The translations under genes and the position numbers were made by a program. From contig JANBPK010000807.1 in the NCBI GenBank assembly GCA_027579435.1, forward strand, positions 310,001 to 374,000: a stretch of 64,000 nt of DNA, read 5' to 3'. The notes beneath the pieces were generated by a model. That model did not search any database, had not been told where the DNA came from, and saw nothing but the letters and a program-made list of their open reading frames with translations. The stretch is from Candolleomyces eurysporus. Its lineage: Eukaryota; Basidiomycota; Agaricomycetes; Agaricales; Psathyrellaceae. Positions 1 through 64,000 of this stretch are shown piece after piece (within the stretch, counting starts at the first letter, position 1; the number at the start of each line of letters is the position of its first letter).

Positions 1-3000
1 AGGCCTTTGGGTCGAAACTGACTACGGAGACATAGGCATGTCTGACTCTTTTAAACCATGTTGTAATACACTAACTTGTGGCTTTTAGTTCAACTTTGGA
101 CCATAGGAAACTATCATTGGTAAACACCCCAAGCGTTACGGCACTATTTCTTGCTTACCTTGTTCATGTCAGGTATCTCAAGCATGAAGTAGTCGCACCG
201 GAAGCTGCACCGGGAAAGCCAGGGCGATTCACATCCATGCAATGGCACCCAGAAGCAACACTGCAACTCATTCTAACAACGGCAGGTACGTGTATCTCCT
301 TCTAAGCTCTCCGATCTAAGAATTGACTACGTCTCTCCAGATTCCATCATCCATCGTCACTATGATTGGGAAACCTTTTCATCTCCTTCCAAACCCCCAC
401 AGGACTCGGGTCTCGTGGCTGTCCTGGATGCTTGTATGTGATCCTCTTATTCATATATCGATTCGCTCAGCTCATCGTCGGTCAATATGAAAAAGCCGGC
501 ATCCTTCTTACACCCTTCCGCACACAAAATGTTCCACCACCGATGTCTTCCCATCAACTCGCGGTCAAGACGGTGTCCCCCGAGTACGCATCTCCATACG
601 AAGCGAAGAACCCTGTTCACGTCGCTTTTTCCGCTGATAATGACGCACTGGCTTGTTTGTGGGAAGATGGGCTAGTCCAGTTGTGGGGCCTTGCTACGCG
701 TCTTGGACCTGGACCCGGGAAAGTCTTGAACCCATCGAAGATCTGGGAAGGAAGAGCCCCTGAGTCTAAAGGTGGGGTGTGGAGGCAGGTGTCTCTGCGT
801 GGCGACACCTCGTCGGGGAATATCTGGTCCCTCGCGGTCCTTGGGAGGGTTCCTTCGTCCGAGAAGGATGTCCTTGAAATTTTGCACCTGGAAGATGGGA
901 AGGTCGCGAGGACTGAATCTTCGGACCTGGCCGCACTCAACTGTCGGATCGTCCAAAATACGTGGCCTGTGTTGTATCAGACGCGGACAGGTGAAGTCAG
1001 GAAACGTAAGTGTACCTTCCCTTTCTCGGGCTTCAACCTGATTGACCTGTAGTTTTAGTGCAGCCCGAGTCTGAACAAACAGAAGATGGCTCCATCCTCG
1101 GGACGTTCCCTGAATTCTGTCTACACACGGAAACAGCCCAAGGCGCGTCCGGCGACACCTTGTTTGTAGGTCTCGCAAAGTCCGGGCGGCTGTTTGTGTT
1201 TGTCCCCGGACAAGACACCCGCATCTTGGCGACGAATGCCAACTCGTTTACGGTCTCTTCGGGCTTTGTCGTGTTCACGACGACCTCGCACGAGTCCAAG
1301 TACGTTCCTATCGCAGATCTCCTGAGCATCCTCTTGTCTACCGCAGAGAATGAGTCGCCAGAGTCCAAGGATGTGCCGGATCAGTGGACTGTGAGGAAGG
1401 TGGAGAGGGGATCGAGGATCGTGGTTGCTGTGCCGAGTACGATGAGTTTGGTGCTTCAGATGCCTAGAGGGAATTTGGAGACGATTAATCCGAGGCCGTT
1501 GGTGATGGAGGTGGTCACGAAAGATCTAAACGAGTAAGAAATCACTCTTCATCAAGCATCTGAGTCCGTGGCTCTGAATAGTTTGCCCTTTTTTTGTAGA
1601 GGCAATTATCGCAAGGCATTCTTCGCATGCCGCAAGCACCGAATCGATCTCAACGTCCTAGTCGACCATGACCAAGAACAATTTTTGGAAAGAGCACCTC
1701 AATTCGTCGAACAAATCCATGAAATAGACCATCTTAATCTATTCCTAACTCTTATCAGGTAGGTCATATCGCTGCTCACAGATTAAAAATCACTGAGAGC
1801 AGGCGTTGATTTTTTCAGCCGTGGCAATCAAGCACCAGAGATTGTCACTAAAATTTGCGATGCCATTCGGATAGAGCTGGAGAAGAAGAACCCGAAGAAA
1901 TACATTAACACCATCCTTACGGCCCATGTGGTGAAGAACCCTCCCGACTACGAGTCTGGGTTGGCAGAGCTACTTAGATTGCGCGGTACGCAGTACCCAC
2001 TTACTCTTTCTTCGAAGGGACGCAAGCCTCATATTTCTTGTTATAGAAACCGATCAATCCCTCGTCGAAGAGGCGGTCAAATATATCATCTTTTTGGTGG
2101 ACGCTGAAAAACTGTTTGATATCGCTCTTGGAATGTACGACTTCTCCCTTGTTCTGATGATAGCCCAGCACGCTCAGAAGGTATGCATCTACGGCTCTTT
2201 ATCCTATTCCCGTTTGTTGTTGACAATACGGATAGGATCCTCGAGAGTACCTCCCATTCCTGAAAGAACTTCGTTCCCTGGAAAAGTACTACCAACGTTT
2301 CCGCATTGACGACCACTTGAAGCGCTACGAGAGTGCGCTTAAAAACTTGAGCCTGGGAGGATCCCAGTATTTCGAGGAGGCGGTAGCTTATATCGAGAGA
2401 TATTCACTCTATGAAGCTGCCCTTTTGATATGGAAGGGTACCGATCAGTACCAAGTATGTCACCGTGACTTTCTCCGTGCGTTCAGCTTATTGACGAAAA
2501 TCCACGATGGTAGACTGTTATGGAGGTCTATGGAGATTGGCTGTATGAGCGGAGAGAGTTGCCGCAAGCCGCTGCGGGTAAGAAATAACCGAATTCATTA
2601 GGTGTATGAATATGGGTCTCATCCCTCTTTTTTAGCATTCCTTGAGGCAGGGAACACCCAGAAAGCAATGGTGGCCTTTGAGAAAAACCTGCAATGGCGG
2701 GAACTATTTGACCTGGCTTTCCTCAACAACACCTCGGAGGAGGAGCTCCAGGATATGGCGTACCGGGTTTCGGGTGAGAGATTTAATTAAGTCCAAATAC
2801 CATTCTTTGCATACGACTGATCCCGATCAACAGAGGATTTGACATCCAAGAAGCGGTATGTAGAGGCCGGTCAAATTCTGTTGGAATACAGGAAAGACGT
2901 AAGAGGAGCAGTCTACGCACTAGTCCAAGGGAACGCCTTCTCCGAAGCTCGCCGTGTTGTACGTCTGTTCAATCACCGCATCTTCTATCACCCTGCTTCA

Positions 3001-3921
3001 TCCTTGTTTCAGGCCAATCTTCACAAACACCCCGAACTGCTCGAAGAAATCGTTCGCCCCGCTTCTTTGGACAGTCGGGCACAGATAGCTGAAGATATTA
3101 ATGAAATGAGAGAACAACTCCGGAAGCAACGGAACAGAATACGCGAGCTCCGGATACGAAAGGTGGAAGAACCAGGTGTGTGATTCGCTAATCGTTGCCT
3201 TTTTTCGACGGCATTTTTATACTGAGGGATGGGTATTCGAAGATGCATTTTATGGAACGGAAGACGTGGCGATGCAAAATATCGACGTCATGACCGATGT
3301 GTCTATGCCTGCGACCGCCTTCACTCGTTACACAGTTGCACCAACTTCGGTGTCCAGATCATCAAAGTCAGTTGTCAACTTGGCAGGGTCTTTACTTCGG
3401 GTATTTGGGCGCTGACATGTCGATCTGTCATTCTATAGGAAGAGTTCACGGTCAAAGAGAAAGGCCGAAAGGAAGGTCAGCTCGGGAAAGAAAGGCACCG
3501 TAGACGAAGAAGAGTACCTGCTCAAGTCGCTAACCAAACTCGTCGACCGATTTGCCGTTACTAGAGGTTAGTGCTCGTCTCTTGGCGGGAATGGCTGCGG
3601 AGCTGAGCCCTTCTCCCGATTTCAGAGGAAGTCAGAAGCTTGCTACCTCATCTGTATCAGTTTGATGGGGAACACCGACGGGAGGGGTTGGGCCTACAAG
3701 CCGACGTCACCGACTTTGAAACGGAACTGAAGGAGGCAATAGAGGAAGTTTGGGCGAGGACGTCGGATGGTGGGGACTCTTCAACTGCAACCGCTGAAGA
3801 CACCTGGGCATCGCGCATGGCCGAGCTGGAGAGAAACAGGCTTATCAACCCGTTGGATAAGATTTCCAAGCCCGACGTGATTCGAGGAGAGAAGTGGAGG
3901 ATAAATTTATACGAGTTTTAG
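1..3921 (+). CDS. ELP1: Elongator complex subunit 1 (ELP1/IKI3), 5'-truncated by the window edge
   Basis: Scaffold subunit of the six-subunit Elongator complex, which makes the 5-carboxymethyl modifications of wobble uridine in cytoplasmic tRNAs. The visible part starts in the N-terminal WD40 region: exons at about 89-119 and 173-284 splice to give VQLWTIGNYHWYLKHE and the downstream HRHYDWET segment typical of the family. The hallmark stretch RIDLNVLVDHDQEQFLE lies near 1643-1690. The TPR-like helical part follows, then the basic patch KSSRSKRKAERK near 3438-3475, which matches the tRNA-binding and dimerisation C-terminus. It ends in KWRINLYEF and TAG. At least a dozen short introns interrupt it. 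The true start and first propeller lie upstream of the window; whether bases 1-10 are exon is unclear. Family identity is firm; individual exon limits were judged by eye. Confidence 0.95.
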
Positions 3922-4552
3922 TCAGTGATCAGCATGACGACGGGGATGAGCGCTCAGCGCTCAACGGTTGTGTTGGTGAGTCTAATATTAATCATACTAT
4001 TTTTCGTGTACCGGCGATTAGTCGTTACCTACCGAATGATACGTATCTGACTGCTGTAGATCTTTCCCTTGAGGCGGACATAGGACTGAGATGTCAATGT
4101 GCATAGCGGATCCACATGGTGCCCTCACGAGCACATTATGGTCAATGTCAAGCAGAGCATTGCTCAGTGCTGTGAGCCGAGACGAGCTGAAACACCCATT
4201 TAAGCCTTCGGGCTCCATATCAGGCGGACCTTGCTAACCATCTTGATTTGATATCTAATAACTACAAACGAGATTTCCGACGGACTGGAAAGGGTCGACC
4301 GTCATTTCTATCCCGTTTCTACATCATTTCGCTTGGCACACGACTCACTCCTCCTCCTCACCGTCGTCAACAGTCTCCCCCCAGCAAAACGCACAGTGCT
4401 TTCGGTACACATTAGTAGCCGTAGAATTGGTTCCGCTCCGACGACCGCGACACGCGCGTGCTGAGAACATATCATCAAGATTCGAGATCTACATACATAT
4501 AGGTCTGCAGCGCCCTTGACAACGCTTCGCGCCCTATTCCGACGACACCACT
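3922..4552. other. Intergenic, ELP1 3' end to F-BAR gene 5' region
   Basis: About 630 bases with no supportable gene. The last 230 bases are pyrimidine-rich on the plus strand, with CTCCTCCTCACC-type runs around 4340-4390, as is common in fungal core promoters and 5' leaders. They probably belong to the F-BAR gene. No RNA gene was recognised. Confidence 0.5.
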
Positions 4553-6420
4553 ATGAGCGGCCGGACGCAGCAGCAGTCGAGCTCTCTCTCTCGCTATACG
4601 TCTGGACGAGGGGGATCAGACCCATTCAACGGATCGCAGTCGAGGGATTTCTGTAATTCGTTCTGGGGATCGGGAGATGATGGTCCGAATATCCTCTTCA
4701 AGAGGATGCGCAATGCCTCGAAGACGACCGACGAGCTGGTGAACTTTTGGAATGAGAGGTAAGAGCGGCGGCGCTCTCGATCCCGCCCCTCCCCTTGGTT
4801 ATACAGCCGATCGACAGACCTGACTGACCCCTCCTCGCTCTTTGCGCCTAGGTCCATCATCGAGGAAGAGTATGCTTTGAAGCTCGCAAAGCTGGCGAAG
4901 GCACCCATCGGCGGTGAAGAGATAGGGTGAGTCCATTCTCTGCTTCCATTCCCCCTGACCGCCGTTCCCTTGGGTCTTCAATAATGTTGGTTTAATGCGG
5001 AAGTGCTCATGACGCCCGCTGTTGACTGTTTTCAGGGAATTAAAGACGAGTCTTGACACGCTCAGATTGGAGACCGAGAAGCAGGCAGAAACGCATTTAG
5101 AGTTGGCCCGGCAAATCCGAGACGAGCTGGAGACGCCTACAGCCCAGTTCCACGCGAAGCAGGTGGCACATCGCAGGAATCAGCAGTCGGCGCTAGAGAA
5201 GAAACATAAGAACAAACAGACGCAGGAGGCGTATGTGCAGAAGGCTAGGGAAAAGTATGAGAGTGATTGCGAGAGGATCAACTCGTACACCCAGCAGGCG
5301 AGCTATATGGCAGGGAAGGATCTAGAGAGGACGAATATGAAGCTTCTACGGGCACGGCAGACGGTACAGGCTAACGAGAAGGATTTGGCAAACTTCACCA
5401 GGGCTCTCTTCGATCTGCTCCCCGAATGGGAGGCGGAGTGGAAAAACTTTTGCGATTCATGCCAGGATCTGGAGGAAGAGAGGCTGGATTTCATGAAGGA
5501 TATCCTATGGGCTTACGCCAACGATATCTCGACTATTTGCGTGGCAGACGATCAGGTACGAGCGCAAAGTTAATACCTTGATTGTGGTACTCATTTATTC
5601 TCTTCTGCTCTTCGTAGTCTTGTGAGCGTGTGCGAACCGCCTTGGATAACCTGGACCCCCTCACCGATGTGGAGAACTTTGTCAACGACTACGGAACAGG
5701 AAACTCGATTCACCAACCAGCGGAATTCGTCCCATTCATTGAAGGGGCTCCTGCTCCGTCTGGATCGGGCAGGGTTCGGCAAGCCAAGTTCGTCCGAATG
5801 TCTGTGCGCCCGAACACCTACAGTCAGGACCCTCTGCAAGATGTCCCTCCAGTAACAAACGGGGTCTCCCAGCCGCAAATACAGCAGCAGCAACCGGTCC
5901 AGACAACCAATGGATCGACCAACCCCTCCACCAATGGACATGCTTCATCTGGATCTTCTGCAGGAAGCCATATACAGCATACCCAACCCGCAGTCACAGC
6001 TCCGCCCTCTAATCCCCCACCTCCCGCACCGACCACAACGCCCAATCCTAGAAATCGTCAATCGGGTCCATTGCCTGTTATTCCTGGCGGTTTCAGGTCC
6101 TCAAGTCCGCCACCACCTATGCCTCAAATGCCACAGCAGCACCAACCCCAGACCGACGCGGGCGGAGGCAACCAGGTACTATTCTATGGTACGTACTCGG
6201 CAGGTTTCAAGTCCTCAAATACTTTACTAACAGTCTTCTAGTGAAAGCGCTATATGATTATACTGCGACGATAGACGAAGAGTTCGACTTCCAGACCGGC
6301 GACGTCATTGCTGTGACGGCAACACCGGACGATGGGTGGTGGAGTGGTGAACTGCTGGACGAGGAAAGAAGAGTACCCGGGAGACATGTTTTCCCTAGTA
6401 ATTTCGTATGCCTATTCTGA
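4553..6420 (+). CDS. F-BAR and SH3 protein of the Cdc15/Imp2 (PCH) family
   Basis: Membrane-bending scaffold that organises the contractile ring and septum during cytokinesis. The start is ATG at 4553. FCH/F-BAR features begin at once: DFCNSFWGSGDDGPNILFKR, then NFWNERSIIEEEYALKLAKLAK across an intron, then a long coiled coil up to about residue 270 (DFMKDILWAYANDIST). A low-complexity Gln/Pro/Ser linker of about 150 residues follows. The C-terminal SH3 domain reads VKALYDYTATIDEEFDFQTG with the DDGWWSGEL tryptophan pair and HVFPSNFV end. At least four introns are visible; the last one, ending near 6240, joins FY to VKALYDY. Known family members bind formins and membrane phosphoinositides. 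The C-terminus is ambiguous: read straight it ends VCLF at 6420, but a GTATGC donor at 6406 could instead splice to 6600 and add about ten other residues. Confidence 0.92.
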
Positions 6421-7049
6421 TCTTGGATTCTGTCATGATGGGAGGAAGCTGGGTAGGCATCTCTAGCCGCGTGGTGTGCTTCTGTTTTTCTTTCTTCGGG
6501 AGATACTAGGATTGTCGTTGCTTGGACATCGGAGTGTTTGTACTTTCTCGAGCCTTTNCTGTTTTTGTATGTGATTTTATTACTTTACCCTCTTACAGGT
6601 GCACACCATTCGTGTCAGTAGTATGCCCTTATAACCAAAAGATGCACCGTCTATTCTCCGGTCTCGGAAGCACGCTGAAACCGTCGTTGCAGACGCTGTC
6701 CATCAAGTTTGCCGTCATGACGGCGCCTTTAGAAGCCCTGCATGCAGATGAAATGACCGGAAATAGGGAAATGAAGTTGAGGGATGTTTTTAAGAAGGCT
6801 TGTGCATTTACGTCTTTGAACGCTCCTGTTGGACGCCAATTGTGCCTGGCTCGCTACCCTCTTGCCCGCGTTGATGGCGGTGGCAACGACTATGACAGTG
6901 ACGACCCTTTTGTAGGCGACGACAGTTTTATATCACGACCCACCACCACGCATCCCCATATCCTCCTTATGTTTGTTTTCTCCGTCTTCGTCCTGAATCA
7001 CCGCCGCATCACTGCTTGAGCTGCCTCGAGGCAACTTATCCATCAGACC
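6421..7049. other. Intergenic, 3' of F-BAR gene and 5' of next gene
   Basis: About 630 bases with one N at 6558. An open plus-strand stretch (6522-7019) has no recognisable domain and no family resemblance. It most likely reflects untranslated sequence of the flanking genes, or an alternative 3' exon of the F-BAR gene beginning at 6600. Confidence 0.45.
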
Positions 7050-8558
7050 ATGACCTCCACGACCACACTTGTCAAGACGAGCACACGCCGGCGGCGACAG
7101 TCGACCCATGGGATGGGCCACGAGGCAAATGTTAGCCCGCGCCGTGGGTCGACGCTGGCTGCTGCCATGGAAAACGACGCGACCGTTGCTTCCCATAGAC
7201 ATTACTATTCCCCCTTTTCCGGATCAGACAGGTACTCTCGCCCCTCATTTTCAATAGAAAGTGGGTGGGCGGTGGAGGGGTTTGATGGGAAGTTGACATA
7301 TGTGGGACGAGGAGGTCCTATTATTGCGGAAGCTAGTGACGACGACGAAGAAGAAGAGGAAGACAATGACTTCAACGACCAATACGACATCTACGACGAC
7401 GACGAACATGACAATAACGAAGGCACTAACGACGCCGACAATTACTACTCTTACGATGTTACGCAAAGCAACAAGAACACCACGCGCTTGCCGAGTTTAT
7501 CAGAGAAGAAAGGACCCGGGCGGAGAAACACTTTTGGAATCCCAATCTCTCCTCCTACCTCACCACCACCACCACCACTGCCACCACTATGTCCGCCCGA
7601 CCAAAATAGAGCTTTGCGACAGCAGCCCTCGCCATTCCTTTCAAGTCCTTCGCAAATAGAAAAACATTTGGCGCCGACCACGACTCAGATGCGTCCTGCA
7701 GTACCACCGCCAGGACGGTCGAGTTCGCCTCAATCGCAGCCAAGCCTAGACAGTGTAACCGAAATCGCCTTGCTTGAGGATAACCTCAACCTACTCAGAA
7801 CTGTAATCGAGGACCTCCGCATCATGTGTACTGTCAGTTTTCTCCGTTCCAAACATATACTGCTGTCTAATCTGCAACGTGTTGTTCGAATTGTACAGTG
7901 GTTCTTCGCGCAATCTCCGATGGATGCATATTCAGACCACATTGAAGCATGCCAAGCGATCGAAGAGTCCGTGAACGTGGTGTTGGACGCGTTGACCAGA
8001 AGGCGGAAGCTGGGAGAGGAGGAGTGGAGTGTGCGGTCGCCGGAGTGGCACGTCAAGTACTCCAGCCGCATGTATTCCCTGAACAGGTACGTTGGTTGGT
8101 TTCTTTTTTGCGTTAGGCGCTCAAACTCAGGTCTCGTTTCAAACGACGCAGGACGCTCTTCCGGCTGTTACGCATCAGACAGACCATCGAGGAGCGCGTT
8201 TTAAAGCCACACCAGATTGCTAGAGTTTTGAAAAAGCTTGAAGACCATCATACGAAGATGGCGGACCTGGCCAAAAAGCTCCAGGTGAGTGCTTCCATGG
8301 GCGTCTTTGGAGGAACCTGGGGTTGAGTTCTTTTGCATCGTGTCTTTACGCGACTCTTAGGCAAGCTTTGACAGACTAGGGCAAAGACACATTCATTTCT
8401 TGCTAACAAAAGCGTACAACGAAGCACGTCAAAAGGCAAACACTAGGCAGCTGGACCACACATCCTTTGAGACTCAGTGGTATGAAGATAAAGCTATGCG
8501 AGAAGATTTGCGAAGAGAATTCTATGAATATCGGACTAGACAGGGCGCCGTGCGCTAA
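7050..8558 (+). CDS. Uncharacterised protein with acidic tract and helical C-terminus
   Basis: I do not recognise this family. The model is ATG 7050 with exons 7050-8086, 8152-8284 and 8361-8558, giving 455 residues and a clean TAA. The N-terminal 90 residues are basic and Ser/Thr-rich. Residues about 95-130 are almost entirely Asp/Glu/Asn/Tyr, encoded by GAC/GAA runs. A Pro-rich linker follows (PPTSPPPPPLPPL). From about residue 240 onward the protein looks fully helical and charged (EIALLEDNLNLLRTVIEDL, then RQTIEERVLKPHQIARVLKK), ending in GAVR. Regularly spaced Leu/Ile suggest a coiled-coil or helical-bundle interaction region. A 66-base stretch at 7833-7898 has intron-like ends (GTCAGT to TACAG) and is divisible by three, so those 22 residues may be spliced out. 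It sits between a cytokinesis gene and a spliceosome gene, which gives no clear functional hint. Confidence 0.7.
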
Positions 8559-9162
8559 CGAACGCTCATCCTTCCATCTATCCTCCCGCTAATCCTTTCC
8601 TCACCCTTCTTTCTAATATCTCGGAACTCTGCAAACACACCCGACTATCCTTTCTTTCACCTTTCTATTATATTTTTTCTTGGATTCTATTTCTTGATAT
8701 CTATTATGACCCTCTGATGACGACCCCCAGCATAGTAGTTTCGCATGCTACCGTAGTAGGCACATTTTTTTTTTGGTCTGACCGTCATAGTCTCGCGCAT
8801 TGTATAGTACTTGCAGTCTATTTTTTGACGCGGTGCGTCGCCCGTAGTAATTACTATGGACATCTGTACTTGTATAATGAATATAATTGACTCCAAACGG
8901 GCGCAGCGCTCAGTTGGTTCATTTCTTGAAAAAGGCAAATTTCTGGATTTTCGTCGGACGCGTCGCGACGCGGTCATGTCGTTCATCACGTGTATCTCGT
9001 CACTTTGAAAAATATGAATTTTTAGCTGGAAAATAAATAAATAAATGGATTACTGCTAACATACAATCCTGGTCAGTGACCACGATACTTCATTCAGCCT
9101 TCAATACCGTTACGCCAACTCCCTTCCTCTTGGTTGTCCCGCCCCTTGAATAACGAACAAAA
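8559..9162. other. Intergenic region upstream of CWC15
   Basis: About 600 bases without a gene. It contains a T-rich run near 8765, a GC-rich palindrome GCGTCGCGACGC at 8960-8971 with an overlapping ACGCGT hexamer at 8958-8963, and a short AAAT tetranucleotide repeat around 9029-9045. Probably the 3' UTR of the upstream gene plus the CWC15 promoter. Confidence 0.5.
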
Positions 9163-10401
9163 ATGTCTACAGCTCACAGACCGACATGGGACCCAGCACA
9201 GGCAAAAGACTCGAAAGCCGGGTCGAGGCAATACTCGGTGCGGGACATGGCCGCGCACACTAAGCTGAAATTCCGGTACGTCCAAACCAACCATCATGAA
9301 TGAAGAACTCATAGCTCACAAAACGATATGGCTTTCCAAATTATCTCGCGTAACGATTGGTTAACTTTCGACGCCCTATAATCAACCTAACATTTACACC
9401 TCGACAACGGACAATAGTCAAGTGGGTCAAACCTCCGTAACTGAAGTTAGACAGCGCGACCTCCGCGCTGAACTTCTGGCAGCTGAGCGGGAAGCTCAGA
9501 ACAAGAAACGAAAGGCGGAGGGAAAGCCTCCATTACCCGAAGAAGGGTCTTCAAAACCTATTGCAGCCATCGAAAATGGCGCAGCATCGGACGAGGCGAA
9601 CAAGCGGAGAAAGTTGTTGCAGGAGGCACTGGAGTTGGATAAGGATGATGATAGCGACGAGGAGGATGAAGATGAGGGGAAGGGAAAGGGAAAGAAGAAG
9701 GCTGCTGCCGGAGATGAGGACGAAGATGAAGACGAAGACGAGAGGTTAGTGTTGCATAACTCTGGTGTCTTCGACGAACGAATGTCAGCTAACCCTTCAT
9801 CTGTTCTCTCTATATCAACAGTGAAGAGGAAGACTCGGACGAGGAAGACGAGACAGCCGAGCTCATGCGCGAGTTGGAGAAGATCAAGCGAGAAAGGGCA
9901 GAGGAAAAGGCCAGGCAGGAGAGAGAACAATCGGAGTCTAATGCAGTACAGAGGGAAGCAGAGATTGCAACGGCCAATCCGTTGTTGAACCTCGCAGCAG
10001 CACTTGGGCAGTCACCCGATGGTCTCAATACGACAGCTCCTGGCTCTTTCCAAGTGAAGAGACGGTGGGACGACGGTCAGTCTCTCCCCTTCCTCTTTCG
10101 GTCTCTGTACCTCCGAGCGTTGCTCATTGGTTTGGTGCAGATTTGATCTTCAAGAACCAGGCCGCGAATATGAATAATAACAAAGGCCAAGGACAATTTG
10201 TCAACGATCTTCTTCGGACGGAATTCCACAAGTACGTTCTCCTTTCCTTTCGGCTTTTCTTACCTCCAATACTAATCCTTCACTCCTTGTTTCTATAGAA
10301 AATTCATGTCAAAGTTCATCAAAGTAAGATTTTCTTCGCTTCATCATCTTATCTTCTTCTATATCCGCTGACTTATCTCATCCTGTTCATTCTAATAGTA
10401 A
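9163..10401 (+). CDS. CWC15: Spliceosome component Cwc15 (Cwf15, CWC15 family)
   Basis: Prp19-complex-associated subunit of the activated spliceosome, nuclear. The start ATG at 9163 gives MSTAHRPTWDPAQAKDSKAG followed by QYSVRDMAAHTKLKFR, the invariant N-terminus of the family (it threads through the spliceosome core). After a short intron comes the QVGQTSVTEVRQRDLRAEL helix, then a long Asp/Glu/Lys low-complexity middle and the ELMRELEKIKRERAEEKARQ helix. The conserved end carries NPLLN, FQVKRRWDDD, LIFKNQA and FVNDLLRTEFHKKFMSKFIK. The last intron (donor right after FIK near 10323, acceptor at 10397-10398) places only the TAA stop in the final exon. Reading through that donor would instead add about 14 unrelated residues. 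Length is close to fungal orthologues. The acidic tract is longer than in animals. Confidence 0.95.
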
Positions 10402-10665
10402 CCTTGTCATTGTGGCGAGATACCCGACTGCTTCGACTTCCGTCATAATCTCCTCTTCACATTCATATTAACACCCAAAGGAGACTGTCTGCGTTGTATC
10501 TATTCATCCCTAATCGACATGACGCACCGAAGTATCCTGATAGTCTTTCCATTCCAACGAATTGGGGATATGCGAGTCGGAACACCTTCCCCGTTAACTG
10601 GTCGTTCACCCTCCCATCCCTATCGAATCCCATGATCAAATAATCCATTCATTCGTGAATTGAAT
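10402..10665. other. Short convergent 3' region, CWC15 and PUS9
   Basis: About 260 bases between two convergent stop codons. No gene or structured element is seen; presumably two facing 3' UTRs. Confidence 0.4.
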
Positions 10666-13455
10666 TCAACTTTGGTCCCAGGTCCATCCCTCCGCCGCCC
10701 ACTCGGGCATGTCTGTTTCGAATGCACCCAAACTCGTCGTATACTTCCTTGCGTGCAAAAAGATGTATAGTTTCTCCGGTTTAGGGTCCGGGTGCAGAGG
10801 TAAATAACACTCTGGGCAGTAGAGGTCATCACTCTGGACGAGAGAGTTGATATCCGCGGTGGGTTCCATCGAATTGATTTTGGAGATGATTTCTTGTTCG
10901 GTGTATTGAGGAAGAGGATCAGGTTTGGTTGTAATCGCCGTGTTCGAGTTTGTGGCAGGAGGAGGGACGTCTGTTCCTGCGAGAGGCGTAGCAATTGGAT
11001 TTGGAGTTGACGTGAGTGTTCCGGTTTCGGAACCGTCACCAATACCACCAATTACCGAGGAGGAAGGTGTAGCAGAATCCTCGCCGCCACAACCCCTGGG
11101 CGCTGTTGGTGGTGTCGATTCCCCGAGGGCACTGGCATCCGGATTCTCCGTATTTTTGGGATGGCTGCCCGCATTCGCATTTTTAGAACTGTTGTTTACA
11201 AAGGTGGCTTTACCACCCCTTTTACGGCGATTTTGCAAAGGCGGCGGAGTGACAATGAGACTGTGAGGGTTCAATGCGCCTTTAACCCTGAATACGACGT
11301 CTCGCCAACGGCTCCAGTCCTCGTCTTCGTCCTACATCGACAAGACATTGTTAGTTGAATCTTTTGGAGAAAACTTTATTGATTGGAGAAAGGGAGAAAA
11401 GAACTTCATTCAGTCGAGTCTAGACTGGACGAAGAGAGTGAAGGGAGAAAGATAGATCTCGGCGACAAAAACAAGCAAAGACGAAAATAGCGAATCAGCC
11501 ATGAATAGTAACATACCTTCATGTTTCGTAACCTTGTAATAACGCCCACTGCTTCTGCCGACAGCGGAACAGGCGATCCCATTCCAATATCTTCCCCTGT
11601 CTCCCTTGGAAGGAGTTTTGGCTTAGTTTTAGGTTCAGCTTCCCCATTGTTGGAAGTTAAACTGGGGGTATCATTGGTCAAAGACTGTCCAATGGAGGGG
11701 TTCTCGGGGTGTGCTGTGGTTTTGTGATTGCCGTTAACCCCGTTACCACCAAGAGGAAGAGAAGAGGGAGAATTGTTATCTTTTGCCAGAGATTCGGGAC
11801 TTCCATGTTCTTCTGTTAGAGCTTGGAGATGGGGAGGGGCGGTTGGAGCGGAGCGCTCATCGCTGGGAGTCGTGTCGACGCCTCCTTTGCCGCGGTTTTC
11901 GCCCTGAGGAATCGCACATGAAACAAGGTACGCCCGGCAAATTGGTTACACACGAAAACCACGAGAGAAGGGAAAATATGTCCGAGCACAGAAAAAGGGA
12001 GGGAAAAAGGCACTCACCCAAATCTTCTTGTCCGAATACACAGGGTCATTAGCAATAGGGTATCCCAGGTACTGTAGATGAACCCGCAGTTGATGAGCTA
12101 GAGTAGGAAGGAAGGATGATATGAACACAAGGGGATTCGGACCGTTGAATCAAGGCGACGTACAACGTCCTGTGTGGGGTTCACATTTTACGACACTCGT
12201 ATCGGTATTGTCGTCGTATCGAATAAGGTTAAATACCGTCTTTGCTGGCTAAAATCGTAGTTAAGATTAGTTTTGAAACAGATCTGTTATTTGGGACGAA
12301 AGACGGTAGAACGAGAAAGGATGCGGTGGACTTGGACGTACCTTTCCCTCTGGATGGACGATGTTTAGTCCCATCTGTCGGTCCACGGTCAATAAAGGCT
12401 GTTCGCAGATTAGTTCGCCCCTAGAAAAACGGAGAAAGCTAAATGGTGGCCGAGAAGCCAGAAGTAGAAAGGATGCTCACTCGGGGAACTTCCCTCTGAC
12501 GCGAGCGACGTATTCCTTCTTCACGGTGCCAGCAGTGAACTCCTCGGTCAGGAGCCTGGCTCGTTGAGGAGATAGTGGGATGATCATCAAGCCAGATGTG
12601 AGGCGGTCAAGCCTATTAGCAGCTAAGGCGAATATACGTTACTAGAGAGGACGAAATACGACAGCGTTGAAGAACGTACGGTATACTTTCTTGAACCCAA
12701 AGTCAGTTACAAGAATTTCAATTAGGGTATTCTTGAAGTATCGTCCCGAGGCATGGACAGGCTGTTCAAACCAATATATCAATCAAACGTCCGCTCGGGC
12801 ATCTGAAAAATAACGGACGAACGATGCTGCCCGGCTTGTCAACGACAATAAATTCCCGTTCCACGTCGTGGTATAGAACCTTTACTGGAGTGTTCGTCAC
12901 CGGCGGTTCATGACGGTGAACGACATTCCTACGAACACGAGTTCAAATGACAATTTAGCATGTCAATAAGTGGGACAGGACGACGCACTCTATCCGATCA
13001 CCGTCCCTCAATTTCGTCGTCGGACTCGCGACCTGTCCATTGACGGTCGTCACACCCGACTCTAAAGCATAGCGCTAAATCACATCAATTAACACATTCA
13101 AAGATATCAGCGAAACCGAGTCATCAACAACGGATGAAAATCGCACATAGTACTCCATAGACCGATCCCTAAACTCCGTCGACACAACCTCTAGAAGCTC
13201 TCTCCCAATCCACCTCATCTTCGTCATCGTTGTATACGGATACCAATACGGTGCAATCTTCTTGAGTCCCGGGGGTGCAGGAACCTCTTTGGCTTTCCAA
13301 TCATCAGGGTGCTGTGGTGTCATGAGTGTAGACTTGATCAAGTTGACGAGGTTATGCTTGAACTGGTCGTAGGCTGGGAGGTTCAGGAGTGGTATGTGAG
13401 CCTTCGTAGAACGGTTTATCTGGCTAAGGAGATTCGTCGGTGAGGGTACGGTCAT
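10666..13455 (-). CDS. PUS9: tRNA/RNA pseudouridine synthase of the RluA family (Pus9/RPUSD2 type)
   Basis: Converts uridine to pseudouridine, in yeast at position 32 of tRNAs (Pus9 mitochondrial, Rib2/Pus8 cytoplasmic). The N-terminus has [31 protein letters not shown], an S4-like region ([19 protein letters not shown]), then the catalytic core. Splicing at about 12700 rebuilds [17 protein letters not shown], with the catalytic Asp in RLD. Next comes the motif [21 protein letters not shown] long low-complexity insertion of roughly 250 residues separates this from the family's C-terminal [22 protein letters not shown], ending EGWTWDQS. Yeast Rib2 carries a C-terminal deaminase domain; no such domain is present here, so Pus9/RPUSD2 is preferred. 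The start is taken at 13455 (MTVPSP); a Met ten codons upstream at 13485 is possible. It has many short introns and shares a roughly 157-bp divergent promoter with the next gene. Confidence 0.9.
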
Positions 13456-13612
13456 GAAAACGAAAAAGAATGGAGAACTGAGCAAAGTGGAATCCGATCA
13501 ATTCTTTCCTTTTCGAGGAGTCCAACTGACTTGGCCGACAATCAAATCATTCCGAGTTCTGTTCTGTTCTGTTCCTCCATCCCCACCTCCTTCAATTTCT
13601 CAACGAGCCACG

Positions 13613-14365
13613 ATGAGCCACTCACCTTCCCCAGGACCTAGCAGCAACAATAATACCAGCGCCTCGGGGACGGCCAACCACAAGCATGCCCTCACAGCAG
13701 TCGAAAAGCAGCGCTCGCAACTCGAACGTCTGCTCAAGGACCCTTCGAAGCCAGCGTACATCCCCACAGCTCCCAAAGATAAAACAATTCGACCCCCAAG
13801 GGAGATGATGAAGAACGTGCAGGGGTCAAGTGCCGGTGCTGGTAGTGGAGAGTTTCACGTCTACAAAGCCGCGAGGCGGAGAGAGTACGAGCGGTTGAAG
13901 ATGTTGGAGGAAGCGTCGGAGAAGGTGTGTATCCGCATATCTGTTAAATTTCTATTCATGAGATACTCAACGGATGGGTCACAGGAAGCAGTTACCGCAG
14001 AGTTTGAAAGGAAACGCAAGGAAGCAGAAGACGCAGCAGAGGCCAAGACAGCCAAAAACCGGGCAAAGCGACAGAAAAAGAAGGAAAAGGCGAAAGCCAA
14101 GGGCAATAATAAAGACAAGGACGCGGGTTCAGGCGACGAAGGCAAAGCTTCAGCCAACACCGACTCGAGTGCACCACTGAAGAAGCGGAGGTTAGTCAAC
14201 GGTCAAGAACTGGTGTTCAAGAGACCGGGTGAGGAGAGCGGGGACGAAGACGATGATGAGGTAGCCATTGGACCGCAAGAACCACAGCAGGCGAATATCC
14301 CAGAACCAGAACCCGCACCGGCAGCTGTCGTAGAAACCAAAATCACGATTATTGAAGACGATTAG
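13613..14365 (+). CDS. PRKRIP1-like protein (DUF1168), spliceosome-associated
   Basis: Two exons, 13613-13924 and 13985-14365, encode 230 residues. The DUF1168 signature is clear: GSGEFHVYKAARRREYERLKMLEE joined across the intron to EAVTAEFERKRKEAEDAAEAK, then a Lys/Arg-rich helix (AKRQKKKEKAKAK). Human PRKRIP1 lies as a long helix in catalytic-step-II spliceosomes and also inhibits the kinase PKR; fungi have no PKR, so the splicing role is the likely one. The N-terminal 80 residues are disordered with an ALTAVEKQRSQLERLLKDPSKPAYIP segment shared by fungal homologues. The C-terminal third is acidic and Pro/Gln-rich, ending KITIIEDD. A downstream start was chosen because the open frame upstream of 13613 runs into the promoter shared with PUS9 and lacks family similarity. 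Confidence 0.9.
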   Translation: MSHSPSPGPSSNNNTSASGTANHKHALTAVEKQRSQLERLLKDPSKPAYIPTAPKDKTIRPPREMMKNVQGSSAGAGSGEFHVYKAARRREYERLKMLEEASEKVCIRISVKFLFMRYSTDGSQEAVTAEFERKRKEAEDAAEAKTAKNRAKRQKKKEKAKAKGNNKDKDAGSGDEGKASANTDSSAPLKKRRLVNGQELVFKRPGEESGDEDDDEVAIGPQEPQQANIPEPEPAPAAVVETKITIIEDD

Positions 14366-14511
14366 GCTTCTGGATCCACTCTGTATTACATATCCCCCCT
14401 GTAATGATACACTCACCGCTGTCATCTAGTTGACTGGTCTAATTTTCTGAAGTATGGATAGGGATAGACCACTCTTCTCTAAGATACTGTCCGGAGGATT
14501 ACATAGGTCTA

Positions 14512-15495
14512 TTAACTCTTTCCAGCAACCTTTCCACTGAACACCGTCAACAACGCGAAGCACCCATACAAAAGTCCTATTGGGTATGCGACGAGCAACC
14601 GTTGCTCTGTCAATTGGAGAACCGTGACGAAGATTCCAGAGGCGGCGTATGTACACCAAAGGATAGAGACGATGGTGACAACGTAGCCGAAGGTCCGACT
14701 GCGATGCAATACTTGTTAGTGAAACTGGGATAGAAGAGCGAGAAGTTGAGGGAGAGAAAGACATACTCGAGGTTGACCATGATGTTGATGGCGCTGACAC
14801 CAACCATGGGTAGAAGGCAGTAGCCAAGTACAGAAGCGGTTCTGTAGGCGTCGATTCCGCGCGCGGACATGAGGTTGAGGAGGGTGTAGATCGACGCTGC
14901 ACCGAGGAGTCCCACTCCGTAAATATAGCCAAAGTTTGGCTTACCAGACTACAATGAAAGAAACACATAACAGATAAGTGAGAGCGCCGCTACAAGCTGA
15001 AAAGAAATACGCACGAAGAGTAACGATATCCCAAAACACACGATGAAGATGAAAGGTCCAGCCAAATCCGCATCGTCCATAATTCGACTATCGACTTGCT
15101 GGAACGGGTTGAGCACAGTCAACGTCTTTGCCTGGATATGCGAAAAGTTTATTCCCAATTCTAACGACCACAGTCAGACCATAGACATTTAAAACAGGGT
15201 TACAGCGTCAATCCGTACCTTCAAGCAAAGGCGGCTCCCCTTCAAACCCACCCGTCCCAAACGCCGTCCACCAGCCACCCTGACTCTGAATACTCCCTCC
15301 GAACGACGGCGAATCTGATATACTCCCTTGCGGAGGTGCATGTCCGTCGAGACTTGGTCGAGAGCCGGGATACATGTAAGCATTCGGGTCGACCGCGCCT
15401 CCATAGAACTGCAGAGGCTCTACGGCGGGTTGCTGGTAGTACGATGGCTGTGACGAAGACGAAGCACCGTATGCGTTGGTCGAATCTTGCCACAT
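14512..15495 (-). CDS. YIP1: Yip1-family Rab GTPase-interacting Golgi membrane protein
   Basis: Multispan protein of ER-to-Golgi vesicles that binds prenylated Ypt/Rab GTPases and works with Yif1 and Yos1. The N-terminal cytosolic region (about residues 1-100) is Ser/Gln/Tyr-rich ([18 protein letters not shown]). It leads into the diagnostic [20 protein letters not shown], formed by splicing near 15160-15225, and [10 protein letters not shown]. Five hydrophobic segments follow: [66 protein letters not shown] and [18 protein letters not shown]. It ends GKVAGKS. This layout and length fit the Yip1/YIPF5 branch. It is divergent from NSA2 with about 163 bp between start codons, and convergent with the PRKRIP1-like gene. 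Confidence 0.93.
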
Positions 15496-15658
15496 CTTGA
15501 AGGTTGGACTTGGAGGTTTGGGGACACGCGATGGGTGAAGGTAGCCTTCTGCGCAAACACGTCAATGATGGCAGTGGATCAGTTTGGTCACGTGCGAAAG
15601 ATTTCAGTCCGCGACGTTCATTGGTCGGAGCCGCAAGGCCTCTTTTCGTTCTTCCGCC

Positions 15659-16739
15659 ATGGTGAGTCGCTTTTCAGCTGGGTTATGGAAGGCTTAAAGC
15701 TGAATTTATGTCTCTGGATAATAGCCCCAGGTAAATATTGAAGTTATACAGCTCTTTGGCTGTCGATTGACGCCCGTATCGCTAGAACGAGTATATCGAG
15801 GAGCACATCAAAAGGCATGGACGAAGGCTAGACTACTACGAGAAAAAGTGCGTTGCAATCCCCTACCTAACTTTCTCTCCACTTATGACTTCTATCCTAG
15901 ACGGAAACGTGAGGCCCGCGCAGCCCACCGTTCCTCCGCCAGAGCCCAAAAACTGTTCGGCATAAAGGCTAAACTCCTACACCAGAAACGCCATGCCGAG
16001 AAGGTGCAAATGAAAAAGACGTTGAAGGCTCACGACGAGCGGAACGTCAAGAAAGCCGACTCCGGTACCGTCCCCGATGGTGCCCTACCCACATTCTTGC
16101 TCGACCGTGAGGGTCAACGGGACGCCAAAGCCATCTCGAGTGCGATCAAGCAGAAGAGGAAGGACAAGGCTGCCAAGTATGCTGTACCTCTGCCGAAGGT
16201 TAGGGGTATTGCGGAGGACGAGATGTTCAAGGTGATGAAGACGGGCAAGAGTAAGAGCAAGTCGTGGAAGAGGATGGTGACCAAGGCGACGTTTGTTGGG
16301 GAGAGCTTTACTAGGAAACCTCCCAAGTTGGAGAGGTTTGTTAGACCTATGGCTTTGAGGTTCAAGAAGGCAAATGTTACGCATCGTGAGTAANTTTTTT
16401 ATCCCGTTAGAGCCCTGACCCTTTTTATTCACCGATGGTTCGTCGTGCGATAGCTGATCTAAAAGCAACGTTCCAACTACAAATCCTCGGCGTCAAGAAG
16501 AACCCTCAATCCCCCATCTACACCCAACTGGGAGTACTGACCAAGGGTACAATTATCGAAGTCAATGTGTCCGAGCTTGGTATGGTCACCACTGGAGGCA
16601 AGGTTGTTTTCGGAAAATACGCCCAGGTCACCAATAACCCTGAAAATGACGGTTGTATCAACGCTGTACTGCGTAAGTCCTCTATACACCCCCTGATTTA
16701 TGTTGATACTCAACTAGCTTGCTTTTTCCAGTTGTTTGA
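15659..16739 (+). CDS. NSA2: Ribosome biogenesis protein Nsa2 (60S, eS8-like fold)
   Basis: Nucleolar/nuclear assembly factor of pre-60S particles needed for 27S pre-rRNA processing. The model has six coding exons: ATG 15659-15661, a 6-nt microexon 15725-15730, 15786-15847, 15901-16385, 16454-16672 and 16732-16739. Together they give 260 residues, the same length as human NSA2 and one less than yeast. Splicing yields [20 protein letters not shown], then [35 protein letters not shown], the [25 protein letters not shown] block, and the C-terminal [20 protein letters not shown], ending INAVLLV. The intron at 16386-16453 contains an N (16394) that does not affect coding. Without the microexon the protein would begin MNEYIEE and lack the conserved Pro-Gln. 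Confidence 0.96.
15725..15730 (+). other. NSA2: 6-nt microexon of NSA2 (CCCCAG)
   Basis: The six bases are flanked by AATAG on the left and GTAAAT on the right, so they can be an exon between introns 15662-15724 (63 nt, GTGAGT donor) and 15731-15785 (55 nt, CGCTAG acceptor). The exon inserts Pro-Gln directly after the initiator Met, recreating the MPQN N-terminus conserved from yeast to human. Confidence 0.85.
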
Positions 16740-17023
16740 ATGGCTTATTACCCACTATTTCATGCCATTGCTGCTTTCTTTCATGACTATATCATGATTT
16801 ATGTATTCTTAGGTCTAAACTGTTGCATTCTTTTACCACTTCACTCTTTGAAGCTTTGCATCATAATAGTAGATTGTGATTACTGGGGGAGATAGCCACC
16901 TTGAAACAAAGACAGCTTGTTTCGAGTATGTATGAAGCGGCTAAGAGGAACCATCACCTGATTGATCACCTCCAAGCAAAGTTCAATCTCTCTGATCATT
17001 GCCGTGTCTACGCCTCCTCAAAA
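16740..17023. other. Intergenic, NSA2 to RMT2
   Basis: About 280 bases. No gene is seen; it is T-rich after the NSA2 stop and presumably holds the RMT2 promoter and leader. An in-frame open stretch runs upstream of the chosen RMT2 start but shows no family similarity. Confidence 0.4.
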
Positions 17024-18464
17024 ATGGCCTCCGTCGAACCAGATAATGTCGACGTCTCGATGGACGATGAAGATGTCGCCACCCTCCTAGGCGAAAACCT
17101 CGTCAACACTATCCTCGAAGGTGGATCTCTAGACTCCGTCAAAAAGCTCCTCGAAGATGGAGCACCTGTGTGGTACCAAAACGAAGCTGAAGGCACATCT
17201 CCGTTGCATGCTGCTGCATATGTGAGGAACCCGCAGCTTGTGAAGCTGTTGATTGAAAAGGGAGCTGTTTGGAATGCTGGTAGGTGAATTTTATGTCGAT
17301 CTATCGAGAGGATGATACTGAATGAGCGCGTTGGGCTGCAGTTGACTACCTGAAATTTACTGCAGGCGACATCGCACTATCTTTCAACGATTCAGAAGCC
17401 TATGTACTCATCCGAGACGCTGGGATCCGAGCAGGTTCGTTCAATGCTTAACCTCCAATGGATGGAAGAGTTTTCAAGTTGATGACCACGTCCAGACAGA
17501 ACTTCTACTGGGCATCCTCTCGTCTCAGGATAAAAATAAGAATCAGCTCGCGTCCACTGCCTCTAGCCTCGTCCTAAAGCAAGACGATGACACGGCCGCT
17601 GGGTCGACCGACGCGTTCCTTTCGTCCAAGTTGACGTACACGACGGACAAGTACGGTCAGAAAGTTTGTATGGTGAAAGTCCGTTCCGAGGAGGGGGTAG
17701 AGGAAGACGTGGGTGTGATGATGGGATGGGAGGAAGGTATTATGACGGAAACTGTCCGCAGATTTGCAGAGGACCATCCTGGTGCTGAGAACCTCACGAT
17801 TTTGAATGTGGGGTTCGGGTTGGGTATTGTGCGTATCTTTCTCTCATTCTCTTCTTCGTCTGACAAGTGTCTTTGGTTTTACGATCGTGTAGATCGACAC
17901 CCTCTTCCAGTCCCTAGCTCACCCACCAGCCCAACATGTCATCATCGAGCCTCACCCAGACGTCCTTCAGCACATGCGCGAGACGGGGTGGTATGATAAA
18001 CCGAACGTGACGATTCTCGAAGGCAAATGGCAGGACTTTGTGGCTAACCAGAAGCTTCTGAGCTTTGGTGGATTCGATATCGTCTATACGGATACGTTCT
18101 CTGAAGACTATAGTGCGCTCAAGAGCTTTTTTGAGGAGCTTCCTGATATTCTTTCTGGACCGCATGCTAGGTTCAGCTTTTTCCATGGGCTCGGGGCGAC
18201 GAGTAAGTGTAGACATTCCATACTCTCCTCTCGTGTATGATTTCCTGACCGAAATTTTCNTTTTTTTCATATCTAGACGCGCTTTTCTACGACGTCTATA
18301 CTTACATATCCGAACTACACCTTGCAGACATTGGGCTGGATGTGGAGTGGTCGGACGTGGACGTGATAATGGACGAAGATGTAGATCGTTGGGGAAAGAG
18401 CAGAGAATATTTCACTCTGCCTACGTACAGACTACCTATAGCCAAGATGAAAGCCTTAGCATAG
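17024..18464 (+). CDS. RMT2: Protein arginine N5-methyltransferase Rmt2 (ankyrin plus SAM-methyltransferase)
   Basis: Fungal/plant enzyme that methylates the delta nitrogen of arginine; the yeast substrate is ribosomal protein Rpl12. The N-terminal part has ankyrin-like repeats (SLDSVKKLLEDGAPVWYQNE, TSPLHAAAYVRNPQLVKLL, AGDIALSFNDSEAYVLIRDAG). The catalytic part has KLTYTTDKYGQKVCMVK, the substrate-loop segment VMMGWEEGIMTETVRRF, SAM motif I ILNVGFGLGI, the acidic motif HVIIEPHPDVLQHM, and FDIVYTDTFSEDYSALKSFF. It ends FTLPTYRLPIAKMKALA and TAG at 18462-18464. Several introns are present; the one at about 18204-18275 contains an N. The start Met at 17024 was preferred over upstream in-frame codons because the sequence before it is promoter-like. 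Confidence 0.94.
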
Positions 18465-18591
18465 ACCTCCATACTTGCCAACCCCACCTTTCTTTAGTCT
18501 TTACATATCTAATCAATTCCAGTGATGACCCTGATGATGGCGCTCAATTGCTCTTGCCCACCGCGGTTGATCATGTTCTCCCACTTTGCCA

Positions 18592-19403
18592 ATGACCATC
18601 AACAGCCTCTACATATTCGATAGGCGTGTAACACCCTTCCTTTTCCTCATTGCCCCAACAGTATCTAACATATCACCCTTCATTCTATAACAGACACTGC
18701 ACTTGTGTGTACTACCAAGACTGGCACCGCACCAGACGACCCAAACCAGCAACCGAAGCCGGCCTCCTCCCAGCAGTCTGCCAAGCCGTATCAGCCAATG
18801 GCCTAGACAACGCACAAGGCGGAGGAGGGGCGGGAGGAGCCCGATCGTCCACGCCGAACTTTAGCAGCCCGCGGAACACGCTTTCCTCGTCGACAGGAAC
18901 GGTCGTCGCCATCGGCGAGTCGTCCAACTTCAACCCCCCACCGCCGTCTCAAGTTGTAGCCAATGCGATGACGACGAGTACGGGACTGGCGTTTGATGAG
19001 GAAGCGAAGTTGGTTTACGGCGTGGTGTTGTCGTTGAGGAATATGATTAAGAAGATATCTGGGAGGTGAGCCGCGTATCTCCTGACATGCGTGCACGCCT
19101 AACTATCTTCTCAACCTCGATCACTTGCTTGCACACAGGGACGAGCAATTCACCAGTTATCGAACCTCCGCATACCGCATGCACCTATTCGAGACAGCCT
19201 CTGGGTACAAATTCGTCATGTTGACAGACCCAAAGACTGAAGGCATGCGAGCACAACTAAAGCGCATCTACGAAGGCCCTTTCCTCGAATTTGTCGTCCG
19301 CAACCCACTGGTGAAGATGGATTCTAGAGAACAGGGTGTCGATAATGATAATTTCCGCGCTGCCCTCGACCGTTTGGTGAGAGGCCTTCCTGTATTCTTG
19401 TAG
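18592..19403 (+). CDS. BET5: TRAPP complex subunit Bet5/TRAPPC1, longin-like, with an internal insertion
   Basis: Small subunit of the TRAPP Rab-GEF tethering complexes at the Golgi. The model uses exons 18592-18623, 18694-19065 and 19139-19403, giving 222 residues. It starts MTINSLYIFDR and joins to HCTCVYYQDWHRTRRP, matching the family's first strand and helix. After about 75 low-complexity Gly/Ser/Asn/Pro residues the fold resumes with EEAKLVYGVVLSLRNMIKKI, FTSYRTSAYRMHLFETASGY and IYEGPFLEFVVRNPLVKMD, and ends VRGLPVFL. Human TRAPPC1 has 145 residues, so the insertion explains the extra length. The first intron (18624-18693) has to start with GC to keep phase: the two nearby GT dinucleotides both put the second exon out of frame with this acceptor. 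The stop is convergent with FUN30. Confidence 0.92.
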
Positions 19404-19786
19404 CTGTAGCAAAATGGAAAGACATACCTTACCCTTGAAATCAAACTTAGTGTGCAGTCGTTTCAGCGGGGGTGGATGGATGACTTGAAATGCGAAAATA
19501 ACTATCAATATTCCACTCTCGACTACTATAGGCATATGGAGGGAAGTGCAAATAGGGTACCAGTAGAACGACACAAAAACGATAGCAGCACAAAAAGCAA
19601 AGCAAAATATGTAGGCAGAATGCAACGATAGCAAAGTTGTAAAAAACAGATATGTGTATGTCCGCGTCAACGTCTAATCATCATTCTCTACCACCACTAT
19701 ATCAGTCACCTCATAGATTCTTCGATATTCATTGTCGTTGTCCTCTAGTTGTATTCTTTCATTTGTCGCAGCAGCAGCTCGATTTT
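19404..19786. other. Convergent 3' region, BET5 and FUN30
   Basis: About 380 bases between convergent stop codons. No gene is seen; it contains A-rich and CAAAAAGCAAAGC-type stretches around 19585-19605. Presumably two 3' UTRs. Confidence 0.45.
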
Positions 19787-22700
19787 TCATTTTCCCGTTA
19801 TCTTGACTTCATCCTTCTCCAACTGCCTCCGGAGAACCTTCATCAAGGAGGTCTTCATCTCCCTCTCTGGAGCACTCTCGCCTTTACCGTCAGGGTCGCC
19901 AGCGACGGCTTCGTCCAATGCGAGTTTCGTTTCTCCCAACCGGAGCATCTCTTCCTCGATCGACCCTTTTGTAATGAGCTTGACGACATCCACGTCTCGT
20001 TTCTGACCAATTCGGTACGCTCGGTCTTGTGCTTGACGGTCGTTGTGAGGATTGAAATCCTGGTCGAACCTATTTCATTTTCAGTCAGTTAAGACCAGGA
20101 TTGCAGACATGGGAGTGGAAGACGAACATGATCACAACGGATGCCGCAGTTAGATTGATACCCATTCCGCCTGCTTTGGTGGACAGCAGGAATACAGGAA
20201 TGCTCTCATCTTCCGTGAACTCGTCGACTAGTGTCTGTCGGACGTCCACGGGAGTGGAACCCGTCAAGAGGAGGTATTTGGTTTGCCTGATTTTCAAAAC
20301 GGCTTGAATGATGTCGAGCACTTGAGTGAACTAGAGCGTCTCCGGTCAGCACAACTTCCGTGAATGAGGAGATGAACGGCAACCTACTTGAGAGAAAATA
20401 AGAATCTTCCTGTCTTCCTTTTGGTACTGTTCCAGTAACTTCAACAGGACGACGATCTTCCCAGCGTTCAGGTAGATATTTTCGTCCTTGAGGAATTTAC
20501 GGATCGACTGCGAACCCAATCAGCGCATGTTCGATCACCAAAAGAAGCCAATACTCACCCTATACGACTGACAGAAGACTTGTAGTTCCGCATCCGTCAT
20601 AACCGACATATCCTCTTTGACAATCTCGAAAAGAGCTCCACGCTTCTTGAAATCAGGTTCCTTTAACAGCTGCCGAGTGATCCCGCTCAAGTTGTCATCA
20701 GTGTACTGCGTCCTGAACAACATGGGATGAGAAGCAGCCTTTCTCAAATCCATTAGAACGTTCGAGCTGTTCTCCGAATACTTGTCCTTGGGTTTAACTT
20801 TCTTCTTCGCTTTACTCGAGGTACCAGTAGGGTCTGGGGTACCGCCTTCTGGGGTGTCTACTTCGGTTTCCAGGATGGTTTTTCTCGATCGTTGGAGGGC
20901 ATCGTCGTATATCGATCTCTGGAGCGCAGTCATTTCGCACCACTCGATTCTCTCAGACTTGTTAGGCAAGTCCTTCAAGACCTGGAAATTAAACGCCGAT
21001 GTTAGGACGAGCAGGATCAAGTTTCGCGTTTCATCTCACCTGGTCCTTTCGTCTCCTTAGAACAAAAGGCGTCATCATCCTCTTAGCTCGGGATATCCGT
21101 TCTTGGGACAGCAAGGACACCTTGGCATCTCCCTTTGCTTTGAAGATGGAATGAATGTTAACGAATTGATCCGCGAACTGCTCGGGCAGGATAAAGTTCA
21201 TGAGAGACTGGTGCACACATGTATCAGCGCCGTGCAATCGTACGTTTCAATCAACGGAACTTACAATCAACTCTTGCAAGTTATTCTGTAATGGTGTACC
21301 TGTCAAGAGCAACCTCCATGTCGACCCATATTTCAGGAGAGATTGATACCGCTGGGACTGGAAGTTTTTGAGGACGTGTCCTTCATCAAAGATCGAGCAC
21401 TGAGTACAACTGTCAGCCTACCAGGCTCATTGATCGGTTTCAAACATGACAACTCACATCCCAGTCGATCTTGCGGAAGAACTTCCGGTCACGATCATCT
21501 CCTTGCGCGAGATTATACGTCGTGATGAGAACTTCCCATCCTTCGCCCGTCCGACTTCTGGCTTTCATGGTCTCCGACAATGTCTGTCGAAGAGTGGGTC
21601 GTTCTTCCTTTCCGCCGTAATATGTTTGGACCTGGACCGCAGGTGCGAATCGAGCGAATTCTCGACACCAGTTCTCCAAAGTGGATGATCTGTGGGCGGG
21701 AAAATGAGACGAGAGGGATCAATCCCAGTGAACGATATGACTCACGGGACAACGATGAGATGAGGTCCTTTGCTTCCTTGTTCCTTCATGTGTGCAAGGA
21801 AACTGATGACCTGGATGGTCTTACCGAGCCCTGATAAGGATGCGTCAGTTATTAAAAGACGTGACGACTTCGCATGGATAGTTACCCATCTCATCGGCCA
21901 GAATGCAGCTCAATTTGCGACGATACAAAAGATTGAGCCAATTAACACCAAGAAGTTGATACTCCTTCAGCTGAATACCTTCCTTGATCAAAGAAGGCTG
22001 CTTGGAGAGGTAGCCCTTCACTCTCTTGTCCTTCCCTTTCGAAATCGACCGAAGACTGAGAGCGCCATCCTCGAGATCATCATTCCGAACTTCAGTCGAA
22101 GAGGATTTCTCATCCGTTGTTGACCATGCTGCGATAGCAGAGCGAAGGCTTGAGCCAATCCTCTCGCAGTCTTCGAGAATGGAATCAACGGATCCGTAGC
22201 CCCTGAAGATATCCACGCTGTCGTCGAATATTCTGGGGCTGAGACCAGCGGGACCTGCCTTCTTCTTGCCTTGTCCCAGCTTGGCGAACAAGTCGTCCTT
22301 TGAGGCGTAAGGGCGTTTGTCGATGATGACGTCGGCGTGATCAGAGGAACAACCTGCTCAGTCGTCAGTATGGTTGACTACAACGCAATATAGAGATGAG
22401 CGCCTACCCGTCAGCTCTTGCAATGCTGCCTTAGTCCGGGTGTTGAAATATTCCAGAACACGAGTCTCATACGAAGCCGCAACACGCGGCTTCTTGGTAT
22501 CCGGACCATCATCATCCTCAGACTCCTGTTCCGAGTCCGAATGCAACACCAGTCGNTTTCGACTTTTTCTGTCGAGCACCTGCAACAAACGGCGTCATTG
22601 GTGAGGCCGGAGAGGCGGCAGCAGCATTGTCGGGCGCAGCTTTCGATGTGGGAGGGGTGGACACTGAGACACCCGTCTCAAGAGCCAAACGATTAGCATA

Positions 22701-23755
22701 GATAGCTGACTGCTTTCCCTTCTCCCTGACAGCAGCCCTCTGTGCCTTGTTAGCATCGTCGATCTCCTTGACCCTCCCAACCTCCTTGTCGACTTCAGGC
22801 CTTGGGGTACCCACAACAGGTGACCAATTCCTATCCTGCAGGAACGCTTGCGCTTTGACCGGGTCCCCATTCGCCTGAATCCAGGCTGCAGTGACCCGGG
22901 CCTCAGATTGATCAGGATTCGTCATCTTGAACATGGTGAACTTCTCGGGTGACGGCAGGGATGGGGTGCGTGCCATAGCGGGTGATTCGCTCGGCCTCTC
23001 CCGCACCAACCGTGATTTAGAAGGCCCATCTTGAGTTGCAGAGGAAGGTTCGGGGAGAGCATCATNCTCGGAGAGCGACATGTCGGTGCTGCCAGTGGTA
23101 AGTCGCCGGCGTCGGCCTCCACCCCGGCTAATTTCTGGAGATGGCAGGTCACTGGCATCGTCGGCGTCGACTGAGGGTCCTCGGTTCTGTCGCTTTTTTG
23201 GTGGACCGTCTTCCTGCATGTTTGACCCTTCTACAGGTCGTGTTCTTCGTAGATTCGCATTATTTGGGGTAGCTTTCGACGTGAATGAGCTTGATGCGCT
23301 GAGTTGGTCATTGCCAAAGAAGCCGCGATTTTGCGCCCATGGTGGCGCATAGGGCTGGTCTGACGGACCAGCCAGACTAATGGGCATCGCAGGAAGTCCA
23401 TAAGTCTGCATTGTTTGGGCCTGCTGGTCGGGTCCCAGCGGGCTGGAGCTTGGAACGAGGACTCTGCCGAGAGGCGGGGTTGCGGGTGGGAAGTAGCGCG
23501 ACGAAACTGTTGCATCTCGGGATTGCGCTGGTGGGGTTGGGAAATGACTCTGGACATGCGAATTTGTTGCCAAATTACTGTGCGATGAGGAGCTCGATGC
23601 CTTGGAGTTTGCCTGTTTCTTTTTGAAACGTAGGTGTTCGAGAGCCTTCGTCTACAGAGTCCAAGTCGGACTTGTGGTTAGGTGGGCAGAAAAATTTGAT
23701 AATCACAGCACTTTTAACTGACCTTATTGGCCTGGACGTCTGCCCCAGACATCAT
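19787..23755 (-). CDS. FUN30: SNF2-family chromatin remodeller Fun30 (SMARCAD1/Etl1 type)
   Basis: Nuclear ATPase that slides nucleosomes, promotes DNA-end resection and supports heterochromatin. The start at 23755 gives [11 protein letters not shown], then an intron. A disordered Pro/Ser N-terminal region of about 300 residues follows. A UBA/CUE-like ubiquitin-binding stretch ([20 protein letters not shown]) comes next. The conserved pre-helicase segment is [18 protein letters not shown]. The ATPase core has [18 protein letters not shown], Walker A rebuilt as DEMGLGKT across the intron near 21830-21885, ITTYNLA, the family-specific DEGH box ([13 protein letters not shown]), [20 protein letters not shown] and RRRKDQV. 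The helicase C-terminal lobe has [12 protein letters not shown] and ends VKITGK. Ns at 23066 and 22556 lie in the exon upstream of the core. At 23066 the frame is kept (codon NAT). At 22556 the frame continues only if the N is ignored. Confidence 0.95.
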
Positions 23756-25390
23756 CTTCTAGACGGTGAAGAATGTCCAGAGAGTATTCAAGAATTGAAG
23801 CCAGAGATGAGGCCTCGTTGTGGAGGATGATGGCGGTAGGGAAGTGTAACAATGCCTAACAGCTGGGCTGTTGCTTCTTACGTCGGAGAGTCAATTATTG
23901 TGGCACAGGAATGTGCTGGGGTCAGGCTATTGATTAAACAACGTATCCACATGAAGTATATACACAATGGTAATATGAAATGAAGGTAAGGTCGAAGAAA
24001 CCTTGCGAATATAAGGCCAAGAGAATATTGTGAGGGCTCCGTGGCCTAGGACCAGCTGACGCGGACCGATTGTCAACTGCGAACTAATCCACCTACCAGC
24101 AAGCAACATAAACAGCATCGGGATCTACCTTCAATGGTCCTAAAGGGTGCAATAACGAGGGTCCATAGGCTGTCAATGATGCCACCCTCCACAGAAAAAT
24201 GACCCGTAGCGACTCAGAGATGCACGTCAACAATGAGCAAAACAATAGTCCGAGTCCAAGTCGAAAGCAAACGTGTAAGAAGGGGAAACAACGTACCAAG
24301 TCGGAGGACAGGCGCGACACTCGAGAACCGATGGAAGCGATGGGTAAAACTTGGGTATTCCATTCATTCATTCAATATCGTAGAGTCTAGGGAAGAAATC
24401 GACGCGAGACAATGATCCAGAACACTGCTATTCGCGTATTAGTAGAGAACGCACACACCAAAACTGTGTCCTACAGACACACGCCCAAGTATGCCCCGGC
24501 TCGAAACAAGAGAGGCAGGTCACAGAAGTAACAAACATGACTGCGTTGCGGAGTGTTGGTCAGGGATTCACGGTCAGAGGCTCCACGGAAAGTGAGGAGG
24601 GGTGGTGAGGGAAAGACGTCTGTCGGGCTGAATAGCAATCATCATGCATGTTGCAAACGGATTATACCCCTGCTGAGAGGTTGCCCTATCCAATTCAAGT
24701 AGAGGAACTTCACAGGGAAAAATCAGATTAATAAGGGCCAAATGGCGGCGCAGGATGGCAGCTATTGGTGAAGCAAGGCGCCTTCCGACTCTCCCCGATG
24801 GGGTAGGGGGGATGCAACAGTAACCAAAAGTCATGCATTGAGTCAAAGAAAGAGAGAGAAACCTTGCGAAGGGCCATCGCACAGCGCGAGGTCGCTGAGT
24901 CTCTGTTGAATTGAGGTCAGGCGTGCACGAAGTTGACAAAATGAGTGTTCGGGGCGAACATTCATCACAGTGTGCGCTCGGCCAGAGGAAACAGAAAATT
25001 TCCTGTCAAGAACCAAAAGACTCCTCGAAGTAGATGACCTCCTAGTAGGAGGTCGACCTAAGCCCTGCTACATCGACCGACGGAGAATTGTCGCCGAATA
25101 GGCCAAGAGGGCCAAAAAAGGGTCGCTGGGGTGGAAAGAGAAGGAGATGGTGGTGGTTGAGGTGCAAGAGAGGTTTTCAAACGCCGCAACTCAGCCAGGA
25201 ACTTGAGCACTGTTGACCCTTGTTGTCATCGCACGTGGGGCCTGGGCACTGCTTCATGATGGTGATCACGGTCTCCAGCGCCCAGTGAGTGGGCGAGGAC
25301 GTCACCCTTTGATTCTGGAACTGCGCCGCAGGACAACAGCAACCTCGGCGGCGAACACACTTCTTGTCTCCCAACCACCATCTCACAGCA
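23756..25390. other. Long divergent intergenic region between FUN30 and a carrier-like gene
   Basis: About 1.6 kb with no gene I can support. Minus-strand open stretches at 24093-24371 and 24574-24939 exist, but neither resembles a known family or shows a coherent set of splice sites. A 19-base perfect palindrome with central G lies at 25036-25054. The last 150 bases before 25391 are probably the promoter of the carrier-like gene. Confidence 0.5.
25036..25054. promoter_or_regulatory. 19-nt palindrome, candidate dimeric factor site
   Basis: GACCTCCTA, central G, then TAGGAGGTC: nine perfectly paired bases on each side, inside an imperfect palindrome of about 30 bases (TAGAT...GACCTA ends). 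It lies about 340 bases upstream of the carrier-like start codon. Whether a protein binds it is inference. Confidence 0.35.
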
Positions 25391-26647
25391 ATGGCCTCCC
25401 TGGGCTTTTTCGGTATTGTGTTCCTCTTCGTCACCCTCGCCATCTCTCTTGCAATTGTCATCCCCTTCTCTGGTGTTCTCGTCCGATTTCGAGCGAACTT
25501 CAACCCCAAAGGCCTCCGTCTCGATGAGGAAGGAAGCACATCTCCCCCAACTGGACCTGTGGTCAAATCCTACTTGGCCATGTTCCAGAGAGTGTATAGA
25601 ATTGAGGTATGCCTCCCAACAGCCCTTAGCGCTTGATGAACATTGGACCCACCTTTTGTCATTTCTGCAGGGATGGCCGGGTCTTTACAAGGGCTTGAGT
25701 AAGCCATCTGTAACCTGATGCTTTGTTGTGCCTTTTCTCATGTGTCGTCCGCAGTGCCTACTGCCTTAAGCACCTTCGCAGTCACCGTATTCGTGCTTGC
25801 CGTTTTCGATCCAGAAAAGCCTCGGCGTCATTCCAAGTATGCTGCCCCTGACACGGGCATCCTGGTAATGAGATCTACACCAAACTTGGGTACTGATCTG
25901 ACTTCGAGATTTAGGGTACCTTGGTCTACAGCATTCTGATGCTCCTTGTCTCTCTTCCCGCGACTATATTGACGTACCGGTACGCATTCAGTCGTGAAAG
26001 CATCTAGTCATCTTCTCTAAAACTTGGAACGTGCGTTAGGGCGATAACGACGCCCGTTAAGCTGGGCTACTTCAACGGGTTGCGTGCTCTCCGAATTTTA
26101 CTCACTCCAACCGAACGCCGCCGCCCATGGATACTCTATCTGACACCTGGCCTCATGGCAGCTGAGATCTTGCACATTACAGTCATTGTGCTCGCTTTAG
26201 GTCCTCTGCGGCGACTATTATTGCCATCTCTTCGCGACTCCTCAGGTTTCAAGGAATTGTCAGCTGTAAAGGTGGCAATCTACACAATTGTTGCCATCGC
26301 TTGCACTGCCATCCTGACACCTTTGGAAGTGATCACTACTCGTCTTGTGATCCAGAGAAACCACGCATCGGCTGAGTACAACTCTGTTCAGCAAGAGGTC
26401 GAAGGGGATAGTGAGACCCAAGAAGAATACGGCAACGAGGAAGAGGTAATCGGGTATGTGAATGTTATCTGTCTTCTCCTTCGTCATTTGACTCGATCAC
26501 TTCGCATTCAGACTCAGAGAGGAAGGCGATCCCTACTTGGGATTGGTCGATTGCGCCAAACGAATCATCGACGAGGAAGGATTGAGCACCCTGTATCGTG
26601 CTTGGTGGCTCACCCTTTTTGGAATCTGGGCCAATGCCTTCGTATAG
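25391..26647 (+). CDS. Divergent mitochondrial carrier (SLC25) family protein
   Basis: Three degenerate carrier repeats can be seen after splicing. Repeat 1 has PFSGVLVRFRANF in place of the usual PxDxxKxRxQ helix, then the matched half YRIEGWPGLYKGLMPTAL. Repeat 2 has ITTPVKLGYFNGLRALR and PWILYLTPGLMAAEILH. Repeat 3 is closest to consensus: LTPLEVITTRLVIQRN and IIDEEGLSTLYRAWWLTLFG, ending IWANAFV. The N-terminus starts directly in a hydrophobic helix (MASLGFFGIVFLFVTLAISLAIVI). The loss of the acidic and basic salt-bridge residues in the first repeat is unusual for an active transporter. It resembles non-transporting relatives such as Ugo1/SLC25A46, which act in outer-membrane dynamics, but I cannot assign it to them. 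Four or five short introns. Isolated from other genes by large gaps on both sides. Confidence 0.75.
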
Positions 26648-26761
26648 ATTAAGTATCGTTCGTCTGATATGCATATCTACTCCCACCTACAGCTCATTTC
26701 GCGCTTGTAGCAGACTGTACCAATATCTTCGTATCTAATTCAGGTTATCGGCATTTCTGAA

Positions 26762-27022
26762 TTAACACTCCGTCGTTGCTTTACCATGTCCCATCAAACC
26801 TGCATATGTGATATGACCATGTTCACATTGCTGGATAAGCCTTACAGCATGTTTTCTGTCAGCTGAGTCTCCCGAACTGTTTCTTTTTAAAACATACAGT
26901 CCTTCTCGATCTGAATCTAACATCTCACCGGCCCTAGAAAGCATCCGACAATATGTCGTGGTCGTCAGCAGTTGCAGATTCACGAACTGGGCTTCAAGCT
27001 TCTCCTCGTCCCATTGGTAGGT
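26762..27022 (-). pseudogene. Possible decayed gene fragment
   Basis: A minus-strand frame open from 27022 down to the stop at 26762 reads like real protein (YQWDEEKLEAQFVNLQLL, then GLYVLKRNSSGDSADRKHA and CEHGHITYAGLMGHGK). An in-frame stop lies just upstream, there is no credible start, and I could not join it to an upstream exon. It may be the last exon of a lost gene or a chance open frame. No family recognised. Confidence 0.25.
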
Positions 27023-27790
27023 TCAGGCTGTCTAGCTCCTCATTGGTGCCACACCCGCTTTTACGACACGTTCGAACTTAAGGCGCAATGCCCATAACGT
27101 TACTTCGAGGACGACCTTTTCTGCAATTCAATATGTGATTGGTTGCGATAGAAAACGTACCCGGGTATCTCCCTTTCACCCCAGTTGGACAGCCTGAGTC
27201 TGGAGGCCTGAACCAGATATCATTTGTTCTGCATCAGAGAAGCACGACTGACCCCTAAACCCGGCAGATGTCATATGCGATATTTCTTTGAACGCAGGCC
27301 GTGTACGCGGTGGAAGGTGGCTCGGGGGCAACTAATGACCTTCAGGCGCATTCTTCAAATCTGTTTTTACGTTGGTTTACTAACCTTTCAGCCGTCGCGC
27401 TCGAGGGCATCGGATATAAGCCCTTCAATGAGACATACCGGCGGCGAAAGCAAGCCTTACCGCAACAATCAGATTTGCCGTAGGCATCTTTAGAGTTCAT
27501 CACTGCTCCTTGTTATCGAGCGGGTTGGTCCAGGTATGGAATCTGTTGGGTAAATATCTTTTCTCCCGATATGAGCCAATGACGCCATGAACTTATGGGG
27601 TCCATCCGAACCTCAGGGTGATCAAAACGTTTGCGAGATCCCCTTTCTCCTCGTATCTCAACGTAATATCGGACAGAGCAGGCCATACCCGAGAGACTGG
27701 GAGATGCACTTGAAGTCCAAGTAGGTGGTCCTATTTTCTCGACTATCAACTCTATCGCCCGGCAACCATTGATTGACAATTAGCGCTGGG

Positions 27791-27826
27791 AGGGTGCAAC
27801 AGGGTGTAACAGGGTGCAAACAGGGT
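27791..27826. repeat. Short tandem repeat, 10-nt unit
   Basis: Three imperfect copies of AGGGTGCAAC followed by a partial fourth copy. The unit varies at one or two positions. Minisatellite-like, in non-coding DNA. Confidence 0.7.
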
Positions 27827-28069
27827 ATTCTTTGAAGCCCGAGCGGCCGCGAAGATAGTACCGTGCACTGTCAAGGTTTTCTTGCCGAGGGGGTTTCTAA
27901 ATCCGATAGACGTATACGAGGACTATCTCTCATATTTCTCCAATTCATTCTCGCTTCGACAGGATAAATTACCCTTTTTAGGAGCAACGCTAACTCATAC
28001 AGGTTGGAAAACTCGCAAGCCAATCAGGAACTTGCCACTACCAGTGGCTAGATTTGATAGTGGCGGCAC

Positions 28070-28106
28070 CCGACTCGGCAAGGTCTCTCGTAGACCTCCG
28101 AGTCGG
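28070..28106. repeat. Hairpin-forming inverted repeat, 15-bp stem
   Basis: CCGACTCGG, a 2-nt bulge CA, AGGTCT, loop CTCGT, then AGACCT and CCGAGTCGG pair to form a 15-bp GC-rich stem with a five-base loop. A second small hairpin (GCCACT-ACC-AGTGGC, 28034-28048) lies 21 bases upstream. No gene overlaps. Confidence 0.75.
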
Positions 28107-28677
28107 ATGTAAGTACAAACCTTCCGAAGTCCGGGGTCACCGTTAACTCTCATCAGCTCTTTCATCTAGGACTCACAGGCCGATTTCACCATAAACCAGT
28201 GTGTTCCTGACCTAACTGCGCGAAGTACGTACATCACCGACCATTTCCTGGCGCAAATTTTGTTCCTAATAACCTTCACTAAGTTGCCCTTTCTAACAGG
28301 CCCTGCATCCGTTGACCGCTTTACTTTCACATGAAGGTATTACAACAGTGACGGGCCAAAGACGCGAGCGCTGATGTTCAGAATCTTTCTTTTCGGGATA
28401 TTCTAGGTGACCAAATGTGACAGGTGCAGCCTCATATGGGATAACCGCCAACGTTTTGGGAGGGAATAATTCCCATAAGTATTGTATCGCATCTCGTTCC
28501 TATTCGCACGGATTTAAAGCAGCCTACTTTAGTTTGCATCAAACACTCCGATTGACAGCGTTACTACACTCACTTACATGGCCATCTATCTTCGGTGCGC
28601 CAAGAGATCGGAATTCTACAAATACCGTTCATCTAACTACTTGTTGTCCCTTCCTAGACCTACTCCGCTCCTCAGAT

Positions 28678-30200
28678 ATGTCGCCCAGTACTTCGGAAGT
28701 GAGCGCTCGGAAGCGACGAAACGAGTCGCAGGGTGAAAACCCTGCATCCAAGCCTCCTGCAGAGGGGGATCATCGCAAAAAGTGGCTATCAACTCTCATT
28801 TACCCTTGCCGCCGGCAACTGATTCTTCAACAACAGAAGGCGAAACAGGACGACACAATCATGCTTGAACTGTCATACATCGAAGAGAATGGTGAGCTGT
28901 CCAAAGTCTCAGAGTCTTCCATAGTTTCTCAATCCATTCATGCACAGTGTGATCGTAAACGACCTGCCTGTGCTCGCTGCACCCAGCTGGGCTTGGTGCG
29001 CAAAGTCATTGCTTGTTCAACAGACGAACCTCATTCTAGTCAAACAGACTGGACTCTGCGTTTACGAGGTCGATGACCCAAACCAACGCGCTGACGCTCA
29101 AGATGAGACAGCCAGACTGATATCTCGCGTCGCCGAGCTGGAAACCGTAATTCGCGAGGTAAATGCGCGACTGCGCGTTCACTGTCTCTCATGACATTAA
29201 TAAGACGCTGACAGCCATCTTGTATCGCAGCTGAAGAATAAACCGCATCCGCGATGGCTTCAATCAGGGGGTCAACTACTCGGGGAAATGTCGCCTGATG
29301 CATGGCCTCAACGGTCTCACCACCGTGTGGCCAGTGAAGGAGGCTCTCTTTCGGGTTCTTCTTCCTTGCCATCCAGCCCTGCAGCCTCTGATGATCACAG
29401 AGACCGGTCGCCATTTCAACAGACTCACTTACCCTCATGTTCAAGATCTGTCATGAAGGGCGCCAATGTATACCCGTCCATTGGCGGTGAGATCCAATCT
29501 CCCCACTCCCCATTCTGCCAGTCCCCACAGAGCTCTACCCCTTCCCCGTTATTGCGCACCCCAGTGGACGAGTACTCACGGCTATCGCATGATGGCATTT
29601 CGGTAGGAATGCCCTCTGATTACGATCTGTCCGCGATGCTCTTGTCATACCCATCTATCATGGGCCCTGATGAGTGCATGGCCATTTCTAAAAATGCCCC
29701 GGGGGAATATCCTCACCGCGCTCTCGCGGAGCCATACTACTGCGGTTGTGCCGAAGAGACGGGTACCTACAACGTCCTCCTTGAACTGTCTCTTCGGCTT
29801 AGAAAGTCGGCGAACATGTTGTCAAGAATTCCTGCACACCATTCTGGACCAGGAAACGGTTGCTCGCTGCATCGACGAATTTTCGAATTGGACAAATATG
29901 TTTCGTGAGTTCCATTCTTATCTATCTCGAAAGAAATAGCTGCTAACGGACCGAACCTCCAGCAACCTCCTAGGAAACGTGGCGCCTCCACTTGATCAAG
30001 TACAGACCCAGACGAATGATATCTCTCAACGGTTCGTAAACCAGGGATATGGAGCTGGTGCACCAGTGGGACACCTGTCACTGAACAACAGCCCCATTTC
30101 GTCGTTGGTGAATGGTGTTTCATCTTGGGATATTTCACAGCATTCGTCTCCACCATCTCATGAGGCCTTTATGAGATGGGAATCACCGACAAGGTCGTGA
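28678..30200 (+). CDS. Zn(II)2Cys6 DNA-binding transcription factor
   Basis: Exons 28678-28781, 28837-28891, 28948-28995, 29048-29158, 29231-29904 and 29963-30200 join in frame to 409 residues. The cluster is split over three exons and reads SCLNCHTSKRMCDRKRPACARC, TQLGLTGL and C, giving spacing C-x2-C-x6-C-x6-C-x2-C-x8-C. VYEVDDPNQ and a short coiled coil (ETARLISRVAELETVIREV) follow, as in Gal4-type proteins. The rest is Ser/Pro-rich and disordered, except for a helical segment YNVLLELSLRLRKSANMLSR. It lacks the large Fungal_trans domain found in the second Zn2Cys6 protein of this window. Target genes cannot be inferred. The start ATG at 28678 precedes a basic region (SARKRRNESQG) leading into the cluster. 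Confidence 0.88.
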
Positions 30201-30607
30201 TTTTCTGTCATCTTCCTCCACTCCTTTACTCGTCTGCTTCTATATATAGATACGACCTATTTTTCTGAGCTCACGACCTGGGTAATGAGCGAAGATATGG
30301 ATACCTGGTTCTAGATTTTTTAGATTATGGCGTGGAACGTCAGCTCGTTTTTATGCACTCTGCGTTTATTGGCTTGTATTTAGGACCTTTGACCTATTTA
30401 TGGATTTCACTCGTTCAAGACCAAGGTTGGCTGAGTACCGTCTGGAGAAGGCGAACGACTGGGGCCGTCGGCATCGTCAGCGGCCGATCAAAATTTAGAC
30501 TCAGGTGACTCCGACTTTCCAGATTTTTCGGGAAGGAGTCTGGGACGTGATGAGGCGCGCGTTCAGTCATTTCCGTCATAAAACATCCTTGACGTTGAAC
30601 CTTCACC
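30201..30607. other. Intergenic, Zn2Cys6 gene to U2AF1
   Basis: About 400 bases; T-rich 3' UTR-like sequence, then a probable U2AF1 promoter. No gene or RNA feature recognised. Confidence 0.4.
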
Positions 30608-31524
30608 ATGGCCTCGCATCTTGTGAGTGTATCTTTGCTAATGCTCTATATGCAGCCAATTTAGACTGATGCTTTACAGGCCAATATCTTTGGAACAGAA
30701 CAGGATCGTGTCAACTGTTCTTTCTACTACAAGGTATGTTTGGTTCGGTCCAGTTTAACAATCAACTCTACCCTAACAGTCTCACCCACAAATTAGATTG
30801 GCGCTTGCCGACACGGAGACCGTTGCTCTCGCAAGCACATAAAACCACCTTTCTCCCAAACAATCCTTCTGCCAAATGTGTACCACAATCCCGCTCATGA
30901 CCCCGTCTGCAAACTCACTGAAAAGGAGTTGCAAGAAGGATTCGATGCTGTTTACGAGGACCTCTATTGCGAGCTGGCAAAGTTTGGGCATCTTCTAGAA
31001 CTTCATGTGTGTATCCTGTATTCTATTATCTCGAAAGTGAGGCTAACGCGTTTCTTTCAGGTATGCGACAATGTCGGTGACCATCTGATTGGCAACGTTT
31101 ACGCGCGCTATGAATGGGAAACCGAAGCTCAAGCTGCAGTTGACAATTGCAATGAACGATGGTATGCGGGTACGTATGATTATCTTACTCATTCGTTCGA
31201 ATAAATCCTGACAAACTCCCAGGCCGCCCTTTGTACGCTGAACTTTCGCCAGTCACAGATTTCCGAGAAGCATGCTGTCGCCAAAACGAGAACGGCGAAT
31301 GCAATCGCGGTGGCTTTTGCAATTTCATGCATCTCCGCCTACCCTCGTCCGACCTGGCAAAGGCTCTACGCCATGGCCAGCGACTTGAGCGCAAGATTAA
31401 CCCACCTAAGACTGAGCATGGTGGTGGATGGGAACCCAGCAAGCGGGAGAGCGGCAGAGGTAGAAGCGCTAGCCCTCCAAGGAGAGGAGGACGGGACGGA
31501 GAAGACAGGTGGACCAGGAAGTAA
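30608..31524 (+). CDS. U2AF1: U2 snRNP auxiliary factor small subunit (U2AF35)
   Basis: Recognises the AG of 3' splice sites as partner of the large U2AF subunit; nuclear. Exons 30608-30622, 30680-30733, 30797-31006, 31061-31169 and 31223-31524 give 229 residues. It begins [18 protein letters not shown], nearly identical to human. Zinc finger 1 is [20 protein letters not shown], with Ser34 at the human mutation-hotspot position. The U2AF-homology motif ([40 protein letters not shown]) follows. Zinc finger 2 is [20 protein letters not shown]. The C-terminus is short and RS/RG-rich ([16 protein letters not shown]). The first coding exon holds only five codons. The 3' end faces ALG14. Confidence 0.97.
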
Positions 31525-31771
31525 TTATGTCCGATGTCATGATGGTCGTGCCCAGTGTGCGTTCACCGCCGGCGTTCGTTTGCCTGTAATACACTACCTT
31601 TTTTCATGATACACCCCGTTTTCAGCTTGCTATCTAACGTGATTAATGACCCAATGATTGGGGCCGGTATTGCAATTCTCTCCAACGACAGAAGTAACCA
31701 TGATGTATGAGGCATTTATCAAGTCTCCGTATTGTAGGGATCCGAAATCGGAGAGCAGGAAAAAAGGGATA
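31525..31771. other. Convergent 3' region, U2AF1 and ALG14
   Basis: About 250 bases between convergent stop codons. No feature seen beyond T-rich 3' UTR-like sequence. Confidence 0.4.
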
Positions 31772-32725
31772 TCATACAAGCCAGCCGCGGTATTCAGCCT
31801 TTGTTCTATGTTGTGTAAGCTGCGGCCATTGAACGATAAATCTGAGCACGACATATGAGATGCGATCTCAGCGTGGGACGTCTGTGGTACTTACCTGTCT
31901 GCAAAAGGACGAATCAGCTTCCCGGATAGTGACAATGAATCTACACGGGCGAAGGATTCTACATATATGACGGCAGGAGAAGGTAGACCCAAGAACTAAA
32001 ATGGTGAACGGCGATTTGGTTCAATAATTACAGCGGGAAGAAAGCCGGAAGAACCGACCAAACTCACCTTGTTGAGGTAGACCGCCAGGCAAAGCATGAG
32101 ACAGGTCCCTGGCCCGTTGAGAACAAGGACGGCAGGGTTTTCATTTGTGGTTGGTATTGAAGAACCGAGAAAGGGGTTCACGGACACGTAATAGATGCAT
32201 GAGAGCAAGGATACAAAAGCCGAAGCAGGTGTCGTCAGAAGAGATTGGTGAACCCGACGAGCGCGAGGGATGACCACAATTCTGTAAGATTTGGCTGGTG
32301 CTGTAGATTGCTATTGGTTGATAAAGGTGAGAGGAAGAAGATAATAAAAGGAGCTGGAAGACCCACCTGGGACTTCTGCGCTGCGGCAATAGATTTCTCT
32401 AGTGCTACAGCTTTTTGCGCGCTTAGGGTGTCACCTTCGCTCACGAAATACTCTCTTGGCTGATATCTTTGGAAATCTAGCCCAGATATCATGGCCAGCG
32501 CTTCGCTGGTGTGTCCACCTGGAATGATAGAATGGCATATTCAGTCAAACTCCGTTGCGTCGGCCCTTGGCGTTACCTACCTGAGCCAAGGAAGACGGAG
32601 AGCTTGCAATGTGCATCGGGCGCTGTGTTCGAGGAGAGCCGCCGTTTAGCATGTCGCGGTAAAATGGCGTAAACTCGGAGAAACGTCAGAGCGACAAATG
32701 CAACGACGAAGACAGCAAGAAACAT
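31772..32725 (-). CDS. ALG14: UDP-N-acetylglucosamine transferase subunit Alg14
   Basis: ER-membrane anchor that recruits cytosolic Alg13 to add the second GlcNAc to dolichol-PP-GlcNAc in N-glycan assembly. The start at 32725 gives the membrane helix MFLAVFVVAFVALTFLRVYA. Splicing near 32520-32580 rebuilds the conserved SVFLGSGGHTSEALAMI (the glycine-rich GT motif). Next come EYFVSEGDTLSAQK, a re-entrant hydrophobic part (PASAFVSLLSCIYYV), VLVLNGPGTCLMLCLAVYLNK and AVIYVESFARVDSLSLSGKL. A short last exon supplies FIVQWPQLTQHRTKAEYRGW and ends LV with the stop at 31772-31774. Order and motifs match fungal Alg14. It has about five exons. It is divergent from CDC23. Confidence 0.93.
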
Positions 32726-33140
32726 TCTGTATAACGAGTTCAATTCCGCGGCCTCGAGCAGCGTATTGATCGTAAATAGTTTATGGTGTATAAGCAGCCC
32801 TGAACGTGTTCAGCCACACTGGCTTACTGAGATGCAGAGTAATGGAACGTACAGCTTTACTCAGAGTCCATTCACCCCTTCAGTGATTGTGGTACATCGT
32901 GGAAGAAGGTGAACAAGGGCGTGACATAGGCACGACGGTGGCCACGAATGTCGCCGCCTGAAATGGAAAGGCACCGTGTCTGATGATCTCCTCGTGCTCT
33001 TCCGCGACGCGTCGCGACCTCCTCGCCACGAGACCCATAATATCCCTGCTAACTCTATAGACCCCCTTGTAAGCGGTGAGTATGACATGCCATGTGATAG
33101 TCGAATCCTTGTCAAATTACGTTCACAGGTAGACCAAAGC
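32726..33140. promoter_or_regulatory. Shared divergent promoter of ALG14 and CDC23
   Basis: 415 bases between two divergent start codons. A perfect 14-base palindrome, CGCGACGCGTCGCG, lies at 33003-33016 and contains the MluI cell-cycle box core ACGCGT. It is about 125 bases upstream of the CDC23 ATG, so an MBF-type cell-cycle input to the APC/C subunit is conceivable. An open frame upstream of 33141 is not part of CDC23 by family comparison. Confidence 0.45.
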
Positions 33141-35604
33141 ATGACAGACGAAGTCACCGCTACAATGCTGGTCGAAATCCGGCATGCTGCCAGAGAATGC
33201 TCAGAACGAGGGCTAATGGCAGCATCCAAGTGGTACGCGTCTAAATCTCTTGTTTGAGCTCAAACGAACCCCAAAATATATCTAGGGCTACAGATATCCT
33301 GCTCTCAGTGTCTGCTAGCAAGAAACGGGCGCTTCAGCATTCCATCGATACTGCAGCTTCTACATCAGCCACTGGATTCTCAACATCTACACCTGCAAGA
33401 TCGCGTTCACCACCAACCTTCACTGATACTTCGCCAGTTGCTACACAACCATTGACCCAGCCCATCGGCAGTGCGACGACGTCGGAGCAGCCACTTATTC
33501 TAACCCGACACCCCGACGCAGCAAAGCCTTTCACCTTGACTGAGGAAGAAAAGAGGTTCGAAAGAGATCGGATTCGAAGTGAACAGGACCTTTTGATTGG
33601 TGCTAAAGCGTATTTCGACGCTCGGGAGTTCAAGAGAGTCATGTACATGCTTCAAGGATGTCAAAGCGCAAAAGCAATCTTCCTGAGCAGCTATAGCTTC
33701 TTCCTTGTGAGTACAAGATACGAATATCCTACCCTTGCAATAACTGAGTTGGAGCATCTCTGGAGAAAAGGCGACTGAAAGACAGGCTTTGAGTGACTGG
33801 CACAAACTTGATAGTGTGTACCATTCCCTTCATCATACATCGAAGGGATAATCTAATCGTCTTTCACAGGCAACAGGAATCAACCACCAACGCCAATCAA
33901 CACTGCCCTGAGCACTCTGCTAGAGAGGGTGAAAGATAGCAAGGATCCATGGCTACTCTTTCTGTGTGTGGCTTTTGATAAACCCTTACTCTTAACGTAC
34001 TAAACCTTTGACAGGAAAGCTCTGTTTCTTTCGCGGTTAAACAGACGAGAAGAAGCTATTGAAAGTGCCTTACAGTCGATCGCTGGATACCCTTGGAACT
34101 GGTCAACGTGGATCCTTCTGGGTAGCTGTCTCAACGACGCAGAAGAGGTATGTTTCCATGTCTGGCCAAATTATCAAGAAAGGTCACTAACAATACTCAG
34201 TTGACAGCACTCATGTCTTTAATGCCTTTATCGCCTACTCACCCCCTCATCCAAATCTTCCTGACCAAGACTCTGAACGAACTTCAAAGCGCCGCAGAAA
34301 ACGAACTCGCGATTTGCGACCGCTTGTTGTCAGAGGAGTATTTCCCTCATAGTATGTGGCTCATGAGCCTGCGAGCCTCAGTACTCTATCATTTGCATGG
34401 TTCGTCACCTCAATCGCTCTTCTCAACTGTCATTGAGCTGACCCTAGTTTAAGAGTACGAGCAAGCAGAGCACCAGTTCGACACCATCCTCCGAATCGAT
34501 CCCTATCGCATCGACGACATCGACATATTCTCCAACATCCTATACGTACAGGATAACAAGCTAAAGCTTTCGCGCCTAGCTCACGACTACCTCACTCTCG
34601 ACAAGGACCGGCCAGAGGTTTGCTGTCTCGTAGGTGAGTCCCCGACCCCCGGCCTATCGTTCGATCTATACCCATACAAACTCTATGTCAAGGTAACCAC
34701 TATTCACTCCGCCAGGAACATGAAAAGGCTGTGAAATATTTCCGGAGAGCCACTGAGCTCGACCGGACCTATCTCACAGCTTGGACGCTCATGGGGCATG
34801 AATACGTTGAGATGAAGAATTCACATGCTGCGATTGAGGCGTACCGCCGTGCTGTTGGTATGGACATGTCCTTTTGGAGCTTACCTGTGAAGCTAACTCC
34901 AGGTCTAGATATCAATCGGAAAGATTATCGAGCTTGGTATGGCCTCGGCCAGGCATACGAACTGCTCAGCATGCACAACTATGCGCTGTACTATTACCAA
35001 CACGCTACTGCTCTTCGGTGTGTCTTTCCTGTACACCCATGGTTTTCTTGACTGACAGTGGCTTAGGTCTTATGATGTGCGACTATGGCAGGCTCAAGGC
35101 TCTTGCTACGAAGAACTAGGACGGTCGGTATTTTTCGAATCGCAAAATAGAACTTTTGGGCTGATCTCTCGTAGTCCTCGAGAAGCCATAGAATGCTACA
35201 AGCGGGCACTTATCTCTTCCGAACTTCATGAAACTGGCATCTGCATGAAACTGGCGAGACTGCACAGTTTGCTCGATGAAAAAGCTGAGGCGGCCGCTTA
35301 TCATAGAAGAATTGTTGAATTTTGCCAGGAGAAAAGTGGGTTCATGCCAAAGAATGTTTACATTGACTCGGAAGCTAATTGCTGACGCTCAGACCGACCA
35401 CTACACGAATACGCCAAGTCATGTCTGGAGGTGGCAGACTATTACACGTCTTCGCCGGACGGGGATGTCTTGTTTGCGAAGGAGCTTTTGGAACAGGTTG
35501 CTGCGAGCAACTCGGAAGAAGCGCCTCGTGCCGTAGATATGCTCAAGCTAGCTAAAGCACGGCTACAAGAAAGACGTCGAAGTGTGTCGCAGCCTCAGCC
35601 ATAG
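33141..35604 (+). CDS. CDC23: Anaphase-promoting complex subunit Cdc23/APC8 (TPR protein)
   Basis: TPR scaffold of the APC/C ubiquitin ligase in the arc lamp. The chosen start [20 protein letters not shown] leads into [12 protein letters not shown], the family's N-terminal helix; more upstream frames have no similarity. After a Ser/Thr/Pro insertion comes [20 protein letters not shown] and [20 protein letters not shown] (intron 33707-33770). Multiple TPRs follow: [97 protein letters not shown] and [13 protein letters not shown]. The C-terminus is a short basic, Gln/Pro tail after [12 protein letters not shown]. At least ten introns of about 50-65 nt. The stop at 35602-35604 leaves only about 130 bases to the next start codon. 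Confidence 0.95.
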
Positions 35605-35737
35605 TTAGCCATGTACCATCGGGAGAATGATCATACTGTGAGAAAAAACTTCCAATCATGGTTCTGGCCTGCCCTGAACTGGGGAAGCTCTGGTCACGGG
35701 CCTGGAAAGCCCAAACTCTAACAAACCAAAGCGACAA

Positions 35738-37166
35738 ATGTCGACAGGCATTACATCCAGTTGGAACGCTGAAAGCAGCCAAAATGGGTCGAATTGGACT
35801 GGCTACGCTCTCGCGAATGGCACCAGCTACAGCGGCCAAGTTTTGGCCACAACGCCTGCCGCCACAACGCCTGCCGCCTCGACGTCGACCAGCACGTCGA
35901 CCTGGCAGCCCCCAGCCCATTGGAAAGTCGAACCAATCGCACAACCTACCCCTGGATTGCCCCAATATGTAAAGAAGCCACCAAGGGTGAAGAACAGGAC
36001 ACCAGAGGAACTAGAAATTATATCTCAAACAGCTGCAAGGTTGGTCAGACTTTCCTTGTTATCCTTGATCAAAGCATCTTATCACTGCGTTAGATTTGCG
36101 TCGCGTCTTGCTCAGGACCAGGCTGCAGTTTTGAATCCAGATGTGGATACACCTTTTCAGGACCAGTTGGACGTTGTGAACCGTCTTTTGCCGTACCATA
36201 TCTTTCAACAACCTAAGGAAGATTTGGATTCGGTCATTTACGGCAAGGGCAAGGGCAAGGCGGTGGATTATGACCTCAGGACGGAAATTGCAGGTGTGTT
36301 CATAGTCCCTTTTTGCAATCATTCAAATTAACGGCTCCTTCATAGACACCAAATTTGCGCTCGAGTGTCACAAACGACTGGAAAAGATTCGGACTCGCTG
36401 GCGGAACATCAAAATCCGAGAGGGACAGGTAAGCTCGACCGTATGGTACCGATGCAAAACTCTATCTCTAAAATCGAAACAGCGAGCCTCTCCCGATACT
36501 CAAGCATACGTATTAGCACAAGCCGTCCTTGAAGCTGATAGAGGGGAAACGTCTCTCCTTAGCACCGAGCTGCGAACAGCACGGGCAGAGTTGGAGCGGA
36601 TACAGAAGGAACAACGGGCCTCTGCAAATGCCGCCCGAGTATCTCAATTCTCGGCGGCTCCAACTACACCCACGACCACAACGCCGACCCAAACGCAATA
36701 CTACCGCGCATACCCCTACACCTATGCTCAACCATACGGAAATCCCTCGGCCAACGCGACTACGTTAACCTTCCCCGCGACCCCGGTTGCAACCACACCG
36801 ACCTATTCGGCGTATCAACCAAGTGGTGCAATTCCCGTACAACTACCCGTCGCCTCATTACCCGCTCTGCATGCGTTGGGCATCGTCCCCGTTCCCGCGA
36901 CGTCGCTTCCTCCAGAAGGGCAGCCACAGCCTCCAGCTATCCTCCGTGGTTCATCAGCCAACGGGACGATGCTGACCTTGGAGATCAATGTCTCTTTGCT
37001 TCAATCTGCTCAGATGCACGGCCTTGCCGTGATTTTGAATTCCCTGGTTGCGAGAAATGCAGCCCTTGCCAATGCCAATGCCAATTCGTCGACGGCCGCT
37101 GTGTCGACTACACCGACCACAACTTCAGTGCCAGAAGCTGAAAAGAAGCCTGCTCAGGCTTCTTAG
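35738..37166 (+). CDS. GLTSCR1-domain protein (BICRA-like, putative SWI/SNF subunit)
   Basis: The GLTSCR domain marks BICRA/BICRAL, subunits specific to the non-canonical BAF remodeller in animals; fungal relatives are little studied. After an N-terminal Thr/Ala-rich segment (with a 15-base tandem duplication near 35855-35885 coding TTPAATTPAA), WQPPAHWKVEPIAQP leads to KNRTPEELEIISQTAARFAS (intron near 36042-36091 removed). The core is DQAAVLNPDVDTPFQDQLDV followed by NRLLPYHIFQQP. A charged helical part includes LECHKRLEKIRTRWRNIKIR and LRTARAELERIQKEQRA. The C-terminal 190 residues are Thr/Pro/Ala-rich and low in complexity, ending KKPAQAS. ATG 35738 is the first in frame and lies close behind CDC23, on the same strand. 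Confidence 0.82.
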
Positions 37167-37346
37167 GTAGTCTTACGTTTTATATCATTATTGTAGTTAT
37201 GTATATATACAGTGCAAGTTGTGAATGATGCGGAGAAGCTTCTTCCTGTTTGGGGATATACTTGGCGTGAGCCTGTCGCGACAAACAGATGCGGGTCTCC
37301 TGTCGTGACAGAGCCCATCTTGTCCCAGCCCCACCCACCCCGACCC

Positions 37347-40300
37347 ATGCCCTCCACGCCAACATCTGAGGGGTTCAGTTCCGGCGCACCTTTGGATCCA
37401 GAATCGCGTCGTGCAAGGCTTCTTCGGATCGGGAGCTCGGCAACGATACGAACGACGGCGGAGCCTATCGACAACAACAACACCGGAGAGTTTAGCGGCG
37501 AGGGTCGGGATGACGAGGAACCTCTGAATGCCAGCGTCTTGACAGAGCGTACATCGCTGAATGGCAACGATTTAGGACGCTCATATGGGACGCTACCTAG
37601 TCCTACCCGGTTGCGAGGCTCGAACAAGTGGCCATCAACACAGACGTTTCATGAACGGAGGAGAAGGCTTCCTACCCTCAACAGGCTCAGCAACGCCATT
37701 CACCGTACCAATTCACTTGGTACTCCAGCCTCAGTATCACAGGGTCATTCAGCCTTCCTCGACTTGGCCTATGCGCGACTGAGTAGCGCTAGGCCTATTT
37801 CGGCCTATGACCCCCCTCTCACGAAGAAGGACGAAGAAGAAGCCGGTGGAGATGCCAAAATCAATGGTATTCGAGTGTGGTACTCTTCGTTCACGTCGAT
37901 CGATTGGCTGCACGATGCTATCAAGGACTCGCTCCGCTTCTCCAGGCTCAGGAAGCGCCGGTCGATCCGTGCAAGGCTCCGGCTTGCGTTTGACAAGAGC
38001 TTGGGTTGGATCATCGTCACCATCGTTGGGTTCTTAACGGCGATTGTAGCTTTCTTTGTCGTGCGCAGTGAACAGCTGTTGTTCGACTTCAAAGAAGGCT
38101 ACTGCGCTGACGGCTGGCTCAAGTCGAAGCGGTTCTGCTGTCCTGCTACCCAGTCGGGCCGGCTTATCAGCCCCTATGCTTCCGAAGAGCTTTGCGAGGC
38201 TTGGCAATCATGGTCGGAAGTTCTTCCATTCCCTCAAGGCGTCGAGGCAGTACTGGTGGAATATGCGTCCTATACTGGAATTGCGGTAAGTCGCATGTCA
38301 TTTAGGCTCTTTGGTTTTTGACGCTGAATTTGAATGATCTCCCTCCATAGCTCCTTTGGGCCTTAATTTCGTGTCTGCTCACAATCTACCTGACAAACTC
38401 CACAACATTCATTACTCGTAAAGAGTCTGCCGTCGCACCTCCTCAGGTCGCGGACTCGAAGATGCCTTCCAACCCTGCCCAACCTCAGCGGGCGGTTATG
38501 TACTACGTAAGTTGATGTTTTTATGCCTGAAACCCGATTTTGGATCTGATCATAACCGCTGCCTAGGCTGCAGGAAGTGGTATCCCGGAGATCAAAACCA
38601 TCTTGTCAGGTATGGATATCCACATTTATAGCATGCATAACTGGTTTTGATCAAGTTTTAGGTTTCGTGATTCACGGTTACCTTGGTGTTCGAACTTTGT
38701 TCACCAAGTCCGTCGGACTCGCCCTGTCGGTCGCTTCCGGTCTTTCTTTGGGAAAGGAAGGCCCCTTTGTCCATATCGCGAGCTGTGTGGGGAACATTGT
38801 CAGTCGTATCGCACCCAAGTATGAAACAAACGAAGGTACGCACACGATTCTTACTCTGTCCCAGACTTGTTGCTCACGGTTGCGCAGCGAAGCGTCGTGA
38901 AATCTTAAGTGCTGCCTGTGCTGCTGGAGTTGCAGTTGCATTCGGTGCCCCGATTGGTGGGACTTTGTTCAGTCTCGAAGAAGTATCGTATTTCTTCCCT
39001 CCAAAGGTGAGTATCTGCACACTGGTTACTATACGCTTGCTTATTTGCTATCCGATAGGTTATGTGGCGGAGGTTTGTCGCTTGAGATATATGTGTCCGA
39101 GACTCGATCCTGAATGTCTCCTAGTTTCTTCTGTGCCATGATTGCGGCGATAACCCTCAAGATGCTTGACCCCTTCGGGACTGGGAAACTTGTACTGTTC
39201 CAGGTGACTTATGACAGGGTATGTTATTTCTCTTTACGCTGCGTGCCATTGCTCATTCGTCGGTCACTAGGATTGGCATGCTTGGGAGCTTGTTCCCTTC
39301 TTGTTTCTGGGTCTGTTCGGCGTACGTCCATTTTTGATGCATCATACATTCTCATCCTCAAAATATGAGCACAGGGAGCATACGGAGCGTACTTCTCTAA
39401 GCTGAACTATCGCTGGAGCAAGCACGTCCGCGGCAAGACCTGGCTTGGTCGGCACCCAATTGCTGAAGTCCTTTTGGTATGGGTCCTTGTTTTGCTAAAC
39501 TATGGATACAATCTCACAACCAGCAGATTACCTTTTTGACGAGTATCCTTTGCTTTTTGAACCCCTACACTCGGATGGGAGGAACGGAGCTCGTCTACAA
39601 CTTGTTCTCGGAGTGCCATCTTGGATCGCACTCGAGCCTCTGCGTGTCCAATCCAGGCTCATGGGAGTCCGTCACGCCCGTTTTGAACGCTGTACTTACG
39701 GCCATGATCGTCAAGGGCTGCCTGACAATTGTGACCTTTGGTATCAAGCTTCCTGCGGGTATTTTCATCCCGACTTTGGGCGTTGGCGCATGCGCGGGGC
39801 GTATCTTGGGTATTCTCATGCGGTGGCTCCAATACAGACATCCGGATGCTCGTTTGTTCGCTTCTTGCAATGGCGATTTAAATTGTTCGTCATCCTTTCC
39901 CCTTACCTTGTTGACGCTTATTGACGCTATGCGCTAGGTATCATCCCTGGATTGTATGCGATGGTTGGAGCTGCAGCGACTTTGTCAGGTGTCACCGTAT
40001 GTCGCAGTCTCTATATCATGACCAATGATTGAATTGTCGTCTCTAGCGCACAACCGTTTCATTGGCCGTCATCATGTTTGAATTGACCGACACCTTGACA
40101 TACGCAGTCCCAATCATGTTGGCAGTGCTTGTCGCAAAGACCGTCGCTGACGCGCTCGAGCCGAAAGGGATATACGATCTAGTCATTGAACTACAAAACC
40201 TTCCCTACCTCGACTCCAAACATGAGTATACTTGGGGACAACTCCAGATTAGCGACATCGTAAGCCTCCGGACCCACCAATCTCACTTGTGTCTGCTCAC

Positions 40301-40958
40301 CTGTTTGCGCCCTTTCAGGTATCCCGCGACATCCCGACTATCCACATTGAAGACCAAAACACTGTACAGAGTCTGGGAGAGAAACTGCTTACACTTGTCG
40401 GTTCTGGGGCTCATGACAGTGGTTTCCCTATCTTGAGGAAGGATCCAAGCGACCCAGACGATGGGATGAAGATGGTGGGATACATCGGCGCTGGCGAACT
40501 GGAGCATGCCCTCAGTACGTATCCGTATTTCTAGATCTCCTCAAAAAGGAAGCAAAGAAAGGGGCCCCGCTGACTATCTCATTCTTCAGGCATCCTCGCA
40601 GATAGCCCTGAGGCTTCCATTCATTTCCATTCGCCCTACGTTCCCGATATGGCGTCTTCGATATCCTCCTTTGCTGAGCCAACAACTCTTCATCCAATTT
40701 CAGAGGATCCGTTTGATTTTACGCCGTATATGGACCAAGCGCCTCTTACGTTGATTAGCCAGTCGCCCATGGAGATGCTGCACCGTTTCTTCGTGAAACT
40801 AGGAGCGAAATATGTCATTGTCGTTGATAGCGACGGAATCTGTAGGTTTATCACATTCATGTCTGGACTAAAGTGCTAACTGCTTTATTACAGACGAGGG
40901 TGTCATTGAAAAGAAGAATTGGTTGGCTTTCCTCACAGATATGGAGAAGAAGGAGTAA
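37347..40958 (+). CDS. CLC-type chloride/proton exchanger with C-terminal CBS domains (Gef1/ClC-3 like)
   Basis: Intracellular anion transporter, likely of Golgi, endosome or vacuole. The N-terminal 190 residues are cytosolic and disordered. The first helix is [21 protein letters not shown]. After splicing the three selectivity signatures appear: [30 protein letters not shown] (the glutamate that marks exchangers) and [19 protein letters not shown]. Further membrane segments include [20 protein letters not shown] and [20 protein letters not shown]. Two CBS-type stretches follow ([40 protein letters not shown] with [12 protein letters not shown]). It ends LTDMEKKE and TAA. About a dozen introns. 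The start at 37347 is chosen because an upstream in-frame ATG at 37212 lies only 45 bases after the previous gene's stop. Confidence 0.94.
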
Positions 40959-41384
40959 TCGTTTTTTCCCGTCGCTGCTGCTTTGCTTAACTTGCTTGCT
41001 GCCTACGATTCCTATGCTTTCTTTGGAATGCGCACTTGAAGCCCATGCTTCTTTCGTTTTCACCGACCACATGCTACTATACCACGCTAATCGCGAATCT
41101 GCTTTTCCGGACTTGTCTGCATTACTAGTTCTGTGTATCCATGCTCCTAGGATGATGATCATATTTATCTACGCGCCTTCTTTCCTATGGAGGATGCGTT
41201 GTTCTGTTGTATGTAGTACTGCAGACTGAATCAACCATTTGACTGTCCGACAAGTAAGGAAAAATAATCTCACGCTTCACTGTGAGACGCGTGCGCTCAA
41301 CAGCGAACGTTCCTCGCGATCCACATTCATCTCGTTGCAGCAGTCTTTGCTGATATTCTTCGAGATANTTTTATTTTTGACAAG
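40959..41384. other. Intergenic, CLC gene to SMD3
   Basis: About 425 bases; no gene seen. One N at 41368, 17 bases before the SMD3 start. Probably 3' UTR plus SMD3 promoter. Confidence 0.4.
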
Positions 41385-42404
41385 ATGGCAACTGCTGGCC
41401 TTGGTGTTCCCGTCAAACTCTTGCACGAGTCGCTTGGACATGTTATCACTGTCGAGCTGAAGACGGGGCAACTTTATAGAGGGAAGTTGGCTGAAGGTTC
41501 GTTTTCTTTTTCTAGCGTGATTTCGGGTTGGATAGCACTAACGAGGTCTGTTTTTATATATTCCTCGCGATTTGACGCNTTTTCGTCGCCGGCAATCTGT
41601 TGTGGATGGATAAAATCGACTCAATACTCTCTGGCGTTTCGACGATCTCGCCACCGATCCTCAACTGCAACCGTATCCCGCTCTCTTGGATCGGTTCTCG
41701 ACACTTCGTCTCATTTGTTACTCGTTATACGGACTCGTACCAACAAACGTTCTCCCTCTTTGGATCCCAAACCCTATTTGAAAACGAACACTCGACCGGG
41801 CCAACCTCACTCACTTTAACATACCCTGAAAAAACAGCCGAAGACAACCTCAACATCTCCCTGAAGGATATCACAGTAACAGGCCGAGATGGTCGAGTAT
41901 CGCAGCTGGACCAGGTCTACATCCGTGGAAGCATGATTCGATTCTTCATCGTGCCAGATATGCTGCAAAATGCCCCAATGTACGTTTTTCCTCGCTCTGT
42001 TTGTTTTGGTTGGTTTTCTGCCCGTTGCCAGACGGCGATCAGTTTTTGCTCCCCGAGGACTTGAACATTTTACTGACCGATTATTTCCTCCTTTGTATGA
42101 ATGTCTTTTAGGTTTAAGCGGGTTGGTCCTAATGCCATGAGGGGAAGAGGTATTGGTACGGCTCGTGGTCGTGCTACCATTATGCGAGGTACGGTTGACT
42201 GCTCTCTCTTGTGCGTTTGGACTACTGACGAATTTTGTTTTTACCTTCACTCTGCCGCCACGTCTCTCATGGTATATTCGGTGCATATAGCAAACGGTAC
42301 GTCCCTCTCGATGCATATTTCATTTCTGGCGTGGCTGACGATCTCTTTCGTTAGCACGGAGAGGTCGTGGTGTTGCCTCTGCCCCACGTGGAATCAGGCG
42401 ATGA
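41385..42404 (+). CDS. SMD3: Small nuclear ribonucleoprotein Sm D3
   Basis: Core member of the heptameric Sm ring of U1, U2, U4 and U5 snRNPs. Exons are 41385-41496, 41838-41979, 42112-42188, a candidate 6-nt microexon 42291-42296, and 42355-42404, giving 128 residues (human 126). Sm motif 1 reads [20 protein letters not shown] then [20 protein letters not shown], created by removing the first intron. Sm motif 2 is [18 protein letters not shown]. The RG-rich tail is [15 protein letters not shown], then [15 protein letters not shown]. The first intron is 341 nt, roughly six times the local norm, with an N at 41579. If the microexon is skipped the protein is two residues shorter and still in frame. 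Confidence 0.95.
42291..42296 (+). other. SMD3: Candidate 6-nt microexon of SMD3 (CAAACG)
   Basis: It is flanked by GCATATAG and GTACGTCC. The right-hand intron (42297-42354, 58 nt) has a strong donor, a GGCTGAC branch-like site and a TTAG acceptor. The left-hand one (42189-42290) is 102 nt. Inclusion changes MRARRG to MRANARRG. A single 166-nt intron is the alternative. Confidence 0.6.
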
Positions 42405-43303
42405 ACGTTCGGGTGTTCCATCCCTGTTGTACCTATTTCTCTCAAACTTAAGATAGTTACGCGTGCATTCATGTTACGCTGTACTGGAGGTCACGGTGTA
42501 CATTTAGTAAAAGACCCTCTTAGAAGACGCCCAATTACCGCAGGATCTTCTACCCTGGCCCCTGCTCCAACCTCGTGGTCACAGTACCTACCTTGTACAC
42601 CCATCTCAGTCCTATGTACTTCCTGACTTGCTTACCAGAGTGAAAGAGCGCGCGACCCCTTAAACTCCCTCGGTGCCGCGATCGAACCTGTTCGAACCCA
42701 ATGACATTGAGCGCGTGGGTCTAACGTTCGTGCTACGCTCGGTCCGGGGCCAAGTACATGTCATGTGTCCTTGTCAATACGCCATTCAATCCTAGCGTAA
42801 GTGTTCGTAAGACTGAATCGCCGTCAGGGAACGTCGGATAAAAGTACATAGAATAGGTGGCTGCGGATAGCACCCAGGGCACTGAATTCAGAAGACGCAC
42901 CTTATATGTTCGGCACGATCACACGATGTGATAGAAAGAAGTTGGTTTGGATTCGATGAATGGGAACGATGATGCTACAGATGGTTGTGAGGTTATTCAA
43001 GGGTAGATACTAGATGCTCGTACTCCACAAATGGGGCGCTACTGGGCGAAGGCGTTATGATGCATATGTTGAACCGGTTGACACACCCAGGACAATGCCA
43101 AGTTGCCGCCGGCGGGGTGTTGGTCGAACCATACCACCGGTTAGCTATGCGCTGCAATTGCTTCCATTGATAGCCTTCAGATTCTTCTATTTCAGCTGTC
43201 GACCGCCCTCGAAGTCAAACCGTACGGGATTTGTGACGGGTAGATGGAGGCGAATTGGTTCGAACATGTTACAAAACGTGGCTGCTCTCATCGAAATTCG
43301 AAT
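42405..43303. other. Intergenic 0.9-kb region between SMD3 and SDHAF4
   Basis: No gene is supportable. Around 42690-42760 the minus strand shows tRNA-like fragments (GGTTCGAAC, GAGCGTAGC) but no cloverleaf. A plus-strand open frame from 43014 runs antisense into SDHAF4 and is a shadow. Confidence 0.45.
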
Positions 43304-43630
43304 TCAAAAGTCCGAGACTCTACCCTTGAAACTCCACTCCTCATCCTCTTCTGTCCATTTGTTCACTGGTTCTCGTTTCGGACCGCCTCGCTCCCCGGTT
43401 ACGGGATTGACATCTCCTTCGAATTCCGCTTTTAGAGGCGCTGGAGCATCTGGATGGAGACCCTGCCCTGACTGCGCTTTTCGTTGCAGTTCTTCGAACT
43501 CGCGTTGTTCTTTCGGGGGAAGCGAGGGTGGTCTTGCTCGGTTGAGATCGGCGTATGTTCTTTGCTGTACGGAGAAGAGGGCTGGCCTGCGTGAGGACAA
43601 GGCCAAGACGGTAAGCCACGAGCGCGACAT
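43304..43630 (-). CDS. SDHAF4: Succinate dehydrogenase assembly factor 4 (SDHAF4/Sdh8 family)
   Basis: Mitochondrial matrix chaperone that binds flavinylated SdhA before complex II assembly. One uninterrupted exon codes 108 residues, a rarity in this window. The N-terminus MSRSWLTVLALSSRRPALFS followed by QQRT is Arg/Ser-rich without acidic residues, as expected for a matrix-targeting presequence. The middle has PPSLPPKEQREFEELQRKAQ. The diagnostic C-terminus reads DVNPVTGERGGPKREPVNKW and ends WSFKGRVSDF (DUF1674). ATG 43630 is chosen because the open frame upstream has no presequence character and runs into intergenic DNA. Confidence 0.93.
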   Translation of the reverse strand: MSRSWLTVLALSSRRPALFSVQQRTYADLNRARPPSLPPKEQREFEELQRKAQSGQGLHPDAPAPLKAEFEGDVNPVTGERGGPKREPVNKWTEEDEEWSFKGRVSDF

Positions 43631-44825
43631 CGCGGTTGGAAATGAAGACCCTTGACGGTGACAGTGACGTGAACGGTCAAGGTCAAATATATGATTCGGC
43701 ATCCACCGGTGCCTTCGGCTCCATGTGATTGATGAAATTTCCACGCGGCGGCGGAAGGCCGGTTTGATTTGCCCGTCGCCGTCATCGGCTCGGTTCAAAT
43801 AAGGGAAGGTCGACGATCTGCGGGATTGCTTGATGCCAGGGGGAGGATCGGATGGACGACCTAGAATTCGAGTGCTGGGCCCTGCTTGGCCGGAGTGAGT
43901 CAGTTGTACATTGCTGCATAGCGGTCGGTAAAGAAAGTCTGAAGTTTGGGTAGAAATATGAACTCAGGGTGGAGTTTTCCTTGGATCACCGAAGCAAGAG
44001 GTCCTCAGTCTGCTATCTACTACAGCCAATGCAGAATGCATTGATTCTGTCGCTAGATATGGTGGTAAGAGCAATAGATGCAGGCCAATTCGCAACAGAT
44101 ATGTGTGGACGCCCCAATGTTCGAAGTGGATCTGTTGCAGCTTCAATTGGAGTGTGTGTTCACACCTGGCAATGTCGAGCGGAAGACTCGCCCTAATGCG
44201 CTCAAACATAACCAAATCGACGCGGTACAAAGTCTGCATCCTCTTTCAATCTCACTCTGTCCAAACTTCCTTTCCTCCCGCCCACCTACCAGAGTCAATT
44301 TACTCTGTCCACATCGAGTTCGCGCCGGTGAGATCTGATATCCCATCTTTGCCATGCCAATGCACCCGCTTATCTTCAAACCCGAATACATCGGCCCTTG
44401 CGTGAACACCGCCGGTGCTCAGCTACTCCTCGAAAGGGTTTCCCACTTGGTTTGAGAAATTTCAGCAACGGCGAGTGTGCGTGGTGCTCCCTGGGTAGAA
44501 GATCACTAGGTACGGTACATATATGCGCTCGGTTTCAACTTGTATGATGTATGCCAAGCCCAAGGCGCTTTGATGGGCGGCATATAATTCACAAGCGAAC
44601 CCGGCTCAATTCTTGTCAAGCAGCTCGTTAACCTTGATTTTACCTAAGCAGAATCACCATTGCCCTCCCAAAGGCAGCTTTGGCCTTCCGAAAGGATATG
44701 TAAACAACATTCTCAACAATCTGCCTCCGTCATTTGCCCTCTCCGTCCACGTTCATGCTGAATGCAATCCGATTCCCCCCCNAAACTTCTCCCCCCATCC
44801 CTTCAATCCTGCTAGACAGCATGCA
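43631..44825. other. Divergent 1.2-kb promoter region, SDHAF4 and Zn2Cys6 gene
   Basis: No gene or RNA feature found. An N at 44782 follows a C7 run 44 bases before the regulator's start. Open frames near 43964-44409 on both strands lack family similarity. The length is large for this compact genome and would suit a regulated transcription-factor promoter. Confidence 0.45.
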
Positions 44826-47800
44826 ATGCCGCCAAACGCCCAACACCGCACCTTGCAATTCCATCAACACACCGACGGTGCCCAGCCGAAGAAACGGCGT
44901 ACAGATCGTGCCTGCGACGCATGCAGGAGGAAGAAGACAAGATGTGACGGTCCATGGACATCCAATAACATATGTACAAATTGTGCACAGACTAAAAAAC
45001 AGTGCACTTACCTGTACGACCTTTGCGTTGCATCATACCTGATTCAGGAACTAACCCGATTGTGCTTCACAGTGAGGCAAGTAAACCTCGCGGNCCCCCC
45101 AAAGGCGTAAGCCCAATATCCCATTTTATTTGACCGAAAATCCTGTTTGACATATTTCTCTAGGTATGTAGTGGGCTTGGAAGACCGTGTCGAAGAACTA
45201 GAGGCCCTCCTTGCTCAGGTGTGTCAATTCCGCAACGCATCCCCTTTCCTCGTGTCCTCTTACGCGTCGCTTATAGATAAAGCCTGGGGTCGATTTTTCG
45301 GACGAACTTGGTCCACCGGTTCTACGTGGTTCATGGAAAGATCCTGACGACCAACCTTCTAGGGTACCTGTAGACTTCGACAGCGCTCCATCGGGATCAG
45401 GTACCCGGAGCGCTTCGAGCTCGAAGCAGTCACCAGCTTCAGGCTCACCGGTCATGACCTTACCACCTATCATGATACCTTTCCACCCAAGCGATGCGTC
45501 TGGATATTCCAATGTCACCGCTCGCACGACACATCTCCAGTTCAAATCCAAGACCAAGCGCAAGACCCATAAGCGATCATCATTAGCAGCCTCCGACAGA
45601 ACAGCTTCTAGTGGCTCGGGAACTCCCTCTACATCTCGAGCAGCAGGGTCGGACTATCGCACTCCTTCTTCATATGCATCCTCGACAGATTCAGAAGCTA
45701 GCCAGGACGAGAATCTCGAATCCGATTCAGAAGATCTCATTGAGACTTCTTTGAGCGGGAGAAATCGTCTGAACCTCCCAATGAACCAAGTCCCTGTTGA
45801 TGCCAGCAGAATGGTCTTCCACGGAAGAAATAGTACAGCGAGGCTTGTGGAGGAGGCGAGACGTTTCAAATTTCTGCACATGCAAGAAACAATGAAGATG
45901 GACATCGAAAACCAAGGAGACCCAGATAATGACGAAGTTTCAAGCACGGGAAGCAAGTCCAAAATGAAAGGCCCGGACAACAGTCGGGTTGCTATGACGC
46001 GGCGACCCCAATTTTGGCAGCCTCTTCGTGTAGGTTCAACGTTCCCTTCCTGTGCTGACATCTGGTAACTAAATTGTTACCTCCAGTGGGAATTGGGCAT
46101 TGGCAATGGGACGTCATCTCCGCAAGCCATTTCTTCCGCCCTCGTGAAGGGCTTTCCACCCGAAGACCTGTGCAACTTACTCATCGATCTCTATTTCACC
46201 CATTCAAACACATATTTTCCATTGTTGCATCGGCCCACATTCCAGAAGCATTGGGAGGACAAGCTTCATGAGACAAACTTTTGGTTTGCGGCCAGCTGCC
46301 TCATGCTTTTCGCAGTTGGGAGCCGGTGGTGCACGGATGAGAGAGTGTTGGGCGATCCCAAAAACCGAGATGGTGCCGACCATACCCCCTCGCCGCCATC
46401 AGGGCAACCAGGGGAAAGCAAGGATGAGGGACCCTCCGAGAATCCAGCAACAGAGAATCCAGATTCTCCTGAGAAAAAATGGTGGACTGCGGGTTTGCCC
46501 TTCTTCGACACTGCGAGAGGTAACGAACCGCTTCATCACCCAACTCGTTTCCTTTCCTGACCCTTTCATTAGATGTGATTCAATCCAATGCCAACCCCAT
46601 CCATGGTGCATCCTTGTTCGAAGTGCAAACGCTTGCTGTAAGTGTGGAGTATTCGATTGCATTCTCTACTAACAAGCTAGCCCTAGCTGATAGGAACGTT
46701 TCTACGCGGAACTAAAGCATTTCCAGCTGCTTGGCTCGTTGTATCAACTGGTTTGAGGAGAGCTATAGATGCTGGAGCTCATAGGAAGCAGATTTACAGA
46801 GGGTCTCCAAACATCGAAGATGAATTATGGAAGCGGGCTTTCTGGAATTTGGTGGTGTTCGATCGTATAGGTGGCGTCATCCTTGGCCGTTCGGTTGGAA
46901 TTGGAGAGGAAGAGTAAGTGGATATGACCCATCGATATGGTTGAATTTAACCTCTTTCTGTTAGCTTCGATGTCGACCTTCCATCGGAAGTCGATGACGC
47001 TTATTGGGAGGAGGCTCATGGTTGGAAGCAGCCTATAAACGTTCCTTCCACAATCTCCGCTTTCAATCAGCTAATCAAGTTGACCCAAATCGTGGCATTT
47101 ACCTCACGGACAATCGTAAGTGGGAGTATTGACACGTTGTCCCAGAATCTTACCTCGTTTTCAGTATGCCATCAACAAAACTAAGCTCTTCAGTGGACTG
47201 ATCAAGGGTGACTGGCGGAACGAGGTGATATCGCAGCTCAATACTGCTCTGGAAGAATGGGCTCAGGGTGTTCCCACCCACCGTAAGTCATATAACCTTC
47301 TCGATCCCCCGCCGAATTAACTGACAACATGGTAATTCAGTAAAATGGTCGGAAAACATGTCCGATCCGGTCTTCTACAGCCAATCCGCGATGCTGTCGA
47401 ATACATACCATCTTACTCGCCTTCTCATTTACCGGCCATTCATTCCCCCTCCTCCCTTGCTCCCTCAATCCCTGCGAGATCCGGCCCACGCTGTCTCGCC
47501 TGCCCCGATAGCTTTTCCCTCGTTCGCTATTTGTCTAAGTTCGGCGCGCGATTGCACCCGCACCCTGGAACATCAGTTACGAACACAGTCATGGCATATG
47601 GTTCACATCCCGGCTTTCGTCAACGCCGCTTATACCTGTGCGGGATTATTGCTCTTGGCGTTGTGGGATCTCAAGGGTCAACAAAAGACCCTTGCTAAAT
47701 TCCAGGACGCAGGAGTGGTTGATATCGAAGCAACAAGATCGACCGCCGGGATTGACGTTGAGGGTGGTGATATTCGCACCGTTCTTCTATCTTTCAAGGA

Positions 47801-49286
47801 GAAGATGGAAGAACTGCTGGCTGATATCCACCTGTTGATTGAGGCTCTGGAATGGGTCAAACCTCGATGGGAATTTGTCGGCCCCATGGTGTAAGTCATT
47901 TCGTAAACCGTGTTCAACCACATATTCAGCATTCGCTTCTTAGGTCACAGCTGAAGGCGTCTCTGCCAGAACTTTCAGATTTGGAGGTGCAGACTTCTGA
48001 GCCTCTTCTCTCAGAAAACGTGGCTTCGAGAAAGGGTTCTTTCCAGGATCTGAGGCGGCTGCAGCTACAGAAGAAGTCGAAATCGTCATTTTCAGAGGAC
48101 GGCCGTTGCGCTTCGGAAAGGCACGGTCTAGACCATTCTTCCCATTCCTACACAGAAAGAGCTGCCACTGTGGACGCGTTCCAGCATTCATCGGGCCCTG
48201 CGCGTGGACCTATGGGCAGATCGGTCCACCCTCTGGATCCGACTTTGTTTCTTGAAGAACAATATCCAACTTTGCACACATTAGGGGACGAAGACTTCGA
48301 AGAAGGTCGAGATTCACGAGCTCGACTTCACAGAGTCAGCTATCATGGTGATAGTTCCCGAGAGAGACTAGGCGGGTCGGAAAGTTTCTTCCATGGTCAC
48401 CCGCAGCATGGTCAACACTCGTCATACTCCCCACCCACGTCTTCTGTACCCCTTCTCCCCAGCCAGTCTCGGCAGCACACGTACTCGGACTTTGACGACA
48501 TTCCACCAAATCCCCAATCCGGTCTATACAACCGCGAAGGGTATCTGCACACTTCGAATTCATCCATGCCTTACATCAGCAGTTCAGGTCGCCGTCCCTC
48601 CGTAGGTCAGTCTCGACCTGGCGAGAGTAGAGAACGGCAACCTACCGGCCGCCATGGCCCTCCCTTTGATGACTATCGTCTAGATCCCCCCAAGTATAGA
48701 CTCTCCTTGATATCCTCGAGCTCTTCCAATTCCATGGACAGGAATGTCATAGATGAAGATCGAAAGGCCCCGGTGGCATTAACCCCACACACACATCGGC
48801 AAACGGACGAAGCGACCCTGCGCCTTGGCGAAGATCGGCGTTATCACGAACGTCATTCAGATGTAAGAACGGACGTGCTGTCATCGCTCCCTTCTACCTT
48901 TCCATCTGAGCTAGAGTGAGCCTATTTATAGAAACTCGGCGTCAACCTTTTGACTTATGAATTANTTTTTTTTCAGACTACGGTACCCTTGGCCGCACTC
49001 GAGTTCCAATCCTCATCAAGAGCCCAGCGCTTCATCTTCGTATTCGCCTTCTGCCCATTGGAAGAACCAATCGTCAAGCCAGGGCTCACCCACCTATCCG
49101 CTTTCCTTTGCGCAGTACCCCTTGAGTCATCCGACCCACGAAGTTCCTTCCTCTCGGTCAGAAGAGCGCCGCGCGCTACCTGTCCAAATAGACCTGTATC
49201 ATGATGACCCTTCAGGGTATGGTACGCGGTCGAACCGACCCTTGAGACCATTCAATCCATCGGATCCAAACGGCTACGGTTCCTGA
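44826..49286 (+). CDS. Zn(II)2Cys6 transcription factor with Fungal_trans domain
   Basis: Large fungal regulator. The start ATG 44826 gives MPPNAQHRTLQ and the cluster RACDACRRKKTRCDGPWTSN, ICTNCAQTKKQCTY. The linker and dimer coiled coil are YLEASKPRGPPK, AYVVGLEDRVEELEALLAQ, formed from exons 44826-45013, 45073-45106 and 45164 onward. This joins in frame only if the N at 45094 is dropped. Acidic/Ser-rich sequence follows. The middle homology domain runs from about 46090 to 47900: GFPPEDLCNLLIDLYFTHSN, TYFPLLHRPTF, FWFAASCLMLFAVGSRWC, LIGTFLRGTKAFPAAWLVVS, GLRRAIDAGAHRK, LWKRAFWNLVVFDRIGGVIL and GRSVGIGEEEFDVDLPSEVD. The C-terminal 450 residues are disordered. It ends DPNGYGS. The order resembles xylanase- and sugar-responsive regulators, but no target is implied. 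An intron with an N (48965) precedes the last exon. Confidence 0.9.
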
Positions 49287-49618
49287 TCTACTGTTTCATA
49301 TCGCATTCCTTGTTTAAAAGTGCTGTCGTTGTAAATGCTTGCTTTCTCTCTACTTATACTGCTTCTCGGTCTAATTGGTGCACCTGGCGCTTGTTTGTCA
49401 TCATTGATTGTCGCTGTCTGCAATCCCTACAATAAATCTATTGGTACCATAGCTCGTCACTCACTTAACTTGTGCTATTGTCCACAGAATTAATATTATT
49501 TTTAGAGGTACACAATCCCGTATAAATAGATCAGAGCAAAATAAAGCTGAACAATAAATATATGCGTGCATGTCGACAACCGAGTGTCCTATTGATCGAT
49601 AGAAACAGAGAGTGAAAA
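49287..49618. other. Convergent 3' region, Zn2Cys6 gene and CSF1
   Basis: About 330 bases, AT-rich after 49480 (for example AATTAATATTATTTTTAG), with no gene. Presumably facing 3' UTRs. Confidence 0.45.
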
Positions 49619-52600
49619 TCAAAGCTGGGGCAAGCTCCCTTCAGAAAGGTGAGAGGTTCCCTCTATATCATTCTTCTTCAGCAACTGCTGGCTGTATATC
49701 CTGAGCAGTATCTCCATGATTTCTTCCAAGGGTATGGTTGCGTATTCGTGGACGTATTGTGGGAGAGACTCTTCCAGGTTGAAGCCGGCCTTCTTCATGA
49801 AGAACGGATGCATCACATCAGGCGTGGCCTCTCCGAGCTGTCTCATAGTGAGCCTCTCGATCCGGCGTTCTCTGGGTTCGAACACAAGGGTTGATGAGGA
49901 TTGCCCAGAAGTCGCAGAAGCAGAAGTTTCGTTCGGTGGCGGTGACAGTGATATTTCGGGAGGCCCATCAGGTCTACTCGAGGAGGGGAAGTCGATAGGT
50001 GGAAGTGTCGCCGATGACGACGCTGCAATTTCTCTTGGGCTCGTTGCCGACCGAGGTGGCCAAGGATATACGATACGGGCTGTTTGTTCGATGGATGGAT
50101 AGCGTGCTGAAGAGGGAGGGCTAAGGAGTGATAGGGAAGATGGACTGGCCAAAAGACTCGTCGATTCAGGAGGTAGGGTCGCAGACTTCGAGGGAGTATC
50201 TAAGGGTAGATCAAGGGGATCTGGCACTTTCTTCCGGCCACCAGGTGCGCTCGTGGCGGGGAGAGTGGGCGACACAGAAGTGGACAGAGATGTTCTCCAA
50301 TCTTCTGTTGCCCGCACTTGTGCCATTTCCCGGGTCAAATTCTTGCGCAAGATGGTGAGCCAGGCGTAGAGCGACATGTTGAGAGTGATGAAGATGTCCT
50401 CGTAGGCCTTCATCCCCTCTTTGCGAATGAACGAGCTCTGGAAGTCGTATACAAGGCGCCTTTTCCCCTCGTCCAGAATCTCCTCGCTTGACATGTGCAT
50501 CTTCATAGCTGGCAATCCAACGATCGTGGCTCCCACTGAATCTTTCAACATTGCCGCGAGCCAATCTCTACCATCAAACCCGTCCTGGACGGTTGGAGGT
50601 GACAACTCTGGATGGCTGTGGGCGTGTTTCGATATGGCCAAGGACGTAAACGATAAGCGGAGGTCTCGTTTGGCAGGTTGGGCTTCTGATTCGATGACCC
50701 TGTCGAGCTGGGCACGTACTCGCTGGCCTACAAATTGTGCGATTTCGGGGTCGTTCATCGTGCGAGGGAAGACTACCAATCGAAGCAGGTCTAGCCGCAG
50801 ACTCATGTGTTGGCGGATGACGTAGGACAACCGGGTCTCGAAATCTCTGAATCGACTTTTAGCGGAATCCAGCATGGCTTCAGCAACGGCCGAGAGAGGA
50901 TTGTCCGGTTTCGGTGCTCGTGTTGCCCAGTAAGTTTTTGATTCCCTGCTTGCGGCTTGCTGTTGCGCCTCGACGTTGCTTTTGAACTTGTTGATGTAAG
51001 ACATCATTTTTGGGATTGTGCCAATGGTCGCAACCATCACGATTTCTGGGCTGTTGACTGTGAACGAGAGTTGCAACGGACGCTCTCCGTCTCCCTTCGA
51101 CATGGCCGCAGACCAATCGTCGGAAATTTGCACTTCCAATGGTTCAGCACTATAAACAGCAACATTAGATGGAAACACAGCCACAGGATGATAGGAGTCA
51201 CTCACCGATAGTGAATGAGTTTCTGGTAGTCGGACTCCAACGCTGCGACGAAAGTGCCGCTAGTCATCTTGACCTCAAGCATCTGAGCGTCACCGAGCTC
51301 CGGCGAGGGGCTATCTTTCCGATGAATCGTGCTAAACAGGCAGTCTGGTACGCGAATATGACCAGACAAATTCCCTGTCCCCGTGATTGAAACGTCTTCA
51401 ACGAAGACCGAGACTTCGTTCCGAGCGTCTGTCAGCTTGGAGCGCAGTACAGCGTTTCTGAGATCGAGCTCGGTGTAGGTTATTGACTGTCCAAGGTCAA
51501 CGCCAAGCTTGATCTGGCGAATGCGTAGGATAAGCATGATGGATAGCCCTTGTGCTTTCTTCTCCATCTCTTCAAGTTCGTTTCCGGGTGAGTCCTTGGG
51601 CATGTTTCTGGTCGGTGAACTATTGAAAACAGGGATCCGGTCGAGCCAGACAGCTTTAAAGCAGAGTATGTCCTGTAAGCGTGAGAACCGGACACCACCA
51701 AGGAATTCGGTATCGAGAACGGCGGAAATGGAACTGATGGGCTCTTCGACTGCGTCCGTTTTGTGGAATGTGATGGAAAAGGACAGGTTCCGGGCATCGA
51801 GGTTTACGCATTCTTCACTCAAAAAGCCGTGCTTGAGACCAATGGATAGGCCTGCCACTGATCCAGTGAAGGTCACTTCGCGAGCCCCTGGCGACACATT
51901 CACGATAAACCCTCCACTCTCCCAATTCAGGGCCCCCACAACGTTCACATCCGGTTGGCACGTTAATTCCAATCGAGATTGGTCGATTCGCAAGCTGAAA
52001 CTGAGTTGCATGCTACTGACCGGATCGGATTCTGGCGTTGGGTACTGTTTGCTGTATTCGGGGACAAGCGACCGAGGAGTTGAAATAGATGGGGATTNGG
52101 GGGTGTGCACTCCTTTTGCGCATCCTGCTTTCGACCCTGTTGATGACCTCGGTAATGAAAGGCAGTAGTTGTGGTCTGAGGGTATTCCGACTGGAGTGGA
52201 CCGTGCTTTTGAACATGAGCAACGAGGGTTCTCTGTTGTTGTTGATGGACAGCTTCTGGACGGCAGGAGTTGCGCGGTACTCGACCCAAACGGAAACAAC
52301 TGGGAGATTGAAAACTTCTGCCCCGATGTCAAGCACCTGTTCATCTGTGAGTTCTTGGAAGCTATTCGAAAGGGAGCGAGAGCGGAGTTGACGGGTCGCA
52401 GAGCTGCTGTATGATCGAACCTTGCCGCTCAGGAAGGTTAGGGAGGCAAAGACATTGGATGTAGGCAGTGATGTGTAATGCTTATCGTAAGACTTCTTTT
52501 CTTCAAACATCGGGGTAGCACTCATAGGAGTGCGGGGTACCGTCGCCGACAGCCTTTTGACTCTCTCTTTGCCTTGACGATAGACATCAATGAGCGAGAA

Positions 52601-55600
52601 TATGTAGTCGGGGATAGTAGAGTCAAGGTCAAGGATGAAGCCGTCAACATTGGCGTCAATCCATATCTTCCTGGAAGCCGACGACGTGGAGGATCGTAGA
52701 TGTGCCTTCATTTCTGGATACACCAATTGGTTTCTGGTGTTGTGCTTCCCCGCTGTGAAATCTTCAGGTATGGTCTGGTTGAACCTGAGAAGTGGAGTTA
52801 GAGAGATCAGTCAGGATGAGGTATTGTGAGACGAACCTTGAGACAAATTGGAAGCAAAGTCGCTGTACGAGTGCCTCGCCAGTTTCTCCGCGGGTGGTGC
52901 TGAACGTAATAGAACGGATGGAGAATAGGAACGCGCGGACTGACGACGAAGAATTCTGCCGGATCAAGACATCGTAAATGAGAGGGAATGCAACGCCAAT
53001 GTTCTCGATTAAGACGTTGACAATGTAGTTGTTGAGCCAGTTGGTTGTTTCTTCCAACTGCACGTCCCCAACTTTGACATCGAAAGTCTCCAAGATCGCC
53101 CGCGTCTTTTCTTTGAATGTGGCAAGTTCATGGGATCGTCGTTCCTCACGATCAAGCATCTCTGCCTGAGGTGGAAAAGTCAGAGAGGCAAACATCAAGA
53201 ACTGTATGTTAACTTACTTGAAGATGGTCTATGAAATCTCCCACTTCACCGACGGAACTTGGCTGCATAACTGCGTGGATTTTGCTAACATGGAGATCCA
53301 GAGTTTGAACGAGAGCTTCAGTACTGTTGTCGTCGTTTCCCGTGATTTTGAAATCGATCGTAACGAAGGCAGACCGCTGCATTCGGCCGTAAGGTATGGC
53401 GCCGGAGGCTCGAGAGGCCAGTGACAGCGTGAGGCCAGTTAGGCCCAGATCCCAGGACAGGCCGTTGGCATTGTTCACACCCCCGCGAATGTCCAGGCAC
53501 TCAAGATAGAGAGTTGAAGATAGGCCTTCCAAGCCAACTCGGAATCCCTTCATTTTCACGAATGCCCCATACAGTAAACGGGTTCCTTTCTTGACTTTGG
53601 GCGACGAAGGTTGTTTCTGCCGTGTTTCCCGCATGAGATCAACAAGATCGTTGAAGTCTTGACCAAATTTCTGTTGAATGCCAAGTAAGGTATCCCAGTG
53701 CGATGGTTTGACCTTGAGTTCCACAAATTCAACGAAGGCGAGAGTGTGTATACAGGTTCCATCGTAGTGGCCCGCCATAGATATGGGTGGTAGAGCCAAG
53801 CGAACTCTGGAGCTTCGTGGTGCATTTCCCAGCCCAGGTTTTCCGGAGACATTGAGTATAATGGATGAGATTTGGAGGCCGAAGGTGTGGGAGGAGGAGG
53901 CGACGTTTGCGAGCGGTGATTTTGCATATCCAACTGTGTTGTGAACTTCCAGCGTCAGCCAGGTTCCGTGCATTACTTGCAGCACGACAGAAGACCGTCC
54001 TATCGAACCCGTGACGTGGAAGCTGATGGTTCGTGTCTGAGTGAACGACTGGGTAGACTTTGGGCTTTTGGATTTTACTTCCGAGAGCATTGATCTGATC
54101 GTCGCTTCTATGCCTGGAAGATAATCAGCCCTCCACTCCTCCGCAAATCGGTACAGACGCAATGCGCTTCTTGGGACGTCTAGACGCAGTTCATTGGCGG
54201 AGAAAACCATACGATATGTTGCCTTCGAGAGGGGAAATTCATCCTTGGATACCGCGCTGACCTTGCCTCCTTGGCATGTAATTGCTGCTAAGACGTCCTG
54301 TGGGCTTTCCTTCTCTGGGTTTGAGGGCGAGCGTGCTTGCACGTAGACCTCTTCGAAAATCAGGGCATGGTTCATAGATTCGTCTCTTGCATACTGTGTC
54401 CGGAGTATGTTGGAGGACGTTTGCCATCCGACGATTCCGAATTCGAAGATCAGATTTTCCGCAGCAGCACGCAGTCGAATCCGCCGGATTGACAAGACCA
54501 AGTTCGCAGTGAACAATTTGGGTGGCCGGATTGAAGCAGTTTCCTTTCGGGTTGCGGTTGGGGAGAGAGTAGGCTTGGAGAAATATTGCCTCCGTACGCG
54601 AAGAATGTGTTGAATGAAGGGCATTAGATGGGGATATACGACAAGGCTCGTCTCTCCGAGGCTGATACTGGAGTTCCACCTTCGAACAGATCGCGGTGTT
54701 TGATCCCGTAGTGAGGTCTGAGATACGCTGGTCGGAAGAGCGGTAGAGAACTGGATCAGCTCGAGCTTTTCTTTGCGTATCTGACAGCGTAGGTCGCGGA
54801 AGACGAGTTCGCTGGTTGCTTTTTTGAGAGGATCAAGCACAGCGAATTCAAGCTGGTCGAACTGTGCCCCAATGGCTTCAACAGGGGCATCATTCTTTTG
54901 AGGTTCCTGCCAGTCATCCTGCAGTAGTCCGGGGAGTAGTGTTGGTAGCTGGGGAAATTGGGAGGCAGTGACCGTATCTTGCTCGAGAGCGGAGAGTCTC
55001 GAGTTGAGGAGTGCGGTGAAATCTTCCAGTTGAGGTGGCCTCTCTTCCCGAGGGCTTTCTGGTTTGATGGCCTGAGCCACGCAATTTCTCAGATGGAAGA
55101 GAAATCTGAATATAGGGTCGCTCCGTAGTTGCCATGGAATTCCGCTCTGAACCAAATACGAGGGCTGGATGGTGGATAAGGTGTCGATGACGGGTTGCTG
55201 CTTCGAGGACTGAAGAATGCTCTCAATTGTGCCGTGAAGCAGCTGCTGTCTGTCTTCAGCCACTGTCTTTAGACGGCTCACCAGCTCCTGAACTGTGCCT
55301 AGGAGTGATAAACTGATCAGCGCCACGACTTCTGGACCACGGTGGCCAACTTTCACTGCCGACTTGTGGAGATGAGTGCTCAAGCTTTTGTTCGAAAGTT
55401 GAGTCGAAAGATTGCACGCAGAAGCGTCGAGGATTGTGAGAGACGGCGCAGCTGAAAGGATGGTCCGCTTGTCTATTGAGACGTCGACGTTCGTAGAGAT
55501 TTGGCCGATTGTCAGCTCGATCGACGGCACCTTGTCGAGAACGCAGCCTGTGAAGGTGAGGCGATCGACATTGGTGTCAACGATAGCAGTACTGTCGAGT

Positions 55601-58600
55601 TTGGAAGGCTTGTTGGGCTGTATTTCAGGGCTGACGGAGCGATCCTCCAGGAGTGGAATGTGGTGGAGGAGGGTACATTGGATAGACGAGAGTTCGACGT
55701 CGAACAGAAGACATGACGCTTCGTCGTCCTTAGAGAGATTAACTCCTAGATACGAGGCCATCAAAGAGTCCACTGTTATCTCCTTGTCCATGGGCTGCAT
55801 CATACCATCAGCGAACTGACCCCGGAGGAAAATCTAGCGACGTACCATTGCTCGGATGTCCTTTTCGAAGTAGCCGTACGCCAACAGAAGCAACGGTGTT
55901 GCTCTGATTCCCAGCTCCTTTTTAGTTCTAACCCGAATGATAGTAGTATCCCTTTCCCTTTTCACTTCATCGGGAACAATGATAGAACATGGTTTCTTCG
56001 ATTGATCGCTATCTGTGAATGTTCCGCGTCCCTTGAGGTTGAGCCGTGGTCTATCCTAGAAAACGTTTGATCAGTCAAAGCAAAAGCATAGAACAAAACA
56101 ACCTACCCTTAGAAGGCTGAATGAATTCCCATCGAGCGTGTAATGCCTGGTGAGAGGTGCATAGAAAGACAACAGAGCTGCATCTGAATAAGAACTTGGA
56201 GAATCTAAAATCATTGAGCATACTGAGCGAGGCAGGGGGCTAGACTCTGACTCACCAGCTAAATCAGACCAGTCACTATCCACCGAGTCGGTATCCGTCA
56301 AATCTGCATCATCAGACTCATCCCCACTGGACATTCCTTGGTCTTCGTCAACTCGAGCTGGGTATTTTGATACTCGAGAATTAGCCACCCAAGCGTCGCG
56401 GTCAGCCTCTGACATTCCCTCATCGTCTTCGGATTCCGAAAGGTTGGCGAGCACAGAAATTCGCCGATTCACTGGGGTCTCTGAGGGGACGTTTCTTTCA
56501 GGTTTGCTCGTCAATGATGTTGTCCTATGTCTTGAGCCGGGCAATAAGGGCTGCGGTACAAAAACACCATGGAGGTGCCCAGCAGCGTCTAAGTTAAGTG
56601 AAGGAGACGGTCAAAGTAAGATCAAGAGCGGAGGATCTCGCGGCAACATACCTATCGGTATCTCGCGGTTCTCCTGGAGGCCTACCACCATCGTTTTGAC
56701 GCGGTCCGTCAACTTGTCCTGCTCTTCCACAAACGCTACCTGGGCCGCATTGAGAGCTAAGAAGTCCTGTGGAGCGGAGTATATGTCGATGTACGCGTCA
56801 GATCCCAGCTCCGCCGCTTCCAGCCAGGAAGACTGCTGTCCTTGGGCTGTGACCAGAACCTTCGTCGCGAAATGAGGGATGCAGAGACTGATAACCTTGC
56901 GGTAGTGGTCGGCCGCCAGATCGTTGGTGTTGACTTTGATCCCTTCTTTTAAGGACACGACCAGAGCTGCATTTCCGGCTTTCCATGTCACGTCCACGGA
57001 TCGGACAGACACCTTATAGAAGGTGACTGTGAATGTGTGAGTATCACCACGCTACGAGATTCAACGTTTGGCTCACTATCTGGGTCCAGCGGGGGCATAA
57101 ACTCGTCAGCTGGTGCATTGACATGATCCACGAAATGTAATCGGAAAGAATTCCCTACAGCTGCTAACACCCTAGCTTCGGAAGCTGACAGTGTCCCGCT
57201 GAGGGCGCCGACATTAATCTCCCAGATACAGAGGTAGGTAGCGGTCCTCGGCAGGGGTCCAAAGAGGCGATTCGCGACGATATCGATGCCACCGATAAGG
57301 AGGGCAGGCTTCCTGCGAGGCGGTTTGACATAAGCAACTTTCTCTGGCAAGTGGTTCTCTATGTATGCCTTGACAGGATCAATATTGAGGGACATTTCTG
57401 AGAATCGGCGGTGGTTAATGGTCGTCAAGCCATAAAAAGGCTGCAGCGTACCCATGAAGAAATCATGCAGGCGGATATGGCCTTGCAATTGAGGAAAATA
57501 TTGCAACAGAGAGGCTCCAGTTTGCTCCTCTTCTTCAGCGTCCACGATCGATCTTGCGGAGGAGCTGGACGTTTGATACCCCAAGAAACCTGCAGGCAGC
57601 GCTAACATGCCCTGTTCGATATTGAGGAACATTTCGACTTGAAGCATATTATGCTGGAACCCAATTGAATTGATTTGAATAAATCGTAAATAGTGCATCA
57701 GACGAACCTTTCCTTCCCGATACTTCAGTACGATGGGATCACCAAGAGGCACTTTCCTCCTCTTCTTATCCAAGAACTCGTACAGCGTGGAGAAATGCGT
57801 AAAGGAACCAATATAGTTGTCCTTCAGCACCATGAAGTAGCGTATAGACCAACCAACGGCTTTCAGCGCGACGCTTGAGGCCTACAAAACAGATGTAAGA
57901 GAAGATCAGAACATGGTAGAAAAGAAAGACCAACCTTCAGGTCAAGTCTAAGCTGGTCAACCCAATCTTCCCTTGTTTCAGAATGATATCGGTACGAGCC
58001 CGATAGATTGAGAGTCTCGGCGTTCAATATGCTGTGACCTTGCTTTGGTGCGTGCAGCGCGTAAGAGTTCCATCGCGGAAGCGAGATATTAACCGAAAGA
58101 CCAGGTGCATCGACGACGAATGGTACAGAAGTCGCTGTGGGTCGAAATTTGTTGGAAGGGATGGTGACCTCGGTTTTCAAGCTTCTCCCTCGCGCAGTCA
58201 ACAGAGCTACAACACCGTTAAGGACTACTAGACGTGGGAGCCTAGGGTGGACTCACTATTGTCTTCACGCCGGAGCGGCTTGTCGATGATGTTGTGATCA
58301 TTCAAGTAGAGATTCATTTCATAGTGATGCATTTCAGTCTTCGCTCGGTAGATCATAGGAACGTATTTCTGCCAGTCGGTCGGTGGCCCAGATGCCCAAT
58401 CCTTTCCGAGGTCAGTCAACATGTTGATATGATCTCGAAGCAAGTATAGAATGGGTTGGCGAAGGGTGACCGCAATGGTCCAAGTACGTTCCCCGTTCCA
58501 TTGCAGTGGGGAGGGTAATTCGCACCGCACCTGTAGATTCCGTCAGGACGGTCAAACCATGGATCGAAGCAAGATGCTTACTCGGCATGACTCAGAAGCC

Positions 58601-60595
58601 ACCAGGGTGATGTCGTTCAGGCTTGAGGCCACTTTGAAAGTGTCAAGGTGAATCTCGACTGTAGCCTCGTACCCTGCAGGGCCTGTAACCATCGGCAGGA
58701 TATAGTTGATTGAAGACCGGTCGCCGACTTCCATGTTGATTGAAGCATTCTCCCTGCGCTTAGGTCTCCCGGGAATCTCAGACTTGCCGTCCCATTGCCA
58801 GTCCTGAATCGCTTATCAGCAAATGGACACCGGTACTGAACACTATTCATATACTCACCTTCGACGGCTCTCTGAACGGGATCTCCAAAGTGGTCTCGTC
58901 TCTGAGTTCGATGAACATATTGAGAGCAGTCCACACCCGTTTGTCGCCTGGTTTCAACTTGGGGGTTATGTCAAAATCCTGATACGTCGAAGGAAAGAAT
59001 ATGCGCTGCAACTCCGCTCTCTGCCTGTCTGCCCAAGGTCCATACTTGAGTGCACCACCGTTGATGATAATCTCGAAACCCCACTCCGGAGCAGTGTCTC
59101 CATTGCCAATGTCAATGACGTCGCCTCTGGAGAAAGGGTCGGTATGCGGGAAGGGCGGGACCTCTCCTACAACATCGACATAGTATGTCAGATCCAGGCT
59201 GGGCGTTTCCAAGATGTTCCTTTCTATGGCATATTCGTGCGTAGAGAAGTCAATGCCAATGGGGGTTTCTTGCTCTTCTAGCTTCTTTCTCTTCCCACCT
59301 CGTTTGCTTGAACCGACCTGGCGTTCCAGATGGTGATGCTCCTTTCTTTCGGACAAGTACTCTACCACAAGGTCAAACAACTGGACTTGCTTCCACAGAC
59401 GAACAAAACTTTTGTATGGGCCATATGAAACGGGATTCTTCGTGGGGTTGAAGCTGTTGGTACGTCAAGGTACTGTAGGATCCGAGAAAAGTGATCTTCG
59501 TACCGCTCAATTCTATCGTGCAGCAGCCCGCCAACCGTGGACATAGCATCTGCAAAGTCTTCATTATCCATGAGTCGCACCAAGGCGTTGCGGAACTTCA
59601 GGTTGAGGACCTGTTTGTAAAGGTCGAACTTGGACCGAGACTTCAGGAAAGAATTCTAAGTATTTCGAACACTGCGCGAGAACGCTTTTGGAGACTTACA
59701 CCAACAACTCCAAAGGTACCCGTGGCTGTATGAAATTCGGCCACAAGCAAGCTCGGGGTCGACGGATTTCCAAGAACAATGGCACCAGTCTTCACCTCAA
59801 TACCTAGAGGAAGGAGATTCTTGGGGTCGAGATTTGGCAGTTGCTGCCTCAGCCACCCGAACGCGTTCTGAACAGTTATAGGGATGCGTAATGACCGCTT
59901 AGCGGTTGAGGGAGGATAGGTGGAAGCAACGTCTTTAACCCAATTTCAGATACCGTAGAGAAACCAATTGATAATTAACGACGCACCTTGACGGCTTCTA
60001 GGCCTCTGTCTCTCGCTCATCCTCGACGATTCGCGCTTCAAAGGTTCCATTTGAGCCATTATGTTGTCGTATGCTGCAGTCCGATTATACATGTACCACT
60101 CAAAACCGTCCAGGGAGAGGTGAATACGGCAGGACATCCATGTTGCATCTAATTTACCTAGAAATACCAGGTTTAATTTCTACAGAGCGTAGGTTGTGGT
60201 GGGTCACTCACCATCCTCGCCCAGTGTGTTAGCATGAATGTCTTCCTCACCCGCAGGCTTGCGGATCCAATACCGCCATTGGATTTGTCCCTTCACAGCC
60301 TTGATTGTTTGGTTACTCGAATGGTAGGCAAAGTCTTTGAAGATGATGCGGCCTGCGAGCAGCGAGAAATGGATGGAGCCTGTTGGAGAAACAGAAGGTC
60401 AGGCCAAACAGCGGAGGAAGGAGACTTCGACTACGCACCAATCTCAACCCATATCCCCGAAGCTTCCTGGTTCCAATATAGTATCCGGATAAGCTGCCCA
60501 ACGATAAAAGCAATAAAACGGTTCCAGTAGAAGAAGTAGAGAATAAGGGCGATGACAATGCAGATGCATGCGACTAGTAGCCAGTGCGTAAACAT
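49619..60595 (-). CDS. CSF1: Csf1/BLTP1-type bridge-like lipid transfer protein
   Basis: Giant rod-shaped protein with a hydrophobic groove thought to move phospholipids between ER and other membranes; in yeast Csf1 supports GPI-anchor synthesis and growth in the cold. The gene spans about 11 kb with well over ten short introns and codes an estimated 3,400 residues (yeast 2,958). The start at 60595 gives the ER anchor MFTHWLLVACICIVIALILY, FFYWNRFIAFIVGQLIRILY. Chorein-like N-terminal text follows: RIIFKDFAYHS, QIQWRYWIRKP and WMSCRIHLSLDGFEWYMYNR. The middle and C-terminal parts contain many beta-rich RBG-type stretches, for example LHDFFMGTLQPFYGLTTINH and LRLDVPRSALRLYRFAEEWR. It ends EGSLPQL. 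An N at 52098 interrupts the frame: text upstream (SAHP) and downstream (SPSISTPRSL) join only if the N is removed. It diverges from the NDUFAF8-like gene. Confidence 0.92.
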
Positions 60596-60871
60596 AGTCG
60601 CCTAGTAGCGGCCGTTCGGCTCTGACGATTGCGGTCCGGATTCTCTGACAGCGTTGAGCTTGTTGCGTGTCGTTTATGTCGCTGCTGAAGGGATGCTCAT
60701 TCCTCTTCGTTCTGAGCGTGTTTGTGGTAGTCCAAGAAGGTAGTTGAAGGTTGGAGAGATGATGACAGCTCCGGCTAACAAACTCGGCGAGCGAGATCGC
60801 GTCGGCCAAACTGAAACTACGCTTAGACAGTGACCTCACGCATCCTTCCGACGAGCTCGACATTCCTGGAG

Positions 60872-61141
60872 ATGAACAACGTCGCCAACACGACTTCCAA
60901 ACCCTTGAGGCCAATCAAGCGGTTAGCATACAACTCCACAGTGACTTGCGCTGCCCAAGCTTCAGTCTATGGGAAATGCATCACCACCAACTACCTCGAC
61001 GTCCACAAGGATATGTGCGCAGAAGAGTTCTCAAAATTCAAGGCATGTCTTCGGGAAGCTGTACGTTTTCATCGCCGTTCTGTCTGTCTGTACTTCGTTG
61101 TTGACTCGAAGCTCGACTTGCTCCAGATGAAACGCCGTTGA
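60872..61141 (+). CDS. Twin CX9C protein, NDUFAF8-like complex I assembly factor
   Basis: Exons 60872-61060 and 61127-61141 encode 67 residues, close to the 74 of human NDUFAF8. The first helix pair is CAAQASVYGKC (C-x9-C) and the second CAEEFSKFKAC (C-x9-C), with FKACLREAMKRR at the end. Such proteins enter the mitochondrial intermembrane space by the Mia40 relay; human NDUFAF8 stabilises NDUFAF5 for complex I assembly. The N-terminus MNNVANTTSKPLRPIKRLAY has no long presequence, as expected. The second exon contributes only four codons and the stop. It could also be another small twin CX9C protein, but the spacing between the pairs and the positions YGKC and FxxFKxC favour NDUFAF8. It shares a roughly 276-bp promoter with CSF1. 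Confidence 0.82.
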   Translation: MNNVANTTSKPLRPIKRLAYNSTVTCAAQASVYGKCITTNYLDVHKDMCAEEFSKFKACLREAVRFHRRSVCLYFVVDSKLDLLQMKRR

Positions 61142-61274
61142 TTACACAGTCAAAACCACCTCGCAACGCTACGCACTATCGAAAAATAATGATATTACAG
61201 GCTGTCTATCGAAGCTCGCAACCAAACCAACCGCCTGTTACGGAGAACAAAGTACTAATAATTATTCCAAACGC

Positions 61275-62370
61275 CTACCCCGAGGCATCCTCCATATCAA
61301 TCGCCCCCGGAATCCTATTCTCCCGTCTCCCGCCTCCTCCTGCCGCACCTTCAGGCCTCGCACCTCCTCTCGTTCCTCTCGTAATAGAAGTAGAGACAAT
61401 AGTACCAGTGTTAGTCCGTCGTGGTAGCTCCCCGCCACCCATAACCTCCGCCGTGCTCCTCCTCGCCAACGCCGCCTGGGACCGCATCAACATCCGGAGG
61501 CTCGCAGGTATCCGTACAGACGTCGTATTCGGGAGAGGTAGACCACCACCGCCTGAGGACGAGGAGTCTGAATCGGAGCGTGTCATAATAGGTGGAGGTG
61601 GGTGTCGGAGACGGGTGATGAGAGGGTGGAATCGTATGTCGATGATATTATCGTCTGAGGGTCCATTTAGTGTTGTCGTTCCGTTTTTACTGGTTGAATA
61701 TGTAGTGCTTGCTGCGTTGCTGAAGAATCTTCGTCTTCTTGACGAGCTGGGCGTTGGTAGAGGTGAGGTGATGGGGGTTGGTAGGCCTGAGGGGAGTGGT
61801 GTAGAGGGTTCTTCGACAGGGAGCAATATGTCCTCCGCCTGCGAAGAGCTGGTCGCCACCGCTGTTTCGTATGATATTGTGAGAACGGTCCACTGCATGA
61901 ATAGAATGGCGAAATCCAGTGTAATGAGTTGTAGCCTCGACGCCGTGTGCGCTACACAACCCTCGGTTAGCAAGACTCCCACTAACATGAGCAATGGACT
62001 GTGGTGACATACCCATCCCAACGAAGTCAAGGATGATTGCCCTTCCCTCCATCGCACCATAGACGATGTGCGTGTAGAAATTGGGTATGTTGAGGACGAA
62101 GACGACGATCCAATGAAACCGCAGCGAACAGGAAAGGTCAATGTCTTTCGGCTTCGAGCATTGAAACTGGGATATGATCCTGAACACGAATCCCAATATC
62201 GATGGCGAGAGGAAGAATGATAGTGTATGGAGCTGGTATAGCAGGCTGTCGACCTAGTAGATAAATCATGGCAGCTAGACTGAGTATGGGGCAATATCGC
62301 CGATGAAGCTGCACACGATGCTCACCGCACTGACAAGATGCTTCCGTTGAGCATACTGGCGCTTGTGCAT
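61275..62370 (-). CDS. DSC E3 ubiquitin ligase complex subunit 4 homologue (DUF1746)
   Basis: Membrane subunit of the Golgi DSC ubiquitin ligase that cleaves or degrades membrane proteins, including SREBP precursors in fission yeast. The start at 62370 gives MHKRQYAQRKHLVSA; splicing adds VDSLLYQLHTLSFFLSPSIL, GFVFRIISQFQCSKPKDID, then the hydrophobic FHWIVVFVLNIPNFYTHIVY and the DUF1746 mark RAIILDFVGM. After the next intron the text AHTASRLQLITLDFAILFMQ, WTVLTISYETAVAT completes the domain. A cytosolic tail of about 180 residues is Ser/Pro-rich and ends AIDMEDASG. Three coding exons. Identification rests on the N-terminal domain; the tail is not conserved. A long antisense open frame over 61138-62007 is a shadow. 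Confidence 0.85.
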
Positions 62371-62758
62371 GTCATCTATCGAAAGTGACCNTGACGAGCT
62401 ATTTATTATCTCCGCCGTCGCCGATGTAAGCGAGGATAAAGAAAGAGGGCAGGCAGAACGAGGAGTCGGTGAAGTGAAGTGTCAGGAAGCCATGGTGGCA
62501 CTGCTCACCAAGCAATTGATTGTCGTGGGTCTTATGATCGCTCGGCGAAGCTTCAGCCTGAAAACAGTTGAAACAAGTCCCTTTAAATGCGTAGATCTAA
62601 GTGGTCCGTTCAAAACAGGAAAACCTTAAGTGGGTTGCATAAAGTACAAGGGCCAAAAAGCGCTAATGATTAATGATTGTCCGTCCGGGTATGAATGTAT
62701 TGAATAGAGCAAAGTAGATCTAAGAAGCGAAAATCATGGGTGCTATGCTGGGCGTCAT
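62371..62758. other. Intergenic, between two minus-strand genes
   Basis: About 390 bases: DSC4 promoter and 3' UTR of the next gene. One N at 62391. No gene recognised. Confidence 0.4.
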
Positions 62759-63994
62759 TCATCGTAGAAGCGATTCTGGCTGGCCTGGTGGGGTATGCTG
62801 AGGCTCCGGGAATGTTGCGACATATTGCGGGAGCGACTCCGATTCCGTATCCTCCTCCGCAGATGGTGGGCCATAGGGCGACTTGATTTCGGAACGTCTT
62901 CGCTCTTTTTCGGCCTCAGTCAAATCCGCAAGACTGACAGTGGTGGAGTCTCGCTCTGCGAGTTCAATCCGAGACTTCTCTTCTTCTGAGATATCTCGGT
63001 GTGTCCATGAGCCTCCACCATAACCTACTTCGATAGGAGGTGGTGGTCTCAAGTCGTCATCGTTGACGAGCGTTCGATCGGTGGCGAATCGCGAATGCTG
63101 ACTCGGAGCGGATCTGGGGACTTCAGCGTAAGGATCGAACTCTTCGTCTCGTTGGCCCAAAGGCAAATAGACTGATGATGTTGCCCTGGAGTCATCGTAG
63201 AAGCTGCGATTTAACGGTCGCAAGCTAAACGCGCTGTCGGTTGCTCTCTTCGACTCCCTGAGCATTCGCTTCTCGCGCTTATCGCGCTGTACATAGTTCA
63301 ACCATCTCGTTACAATGATGGCGCCGTCTAGAGAGTTCATAGATCAGTCGTCTCCTCTAGGGGAACATAGATTCTGATACGCACACAACTCCGCCAGCAA
63401 GACTATGGCTGCAATGACGATATAGACCGTAGCGGTGATGCGTAGCAACCCCCGGCAGTCATTTTGGGCCTCGTCGTCGATAATGGTCTCATCGCAGCCA
63501 ACTCTGGTAGCATTTCTTTGGAAATCTATGACTACGTATCCAAGGTATGCTGCAGCTCCAATGTTCAGGAAGAAGTGCCCATACAGGATGTAGGCATACG
63601 TTTGGATGAAGGATTGCTTTTGAACGATGGATCCGACGAATCTGAGCATGATTTTGGACTGAGATAATTCTAGGATGAATGTGTCGGCAGAGAAACATAC
63701 CCGAGGATTGAGGCGAGGAATAGTATGGTCTCGACGAGCCCTGCAACTACAAATGCAGCGCGCTCTCCCGTGGTCATACTGGCAGCCGGTGCTACGATAG
63801 ATCTGTGAGCACAGAATCCCGACCGAGTATTGAAGCAGTTTCTACTTACCAGAAACCTGGAACCACAACACAATAGAAAGCAGCCCCGCAACCAATATCC
63901 CAATCGCCGACATGGCGATGACCCCAAATCGTACTGGCAAGCAGCAACAGAAGGTCTTTCCGCCGAGTATCCATTCCCGATAACTGAAAGGCAT
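62759..63994 (-). CDS. Uncharacterised four-helix membrane protein with long acidic/Pro-rich tail
   Basis: I do not recognise a named family, though the layout is tetraspan-like. The start ATG at 63994 gives MPFSYREWILGGKTFCCCLP; the CCC just before helix 1 is a plausible palmitoylation site. Helices: RFGVIAMSAIGILVAGLLSI; AAFVVAGLVETILFLASILG; TYAYILYGHFFLNIGAAAYL; LRITATVYIVIAAIVLLAEL. The loop before helix 4 has two Cys and a potential N-glycosylation site (NATRVGCDETIIDDEAQNDC). A tail of about 190 cytosolic residues follows, rich in Asp/Glu/Ser/Pro, with HRDISEEEKSRIELAERDST and LPQYVATFPEPQHTPP. At least four exons. Similar single-copy proteins are common in mushroom genomes as hypothetical membrane proteins (from general knowledge, not searched). 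Confidence 0.75.
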
Positions 63995-64000
63995 GGTTTC

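Follow-up and report, generated by a model that had tools for sequence, protein, structure and literature searches.

The NSA2 gene of the agaric Candolleomyces eurysporus (Psathyrellaceae) most probably carries, at odds that we put near 0.9, a genuine and constitutively included internal coding exon of six nucleotides, CCCCAG, which would supply an essential contact of the Nsa2 protein. Sequence, splice signals, product and peptide conservation were all observed, and the need for the residue concerned, Gln3, would carry over from the yeast literature by analogy. The gene lies in a window of 64,000 nucleotides, the whole stretch of DNA analysed (forward-strand positions 310,001 to 374,000 of contig JANBPK010000807.1), and is laid out as follows in window coordinates, with the evidence used in brackets:

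15659..15661, + strand: coding exon 1 of NSA2, the lone start codon ATG (sequence; the six-exon product equals P0001)
15662..15724, + strand: intron 1, 63 nt, from GTGAGT to TAATAG, best-scoring branch motif CTGAA (A at 15703) (total signal at the 73rd percentile of 101 reference introns)
15725..15730, + strand: 6-nt microexon CCCCAG, codons 2-3, Pro-Gln (sequence, PDB matches, shuffles, P0001)
15731..15785, + strand: intron 2, 55 nt, from GTAAAT to CGCTAG, branch motif TTGAC (A at 15770) (total signal at the 48th percentile)
15786..15847, + strand: coding exon 3, beginning AACGAG (exon joining)
15848..15900, + strand: intron 3, 53 nt (exon joining, reference-intron comparison)
15901..16385, + strand: coding exon 4 (exon joining, protein match to own genome)
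16386..16453, + strand: intron 4, 68 nt, with one N inside (exon joining)
16454..16672, + strand: coding exon 5 (exon joining, protein match to own genome)
16673..16731, + strand: intron 5, 59 nt (exon joining)
16732..16739, + strand: coding exon 6, including the stop codon (exon joining)

Joined together, the six exons encode 260 amino acids plus a stop codon, with the N-terminus MPQNEYIE, and the product is identical letter for letter to the deposited C. eurysporus protein P0001 (H1R20_g5617, hypothetical protein, partial). The positions given in an earlier note on this DNA for the ATG, CCCCAG, the two introns of 63 and 55 nt and AACGAG proved exact to the base. The product holds a Ribosomal_S8e domain (PF01201, scoring 143 bits over residues 35-259; cut-off 30.2) and its residues 1-260 aligned with residues 1-260 of the NSA2 homolog 8fkr_NF (E 5.9e-122). 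Omission of CCCCAG keeps the frame and yields MNEYIE, and the N-terminus MPQN[ED]YIE was obtained only with the six bases included. As an internal exon of at most 15 nt (here 6 nt) between two introns with standard splice signals, CCCCAG would count as a microexon. A search of the fungus's own genome with the NSA2 protein matched this locus only, revealing no second allele or paralogue; further PF01201 matches on another contig (C465) were rejected as NSA2 copies, the NSA2 protein having given no match there. No Rfam match was found in 14500-17500.

Several features of the surroundings were also recorded. A DUF1168 (PF06658) gene at 13454-14362 (+ strand) lies approximately 1.3 kb upstream of NSA2, whilst models from Ganoderma and Antrodiella continue from NSA2 into DUF1168 and both domains are found in Rhizopogon and Butyriboletus entries (P0121, P0122, P0123, P0124), which suggests an old neighbourhood together with faulty fusion of models. 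A divergent open frame without a Pfam match (15211-15495, - strand), which we take to resemble the Yip1 family, starts approximately 160 bp from the NSA2 start codon and may share a promoter with NSA2. The next gene downstream (16901-17287, + strand) encodes ankyrin repeats and, with the frames that follow it, may resemble an Rmt2-type arginine methyltransferase. The Candolleomyces efflorescens model P0002 starts upstream (MAVNQFGHVQKISVR...) and reads in frame into MPQNEYIE; positions 15568-15658 of the window hold a matching upstream frame, MAVDQFGHVRKISVR, but one that does not share the reading frame of the NSA2 ATG.

Splice signals around the six-base exon

Signals were scored against reference introns from 264 kb of the contig (the window plus L008-L027), which had to be flanked on each side by 210 nt of open frame and to pass a signal-score threshold; 101 passed, as against 6 candidates in a reversed-sequence control at the same threshold, a control that is lenient towards the real sequence on which the splice weights were trained, and later introns of NSA2 are possibly among the 101. 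This stricter model with its reversed control replaced a first splice-site model, dropped as too noisy (433 of 435 groups kept), and was preferred to a looser version that asked for 150 nt of open frame, retained 263 introns (81 in its control) and put intron 1 at the 80th and intron 2 at the 75th percentile. The earlier note had judged a two-codon exon between such introns to lie at the edge of spliceosomal recognition. Our comparison does not support this, since both introns are ordinary in length (63 and 55 nt, close to the median of 61 nt, n = 101) and in total signal (73rd and 48th percentiles), and splicing of the microexon looks mechanistically ordinary.

The intron 1 donor (ATG/GTGAGT, slashes marking splice boundaries) stood at the 99th percentile, its acceptor (AATAGC, TAG at 15724) was weak at the 17th, and the intron 2 donor (CAG/GTAAAT) reached the 45th; its +5 base is A, but the exon before it ends in a complete CAG. 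Six bases past TAG 15724, the CAG at 15730 scored at the 62nd percentile as an acceptor, and an alternative 69-nt intron ending there had a total signal at the 91st percentile, compared with the 73rd for intron 1, and would leave no microexon. These scores favour a reading in which CCCCAG is intronic, removed either within one 124-nt intron (15662-15785) or in two steps with CCCCAG/GTAAAT as a zero-length recursive site, the product being MNEYIE. Skipping preserves the frame, and a 124-nt skip intron is possible by length, since of 87 candidates with a single intron 6 were 100-130 nt long (in the reversed control, 2 of 6). No AG lies between the best branch motif and TAG 15724, and a scanning choice of the 3' splice site would pick this TAG.

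The chance occurrence of the six-base pattern argues against CCCCAG being intronic. AG/CCNCAR/GT has a single occurrence in the 124 nt separating ATG from AACGAG and, with that one counted, two on both strands of the whole window together (0.0019 per 124 nt). Dinucleotide shuffles of the 124 nt placed it in frame, with neither flanking intron shorter than 40 nt, in 4 of 20,000 trials, and the stricter YAG/CCNCAR/GTR in 0 of 20,000. Together with the evidence on the protein given below, this leads us to regard an intronic CCCCAG as very improbable. That a different upstream exon might supply MPQ, an alternative raised by the earlier note, is hardly credible: searches for contiguous forms on the + strand returned no ATGCCNCAR in 12000-15790 and no second CCNCARGT in 14500-15790. 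A scan of the 264 kb for other tiny exons returned 0 in the real and 0 in the reversed sequence, a count that does not inform on how frequent such exons are, since the scan requires 150 nt of upstream open frame and would have missed even the NSA2 exon.

Under the preferred reading of CCCCAG as a coding exon, the actual splicing, its order and its constitutive nature are predictions. Each flanking intron would be recognised across the intron as a unit, so that the exon itself would need no definition. The first AG (15724) past the intron 1 branch point would be used as acceptor, CAG/GTAAAT would then serve as the intron 2 donor, and the exon would contribute Pro2-Gln3 to give MPQNEYIE.

Conservation and function of Pro2-Gln3

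The peptide restored by the microexon is widely conserved. Seven PDB sequences were matched, and the four aligning from residue 1, which we take to be those of human, S. pombe, S. cerevisiae and Chaetomium, all begin MPQN[ED]YIE; with the identity of P0001 and the six-exon product, this bears out the earlier claim that the six bases are needed for the conserved N-terminus. Three homologue searches, with 120 matches each listed out of 4450, 4488 and 4313, gave 143 distinct proteins. Among the matches listed, the block beginning at residue 4 was absent in 15 of the 143, whilst in the 128 homologues keeping it Pro2-Gln3 stood directly before the block in 105 and a Gln did so in 114 (counted from class lists).

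In yeast Nsa2, Gln3 is directed towards the GTP pocket of Nog1, and Q3N causes lethality, being the single change behind the lethal Q3N,N4Q pair, although Q3N alone gives very small colonies now and then (PMC7730687). Q3A/N4A and the N-terminal deletions delta-4 and delta-6 are also lethal (PMC7730687). Counting against our reading, Q3 mutant proteins are still found on pre-60S particles, whose composition is near-normal; in their full-length form the Q3 mutants have no dominant-negative effect (PMC7730687).

The microexon comprises the codons of Pro2-Gln3, the residue tested in yeast included. Since Gln3 faces the Nog1 GTP pocket on the pre-60S particle in yeast, inclusion of the exon should be needed for a working Nsa2. 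Skipping in frame would delete Gln3, and the faulty mRNA would carry no stop-codon mark. An intronic CCCCAG would likewise delete this residue, whose change to Asn is lethal in yeast (PMC7730687), and is further opposed by the presence of Pro2-Gln3 in most block-keeping homologues listed and in all four PDB sequences. One of the smallest coding exons appears to be placed on a residue whose shortening by one CH2 is lethal in yeast (PMC7730687). Faithful splicing of a 6-nt exon would then be required for 60S ribosome assembly in C. eurysporus.

NSA2 gene models in relatives

The 143 homologues were grouped by genus name into Agaricomycetes (n = 50), other fungi (n = 46) and entries with no name (n = 47, kept apart), a division of named genera for which we relied on what we take to be their placement. 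Fisher tests used 48 of the 50 Agaricomycete models, the other two lacking the residue-4 block, and starts were called irregular unless they were plain MPQ, opened with PQ in a partial model, or had M followed by a variant dipeptide. Among the matches listed, PQ was lost before residue 4 in 11 of the 48 Agaricomycete models compared with 2 of 46 from other fungi (p 0.015) and starts were irregular in 21 of 48 compared with 3 of 46 (p 3.4e-5), tests that describe models rather than biology, since the groups were annotated by different pipelines and relatives are not independent. The expectation in the earlier note that automated gene finders will miss the exon is thus partly upheld for relatives, but it fails for C. 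eurysporus, where the public model P0001 contains the microexon and annotation did not miss it.

Seven of the 11 PQ-less Agaricomycete models have M directly before residue 4:

P0006
P0008
P0017 (Schizophyllum commune)
P0041 (Trametes cinnabarina)
P0048 (Lactarius)
P0051 (Lactarius)
P0080 (Russula)

One Naganishia model has the same arrangement, and these eight would fit an intronic CCCCAG; our reading of the PQ-less Agaricomycete models is that they are annotation errors. In the protein models of relatives, misplaced N-termini often coincide with the exon edges predicted for NSA2. Four of the 48 models keep PQ without a preceding M, two of which begin MVS (Phlebiopsis P0010 and Cytidiella P0016) and look as though the ATG had been read on into a GTRAGT donor. 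Taken together, the irregularities fit an ATG/PQ/N split in many Agaricomycetes, and the exon itself may, to judge from these protein models, be conserved in relatives. Plain MPQ starts (23 of the 50 Agaricomycete models among the matches listed) fit either a microexon that was found or the absence of the introns in those species. The no-name entry P0065 starts MPQVSG, possibly from reading through CAG/GTNAGY, and hints weakly at a later gain of intron 1, with intron 2 the older of the two.

No-name entries bear on a further alternative, in which the microexon is included in most mRNAs and partly skipped under some condition, giving a non-functional MNEYIE and less 60S assembly. The exon is divisible by three and two acceptors lie six bases apart, the downstream one stronger, and a microexon switch has been reported for Trichoderma Xlr2 (PMC11121469). 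Against partial skipping, none of the 34 no-name entries keeping the residue-4 block (13 of the 47 are without it) has M directly before that residue, although the entries are 90% clusters, which would conceal minor forms. Several comprise a complete frame of approximately 260 amino acids on a contig 0.9-1 kb long and probably represent spliced transcripts of unknown fungi; these entries mildly favour inclusion as the normal form. On balance, we consider partial skipping improbable.

We give similarly low odds to a broader proposal, that the Pro2-Gln3 microexon is old in mushroom-forming fungi and has been kept since skipping yields an Nsa2 without Gln3, splicing thereby setting the supply of 60S-competent Nsa2; if true, ribosome production would be tied to splicing capacity. 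In viral and genome contig collections searched for a fungal NSA2 locus, 50 and 37 pattern matches were returned, none encoding a relative. The gene lends itself to testing annotation pipelines and splicing by intron definition.

Comparison with known microexon systems

Among the papers listed by our literature searches on microexons and tiny exons, we saw no earlier report of an NSA2 microexon. The closest structural parallel comes from P450 gene models of Phanerochaete chrysosporium, also an Agaricomycete, in which the shortest exon is 6 bp (2 amino acids) and small introns (45-55 bp) are frequent (PMC1184071). They differ from NSA2 in being mostly assembled gene models and in not belonging to a ribosome-assembly gene, and the accessible text ties no essential residue to the tiny exon (PMC1184071). 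In plants, 1-nt exons are described in APC11 and VPS55 and ultra-small exons are often misannotated, their omission altering or shortening N-termini, as would omission of the equally ultra-small NSA2 exon; these occur in other genes and were shown by RNA-seq and RT-PCR (PMC8831610).

The microexon switch in Xlr2 of Trichoderma virens is regulated by glucose and was tested, and its authors describe functional microexons as previously undescribed in filamentous fungi (PMC11121469). It is a fungal microexon deciding whether a key part of a protein is made (PMC11121469), as the NSA2 exon would be; regulation of the latter would be hypothetical. The yeast Nsa2 study shares with the present case the protein and its residues 2-3 and, in its accessible part, concerns protein function rather than exon structure (PMC7730687). 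Overall, tiny exons are already known from fungi and plants, and what NSA2 adds is the placing of a residue of unusual importance on so small an exon.
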